Shown piece after piece: positions 1 through 22,375 of a DNA stretch of 22,375 bases (positions are counted from its first letter, which is position 1; the number at the start of each line of letters is the position of its first letter). The position numbers were made by a program, and so were the translations under genes. The stretch is from positions 1-22,375 of IMG/VR virus record IMGVR_UViG_3300032134_000022; one strand, given 5' to 3'. The DNA is from a virus. The notes under the pieces are model-generated. The model saw nothing but the letters and a program-made list of their open reading frames with translations, was not told the DNA's origin and searched no databases.

Positions 1-31
1 GGTATCAAAGTAGACCAAATAAAAAAAGATT

Positions 32-67
32 AAAAAAATGCCCTGCTAGGCTTTTGACCTAGCAGGG
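32..67 (-). terminator. Rho-independent terminator of the leftward gene
   Basis: A perfect 10-bp stem, CCCTGCTAGG (41-50) and CCTAGCAGGG (58-67), encloses a 7-nt loop. Read on the minus strand, the stem is followed by CA and then seven T residues (complement of the A-run at 32-38). It lies 18 nt beyond the stop codon of the leftward gene at 86-808. The right flank has no T-run, so the element works leftwards only. Confidence 0.9.
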
Positions 68-85
68 ACTTGGGTGTCACAGTTA

Positions 86-808
86 CTACTTCAGAGGAAA
101 CTCACTCTGCGACTTGGTTATCCAAGCCATGAGACCTTTGCGGTCATCAGCAGACATTAGCTCTGCCTTGTTGCGTAAAGCCTTGAAGCAGTTGGTAGCC
201 AGACTGATTGCCTTGTCTACTTCGTCTACTTCAGGGGTTACAATGCCATGCATATCACCGAGTTGCTTGGCTATCGCAGACTTCAATCTACCCCAAGCCT
301 TATCAACAGAGTTGTTGAATGTAAGACGCTTGCTTTTATCAAGCAGAGCGTGAAGGCTAGGACCGAAAGTCCCTTCAGGGTTATTGTTAATACCCTTTTT
401 GTTAGCGACTAGCTTAAGCTTGCCGGTGTCAAGGTCACGGAGTTGCGTAGCAGTAAAGCTACGGTCAGGCTTTGCACCTTCATCTGCTATGGCATAGACA
501 CCGCCGTTGTCGACTAGGTCGAATGAGTAGTCCTTGTAAGACTTACCATCTGCAACCCCTTCAACAACACCGCCTTTGAGACTATCTGCTACATCAGGCA
601 TGGCATCGAAGACTGCTTGCACTTCGTCCTTGTAACCTTGCAAGGTCTGACCATCGACCGTGCGAAGTTTTAAATACTTCGAAGGTATTGCACCTTCAAT
701 GGTTGTTGCAATGGTTGTTGCTATATCTGCTACTGTTTCTGTTGCTACTGTAAATCTCTTAGCGTCAACTCTAAGCGTGCTAAGAACCGCCTTTGATAGT
801 GATAACAT
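86..808 (-). CDS. Hypothetical phage protein, 240 aa, transcribed leftwards
   Basis: I do not recognise this 240-residue protein. It starts at an ATG (806-808 on the complement) preceded by an AAGGAG ribosome site (815-820) with 6 nt spacing, so the start is secure. It ends close to a strong terminator. The N-terminal third carries alternating Ala/Thr/Val stretches. The middle is mixed and hydrophilic, with an NNNPEGTFGPSLHALLDK segment. The C-terminal part (about residues 160-240) is probably helical and charged, and ends in LMAWITKSQSEFPLK. There is no signal peptide, membrane span or catalytic motif that I can name. It is the only leftward gene in the window and lies back to back with the packaging operon, so it may be the last gene of an early or middle operon lying to the right of the divergent region or a lone accessory gene. 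By eye its codons look less AT-rich than those of the structural genes. Confidence 0.8.
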   Translation of the reverse strand: MLSLSKAVLSTLRVDAKRFTVATETVADIATTIATTIEGAIPSKYLKLRTVDGQTLQGYKDEVQAVFDAMPDVADSLKGGVVEGVADGKSYKDYSFDLVDNGGVYAIADEGAKPDRSFTATQLRDLDTGKLKLVANKKGINNNPEGTFGPSLHALLDKSKRLTFNNSVDKAWGRLKSAIAKQLGDMHGIVTPEVDEVDKAISLATNCFKALRNKAELMSADDRKGLMAWITKSQSEFPLK

Positions 809-928
809 AGTTATCTCCTTTGAAATAAGCCGTCCATAATAAACCGAATGTTTATCAGTCGCGACTTGATATAACTATGTCTTATATGACACTAATTAGC
901 AAAGCATAGGGTAATTAATTTAAAATGA

Positions 929-945
929 CCTGACATAGTGTCAGG
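929..945. promoter_or_regulatory. Inverted repeat, possible operator
   Basis: CCTGACA and TGTCAGG form a perfect 7-bp dyad around TAG, about 120 nt upstream of the leftward gene. A second TGACAC half-site occurs near 888-893. There is no T-run typical of a terminator beyond a TTTT on the right. The size suits a repressor or activator site in the divergent control region. This is an inference from symmetry and position only. Confidence 0.35.
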
Positions 946-1100
946 TTTTCAGGCGTCGCGTTTTTACCCTACCCCCCGCCTACCCCAACAAAACCAAACG
1001 GGACTCCATGTGTGCTATACACACTATGCGGAACACAAATAGTCACAACATTTTCAAACACCGCCCCCTAAGTTTACTAATTCAATATAGAAAAAATATT

Positions 1101-1130
1101 TTGCAAAAAATGTCAAAAACCAGGTATACT
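1101..1130 (+). promoter_or_regulatory. Sigma70-type promoter P1, rightward
   Basis: TTGCAA (1101-1106) and TATACT (1125-1130) are separated by 18 bp, giving a predicted start near 1137. It faces the terminase operon. The complement of 1111-1116 reads TTGACA, so a leftward -35 lies inside the same stretch, although its best -10 (TATATT) is 21 bp away and therefore doubtful. Confidence 0.6.
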
Positions 1131-1136
1131 AATTCT

Positions 1137-1193
1137 ATGCTTATTTGATAGTGAGCATGGTGTACCTCCTCTCAGGCCTCGTTCGCGGGGCCT
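1137..1193 (+). promoter_or_regulatory. Structured leader of the P1 transcript: two hairpins
   Basis: Right at the predicted P1 start the RNA can form ATGCTTA (1137-1143) with TGAGCAT (1152-1158), 7 bp including one G-U. It can then form an 8-bp stem, AGGCCTCG (1174-1181) with CGGGGCCT (1186-1193), around a TTCG tetraloop. The linker contains ACCTCCT, which matches the anti-Shine-Dalgarno core of 16S rRNA. No T-run follows the second stem, so it is probably not a terminator. A leader, a processing site or a small RNA are all possible. Confidence 0.4.
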
Positions 1194-1252
1194 ACTTATT
1201 ACAAACGATTCTTATTACCACATGAAACACTAAAACCTAATAAAATAGGGGC

Positions 1253-1342
1253 ATGAATATCCTATACACACTACTTGGTCTACTCAACATCTGTTTATAT
1301 TTAGTATTACTTTACGTTTTCTGTTTGTTTTTACTGATCTAA
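1253..1342 (+). CDS. Possible 29-aa hydrophobic membrane peptide
   Basis: An ATG at 1253 opens a 29-codon frame ending in TAA (1340-1342). Apart from a few polar residues the product is entirely hydrophobic (Leu, Ile, Val, Phe, Tyr, Cys), which is the composition of a single transmembrane helix. An AGGGG sits only 1-2 nt before the ATG, so the ribosome site is closer than ideal. It lies between promoters P1 and P2, and its 3' end overlaps P2. Small single-span peptides are common in phages, as holin-like or inhibitor peptides, but a frame this short could also be chance in AT-rich DNA. I cannot assign a function. Confidence 0.35.
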   Translation: MNILYTLLGLLNICLYLVLLYVFCLFLLI

Positions 1343-1353
1343 TAAGATATACT
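1325..1353 (+). promoter_or_regulatory. Sigma70-type promoter P2 with overlapping dyad
   Basis: TTGTTT (1325-1330) and TATACT (1348-1353) are 17 bp apart, giving a start near 1360, just upstream of the terminase small-subunit gene. A perfect inverted repeat, GATCTAA (1336-1342) and TTAGATC (1353-1359), straddles the -10 region. A protein bound there would block or position RNA polymerase, so this may be a regulated late promoter. Confidence 0.55.
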
Positions 1354-1396
1354 TAGATCCAACGCTGCAAATAACTAAGGTGTAACAGCAAACACA

Positions 1397-2008
1397 ATGA
1401 GTAATAAATCAACAAACGTAACAGACGACAATACCAAACACACATCGAACCATACTGTGGTACTTCCTCACATAGAAGATAATATACCACTGCCTAAAAA
1501 CGCTAGAGAAGCTTTGCCTGAGATGTCACCGGACGAAGAACTTACAATGAGAGCGCATACGATTAAAGTTATATCAGATATACAAGATGAGGCAATAGAA
1601 CCCTCAGACGATGAAATGGAAACAGCGGAAACTATCGCAAAAGAGATGATGAAAAACCCAGAACTCAAACCTGAGTTTGGAAATTATCCTAATGAGACGA
1701 TAGCTTACCTGGCCGGCTTAGTGAATCAAACTAGTCACATGGTAGCTAAAGACCTAGCAGAGATAAAGTTGTCGGTACTTAATGGACTACTACAAGAAGC
1801 AGCAATGGCGAAGTCTCCTCGTGAACGCATATCAGCATGGAAAGCAGTAGGAGAGATTGATGGCGTCGATGCGTTTAAAAAGAAGACAGAGATTACACAC
1901 ATCAATAAATCAGGTGAAGAGTTAGAAAGAGAATTAAGAGAGACAATAGAACAACTTAAGGGTAAGGTCATAGAAGGTGAAGTCATAGAAGAAGATGACG
2001 ATGATTAA
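1397..2008 (+). CDS. Terminase small subunit (probable)
   Basis: This 203-residue acidic protein lies directly upstream of, and overlaps by 14 nt, the large terminase gene. That is the usual place of the DNA-recognition subunit of the packaging motor. The N-terminal 50 residues are polar and probably disordered. A helical middle section follows (about 80-150), and then a segment, SPRERISAWKAVGEIDGVDA (about 139-158), typical of phage small terminases, where a helix precedes a GVDAFKKK turn. The tail is Glu/Asp-rich (EGEVIEEDDDD). The ribosome site is weak: AAGGTG at about 1377 is 14 nt from the ATG, so the exact start is less certain. The assignment rests on position and overall pattern rather than a diagnostic motif. 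Confidence 0.65.
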   Translation: MSNKSTNVTDDNTKHTSNHTVVLPHIEDNIPLPKNAREALPEMSPDEELTMRAHTIKVISDIQDEAIEPSDDEMETAETIAKEMMKNPELKPEFGNYPNETIAYLAGLVNQTSHMVAKDLAEIKLSVLNGLLQEAAMAKSPRERISAWKAVGEIDGVDAFKKKTEITHINKSGEELERELRETIEQLKGKVIEGEVIEEDDDD

Positions 2009-3527
2009 CGAACAGGACCTAGAGCTACTTCAAAGAGAAATACCTAACATGTCTGAACAAGACAGACAAAGACACCTTAGACTATTAAAACAGTACAAAA
2101 AGAACTTAACTAAAACACAGGGGAAGGCAAACTTCTTAGACTTTATCAAGCATGTCTACCCCGATTATAAAGTAGGAGCACATCATGCAAAATTGGCTAA
2201 ATTATTTGAAGAAATATCAAGAGGAGTTAGAAAACGAGTTATCGTCAATATCGCGCCTCGTCACGGAAAATCAGAACTTATTTCCTATCTGGCTCCGGCT
2301 TGGTTTTTGGGTAACCATCCAGCAAAAAAGGTTATCATGGCATCTCATACAGCAGATCTTGCTGTTAACTTCGGCCGTCGGGTCAGGAATCTCGTGGGTT
2401 CAGATGCTTATAAAGACATATTCCCCGATATCAGTCTACAAGCGGATAGTAAAAGCGCCAGTAGGTGGGGTACGAATCATAACGGTGAGTATTTTGCTAT
2501 TGGTGTTGGTGGTGCTTTGGCTGGTCGTGGAGCAGATCTATTTATAATCGACGATCCCCACTCAGAACAAGATGCCAAACTGGGCAAAGGCGACGTGTTC
2601 TTGCCAGCTTGGGAATGGTTTCAATCAGGGCCTCTACAGAGGCTGATGCCGGGGGGAGCAATTGTAGTAGTGATGACGAGATGGTCGAAGCTAGACTTGA
2701 CAGGACAGATTATCAACCAGATGACCAAGAACGACGATGTTGATGACTGGGAAGTAGTAGAGTTTCCAGCAATACTTGAAGATAAAAAGGGGAATGAAGT
2801 CCCATTATGGCCTGAGTTCTGGCCATTAGAAGAATTACAGAGTAGAAGAGCTGCATTAGACATACGATACTGGAACGCACAGTACTTACAGAACCCAACA
2901 TCAGAAGAAGGCGCACTAATCAAGCGAGAATGGTGGAATATGTGGGAAGAAGAAGACCCGCCACCGTGTGAATTTATAATAATGACACTGGATGCTGCGC
3001 AAGAAGCTAATAACAGAGCGGATTACAACGCATTAACAACATGGGGCGTATTTCTTAATGAAGATACTAACAATTACGCTATAATATTATTAAATGCAAT
3101 AAAAGAGCGTTTGGAATTCCCAGAACTTAAGCAGCTATGCTTAGATGAATATCAAGAGTGGGAGCCAGACGCGTTTATTGTTGAGAAAAAATCAAATGGT
3201 GCAGCACTATATCAAGAATTTAGAAGAATGGGAATACCTGTTGGAGAATTTACGCCTGGAAAAGGACAGGATAAGATTAGCCGTGTTAATGCTGTGTCTG
3301 ATTTGTTTAGTGGTGGTGTTGTTTGGGCACCAGACAAGCGTTGGGCGCATGAGGTTATTGAAGAATGCAACGATTTCCCTAGTGGTGCCAACGATGACTT
3401 GGTTGACTCCACAACTTTAGCCCTCGCTCGCTTCAGGCAGGGTGGATTTATTCGATTGCCGAATGATGAAGAGGATGATATAGTGATGTTTAGGGGTAGA
3501 AACCATAAAAAATATTATGCAGTGTAA
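1995..3527 (+). CDS. terL: Terminase large subunit (ATPase/nuclease packaging motor)
   Basis: This 510-residue protein pumps phage DNA into the prohead and cuts it. The N-terminal ATPase has a Walker A of the APRHGKS type (residues 87-93), a Walker B DLFIIDD (181-187) and a coupling segment VVVMTRW (224-230). The C-terminal RNase H-fold nuclease shows the three expected acidic positions: Asp333 in TLDAA, Glu397 in FIVEKKS, and the NDDLVDS cluster (Asp467/468/471). Length and domain order fit the T4 gp17-like family. Two ATGs (1995 and 2001) are possible starts, both inside the end of the small-subunit gene, which indicates translational coupling. Confidence 0.95.
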   Translation: MTMINEQDLELLQREIPNMSEQDRQRHLRLLKQYKKNLTKTQGKANFLDFIKHVYPDYKVGAHHAKLAKLFEEISRGVRKRVIVNIAPRHGKSELISYLAPAWFLGNHPAKKVIMASHTADLAVNFGRRVRNLVGSDAYKDIFPDISLQADSKSASRWGTNHNGEYFAIGVGGALAGRGADLFIIDDPHSEQDAKLGKGDVFLPAWEWFQSGPLQRLMPGGAIVVVMTRWSKLDLTGQIINQMTKNDDVDDWEVVEFPAILEDKKGNEVPLWPEFWPLEELQSRRAALDIRYWNAQYLQNPTSEEGALIKREWWNMWEEEDPPPCEFIIMTLDAAQEANNRADYNALTTWGVFLNEDTNNYAIILLNAIKERLEFPELKQLCLDEYQEWEPDAFIVEKKSNGAALYQEFRRMGIPVGEFTPGKGQDKISRVNAVSDLFSGGVVWAPDKRWAHEVIEECNDFPSGANDDLVDSTTLALARFRQGGFIRLPNDEEDDIVMFRGRNHKKYYAV

Positions 3528-3539
3528 TAAGGATAAATA

Positions 3540-6122
3540 ATGGCAGATATAGATAAAGGACTGTATGCAGCTCCAGAAGGCATAGAAGAAATAGCTGAAA
3601 ATGAAGAAGCTATTGAAATAGAAATAGAAGACCCAGAAAAAGTTACTATTGGTATTGGTGATAGTGAGATTGTTATTGATCCAGATAGAATGGATGATGA
3701 TGAGTTTTCTGAAAACCTAGCTGAAGAACTAGATGAACAATATTTAGCTGAACTATCCTCAGATTTACTTGAAGATTTCTCTAATGATATAAACTCTAGA
3801 AAAGACTGGCTTGAAACATACGTTGATGGCTTAGAACTACTAGGACTTAAAATAGAAGAAAGGTCCGAACCATGGGAAGGCGCATGTGCTGTCTATCACC
3901 CACTACTCTCCGAAGCACTCGTTAAATTCCAAGCAGAAACAATGATGGAAACCTTTCCAGCTGCAGGCCCTGTGAAGACTTCTATTATTGGAAAAGAAAC
4001 ACCTGAGTGTTTAGAATCAGCAGCACGAGTACAAGAGAATATGAATTATCAACTCATGGATAAAATGCCAGAGTATCGACCTGAACATGAGAGAATGTTA
4101 TGGGGACTAGGTTTAGCAGGTAATGCATTTAAGAAAGTTTATTATGATCCAGCATTAGAACGTCAAGTGTCATTGTTTGTACCAGCTGAAGATATGGTTG
4201 TACCTTATGGTGCTTCTAACTTAGAAACAGCAGAGCGAATTACTCATGTAATGCGTAAAACAAAACAAGAAATTCATAACTTGCAAGAAATAGGTTTTTA
4301 TAAAGATATAGATTTAGGTGAAGCAGATTATGACTTAGATGAAGTAGAGAAAAAAATTGCAGAACAGATGGGTTTTGATGCTACTAATGATGATAGATAT
4401 AAAATACTAGAGATGAATGTTAACCTTGACTTAGAAGGTTATGAAGACAAAGATGGAAATAGAAAAACAGGAATAGCATTACCTTACGTTGTTACTATTG
4501 ATAAGGGCACTACAGAGATTTTAGCAATTAGACGTAATTGGAATCAAGATGACAGTATGAAAAAACGCCGTGAACATTTTGTTCACTATGGTTATATACC
4601 AGGGTTTGGATTTTACTGCTTTGGATTAATACATTTGATTGGTGGCTTTTCAAAATCAGGCACAATGTTATTAAGACAGTTAGTAGACGCGGGTACATTA
4701 TCTAATCTCCCAGGTGGATTTAAAGCAAGAGGCTTACGTATTAAAGGTGATGATACACCAATTGGACCGGCAGAGTGGAGAGATGTTGATGCACCGTCTG
4801 GAACTATCCGTGATAACTTAATGCCACTACCATATAAAGAGCCAAGTCAAGTGCTTGCTGCTTTAATGGATAAAATTATTGATGAAGGTAGACGCTTTGC
4901 TTCTGCTGCAGATATGAAAGTATCTGATATGTCAGCTAACTCTCCAGTAGGTTCTACACTTGCAATACTAGAACGAACACTCAAAGTAATGTCGGCAGTT
5001 AATGCTCGTATCTATTACTCAATGAAGAAAGAGTTTGGATTACTTAAAACATTAATTAAAGACTACACAGATCCAAACTATCAATATGATCCTGCATCAG
5101 GAACACCCGGCGCTAAACAAGCTGACTACGATAAAGTTAATCTTATTCCTGTTGCTGACCCAAACGCTGCAACTATGGCACAGAAAGTTGTGCAGTATCA
5201 AGCAGTTATGCAAATGGCTCAACAGAATCCAGATATATATGACTTACCAGAACTTAACAGACAGATGCTAGACGTACTTGGTGTAAAGAACGCAGAGAAA
5301 CTCATTCCTAATAAAGATGATATTAAACAGTTAGGTCCTGTAACAGAAAATATGAATATTATTAATGGTAAGCCAGTAAAAGCGTTTCTTGACCAAGATC
5401 ATGAAGCTCATATTGCAGTACATATGGCATTTACTGATGATCCTTTAATTAGAAAGCTTGTGGGACAAAGTACAAAAGCAGGAATGATACAAGCTGCTAT
5501 GGAAGCTCATATTGCAGAACACGTTGCTTTTCAATATAGATTAGAAATAGAAAGAAAACTAGGTGTACCTCTTCCACCAATGGATGAACCACTACCAGTA
5601 GATATTGAAAACGAAGTTGCTAGATTAACAGCTGAAGCTGCACCAAAAGTTTTAGGAGACAGTAGTCTAAAAGCGTCTGAAGAAGAAAGACAACAACAAG
5701 CTCAAGACCCTGTATTACAAATGCAACAAGCAGAGCTTCAAATTAAACAAGAAGAAGCCAAGACTAAAGCCCAGAAAGTGATGGCTGATATTCAACTTGA
5801 TATAGCTAAACTTGAACTTGATAAACAGAAAGCAACCGTAGAAGTACAGAAAGATGTAATGCTTGCACAAACCAAAATCAAGTCTACTGAATCTATAGCA
5901 GGAGCTAAAATTGGAGCTGAAGCTGAAATGCAACAGAAAGACATAACAACTAAAGAAGTTATAGAAGGCGCTAAATTAGGAGCACAAGCAATTAACAAAG
6001 CAAAAGATATTGCTTTACGCTCAGAAGAATCTAGGTTACGTAACGAGACTATTGCACATACGCAAAAGTTAAGAGACAGAACCGAGATAAAAGAAACTAA
6101 AGATGAGGACAATACTAACTAA
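3540..6122 (+). CDS. Portal protein, P22-like, with long coiled-coil C-terminus
   Basis: The product is 860 residues, long for a portal. It would form the dodecameric vertex ring through which DNA enters and to which the tail attaches. After an acidic, probably disordered N-terminus (1-80) comes a region rich in portal-like helices, with an RKDWLETYVDGLELLGLKIE stretch (about 87-106) and PWEGACAVYHPLL (about 111-123) as in P22-type head-tail connecting proteins. About 715-850 is a long Gln/Lys/Glu/Ala-rich coiled coil (QQQAQDPVLQMQQAELQIKQ), which would match the helical barrel of P22-type portals. The AAGGA site at 3529-3533 is 6 nt from the ATG. It follows terL by 12 nt and is followed after 14 nt by the next gene. 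Confidence 0.85.
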   Translation: MADIDKGLYAAPEGIEEIAENEEAIEIEIEDPEKVTIGIGDSEIVIDPDRMDDDEFSENLAEELDEQYLAELSSDLLEDFSNDINSRKDWLETYVDGLELLGLKIEERSEPWEGACAVYHPLLSEALVKFQAETMMETFPAAGPVKTSIIGKETPECLESAARVQENMNYQLMDKMPEYRPEHERMLWGLGLAGNAFKKVYYDPALERQVSLFVPAEDMVVPYGASNLETAERITHVMRKTKQEIHNLQEIGFYKDIDLGEADYDLDEVEKKIAEQMGFDATNDDRYKILEMNVNLDLEGYEDKDGNRKTGIALPYVVTIDKGTTEILAIRRNWNQDDSMKKRREHFVHYGYIPGFGFYCFGLIHLIGGFSKSGTMLLRQLVDAGTLSNLPGGFKARGLRIKGDDTPIGPAEWRDVDAPSGTIRDNLMPLPYKEPSQVLAALMDKIIDEGRRFASAADMKVSDMSANSPVGSTLAILERTLKVMSAVNARIYYSMKKEFGLLKTLIKDYTDPNYQYDPASGTPGAKQADYDKVNLIPVADPNAATMAQKVVQYQAVMQMAQQNPDIYDLPELNRQMLDVLGVKNAEKLIPNKDDIKQLGPVTENMNIINGKPVKAFLDQDHEAHIAVHMAFTDDPLIRKLVGQSTKAGMIQAAMEAHIAEHVAFQYRLEIERKLGVPLPPMDEPLPVDIENEVARLTAEAAPKVLGDSSLKASEEERQQQAQDPVLQMQQAELQIKQEEAKTKAQKVMADIQLDIAKLELDKQKATVEVQKDVMLAQTKIKSTESIAGAKIGAEAEMQQKDITTKEVIEGAKLGAQAINKAKDIALRSEESRLRNETIAHTQKLRDRTEIKETKDEDNTN

Positions 6123-6136
6123 TAAAAAGGACTAAC

Positions 6137-6382
6137 ATGACAGAGAAAGAAACGCTCTTATATTTATCAGGCCAGATAAAAGAGAGACGCAACGAAGTAA
6201 CAGAAGATATGGCTAGAGGCACCGCTGACCTCGCAGGTTATCAGCATGCATGTGGACAAGTTAGAGGATTTGACCACGTTCAAATGTTTATTGCTGATAT
6301 GATAGCAAACCTAACTAAAGACAACGAAGACTTTGAAAGTAGTCCTACGGATAGTGTTGTAAAGATAGGGGGTAAAAAATGA
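6137..6382 (+). CDS. Small hypothetical protein, 81 aa
   Basis: I do not recognise this 81-residue protein. It is mostly helical and charged in its first half (ETLLYLSGQIKERRNEVTED) and contains a conserved-looking GYQHACGQVRGFDHVQ segment, ending in KIGGKK. An AAGGA site precedes the ATG. Its stop overlaps the start of the co-chaperonin gene (ATGA at 6379-6382), so the two are translated together. The location between portal and co-chaperonin suggests a head-assembly role, but nothing in the sequence proves it. Confidence 0.75.
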   Translation: MTEKETLLYLSGQIKERRNEVTEDMARGTADLAGYQHACGQVRGFDHVQMFIADMIANLTKDNEDFESSPTDSVVKIGGKK

Positions 6383-6831
6383 CTATAGCCACCCCAGACC
6401 AAACAATAGTCTCCAGCTCTGGAGCACCTATTAAAACTAAAAATACTAAAACCACTGACGGTAAAAAAGTTAGCGAAGATGAAGCATTAGCTAAACTAAC
6501 TTCACAGTTACCTGATGTTAAAGGATACCGCATATTATGTATGGTGCCTGAAGCAGAAGATACTTATGAAGGTGGAATTATTAAATCAGATTCTGTAAAA
6601 CAATTACAAGAGCATGCAACAGTGGTCTTATTTGTTATGCAGCTAGGAGATTTAGCGTATCAAGACGACGCTAGGTTCCCAACAGGAGCATGGTGTAAAG
6701 AAGGAGACTTCGTTATTACTCGTGCTTATGCAGGTACTAGAATTAAAATTCACGGAAAAGAATTCCGCATTATTAACGACGACACGGTTGAAGCTGTAGT
6801 GGATGATCCACGTGGCTACGAACGCGCATAG
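6379..6831 (+). CDS. groES: GroES-like co-chaperonin
   Basis: This 150-residue protein has a 45-residue polar N-terminal extension followed by a GroES-type domain. GYRILCMVPEAEDTYEGGII (49-68) corresponds to the first beta strand and mobile loop of GroES, including the Gly-Gly-Ile-Ile that docks into GroEL. The middle has a KEGDFVITRAYAGT segment (107-120), matching the GDRVLFSKYAGT-like part of GroES. The end, KIHGKEFRIINDDTVEAVV (123-141), matches the final GroES hairpin. GroES-family proteins cap the GroEL chamber. Phage versions such as T4 gp31 let the host GroEL fold the major capsid protein. A place between portal and capsid genes fits that role. It starts by ATGA overlap with the previous gene. 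The roof-loop region is divergent. Confidence 0.82.
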   Translation: MTIATPDQTIVSSSGAPIKTKNTKTTDGKKVSEDEALAKLTSQLPDVKGYRILCMVPEAEDTYEGGIIKSDSVKQLQEHATVVLFVMQLGDLAYQDDARFPTGAWCKEGDFVITRAYAGTRIKIHGKEFRIINDDTVEAVVDDPRGYERA

Positions 6832-6840
6832 GAGAATAGC

Positions 6841-7872
6841 ATGGCTGAAATTATAAATGAAATACCAGATGAATTAGATATGAAGGGGGAAGAGCTAGAA
6901 GTTGATTTAGACGAAGGTAAAAAAGCCGAACCTGAAAAATCTACTTCTGATGTTGAAAGAGTAGAGCAACCTAAAAAAGTTGAGCCAGAGTTAGAAATTG
7001 AAGAAGAAGACGATACTCCACCAGAAGACAGAGGTAAAGAACCATTACCTGATGATATTGTAAAAGAGGTAGAGGGAGATACTCTTGAAGGTTACTCTGA
7101 ACGTGTTAAACAACGTATGGCGCAATTGAAGAAGATGCATCATGATGAAAGACGCGAGAAAGAGAAAGCTGAAAGAGAAAGACAAGAGGCTGTGAGTTAT
7201 GCGCAGCAAGTAGCGGATCAAAATAAAAAATTACAGTCTACACTAAGTACAGGCGAGGAAGACTATATTAAGACTTTAGTCAGTGCTTCTGAAACTGAGT
7301 TAAATTTAGCTAAACGTGATTATAAAGAAGCTTATGAAAGTGGGGATACAGAGAAAATAGTTGAAGCTCAGGGTGCAATGAATAGTGCCCAAATGAAATT
7401 AGCTCAAGCTAGTGGACTAAAACCTCAATATACTGCTTCACAAGAGGTAGAAAATAGTGTAGAGTCTAATCAACAACAAGTACGACCTCAAGTCGCTAAA
7501 CCAGATGCTAAAGCGCAAGCTTGGCAAGATACAAATACTTGGTTTGGCAAAGATGAAGAAATGACTTCATTGGCTTTAGGGGTACATGAAAAATTAGTTA
7601 GAAATGGGTTAAGTCCTACTTCTGACGAATACTATCGTCGTATAGATGAAACGATGCAAAAACGATTCCCTGAAAATTTTGGGGATAATTCGTTGGAACC
7701 GGATAGACCCGCCCAACGCAAACCTTCGAATGTAGTTGCGCCGGCAACGCGTAGTACCGCGCCAAGAAAAGTACGTCTTTCTAAGACACAAGTTGCTTTT
7801 GCTAAAAAGCTTAAGTTAACACCGGAACAATATGCACGAGAAATGATTAAATTGGAGAACGCAAATGGATAA
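6841..7872 (+). CDS. Scaffolding-type protein
   Basis: This 343-residue protein has the build of a phage scaffold, the internal template around which the capsid shell assembles. The N-terminal 85 residues are strongly acidic (Glu/Asp with Lys). Residues of about 86-135 form a charged coiled coil (RMAQLKKMHHDERREKEKAE). The centre is helical and Gln/Ala-rich. The last 40 residues are basic and helical (RKVRLSKTQVAFAKKLKLTP), like the coat-binding C-terminal helices of known scaffolds. It lies a few genes before the capsid gene, the normal position. There is no Ser protease motif, so it is probably not a protease-scaffold fusion. The ribosome site is AGGAGA ahead of the ATG. Its end overlaps the next gene by 8 nt. 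Confidence 0.7.
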   Translation: MAEIINEIPDELDMKGEELEVDLDEGKKAEPEKSTSDVERVEQPKKVEPELEIEEEDDTPPEDRGKEPLPDDIVKEVEGDTLEGYSERVKQRMAQLKKMHHDERREKEKAERERQEAVSYAQQVADQNKKLQSTLSTGEEDYIKTLVSASETELNLAKRDYKEAYESGDTEKIVEAQGAMNSAQMKLAQASGLKPQYTASQEVENSVESNQQQVRPQVAKPDAKAQAWQDTNTWFGKDEEMTSLALGVHEKLVRNGLSPTSDEYYRRIDETMQKRFPENFGDNSLEPDRPAQRKPSNVVAPATRSTAPRKVRLSKTQVAFAKKLKLTPEQYAREMIKLENANG

Positions 7873-8320
7873 GGTAATTAAAAGAGAATCAAGAGATACT
7901 GAAGTAAGAGAAGACGTAGCAAAAAAATGGCAACCTGCCTCACTCCTTCCAGATTTTACTAAAAAAGCTGGATGGGCCTATCGTTGGATTCGAGTTTCTT
8001 TATTAAATGAGCCTGACAACATGAACGTATCTTCAAAAATGCGTGAAGGCTGGGAGCCGGTGAAGCATTCGGAACACCCAGAAGTCGTATTACAAGCAGA
8101 CCCCAATAGCCAATTTAAAGAAGGCATAGAAATTGGAGGTCTATTATTATGTAAAGCTCCTCAAGAACTTATGGACCAAAGACAAGCTTTTGTGAATCAA
8201 AAAACAAAAGCACAGACTGAAGCAGTTGACCAGTCATACATGAATCAAAATGATCCTCGTATGCCTAAGTTTGCTGAAGGTCAAGAAAATGGTCGAAGTT
8301 TTGGAAAGGGCAAAAAATAA
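7865..8320 (+). CDS. Hypothetical head-region protein, 151 aa
   Basis: No enzymatic motif is visible. The first half contains a WAYRWIRVSLLNEPDNMNVS stretch and then REGWEPVKHSEHPEV, an aromatic and basic pattern that I associate with a family found between scaffold and capsid genes of marine phages. The second half is Gln/Lys-rich and probably helical, ending in NGRSFGKGKK. It starts within the last codons of the scaffold gene (8-nt overlap), so it is co-translated with it. A minor head component is a reasonable inference, but the function is unknown. Confidence 0.75.
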   Translation: MDKVIKRESRDTEVREDVAKKWQPASLLPDFTKKAGWAYRWIRVSLLNEPDNMNVSSKMREGWEPVKHSEHPEVVLQADPNSQFKEGIEIGGLLLCKAPQELMDQRQAFVNQKTKAQTEAVDQSYMNQNDPRMPKFAEGQENGRSFGKGKK

Positions 8321-8335
8321 ATAGGAGAAACAATC

Positions 8336-8944
8336 ATGGCAACTACAGCTACGCCCTATGGGCTTAAAGCAGTAAACCATATAGGCGGTACCCCTTATGC
8401 GGGCTCTACGCGTCTATTACCGATTGCTTCTGGATATGCAACTAATATATATAATGGTTCAGTCATTTTAATTGACGGTACAGCAGGTACAGTTCAAATT
8501 GTTACAGATTTAGGTAACAATGCTGACCAATTCCCTGCCGGCGTTATTGGTGTTTTTGTAGGTTGTACTTACACAGACCCAAATCTAGGCACAGTAGTGT
8601 TTAGAAACAACTGGCCAACAGGCACAGTGGCAGATGACGCTCAAGCATATATTGTTGACGACCCAGATGTAATCTTTATGGCACAAGCGGACGGTGCAGT
8701 TACACAAGCTGACTTAGGTCAGAATACTAACTTCGCAGCAGTTCAATCTACAACTACAGGCGATACTACAAATGGTAATTCTAATAGTGCAGTATCTTCT
8801 ACAACAGCGGACACAGCAACTATTGCTTTCCGTATTGTTGACTTTGTGGATAGTCCAACTTCAACCGTGGGTGATGCATTCACAGACTTATTAATTAAGT
8901 TTAATGCAGGTATTCACTCATACGACCGTGGTTTAGGCGTATAA
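8336..8944 (+). CDS. Virion structural protein, possible capsid decoration protein, 202 aa
   Basis: The sequence is rich in Thr, Ala, Gly, Val and Asp with alternating hydrophobic residues, typical of an all-beta virion protein. It begins MATTATPYGLKAVNHIGGTP and ends in HSYDRGLGV. The middle has a Thr/Ser/Asn-rich segment (TTTGDTTNGNSNSAVSSTTA) that may be a surface loop. AGGAGA (8323-8328) precedes the ATG, and the gene sits immediately before the capsid gene, where decoration or cement proteins are often encoded. The role is inferred from position and composition. Confidence 0.75.
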   Translation: MATTATPYGLKAVNHIGGTPYAGSTRLLPIASGYATNIYNGSVILIDGTAGTVQIVTDLGNNADQFPAGVIGVFVGCTYTDPNLGTVVFRNNWPTGTVADDAQAYIVDDPDVIFMAQADGAVTQADLGQNTNFAAVQSTTTGDTTNGNSNSAVSSTTADTATIAFRIVDFVDSPTSTVGDAFTDLLIKFNAGIHSYDRGLGV

Positions 8945-8961
8945 TTTAAGGAGAATAAAAC

Positions 8962-9891
8962 ATGGCAATTTCAAGAGCCCAGCTCCTTAAGGAGCTATTA
9001 CCAGGACTTAACGCGTTATTCGGTTTAGAATATGCACGTTATGGGGAAGAACATAAAGAGATTTACGAAACTGAATCTTCAGATCGTTCTTTCGAAGAAG
9101 AAACAAAACTAGCTGGCTTTGCAGCCGCACCTCTTAAATCTGAGGGAGCAGCTATTGCGTATGACAACGCACAAGAAGCTTTTACAGCTAGATACAACCA
9201 CGTAACAATTGCTTTAGGTTTCAGTTTAACTGAAGAAGCAGTTGAAGATAATCTATATGATAGTCTTTCAGCTCGTTATACTAAAGCTCTTGCTCGTTCA
9301 ATGGCAAATACTAAGCAAGTTCGTGCAGCTAACGTTTTAAACAATGGCTTTAACGGTGCTTTCTTAGGTGGTGACAATCGTTCACTGTTTGGTACAAACG
9401 CTGCAGCAGCAGTTACTAATCACCCGTTGGTGAGTGGTGGTACTAACAGTAATACACAAGCGACACCAACAGATCTTAACGAAACAGCATTAGAAAACGC
9501 AGTGATTCAAATCGCAGCATGGACTGATGAAAGAGGTCTATTGATTGCAGCTAAACCACGTAAGTTGGTTATTCCACCAGCTCTTCAATTCGTTGCTACT
9601 CGTTTGCTTGACACACAACTTCGTGTATCTACAGCAGATAACGACATCAATGCATTAAGAACTAACGGTGCAATACCAGAAGGTTATACAGTAAACCACT
9701 ATCTAACTGATGGTGATGCTTACTTCTTAACTACAGATGTGCCTAACGGCATGAAGCACTTTGAAAGAACTGCTTTAACAACATCTATGGATGGAGATTT
9801 TGATACAGGCAATGTTCGATACAAAGCCCGTGAAAGATATTCATTTGGTTGGTCAGATCCACTAGGTATGTGGGGTTCACCAGGTGCATAA
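8962..9891 (+). CDS. Major capsid protein, HK97-like fold
   Basis: This 309-residue protein is the likely shell subunit. Characteristic features are the N-terminal helix region, an SSDRSFEEETKLAGFAAAPL segment (39-58) resembling the N-arm/E-loop area of HK97-like coats, YNHVTIALGFSLTEEAVEDN (about 78-97), the LARSMANTKQVRAANVLNNG helix (about 110-129, spine helix), and the ARERYSFGWSDPLGMWGSPG C-terminus (289-308). It is preceded by a strong AAGGAG site and followed by a terminator, which fits a highly expressed gene. No maturation protease is seen nearby. Confidence 0.9.
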   Translation: MAISRAQLLKELLPGLNALFGLEYARYGEEHKEIYETESSDRSFEEETKLAGFAAAPLKSEGAAIAYDNAQEAFTARYNHVTIALGFSLTEEAVEDNLYDSLSARYTKALARSMANTKQVRAANVLNNGFNGAFLGGDNRSLFGTNAAAAVTNHPLVSGGTNSNTQATPTDLNETALENAVIQIAAWTDERGLLIAAKPRKLVIPPALQFVATRLLDTQLRVSTADNDINALRTNGAIPEGYTVNHYLTDGDAYFLTTDVPNGMKHFERTALTTSMDGDFDTGNVRYKARERYSFGWSDPLGMWGSPGA

Positions 9892-9915
9892 GTAGTTTTA
9901 CTTAGCACTACCTCT

Positions 9916-9950
9916 GAAAAGCCTGGCTCCTCTCTGCTGGGCTTTTCTTT
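9916..9950 (+). terminator. Terminator after the capsid gene
   Basis: GAAAAGCCTGGC (9916-9927) pairs with GCTGGGCTTTTC (9936-9947), a 12-bp stem with two G-U pairs and an 8-nt loop, followed by TTT. It lies 24 nt after the capsid stop codon. It would end the capsid transcript or reduce read-through into the pqqA unit. Confidence 0.85.
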
Positions 9951-9970
9951 ATCTAACACTCATGAATATC

Positions 9971-10002
9971 TTTATAGCATAACTCTATATGGTATATATA
10001 AT
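9971..10002 (+). promoter_or_regulatory. Promoter of the pqqA unit
   Basis: Two overlapping -10 candidates lie here: a consensus TATAAT (9997-10002), and TATATA (9993-9998) with an extended TGG in front. TTTATA (9971-9976) is 16 bp from the latter and may be its -35. The predicted start near 10005-10009 leaves a leader of about 40 nt that contains the small hairpin TCAGC-AAT-GCTGA (10010-10022). Confidence 0.5.
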
Positions 10003-10046
10003 TCTTCTATCAGCAATGCTGAAATTTAAAATAAAGGAGAAATATT

Positions 10047-10118
10047 ATGTGGACTAAACCAGCTGCTACAGAAATGAGATTCGGTTTTGAAGTAACAATG
10101 TACGTAATGAACAAGTAA
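10047..10118 (+). CDS. pqqA: PqqA, PQQ precursor peptide (23 aa), as an independent cargo gene
   Basis: This 23-codon gene encodes a peptide starting MWTKPAATEMRFG and continuing with FEVTMYVMNK. The MW-x-KPA start, the R-x-G-x-E-V-T-x-Y core and the 23-residue length match the family. PqqA is the peptide from which pyrroloquinoline quinone is made. PqqE, with PqqD as peptide chaperone, crosslinks its Glu and Tyr, and other enzymes excise and oxidise them. Both reactive residues are present at the family positions, Glu15 and Tyr19. An AAAGGAGA site (10033-10040) gives ideal spacing to the ATG. The gene has its own -10 region and its own terminator, and sits between two structural transcription units, the organisation of a moron. 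No pqqB, C, D or E is in the window, so a host pathway would be needed. The type resembles the 23-residue gamma- and betaproteobacterial form. Confidence 0.93.
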   Translation: MWTKPAATEMRFGFEVTMYVMNK

Positions 10119-10134
10119 TTTTTTGTTTTAAACT

Positions 10135-10156
10135 AAGGGGCTCCGGTCCCTTTTTT
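10135..10156 (+). terminator. Terminator of the pqqA unit
   Basis: AAGGGGC (10135-10141) pairs with GTCCCTT (10146-10152) around a TCCG tetraloop, a 7-bp stem with one G-U pair. It runs directly into a T-run ending at 10156. It lies 16 nt after the pqqA stop codon and is a classical strong intrinsic terminator. Confidence 0.9.
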
Positions 10157-10157
10157 A

Positions 10158-10186
10158 TTGTGCAAAAGCACTAAATAGAGTATCAT
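10158..10186 (+). promoter_or_regulatory. Promoter restarting the structural operon
   Basis: TTGTGC (10158-10163) and TATCAT (10181-10186) are separated by 17 bp, immediately after the pqqA terminator. Transcription would start near 10193 and run into a structured leader and the virion gene at 10274. A promoter is needed here because the preceding terminator is strong. Confidence 0.5.
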
Positions 10187-10193
10187 TAATTAT

Positions 10194-10250
10194 CTGGGAA
10201 CATCCAGCTTATCAGACTGCCCCAGCAGACGCATACACGACGGATAAGCT
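10194..10250 (+). promoter_or_regulatory. Structured RNA leader upstream of the 10274 gene
   Basis: A perfect 8-bp inverted repeat, AGCTTATC (10206-10213) and GATAAGCT (10243-10250), closes a 29-nt loop holding a 4-bp hairpin CTGC/GCAG (10217-10220 and 10225-10228) and a repeated CAGAC (10213-10217, 10226-10230). An alternative stem, CTGG/CCAG (10194-10197 and 10204-10207), shares bases with the large stem, so two mutually exclusive folds are possible. There is no T-run. A translational operator, a stability element or a protein-binding leader is possible. I cannot match it to a known riboswitch. Confidence 0.5.
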
Positions 10251-10273
10251 TAACTTTGTATGGAGAAATAATC

Positions 10274-10861
10274 ATGGCAAAAACAACCTTTTCGGGACCA
10301 ATTCAATCGCTTGGTGGCTTTGTAGGCTCAGGCGTCAACAATGTAGTTACAATGGCTGCAGGTACCACAGCTTTAACTGTTCTTCCTGTCGCAGCTTCAC
10401 CTGATGGCGTAACACCCGCTGTTACTGCTTCACCAGGGCACGCAGGTAAAACACTTATAGTATCAGATGCTACTTTTGTACTAAACTTACCAATTATTAA
10501 TGCAACTACACCCGATGATACAACAAACCCTAACCAATTAAACAATACAGGTATGGAGTTTGAAATCTTTTTTAATGCAGATATGACAGGTGGTAATACA
10601 GTAACATTAAATACTGGACAAGCTACTGATGCTTTTTATGGTTCAGCTATGTATGTAGATGATGGTGGAGGGGCTCAAGAAACTTTCCCTGCTGTCGCAG
10701 CTACTACAATGGTAATCGACGCAACTACTAGAGCAGGTGAGTATGGCTCATTAATTAGATGTAAAGCAATTACAGGTGCTGGAGCTAATGGAGTATGGTT
10801 TGTAGAAGCAATACTTATCAACCCAGATGTTGCTGCACCAGCAGTGACACCATTCGCTTAA
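10274..10861 (+). CDS. Virion structural protein, 195 aa
   Basis: The start is placed at the ATG at 10274 because a GGAGAA (10262-10267) precedes it with good spacing. The longer reading from a TTG at 10256 would swallow that ribosome site. The protein begins MAKTTFSGPIQSLGGFVGSG and is Gly/Thr/Ala/Val-rich with alternating hydrophobics, predicted all-beta. A FFNADMTGGNTVTLNTGQ segment and a GVWFVEAILINPD near the end look like a beta-sandwich. It probably decorates the head or belongs to the tail. Its own promoter and structured leader suggest high, separately controlled expression. Confidence 0.75.
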   Translation: MAKTTFSGPIQSLGGFVGSGVNNVVTMAAGTTALTVLPVAASPDGVTPAVTASPGHAGKTLIVSDATFVLNLPIINATTPDDTTNPNQLNNTGMEFEIFFNADMTGGNTVTLNTGQATDAFYGSAMYVDDGGGAQETFPAVAATTMVIDATTRAGEYGSLIRCKAITGAGANGVWFVEAILINPDVAAPAVTPFA

Positions 10862-10876
10862 TATAGGAGAAAAAAC

Positions 10877-11488
10877 ATGGCTTTAACAACAGATATATGG
10901 GCCGTCACTCCTAGTTTTTCAGCTACGTTATATAGAGCCGCTGCCGCTATTGCCGGTGCCGGTGATATAACACTACTTACTAATCAGCCTCTAGATAATG
11001 GGGCTGGTTATAAGATTCTATTTACTTGTGCAGGAGACGCAACTGCCGCTACATTTACTATCACTGGATATGTGGCTGGGGATTTATCTCAGTCTGTAAC
11101 CACTGAAACTGTAGCAGGTGTTAATGCTGGAACTGCAACTTCTACAAACTACTACTCTAAAATTACTAGCATTTCATCAGATGCAGCGGTAGCAACCAAT
11201 GTAAGTATTGGTAATGCCATTGCTGACGGCACTGCTCTACCCAGAGCAAGAATGAAAGGATTCTATTTTGTTGGTTCTGCAGGAGCAGGTAGTGTTACAT
11301 TAACCTTAGATGGTAATGCAGCGTCAGATAGAGTTTTACTAAGTATAGCTACTCCAGCTAATGTAGAGTCACAACAGATGGCTTTACCAGGCGACGGAAT
11401 TTTAATTAACGGAAGTGAACCACAGACAACGTTTGGTGTGATAACTCAAACAGCAGCTGTAACATCACTAACGGTATTCTGTGGATAA
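10877..11488 (+). CDS. Virion structural protein, 203 aa
   Basis: A Thr/Ala/Gly-rich, presumably beta-structured protein beginning MALTTDIWAVTPSFSATLYR and ending in TSLTVFCG. A TAGGAGA site lies in front of the ATG. It is 15 nt downstream of the preceding virion gene, clearly in the same operon and of similar composition. No motif reveals a specific role. A head-surface or tail protein is inferred from context. Confidence 0.75.
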   Translation: MALTTDIWAVTPSFSATLYRAAAAIAGAGDITLLTNQPLDNGAGYKILFTCAGDATAATFTITGYVAGDLSQSVTTETVAGVNAGTATSTNYYSKITSISSDAAVATNVSIGNAIADGTALPRARMKGFYFVGSAGAGSVTLTLDGNAASDRVLLSIATPANVESQQMALPGDGILINGSEPQTTFGVITQTAAVTSLTVFCG

Positions 11489-11491
11489 ACT

Positions 11492-11578
11492 ATGGAAGAA
11501 GAGCCCAAACCAATTAAGAACGATGATCGCCTCGAAGAACTGAGGCGTTGGTTTGAAGCATTAGGAGATTGTGTATAG
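11492..11578 (+). CDS. Small charged peptide, 28 aa
   Basis: A 28-codon ATG frame exactly fills the gap between its neighbours. Its TAG (11576-11578) touches the next ATG at 11579. The product is highly charged and amphipathic (MEEEPKPIKNDDRLEELRRW), probably one helix. A weak GTGGA lies about 6 nt before the ATG. The GGAG inside its end serves the next gene. The tight fit with no leftover DNA supports real translation. The function is unknown. Confidence 0.6.
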   Translation: MEEEPKPIKNDDRLEELRRWFEALGDCV

Positions 11579-11875
11579 ATGGCAACACCTAGAAAAAAGG
11601 GAATGGGAATAAAGACTTCGGTTAAGTCAGGTAACTTTAGAAAGACTAAAACAGGAGCGGGGATGACAAAGAAAGGCGTAAAAGCCTATCGAGCTGCAAA
11701 CCCAGGTTCCAAACTTAAAACAGCGGTAACAGGGAAAGTTAAGAAAGGTTCTAAAGATGCAAAGAGACGTAAGTCATTTTGTGCAAGATCGGCAGGACAA
11801 ATGAAGAAGTTTCCTAAAGCTGCTAAAGACCCTAACTCTAGATTGCGTCAAGCACGTAAACGATGGAAATGTTAA
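11579..11875 (+). CDS. Very basic small protein, DUF6321-like
   Basis: This 98-residue protein is dominated by Lys and Arg. Its C-terminal half, with RRKSFCARSAGQMKKFPKAA and then DPNSRLRQARKRWKC, matches what I know as the DUF6321 signature (a KSFCAR box and a DPNSR box with a terminal Trp-x-Cys), found widely in phages. The N-terminal half is KTKTGAGMTKKGVKAYRAAN, also very basic. The function of the family is unknown. The charge suggests nucleic-acid binding, perhaps a DNA-associated internal virion protein. GGAG lies 11 nt upstream, inside the preceding small gene. Confidence 0.8.
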   Translation: MATPRKKGMGIKTSVKSGNFRKTKTGAGMTKKGVKAYRAANPGSKLKTAVTGKVKKGSKDAKRRKSFCARSAGQMKKFPKAAKDPNSRLRQARKRWKC

Positions 11876-12108
11876 AAATGGATGAGACAACAAAACACTT
11901 GATAGACCTATCGGCTATCTTTACCGCGGTAGGTACTATGATGTCGATACTACCTGCATTAGCTTCACTTTTTACTATTATATGGATGGGTATCCGCATT
12001 TGGGAAACCAAGACTGTGCAAAAGCTATTTGGTAAAAAAGAAGTTATTGAAGACGAGGGTGCTAAACCAAGAAAGCCTGAAGCTTCGAGTAATAGGATTA
12101 AGAAGTAG
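11863..12108 (+). CDS. Holin-like small membrane protein
   Basis: This 81-residue protein (or 76 if the ATG at 11878 is used) has a hydrophobic region from about residue 13 to 46 (LIDLSAIFTAVGTMMSILPA followed by LASLFTIIWMGIRIW). It could form one long or two short membrane spans. A WETKTVQK junction and a charged tail ending NRIKK follow. Small size, this topology and the IRIWETKTVQ pattern are typical of phage holins, which accumulate in the inner membrane and open it at the end of infection. It overlaps the preceding gene by 13 nt in another frame. No endolysin gene is in this window, so the assignment is only probable. Confidence 0.6.
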   Translation: MEMLKMDETTKHLIDLSAIFTAVGTMMSILPALASLFTIIWMGIRIWETKTVQKLFGKKEVIEDEGAKPRKPEASSNRIKK

Positions 12109-12533
12109 TGCCACCTAAGTCTAAGAAACAGGCAAAGTTTATGCAAGCGGTGGCTAATAACCCAGAGTTTGCTAATAAAGTAGGTGTTAAACAATCAATC
12201 GGACGAGAGTTCACTAAGGAGAAAAACATGAATACCAAAAGAATGAACCGCCTTGAAGAATTAGGCAGAGTAGATAATGAGAAAGCCTATACTCGAAAAG
12301 GCAAAGATAATTTGATGGCTGAAAAGAAGCGTGTAGTCGGTGAATTAAAAGCAAAAACCGGAGGCATGCTAGCAAGGACAGGTGGATCTTCAGCTCTTAT
12401 GAATGCTAAAGGCAAGAAAATGATGGGCGGCGGCAAAGTCAAAGCATACAAGAAAGGCGGATCAGTTGGTTCAGCATCTAAACGCGCAGACGGTATTGCA
12501 CAAAGAGGCCACACACGCGGTCGCATCGTTTAA
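12108..12533 (+). CDS. Basic protein with N-terminal DUF3008-like part; internal second start
   Basis: Translation starts at a GTG (12108-12110) that shares its G with the preceding TAG. Residues 2-36 (PPKSKKQAKFMQAVANNPEF onwards) match the DUF3008 type of small phage and bacterial proteins. The rest is Lys/Gly-rich and ends in a KKGGSVGSASKRADGIAQRG tail with TRGRIV. Inside the frame an AAGGAGA (12216-12222) sits 5 nt before the ATG of Met41 (12228), the best ribosome site in this stretch. A 101-residue product may therefore be made as well, or two formerly separate genes have fused. The function is unknown. Basicity suggests DNA or capsid-interior binding. Confidence 0.75.
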   Translation: MPPKSKKQAKFMQAVANNPEFANKVGVKQSIGREFTKEKNMNTKRMNRLEELGRVDNEKAYTRKGKDNLMAEKKRVVGELKAKTGGMLARTGGSSALMNAKGKKMMGGGKVKAYKKGGSVGSASKRADGIAQRGHTRGRIV

Positions 12534-12548
12534 TTAAGGAGAATCAAA

Positions 12549-13190
12549 ATGGCATCATTACAAGACAGACTTCGCCAACAGATCAAAGAAAGAAAAGCGA
12601 AGAAAGTAAAAAGTGACTTAAACAACGAAGTCATGAAAGCTGAAAAGCAAAACAAAAAGAATGCAGGGCTAAGAGTCTATGGCAAGATTAATAAAACGAC
12701 AGAAAAGAAACTTAAGAAAAAAGGCTTGACCGACGCTGAAATTAAAAGACTTAAGAAACAGGATATTGATAACAAAGGTCGCTTTGGGGCAACGGTTAAA
12801 AATAAAAAAACATTCTTTAGAAATGATAAGCCTGCCGCATCTAAATCTAAATCAGCACCAAGAGCTGTAGATAAAGGTGGAAGATTAAGTGCTAGAGGTT
12901 CAGAAGGATATAAACCTACTAAGACTAATATGGGACCTAACATGGGTAAGGTTAATAAACCTGCCAAAGCAAGAGCTAAGAAAGTTGATCTGAAAAAACG
13001 TGGACCTTCAGGACCTACTATGACTTCTATGAAAGCTCCAAGTACTGGACCTAAACCTAGAAATAAAGATCCAAAAGTTGATCTGAAGAAACGTGGACCT
13101 AGTAGACCAAGCATGATGGGTTTTAGAAAAGGTGGATCTATTGATGGCTGTGCTAAGCGTGGTCTTACAAGGGCTAAAGGATCTAAATAG
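12549..13190 (+). CDS. Very basic protein with internal repeat, 213 aa
   Basis: This Lys/Arg-rich protein begins with a coiled-coil-like stretch (MASLQDRLRQQIKERKAKKV) and continues as a low-complexity basic chain. KVDLKKRGPS occurs twice (nucleotides 12981-13006 and 13074-13099 are nearly identical), each followed by a Pro-x-Met. The end, RKGGSIDGCAKRGLTRAK, resembles the C-terminus of the previous gene. AAGGAGA precedes the ATG. The composition recalls histone- or protamine-like DNA binders or internal virion proteins. No catalytic motif is present. It is in the overlapping chain of basic genes. Confidence 0.75.
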   Translation: MASLQDRLRQQIKERKAKKVKSDLNNEVMKAEKQNKKNAGLRVYGKINKTTEKKLKKKGLTDAEIKRLKKQDIDNKGRFGATVKNKKTFFRNDKPAASKSKSAPRAVDKGGRLSARGSEGYKPTKTNMGPNMGKVNKPAKARAKKVDLKKRGPSGPTMTSMKAPSTGPKPRNKDPKVDLKKRGPSRPSMMGFRKGGSIDGCAKRGLTRAKGSK

Positions 13191-13525
13191 TGAGAGCTTC
13201 TCGTGGAATGGGAATAATAAACCCTAAGAAATTAAAAAACTGCGGGTGTAGTCACTCTAAACCTAAGAAGATGAAAGCTGGGGGTAAGGTCTTTAAGTCT
13301 CATATGATGTATGATATGGAGACAGGCAAAGGTGTAAAAGCCCCTACTATGGCTAAACATTTAGAGCTTAAGAAAAAAGGTTATGGTCATACTAAACCTA
13401 AAAAGATGAAAGCCGGAGGTACTGTAAAAGATGCGTGCTATAAAAAAGTAAAGGCAAGTTATAAAGTCTTTCCTAGTGCTTATGCTTCTGGTGCTATCGC
13501 TAAATGTAGAAAGAAAGGTAAATAA
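13190..13525 (+). CDS. Basic Cys-containing protein with KPKKMKAGG repeats
   Basis: A GTG start (13190) overlaps the preceding TAG, repeating the TAGTG arrangement used by its neighbours. The 111-residue product has an N-terminal RGMGIINPKKLKNCGCSHSK, two copies of KPKKMKAGG with a following Thr/Lys-Val, and a C-terminal module, CYKKVKASYKVFPSAYASGA followed by IAKCRKKGK. That module, with paired cysteines around YKVFPSAYASGA, is a recurrent small domain in phages and some giant viruses as far as I know. The function is unknown. It belongs to the basic-protein cluster. Confidence 0.75.
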   Translation: MRASRGMGIINPKKLKNCGCSHSKPKKMKAGGKVFKSHMMYDMETGKGVKAPTMAKHLELKKKGYGHTKPKKMKAGGTVKDACYKKVKASYKVFPSAYASGAIAKCRKKGK

Positions 13526-13818
13526 TGGCAGTCAGAAAGACAGCTAAAGGAGCCGCTTTAAAACGTTGGTTCAAAGAAGAATGGAAAGATGTAAAAACAG
13601 GCAAAGCTTGTGGTAGGAAAAAAGGTGATAAACGCGGTACACCATATTGCCGACCTACTAAACGTGTGTCTAGTAAAACTCCAAAGACATCTGGAGAAAT
13701 GACGGCGGCACAAAAAAAGTCTAGAATAGCCCAAAAGAAAAGACTTGGGCAACCGGCAGGGAAGCCGCGTAGAGTAGCTTCACTTAGACGTAAGAAGACG
13801 ACAAAGAAGAAGGCATAG
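13525..13818 (+). CDS. Basic protein, DUF5872-like
   Basis: This 97-residue protein starts by TAATG overlap with the previous gene. The core, LKRWFKEEWKDVKTGKACGR with KKGDKRGTPYCRPTKRV and SSKTPKT, is the signature I associate with DUF5872: an aromatic Trp-Phe box, two cysteines (in KACGR and YCRP) and a KTPKT end. A basic Lys/Arg/Ala tail follows. The two Cys with flanking Arg and Lys might bind metal or nucleic acid, but the family has no known function that I can state. Confidence 0.78.
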   Translation: MAVRKTAKGAALKRWFKEEWKDVKTGKACGRKKGDKRGTPYCRPTKRVSSKTPKTSGEMTAAQKKSRIAQKKRLGQPAGKPRRVASLRRKKTTKKKA

Positions 13819-13967
13819 TGGGCAACAAAGAAATTGTAATTAGTTTGTTAGCAATAGTTAGTGCTTTCGTGAGTGGAGACCACTTAGATTTAATAGAACC
13901 TCAAACGCACACGCACGTGATAAGTGAAGAGTGCACGGTCGTTAGACAAATAGAAAAGGAGATGTAA
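13818..13967 (+). CDS. Membrane-anchored small protein, 49 aa
   Basis: A GTG at 13818 overlaps the preceding TAG, and the TAA (13965-13967) overlaps the next ATG, so this 49-codon frame fills the interval exactly. The N-terminus is MGNKEIVISLLAIVSAFVSG, a short positively charged end and one hydrophobic span, like an uncleaved anchor or a signal peptide. The remaining 29 residues are polar, with HTHTHV and one Cys. There is no lipobox, so it is not an outer-membrane spanin of the usual kind. A spanin-like or lysis-accessory role is possible given the holin-like gene nearby, but this is only inference. Confidence 0.65.
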   Translation: MGNKEIVISLLAIVSAFVSGDHLDLIEPQTHTHVISEECTVVRQIEKEM

Positions 13968-14647
13968 TGACTACAACGAGTACACATGCATTTAATCTAG
14001 ATCTAAACCTTCTTGTAGAAGAAGCGTTTGAAAGATGCGGATCAGAACTTAGAACAGGATATGATTTAAGGACAGCTACACGTAGCTTAAACTTACTGAC
14101 AATAGAATGGGCTAACCGAGGAATCAACTTATGGACTGTTGAACAAGGACAGATAGCATTAGTTGCCGGTACAGCCACTTACAATTTGCCCGCGACGACC
14201 ATCGACCTCATGAGCCAAGTCATAAGAACTGGGTCTGGAACAACTCAGTCTGACATAGCTATTTCTAGGGTGTCAAATCCTACTTATGCATCTATCCCAA
14301 GTAAGAACGACACGGGCAGACCGATACAAGTTTATATAGATAGACAAGCAGAGATACCTACAATAACTCTATGGCCTATTCCTAATGACACAAGTTATAC
14401 CTTTGTTTACTGGATGTTAAAAAGAATTGATGATGCGGGTACAGGCGTTAACACACAGCATATCCCATTTAGATTTTTGCCATGCATGGTAGCAGGACTA
14501 GCTTATTATTTATCTCTTAAGATTCCAGAAGCTGGAGACAGGGTACAATTTTTAAAAGCAGAATATGAAGAGCAGTGGTTACTCGCTTCAACTGAAGACA
14601 GAGAAAAAGCCACATTAACCATAGCACCAAGAACATCATACGTATAG
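13967..14647 (+). CDS. Head-tail adaptor-type protein, 226 aa
   Basis: The N-terminal segment LLVEEAFERCGSELRTGYDL (15-34) and the following RSLNLLTIEWANRGINLWTV (39-58) belong to a well-populated family of phage structural proteins encoded after the head genes. After a beta-rich centre with VEQGQIALVAGTATYNLP comes a helical C-terminus (FLPCMVAGLAYYLSLKIPEA). This helix-beta-helix arrangement fits the adaptor that binds beneath the portal, like P22 gp4 or related connectors. GGAG (13959-13962) lies before the ATG. The family assignment comes from pattern memory, so the name adaptor is tentative. Confidence 0.65.
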   Translation: MTTTSTHAFNLDLNLLVEEAFERCGSELRTGYDLRTATRSLNLLTIEWANRGINLWTVEQGQIALVAGTATYNLPATTIDLMSQVIRTGSGTTQSDIAISRVSNPTYASIPSKNDTGRPIQVYIDRQAEIPTITLWPIPNDTSYTFVYWMLKRIDDAGTGVNTQHIPFRFLPCMVAGLAYYLSLKIPEAGDRVQFLKAEYEEQWLLASTEDREKATLTIAPRTSYV

Positions 14648-14656
14648 GAGATTAAG

Positions 14657-14905
14657 ATGGGAGCTGGATACAAAGAAGATAAATCAAGAAATAAATTTGC
14701 AGAAGGATATGCACAGGGATTAGATACGGAATTAGAATCAAATCCTGTTAAACGAGTAATTAAAAAGGGAATGGAAAAAGTTTTAAATAAAGGAACTACT
14801 ATTTATAAAAGAAAAGGCAAAGATAAAGAAGGATATAATAAAGGAGTGTCCGATGCAAAAAAAGCTATGAAAATAGTGGACAGAAATTATCTTAAAGGTA
14901 GATAA
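14657..14905 (+). CDS. Small basic hypothetical protein, 82 aa
   Basis: This Lys-rich, probably helical protein starts MGAGYKEDKSRNKFAEGYAQ and ends DAKKAMKIVDRNYLKGR. A TAGGAG site precedes the ATG, and the stop overlaps the next ATG (TAATG). The GY-x-x-G pattern occurs twice (FAEGYAQGL and KEGYNKGV). No motif indicates function. It continues the run of basic small proteins in the head-tail module. Confidence 0.7.
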   Translation: MGAGYKEDKSRNKFAEGYAQGLDTELESNPVKRVIKKGMEKVLNKGTTIYKRKGKDKEGYNKGVSDAKKAMKIVDRNYLKGR

Positions 14906-15273
14906 TGAGCAACAAGTTTACAACTAATAAGAACGCTATTGCAGACTGTGATGTTTGTGGATTTCAATTTAAACTAAAGACTTTAAAGAGTTTATTTGTA
15001 AGAAAGACAAAGACAAATATATTAGCGTGTAATGAATGTTGGAACCCAGATCAACCACAGAATATGCAGGGGATGTATCCAGTAGAAGATCCTCAAGCAG
15101 TGCGAGATCCAAGACCTGACCAGAGTTTTAATGACAACAACGTAACTGGGTCAAGAGATATACAATGGGGATGGGAACCTGTTGGTGGAGCAAGACCTCC
15201 AGCTAATGAGTTTACTGGAAATAATTTAGTGAGTTCAGGAGTAGTAGGAACTGTTACAATAACAATAACTTAG
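14905..15273 (+). CDS. Zinc-ribbon protein of the tail/head-completion module
   Basis: Two CxxC pairs, Cys15-Cys18 (CDVC) and Cys42-Cys45 (CNEC), about 24 residues apart, form a probable zinc ribbon. After it come NPDQPQNMQGMYPVEDPQAV and RDPRPDQ, then a Gly/Asn-rich region with IQWGWEPVGG and a Thr/Val/Ile tail. The family is common next to adaptor genes in marine phages as I recall, but its role is not established to my knowledge. The gene starts by overlap with the previous stop. Confidence 0.75.
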   Translation: MSNKFTTNKNAIADCDVCGFQFKLKTLKSLFVRKTKTNILACNECWNPDQPQNMQGMYPVEDPQAVRDPRPDQSFNDNNVTGSRDIQWGWEPVGGARPPANEFTGNNLVSSGVVGTVTITIT

Positions 15274-15282
15274 GAGAAAGAA

Positions 15283-15462
15283 ATGGCTAAAGAAAATCAA
15301 GAAAGAAAAGCAAAAATGGTAGATGGTTATGCACAACCGCAAATGGTTCCTGTACCTAACACGGCAGGTTATCCTGAAAAGAATGTTAAGACTTCTGGCG
15401 TAGAAACTCGTGGCAATGGTGCAGCTACTAAAGGCACTAAAGCACGCGGCCCTATGGCGTAA
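15283..15462 (+). CDS. Small protein with Gly/Thr/Lys tail, 59 aa
   Basis: This 59-codon gene is preceded by a strong TAGGAGAAA site 4 nt from the ATG. It begins MAKENQERKAKMVDGYAQPQ and ends with RGNGAATKGTKARGPMA, a low-complexity tail that looks conserved in related marine phage contigs. There is no structural domain or membrane span. It fits exactly between the zinc-ribbon gene and the next adaptor-type gene, so it is a real gene despite its length. The function is unknown. Confidence 0.75.
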   Translation: MAKENQERKAKMVDGYAQPQMVPVPNTAGYPEKNVKTSGVETRGNGAATKGTKARGPMA

Positions 15463-15471
15463 GGATAAGCA

Positions 15472-16137
15472 ATGACTTATACTGAATTAGTCGCACAAAT
15501 ACAATCGTATACTGAAGATGAATACTCTACAGTAGATGTAAACACATTTATAACTCAAGCTGAGAACAGAATCTTTAATGGAGTTAATCTTCCAGACTTA
15601 AGAAGAAATGATACAGGTACTATTAACTTCGCTAACAAGTATTTAAATGTACCAGATGATTGGTTAGCTACTTATAGTTTAGCAGCCGTTGATACTACAA
15701 CTAATGAAACTACTTATCTTTTAAATAAAGATGTTAACTTTATTAGGCAATCATTTCCTGATACTGATGTAGCTCACTATGGAAAACCACAATATTATGC
15801 AGTCTTCGATGATACAACATTTATACTCGGCCCTACACCTGATAAAGCTTATGGTGCTGAGCTTCATTACTTTTTTTATCCTGAGTCTATTACTACTGCC
15901 GCTAGCGGTACGTCTTGGTTGGGAGATAATTATAGCTCCGTATTACTTTATGGTTCATTGTTGGAAGCAGCTACGTACCTCAAGTCCGACGCGGAAACGA
16001 TAGCTAACTACTCTACTAGATATGAGCAAGCTATGACAGAACTAACTAGACTAGGCGAAGGTAAGAATACTCGCGATGCTTATCGTAGTGGACAAGCTAG
16101 AATATCTGTTAAAGGTAGAAGAGGGAGTGCAGTTTAA
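15472..16137 (+). CDS. Second head-tail adaptor-type protein, SU10-like, 221 aa
   Basis: The start, MTYTELVAQIQSYTEDEYST, and the FITQAENRIF helix followed by LPDLRRNDTGTINFANKYLN match the adaptor/connector family seen in phage SU10 and relatives. The centre is beta-rich (YYAVFDDTTFILGPTPDKAY). The C-terminal part has a long helix (LLYGSLLEAATYLKSDAETI) and a conserved basic end. Adaptors form a 12-mer ring under the portal and connect the head to the tail. AAGGA precedes the ATG. Its stop overlaps the next start (TAATG). Confidence 0.7.
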   Translation: MTYTELVAQIQSYTEDEYSTVDVNTFITQAENRIFNGVNLPDLRRNDTGTINFANKYLNVPDDWLATYSLAAVDTTTNETTYLLNKDVNFIRQSFPDTDVAHYGKPQYYAVFDDTTFILGPTPDKAYGAELHYFFYPESITTAASGTSWLGDNYSSVLLYGSLLEAATYLKSDAETIANYSTRYEQAMTELTRLGEGKNTRDAYRSGQARISVKGRRGSAV

Positions 16138-16565
16138 TGGCAACTATTATACAAGGAATAACTAATACATTTGTTGCTAAATCATTAGCTGGCGATATAG
16201 ATTTTGATACCGACACATTTAAAATGGCTCTGTACTCTGATGATGCTACATTAGATTCTTCTACTTCTGCTTATACAACTACTAATGAAGTAGTAGGCAC
16301 AGGGTATGTAGCTGGGGGTAATACATTAACAGGCGCTACAGTTACACAAGATGATGATGCAGACGTAGTGTATATAACTTTTGATTCTCCTACTACTTGG
16401 ACAGGCACATTTTCCGCAAGAGGAGCTTTAATATATAATAGTAGTTCTAGTAATTATTCTGTATGTGTATTAGATTTTGGATCAGTTAAAACTATTGCAG
16501 CTCAAACGCTAACTGTAACATTACCTGATAACACTGCAACAACGGCACTTATTCGATTTGAATAG
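16137..16565 (+). CDS. Virion structural protein, FKMALY family, 142 aa
   Basis: An all-beta protein with FKMALYSDDATLDSSTSAYT (28-47), then TNEVVGTGYVAGGNTL. This pattern recurs in many phage structural proteins of unknown function. A ring of beta strands is likely. It is homologous in pattern to the gene at 18006, which suggests duplication. It may be a tail or collar protein. It overlaps the preceding stop by one base. Confidence 0.75.
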   Translation: MATIIQGITNTFVAKSLAGDIDFDTDTFKMALYSDDATLDSSTSAYTTTNEVVGTGYVAGGNTLTGATVTQDDDADVVYITFDSPTTWTGTFSARGALIYNSSSSNYSVCVLDFGSVKTIAAQTLTVTLPDNTATTALIRFE

Positions 16566-16576
16566 AAAGGGATAAC

Positions 16577-18004
16577 ATGACAGGATTTTCGTCGCTTATA
16601 GCGGATGCACCAGAAGTAACAGTAGATAAAGTAAGACCATTAGAAAAAGATTTATATAAGATGATGTGGGATAAACCAGAGTATAGACAAGTTGCTCCTG
16701 GCGAACAAATAGCCCATGAATTTTTAAAGCAGGCTAAACCTAAACAAGGGGCAACAGTTTTAGATTTAGGTTGTGGTACAGGACGTGGGGGATTAAACCT
16801 AGCGTTCTTTGGTAATATGGATGTGACTATGGTTGACTTTGCAGATAACTGCTTAGATAAAGATATAGTCCCAATGTTAGAAACACAGAAGCATGCGTTG
16901 CGATTTGTAGAAGCTGATTTGTCTCAACCTCTACCTGTTCAAGCGGCTTATGGTTTTTGTACTGATGTGATGGAGCATATAAGACCTCATCACGTTGATA
17001 AGGTTATAGAGAATTGTTTAGCTGCGTGTCAGCATGTGTTCTTTCAAATATCTACTGTTGATGATATTTGTGGTGTTTTAGTAGGACATAAACTACATTT
17101 GAGTGTGCACCCATATGAGTGGTGGCTTAAAAAACTTAAAGACCATAAATGTGTAATACATTGGTCTCAACAGACAGATAACTCTTGTTTGTTTTATGTA
17201 AGTAATTGGGCAACAGGAGAAGAAGTAGTTGATGCGGGTACTGTAAATACAACTGATGAAGAGATAAAGAAAAACGTAGAGCACAATATAAAACAGGATT
17301 ATTTACAAGTAGAGCCCCATCCGACTAACGAGATTGAAGTAATGATTGTAGGGGGAGGACCATCCTTACCACAACATATAGAAAAAATAAAGCAATTAAG
17401 AGCAAATGGTGTTAAACTTATAACTATTAATAACGCTTATAATTGGTGTTTAGATAATGGTTTAACTCCTTCTGCTATGGTCATGGTAGATGCAAGAAAG
17501 TTTAATGCGAGGTTTACAAAACCTGTAGTAGAGGAATGTAAATACTTTATAGCTTCACAATGTAACCCTAGTGTATTTGAGGGATTGCCAAAAGATAGAA
17601 CTTATCTGTGGCATACGCAAGCAGACTTATTAAAAGATATACTAGATGAGCAATATAAAACATGGTGGTCAGTTCCAGGAGGATCGACTGTATTGTTAAG
17701 AGCTATACCATTGTTTAGAATGTTAGGATTTAAAAGATTTCATTTATTTGGGTGTGACTCCTGTTTAAGTGAAGATGATATGCATCACGCATACGAACAA
17801 GAAGAAAATGATGGACAGTTAGTTATGCCCGTAAACGTGAGCGGAAAAGTATTTAACTGTAACCCTTGGATGGTATCGCAAGCCCAAGAGTTTATTGACC
17901 TAATTAAAATGTTAGGTGATGAAATTGAGTTAGCAATCTATGGTGGGTTATTACATCATATTTTAGAATCCGGCGCGTCATACGCCGATATTAAGGAGAT
18001 TTAA
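16577..18004 (+). CDS. Fusion of a SAM methyltransferase and a DUF115/MptE-like domain
   Basis: This 475-residue protein has two parts. Residues 1-215 form a class I methyltransferase. VLDLGCGTG (61-69) is the SAM-binding glycine loop, Asp87 in MVDFAD the ribose-binding acid, and CTDVMEHIRP (128-137) the motif-IV region. Residues 250-475 look like the DUF115/MptE-like fold: VMIVGGGPSL (255-264), NGLTPSAMVMVDAR (294-307) and GGSTVLLRAIPLFRMLGFKR (368-387) followed by an FGCDS motif. That family includes 6-hydroxymethylpterin pyrophosphokinase and Maf-type flagellin glycosyltransferases. Each domain is known, but in a phage late operon the target is unclear. It may modify a glycan, a fibre, or host surface sugars. 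The neighbours are virion genes. Confidence 0.75.
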   Translation: MTGFSSLIADAPEVTVDKVRPLEKDLYKMMWDKPEYRQVAPGEQIAHEFLKQAKPKQGATVLDLGCGTGRGGLNLAFFGNMDVTMVDFADNCLDKDIVPMLETQKHALRFVEADLSQPLPVQAAYGFCTDVMEHIRPHHVDKVIENCLAACQHVFFQISTVDDICGVLVGHKLHLSVHPYEWWLKKLKDHKCVIHWSQQTDNSCLFYVSNWATGEEVVDAGTVNTTDEEIKKNVEHNIKQDYLQVEPHPTNEIEVMIVGGGPSLPQHIEKIKQLRANGVKLITINNAYNWCLDNGLTPSAMVMVDARKFNARFTKPVVEECKYFIASQCNPSVFEGLPKDRTYLWHTQADLLKDILDEQYKTWWSVPGGSTVLLRAIPLFRMLGFKRFHLFGCDSCLSEDDMHHAYEQEENDGQLVMPVNVSGKVFNCNPWMVSQAQEFIDLIKMLGDEIELAIYGGLLHHILESGASYADIKEI

Positions 18005-18005
18005 C

Positions 18006-18464
18006 ATGGCAGCAACAGCATGGCAACTATACAACAGTGCCAAAAAATATATAGGCAATGGTACCATAACGTTAGGTGCCGGCGTGTTTAAAATGGTTTT
18101 AGCTCAAACAGCTAGTAATGCTTCTACATTTACTTTGAGTACATACGCATCTGTGACAAATGAAGTCGCAGCCGCAGGGGGCTATGTTACGGGTGGTAGA
18201 GACTTAGTACCCGCTACAGCTCAATGGACAGTAGGTGCATCGGCTAAACAGCAGAAGTTTTCTATGTCTGCAGTGGGTTTAGCGTTTACAGCTTCGGGAG
18301 CTAGTCTAGTAAATATTAGATATGCGATTTTACGTAACTCTACAGGAGCAACTGCAGGTAAACTTTTATGTTTCTGTCAGCTATCTAGCTCACAATTTAC
18401 TGTAACAAGCCCTAACACATTAACTGTTTTACCTGCTGCTACTGGCATATTTACCTTAACATAA
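18006..18464 (+). CDS. Virion structural protein, paralogue of the 16137 gene, 152 aa
   Basis: It carries the same arrangement as the protein encoded at 16137: a FKMVLAQTA segment after about 28 residues, then SVTNEVAAAGGYVTGG. The rest is beta-rich and Ser/Thr/Ala-rich. TAAGGAG just upstream of the ATG gives a good start, and it begins 1 nt after the fusion gene. Two copies flank the methyltransferase fusion, so either a duplication embraced the enzyme gene or it was inserted between existing copies. Probably a tail or collar protein. Confidence 0.72.
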   Translation: MAATAWQLYNSAKKYIGNGTITLGAGVFKMVLAQTASNASTFTLSTYASVTNEVAAAGGYVTGGRDLVPATAQWTVGASAKQQKFSMSAVGLAFTASGASLVNIRYAILRNSTGATAGKLLCFCQLSSSQFTVTSPNTLTVLPAATGIFTLT

Positions 18465-18474
18465 GGAGCTAGTA

Positions 18475-19287
18475 ATGGCTACCGGCTGGGGACGAAATAC
18501 CTGGAGCTCTGGCCCATGGGGCGAAGGGGATGTAATATCGTTAATTACAGGATCTGTAGCTATATCCGGTGTAGCACCTAGTGTAGTTCAAGGTAAAGTA
18601 ATAACTCCGGGTGTAAAAGATTTAGTATTAGCAGGAATAGCACCAACAGTATTAACTGGAGCAGTAATAACTCCAGGTGTAAAAGATTTAGTATTAGCTG
18701 GAATAGCACCAAGTATATTTGAAAGTAGCGTAATAACCCCTAGTGTAGGGGCAGCGGTGTTAAACGGATTAACACCAAGTGTAGTCCAAGGTAAAGTAAT
18801 AACACCTAGTGTAGGTGCAGTAACACTAGCTGGATTAGCACCAAGTTTAGTTTATGGAGATGTAGCAGCGGCACCAGCAGGAGCACTTGTATTACAAGGA
18901 ATAGCTCCTCAAGTTGTACAGCAACTGAATGTATTTAAAACTCCACTGGTTGGAGCAGTAAGTATAGCAAGTGAAGCACCACACGTATTTGGTAGCACCG
19001 TTATAACGCCTAGTGTAGGCGCATTAACTATAACAGGAATAATTCCTGGTAGAACTGAAGGCAGAGTTATTACTCCAAATGTAGGTGCATTAGCATTACA
19101 AGGGTTTGCCCCTTCGGAAGTAATAGGAAGAATTATAACCCCTAGTGGGACTAGTTTAAATTTACAGGGATTTGCACCTTTAATTAACAGTCCTGATTGG
19201 GTTATAATAGATACTACTCAAGACCCAGAATGGGTTATAATAGATACTACTCAAGTTCCTGATTGGACAGAGATAGTTACAGGATAA
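18475..19287 (+). CDS. 22-residue tandem repeat protein, virion appendage-like
   Basis: After a Trp/Gly-rich head (GWGRNTWSSGPWGEGD, 4-19) the protein consists of about ten copies of a 22-residue unit with consensus VITPxVGALxLxGxAPxVxxG, from about residue 20 to 240. Two copies are nearly identical in DNA (18598-18646 and 18664-18712, 49 bp, two mismatches), showing recent duplication. The tail has three PxW-x-x-I-x-T-like units (DWVIIDTTQDPEWVIIDTTQ). Such short beta repeats build rods or fibres. There is no catalytic motif. The location before the fibre genes suggests a spike, fibre or tail component. Confidence 0.75.
   Translation: MATGWGRNTWSSGPWGEGDVISLITGSVAISGVAPSVVQGKVITPGVKDLVLAGIAPTVLTGAVITPGVKDLVLAGIAPSIFESSVITPSVGAAVLNGLTPSVVQGKVITPSVGAVTLAGLAPSLVYGDVAAAPAGALVLQGIAPQVVQQLNVFKTPLVGAVSIASEAPHVFGSTVITPSVGALTITGIIPGRTEGRVITPNVGALALQGFAPSEVIGRIITPSGTSLNLQGFAPLINSPDWVIIDTTQDPEWVIIDTTQVPDWTEIVTG
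18598..18712 (+). repeat. Two nearly identical 66-bp-period repeat units
   Basis: The stretches at 18598-18646 and 18664-18712 differ at only two of 49 positions and are exactly 66 bp (22 codons) apart, in frame. Other units of the same gene are far more diverged, so this pair is a recent duplication and could expand or contract by recombination or slippage. Confidence 0.85.
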
Positions 19288-19296
19288 GGAAATAAT

Positions 19297-20316
19297 ATGT
19301 CAACGTATTCGAATTTATCGGTAGAGTTAATAGGAACCGGAGAACAGTCGGGCACATGGGGAACAACGACTAATATCAATTTAGGTACAGCAATGGAAGA
19401 AGCCATTGTTGGTACAGTCGATCAAGCTGTTGGTACAGGGGATACTACATTACCTTGGGCTACTGCTTCAAATGCTACTCAAGTAGCCCGTCACTTACGC
19501 CTTAACCTTACAGGAAGTGCAGGTGGATCAGGAAATTTAATTATACCTACTGCCGCTGCAGGTGGTGCTGGCACTTTCCAAAAACAATTCTTAATTAAAA
19601 ATAGCTCTGATACAGCTATAACAGTTAAAACTGCTTCAGGTACAGGAGTGTTAGTTCCAGCAGGTAAAGCATCTTTTGTATATGCAGACGGTACCAATGT
19701 TGTTGCTTCTATTGATTATATTAGTGGGTCAATTGTTTCAGGCGATGTAACTATCACTGGCGGCACTATTAATAATACTCAGATAGGTAATGCTACTCCA
19801 AATACAGGCGCTTTTACAACCCTCGCAGCTTCAAGCACAGTTTCAGGCGCAGGCTTTACAGCACGCTTTGCTACACCAGGACCTATTGGTAACACTGTTG
19901 CTAGCACAGGTAATTTTACAACTCTAGGGGCAACAGGTAATGTAACTCTAGGTGATGCGGTTGGAGATGAAGTCACTCATAATGCAGGGACAGTAAATAT
20001 CCCTAATAACCTCATTTATTCTGGTACAGGAACAGTTACACTACCTAATGGTACGACCGCTCAAAGACCCACTCCCGCGGCAGGAATGATTAGATATAAT
20101 TCAACTGAAGCTGAGTTTGAAGGGTATGCAGATGGAGAATGGGGATCAATTGGCGGAGGTGCTTCGGCAGGTGGTGCTATCTATGAGAACGTTGACAATG
20201 TTTCAGAAAATTATACAATAACAGCAGGATCGAATGGTATGTCAGTAGGACCTATGACAATAGACTCAGGATTTACTGTTACTATTCCTGCGGGACAACG
20301 ATGGGTGATATTATAA
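19297..20316 (+). CDS. Tail fibre-like protein, 339 aa
   Basis: The N-terminus, MSTYSNLSVELIGTGEQSGT with WGTTTNINLGTAMEEAIVGT, is a common start of phage fibre-type proteins. The centre includes two copies of an IGN-x-x-x-x-TG-x-FTTL motif (about 166-180 and 197-211), the sort of repeat seen in fibre shafts. Near residue 255 comes GTTAQRPTPAAGMIRYNSTE and EFEGYADGEWGSIGGG, a pattern often found close to fibre tips. The last residues are SGFTVTIPAGQRWVIL. It probably forms a trimeric fibre or its proximal part. AAGGA precedes the ATG. Confidence 0.75.
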   Translation: MSTYSNLSVELIGTGEQSGTWGTTTNINLGTAMEEAIVGTVDQAVGTGDTTLPWATASNATQVARHLRLNLTGSAGGSGNLIIPTAAAGGAGTFQKQFLIKNSSDTAITVKTASGTGVLVPAGKASFVYADGTNVVASIDYISGSIVSGDVTITGGTINNTQIGNATPNTGAFTTLAASSTVSGAGFTARFATPGPIGNTVASTGNFTTLGATGNVTLGDAVGDEVTHNAGTVNIPNNLIYSGTGTVTLPNGTTAQRPTPAAGMIRYNSTEAEFEGYADGEWGSIGGGASAGGAIYENVDNVSENYTITAGSNGMSVGPMTIDSGFTVTIPAGQRWVIL

Positions 20317-20317
20317 T

Positions 20318-21463
20318 ATGAGTACAATAATTAATGCAGACACAAGTAACGGACTAAAGCTAACCTCTGATACAAGTGGTGAGATAGAACTACAATCAGC
20401 AGGGACAACTCAAGCTAAAATTACTTCTAGCGGATTACAAAATGCAAGTGGTAATCCTATTACTTCTTATGCTGGAACAAAAAACCTTGTCATCAATGGT
20501 GATATGCAGATAGCACAGAGAGCTACGAGTGTTACAGGAATTACTACTGGTAATATTTATCGTACTGTTGATAGATGGAGAAGTGATGTTGTTACTTCAG
20601 GCACTTGGACACAAACGCAAGACACCGATGTACCATTAGGACAAGGATTTGGTGCATCACTAAAAATGGATTGCACTACTGCTGATACTTCTGTTGGTGC
20701 AGCTGATAGAATATTGATAGGTACAAGATTTGAAGGATTTAATGTACAAACTTTAGAAAAAGGAACATCAGCTGCTAAATCAACTACTCTTTCTTTTTGG
20801 GTAAAATCTAATAAGACTGGAACATATATTGTTGAACTTTTTGATAGTCCTAATTCAAGACAAATAGCTAAATCATATACAATTTCTGTGGCAGATACAT
20901 GGGAAAAGAAAACAATAACATATGCAGGAGATACATCTGGTGTTTTCGCTAATAGTAGTAGTCTTACTTTATTAATACAATTTTGGTTTGCTGCTGGAAG
21001 CGATTATACATCAGGAACTTTAAATACATCTTGGACAGCAAATACAAATGCAAACAGAGCAGTAGGACAAGTTAATCTAGCAGACTCTACATCTAACTAT
21101 GTAAATATTACTGGAGTACAACTAGAAATAGGCACAGTTGCAACACCTTTTGAGAACCTACAATATGGACAACAATTATCTTTATGTAATAGATATTATC
21201 AAGATTATACAGAATCAAACACAGTAATTAGAGGTTTTGGATATAATACTAGCTCAGGTTTAGAGACACCTTTTACATTCAAAACTCCAATGAGAACAGC
21301 ACCAACTATGACAGAAGTTTCTGGTAGTGATGGGGGTTCTAATACACAACTTACAAATTTTGGTAATATTAAAACATACGGTTGTGATTTTAACACAGAC
21401 CCAACTACATCAAATCAAACCAATTATTATCAGTTAACATTTACAGCAGATGCGGAGTTATAA
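20318..21463 (+). CDS. Receptor-binding-type fibre protein with carbohydrate-binding-like fold, 381 aa
   Basis: The start resembles the end of fibre shafts (SGEIELQSAGTTQAKITSSG). Then NLVINGDMQIAQRATSVTGI and TVDRWRSDV begin a beta-sandwich region (about 56-265) that ends in VQLEIGTVATPFE. This layout is usual in phage fibre proteins carrying a CBM-like domain. The C-terminal third includes an RYYQDYTESN segment and FTFKTPMRTAPTMTEVSGSD. Likely host-surface sugar binding, inferred from pattern. It starts 1 nt after the previous gene. Confidence 0.7.
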   Translation: MSTIINADTSNGLKLTSDTSGEIELQSAGTTQAKITSSGLQNASGNPITSYAGTKNLVINGDMQIAQRATSVTGITTGNIYRTVDRWRSDVVTSGTWTQTQDTDVPLGQGFGASLKMDCTTADTSVGAADRILIGTRFEGFNVQTLEKGTSAAKSTTLSFWVKSNKTGTYIVELFDSPNSRQIAKSYTISVADTWEKKTITYAGDTSGVFANSSSLTLLIQFWFAAGSDYTSGTLNTSWTANTNANRAVGQVNLADSTSNYVNITGVQLEIGTVATPFENLQYGQQLSLCNRYYQDYTESNTVIRGFGYNTSSGLETPFTFKTPMRTAPTMTEVSGSDGGSNTQLTNFGNIKTYGCDFNTDPTTSNQTNYYQLTFTADAEL

Positions 21464-21465
21464 AT

Positions 21466-21657
21466 ATGATTAGTACAGTAGAAAAAATGTATAGTTCTGA
21501 ACCAGTAGTTCAATTTACTAATACTTACAAAGTTACTTATGATAATGGTAAAATAGTATTTGTACCCCACAACGAAGCAAACACAGACTACCAAGAGTAT
21601 TTAGAATGGTTAGCAGAAGGCAATACACCAGAACCAGCAGACGAGGAGACAGAATAA
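21466..21657 (+). CDS. Small acidic protein between fibre genes, 63 aa
   Basis: It contains a YKVTYDNGKIVFVPHNEANT segment and an EYLEWLAEGNTPEPADEETE tail. Small acidic proteins with this EYLEW-x-x-EGNTPEPA end are frequently found next to fibre genes, where some act as fibre chaperones or assembly factors. No motif proves it. It starts 2 nt after the fibre stop and overlaps the next gene by one base (TAATG). A second ATG at Met8 is a possible start. Confidence 0.7.
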   Translation: MISTVEKMYSSEPVVQFTNTYKVTYDNGKIVFVPHNEANTDYQEYLEWLAEGNTPEPADEETE

Positions 21658-22250
21658 TGGCTGATATAGTATTAACAGGAAACACCTCTGGAGCTATTAC
21701 AGTTGCAGCACCAGCAGTAGCAGGAACAAACACACTTACACTACCTGCAACAACAGGTAACATTGTTACTTCAGGTGATAGCAGTACAATCACACAAGGT
21801 ATGATTGGTAGTAATGTTGCTGGTACTGGTCCATCTTTTAAAGCAACTATGTCAGCAGTAACTGCAATATCAAATAGTGGTGCAACTAAATTGGTTTTAG
21901 ATACAGAGGAATGGGATACAAATAGTAATTATGATAATGCAACTAACTATCGCTTTACTCCTACAGTTGCTGGATATTACTCATTAAGTGGGTCAATGTT
22001 TATGAGTACAGCAACAACTGCTAGGGTCGGAGTTGCTATATACAAGAATGGTTCAGAGCATGCTTGGCAATTTACGGCTGGAGTTTCTTCAGCAGGAGGA
22101 GCTAATCCGCAAGTATCTACTATTGTCTATGCAAACGGTTCTACTGATTACTTTGAATTGTATGCCGCTCAAAACTATGCTAGTAGTGTTAATGCTGCTA
22201 ACAATGGTGTGTTAACTTGGTTTAGTGGTGCTTTAGTGAGGGCTGCATAA
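21657..22250 (+). CDS. C1q-like (TNF/C1q jelly-roll) virion protein, 197 aa
   Basis: The start is the ATG at 21657 in TAATG with the preceding stop. The upstream in-frame extension would overlap the previous gene. The first 60 residues are Thr/Gly/Ala-rich fibre-like. FKATMSAVTAISNSGATKLV (about 61-80), TEEWDTNSNYDNATNYRFTP and TVAGYYSLSGSMFM (about 84-118) and a C-terminal FSGALVRAA follow the C1q-type jelly-roll pattern, in which an F-x-P-x-x-AGYY box is central. Such domains trimerise and occur at fibre ends. It may be an additional host-binding protein. Its stop overlaps the next start. Confidence 0.75.
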   Translation: MADIVLTGNTSGAITVAAPAVAGTNTLTLPATTGNIVTSGDSSTITQGMIGSNVAGTGPSFKATMSAVTAISNSGATKLVLDTEEWDTNSNYDNATNYRFTPTVAGYYSLSGSMFMSTATTARVGVAIYKNGSEHAWQFTAGVSSAGGANPQVSTIVYANGSTDYFELYAAQNYASSVNAANNGVLTWFSGALVRAA

Positions 22251-22375
22251 TGAATTTAAAAGAAAAAATAATGGTAATATACCCTGAACTAACAGATGAT
22301 GACTTTGCATATCCTGTTGGAATAATAAAAATACAAAACGACAGCGATGGCAAAGGTGACTACATAAAAGAATGG
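22250..22375 (+). CDS. Partial gene, XkdW-like or fibre-associated (cut by window edge)
   Basis: An ATG at 22250 in TAATG opens a frame that is still open at the window end (42 codons seen). MNLKEKIMVIYPELTDDDFA is followed by IIKIQNDSDGKGDYIKEW. The IQNDSDGKG-x-YI-x-x-W end is the start of a motif I associate with small phage tail-associated proteins (XkdW type). Too little is present for a firm name. Confidence 0.6.
   Translation, partial: MNLKEKIMVIYPELTDDDFAYPVGIIKIQNDSDGKGDYIKEW

Follow-up and report, generated by a model that had tools for sequence, protein, structure and literature searches.

A stand-alone pqqA cassette in an HTVC023P-type phage and the spread of the PQQ precursor gene among phages of methylotrophic bacteria

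The pqqA cassette and its insertion site

The stretch of DNA analysed here (the window) is a 22,375-base IMG/VR virus record that carries genes for the terminase large subunit, the portal and the capsid. Its capsid protein and that of Pelagibacter phage HTVC023P share 63% identity. Between the capsid gene and an ORF starting at 10274 lies pqqA, which encodes the 23-residue precursor peptide of PQQ. The features of this region are the following:

8962..9891, + strand: major capsid protein gene, HTVC023P-type (Phage_capsid_4, 4.5e-11; PHROG major head, 6e-17)
9916..9947, + strand: terminator hairpin closing the capsid gene (12-pair stem; 9892-9955 folds at -21.2 kcal/mol, z -4.7)
9959..9965, + strand: conserved CTCATGA block, exactly 38 bases upstream of TATAAT in 6 of the 6 nearest carriers of the window's form of the cassette, the window included
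9997..10002, + strand: TATAAT, probable -10 element of the cassette promoter (conserved at -50 to -53 in six carriers, the window counted among them; -35 consensus absent)
10010..10022, + strand: short 5'-leader hairpin TCAGC-AAT-GCTGA, seen in the sequence (L292 and L293 keep the stem with a changed loop)
10035..10039, + strand: ribosome-binding site AGGAG (7 bases between its end and the ATG)
10047..10118, + strand: pqqA, 23-residue PQQ precursor peptide, stop included (ORF and profile matches)
10135..10156, + strand: pqqA terminator, AAGGGGCTCCGGTCCCTT and a T run (7-pair stem, -11.3 kcal/mol, z -2.9)

The 23-codon ATG-to-stop frame at 10047-10118 translates into MWTKPAATEMRFGFEVTMYVMNK. 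This peptide matched Pfam PF08042 PqqA (E 6.4e-11, 42.4 bits, cut-off 21.1) and the NCBIfam equivalog model TIGR02107 (E 1.8e-10, 40.4 bits, cut-off 20), covering both models over their full length with scores about twice the cut-offs. Glu15 and Tyr19, the ExxxY motif of the PqqE crosslink, are present at the positions at which a sequence-only reading of this DNA had placed them when it proposed a 23-codon PqqA, a proposal borne out by the two profile matches. A degenerate PqqA pattern matched once in the window and in none of 100 shuffles. The peptide is identical to the PqqA of Methylophilaceae, including the OM43 strains KB13 and LSUCC0665, and the ribosome-site spacer AAGGAGAAATATT-ATG is common to the window pqqA and OM43 host pqqA genes. 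At the level of profiles and motif, the ORF is confirmed as a genuine, full-length PqqA. No family of PHROGs, the phage family library, and no solved structure matched the peptide.

The sequence-only reading had also attributed a -10 region, an ideal ribosome site and a strong terminator to the gene. The terminator at 10135-10156 is indeed strong, the ribosome site is good and TATAAT is conserved; no sigma-70 -35 box was found upstream of pqqA, TATAAT was unlisted by the promoter scan, and this part of the claim is unproven. It is likely that pqqA has its own promoter, which is given here as probable only, since the -35 box is absent. An Rfam search at the cassette found no element, weak matches at E 0.4-8 (snoR124, freshwater-2 and others) being judged chance.

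For a comparison of presence and absence, 80 loci were fetched solely by capsid similarity. A pqqA gene was found 3' of the capsid gene in L287, L288, L291, L292, L293, L152, L296 and L297, with capsid identities of 98 to 83%. Two close relatives with a capsid 91% identical, L289 and L290, possess the site but not the cassette: a single terminator is followed there by the conserved leader that precedes the next gene, and the sequence after this terminator can be aligned by eye with that following the pqqA terminator in the window. The proposed moron architecture agrees with this arrangement, a stand-alone cassette between two terminators that is lacking in sister loci. As L289, L290 and L294 have no pqqA at the capsid site, the gene is not essential everywhere; it was also absent, within the DNA covered, from the remaining 68 capsid-selected loci (L298-L365), 57 of which reach at least 600 bases past the capsid gene. 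The location given earlier, between the capsid gene and the next structural gene, was right as to the capsid gene; the ORF at 10274 was recognised as structural by none of the profile libraries (Pfam, PHROGs). Different small ORFs occupy the space between the terminators at this site (9892-10190 in the window) in L288, L291 and L294, with or without pqqA, and on account of these other inserts the site is regarded as a hotspot for small stand-alone genes.

Distribution of pqqA among phages

A tblastn search with PqqA over 50,697 annotated phage records returned 12 hits, nine of them in isolates of Methylophilales phages (Venkman, P19250A, MEP301, MEP401, MEP402 and four Melnitz) and one in a spring-water phage. 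The other two, filed as 'Acinetobacter phage MD-2021a' (CAKLQF020000010.1 and CAKLQH020000055.1), were rejected: CAKLQF020000010.1, which contains ppk and pqqABCDE, is of bacterial origin, and CAKLQH020000055.1 is probably a misfiled bacterial contig of the same kind. Every Methylophilales phage isolate genome that the collection yielded, nine in number, encodes pqqA, mostly unannotated. In the phage records opened, the gene is either unannotated or lies beneath a gene call on the opposite strand, and its having been missed in cultured methylophages is explained by its size, below the usual ORF cut-offs, or by such a wrong call. Hypothetical proteins are annotated opposite pqqA in MW202481.1 (2067-2195) and MZ577097.1 (76100-76195), probably as wrong calls that mask the real gene.

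The SAR11-infecting relatives in the same collection, namely HTVC008M (a relative of Melnitz) and HTVC023P and HTVC027P (relatives of the window phage), gave no match. Further Methylophilales phages in the NCBI taxonomy (MEP431-434 and others) gave none either; they may lie outside the collection or be without pqqA.

PqqA relatives occur in at least 589 IMG/VR stretches, and the search for the peptide in phage genomes that had been advised together with the sequence-only reading showed, with these and the nine Methylophilales isolates, that it is not rare. With capsid, terminase and portal genes on the same record in the window, and with copies in cultured phage genomes, pqqA is a host-type metabolic gene in real phage genomes. 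The papers on these isolates assign them to distinct viral groups (PMC10580990). Grouping of the viral loci by one shared ORF was discarded, as it merged nearly all of them; two shared ORFs gave 23 groups, nine with more than one member, these counts being rough.

A second type of PqqA, also of 23 residues, was found in L032 (at about position 5944) and L026 (at about position 2243). In L032, which has a related capsid gene, pqqA lies at a different site, directly behind a basic-protein gene. Since both the type of peptide and the site differ, the L032 gene was apparently gained separately, perhaps from a different host that makes PQQ.

Among 177 distinct viral copies of pqqA, 170 have a ribosome-site-like motif and 79 are followed at the 3' side by a terminator-like hairpin, against 3 in shuffled sequence, while 55 are oriented opposite to both neighbours. 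These counts indicate that pqqA travels as an independent unit.

Candidate hosts, a proposed precursor supply and alternative readings

The best 79 bacterial loci matching the phage peptides belong to Methylophilaceae, OM43 included, or to compatible unclassified bins, and the window peptide was matched in full. The nearest host pqqA copy seen differs from that of the window at 4 of 72 bases. From these similarities we infer that the window phage very probably infects a Methylophilaceae bacterium. Each of ten candidate-host Methylophilaceae genomes has two to six pqqA genes and one pqqE above cut-off; several host pqqA copies stand apart from pqqE, as do all three of OM43 strain KB13. A PQQ alcohol dehydrogenase was detected in the four candidate-host genomes in which it was sought, with one PQQ dehydrogenase each above cut-off in the OM43 strains KB13 and LSUCC0665 and many matches in Methylophilus methylotrophus. 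The PQQ-making host with PQQ-dependent dehydrogenases that had been supposed is thus found among the methylotrophs of this family, in ten genomes as to pqqE and in four as to the dehydrogenase. It was reported that Methylophilaceae have 3-12 copies of pqqA, the other pqq genes being typically single-copy (PMC4109929), which fits a demand for the precursor. A PqqA query of the L032 type matched in only 46 of 369 genomes from the same bacterial class, so that making PQQ seems to be confined to a minority there; for this reason the match between phages and PQQ-making hosts is informative.

Linkage of pqqA to pqqBCDE, common among bacteria though no requirement, was not encountered in the phages, with PqqE above cut-off in none of the 46 pqqA-bearing phage records; the window covers only 22 kb of its phage, which may have pqqBCDE elsewhere. 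One of these 46 records (L053/G021, 72 kb) encodes a PQQ alcohol dehydrogenase. The absence of PqqE implies that the phage would bring the substrate and depend on the enzymes of the host. One PqqA is used per molecule of PQQ, and the Pqq enzymes are reusable catalysts; as the peptide is consumed while the enzymes are reused, PqqA is all that the phage would need. Based on this, a model is proposed in which a phage transcript would yield the 23-residue peptide during infection, host PqqD and PqqE would take it up and join Glu15 to Tyr19, and the rest of the host Pqq enzymes would complete PQQ. With host genes shut off, PqqA would be exhausted first, hence the carriage of that part alone, and the PQQ produced would keep methanol dehydrogenase, the main entry of carbon and energy in the host, supplied until lysis. 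Binding and crosslinking of the phage peptide by PqqD and PqqE are expected because its sequence is identical to that of the host peptide. We infer expression, processing by host enzymes and a benefit to the phage. Altogether, it is probable that the window holds a stand-alone pqqA moron of an HTVC023P-type phage of Methylophilaceae, whose product, matured by host Pqq enzymes, would sustain PQQ for methanol dehydrogenase until the cell lyses. Somewhat less firmly, though still with the balance in its favour, it can be proposed that several unrelated groups of phages infecting PQQ-dependent methylotrophs repeatedly took up the PQQ precursor gene alone, near-universally and mostly unannotated, the virus supplying the peptide substrate to be modified and the host enzymes finishing the cofactor, with precursor supply limiting during infection.

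The evolution of the codons bears on these proposals. In nine copies selected by the capsid gene, pN/pS was 0.11 and the variable columns numbered 4, 2 and 15 at the first, second and third codon positions; for the core, Glu9 to Tyr19, the numbers were 1, 0 and 9. A scan of IMG/VR with a pattern on residues 1 to 13 only, which provides a test independent of residues 14-23, showed Glu15, Thr17, Tyr19 and the stop at codon 24 to be invariant in 117 of 117 distinct phage copies. These two sets were preferred to a pattern-selected one with a pN/pS of 0.15, which is biased since the peptide itself was selected. The excess of third-position changes, together with the invariance of Glu15, Tyr19 and the stop, shows, in terms of codon changes, purifying selection on the translated peptide with the crosslinking residues kept. 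A chance-acquired host fragment left unused would be easy to come by, the gene being small and the host copies numerous and in several cases stand-alone; such a neutral passenger is nevertheless highly improbable in view of the strong purifying selection on the peptide against highly diverged synonymous sites and of the recurrence of pqqA at more than one site and across several groups of phages. That the transcript works as a small RNA or an operator, with the reading frame incidental, might be thought of for a tiny monocistron with a leader hairpin and a terminator, and the leaders of 173 copies fold with a mean z of -0.9, only slightly better than shuffled sequence. The distribution of changes by codon position (15 at the third vs 4 and 2), the stop kept in every copy of the scan and the match to curated PqqA profiles speak against it so strongly that we give it hardly any credence.

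The remaining alternatives accept the peptide and differ as to its use. The phage peptide could titrate PqqD and PqqE as a decoy, lowering host PQQ and diverting metabolism from methanol oxidation, for instance by competition, if a small copy of the substrate were expressed at a high level; this had been raised in the sequence-only reading, and no result of the analysis favours it. The peptide lacks nothing that a substrate needs, its sequence is often that of the host peptide, and an additional true substrate yields product and does not block the pathway, whereas Tyr19 would be dispensable in a decoy. These considerations make a decoy very unlikely, and supply fits the evidence better, given the invariance of the crosslinked residues and the many host-identical phage peptides. 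Less easily dismissed, though still unlikely, is that the peptide feeds PQQ mainly for another PQQ dehydrogenase or for redox protection. PQQ has several client enzymes, the many dehydrogenase matches in Methylophilus methylotrophus being a case in point, and a different type of PqqA is present in phages of unknown hosts. Against this, the OM43 hosts KB13 and LSUCC0665 each have a single dehydrogenase above cut-off, no OM43 transcript is more abundant than that of xoxF (PMC5120137), and the pqqA-bearing record L053/G021 encodes a PQQ alcohol dehydrogenase as well. Supply of the precursor for host methanol dehydrogenase is accordingly the reading retained here. The presence of the gene in all nine isolates found suggests that phages sustain the methanol metabolism of the host during infection, and the evidence points to the PQQ precursor as a host bottleneck to which phages of abundant methanol-consuming bacteria repeatedly answer with a single 23-codon gene.

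Relation to earlier reports and neighbouring features

In the sequence-only reading no established phage system built on PqqA was known. This has to be corrected, as phage PqqA was reported in 2020 from Lake Baikal: the phage population VP_266, T4-like and predicted to infect Methylophilaceae, encodes PqqA and a methanol dehydrogenase (Coutinho 2020; PMC7678222). VP_266 shares with the window a phage-encoded PqqA, the predicted host family and a proposed aid to methanol oxidation, and differs from it in being T4-like and in bringing the dehydrogenase, whereas the window has a cassette in an HTVC023P-type phage and 45 of the 46 pqqA-bearing records have no dehydrogenase. L053 (G021) resembles VP_266 in carrying pqqA together with a PQQ alcohol dehydrogenase. 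In the same work P19250A was stated to be without genes for PqqA and methanol dehydrogenase; contrary to this, tblastn showed that P19250A carries an unannotated pqqA. In the papers describing Venkman, Melnitz, MEP301 and MEP401/402 phage PqqA is unmentioned. A 2026 study of reservoir sediments lists viral pqqA, pqqE and pqqD among phosphorus-cycling AMGs (PMC13188868); in the portion of that report considered here, the viral gene, as in the window, is encoded by a virus, and it is read as serving phosphate solubilisation, without a methylotroph link or a precursor-only pattern. As far as can be judged from the searched literature, in which few subscription journals are represented, the new elements are how widely the trait extends, its restriction to the precursor, its repeated gain and, in HTVC023P-type phages, the cassette.

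Compared with the Methylophilaceae gene (PF08042/TIGR02107), the phage copy retains the identical 23-residue peptide, the OM43 ribosome-site spacer and the stand-alone arrangement with a terminator, away from pqqE, and differs in its position in the structural region between two terminators and in its diverged third codon positions. A general parallel is offered by cyanophage psbA. There too the phage carries just one host component, the one consumed most rapidly in the principal energy pathway; psbA, however, encodes a photosystem protein, whereas pqqA encodes a peptide substrate that is turned into a cofactor.

The cultured pairs Venkman/H5P1 and P19250A/IMCC19250 allow direct testing of the model, although PQQ is an ingredient of a published OM43 medium (PMC9004378) and might hide an effect of the phage gene. 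In addition, the presence of pqqA may help to recognise, in metagenomes, phages whose methylotrophic hosts make PQQ, and these observations suggest that peptide-sized genes are undercounted in surveys of phage metabolic genes.

Downstream of the cassette, a conserved leader RNA with three interlocking helices was noticed at 10194-10273, upstream of the ORF at 10274. Its helices in the window are CTGGG/CCCAG, AGCTTATC/GATAAGCT and CATACA/TGTATG, the last strand adjoining the ribosome site. It is also present in L287-L294, L308, L315, L316, L319, L324, L326, L329, L333, L336, L350-L355 and others. In a comparison of the window with 21 relatives, four covarying versions of the first helix occur, always fully paired, and many versions of the second and third, with pairing kept in nearly all; the second helix was not found in L316 and L321, and the register of the third is off in L341. 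The motifs ACTGMC and CAGAC are conserved. Rfam gave no match at 10194-10273, and the element is a candidate for a new cis-regulatory RNA of HTVC023P-type phages. Farther downstream, in the tail region of the window, a single ORF at 16577-18004 has an N-terminal half resembling a methyltransferase and a C-terminal half resembling MptE.
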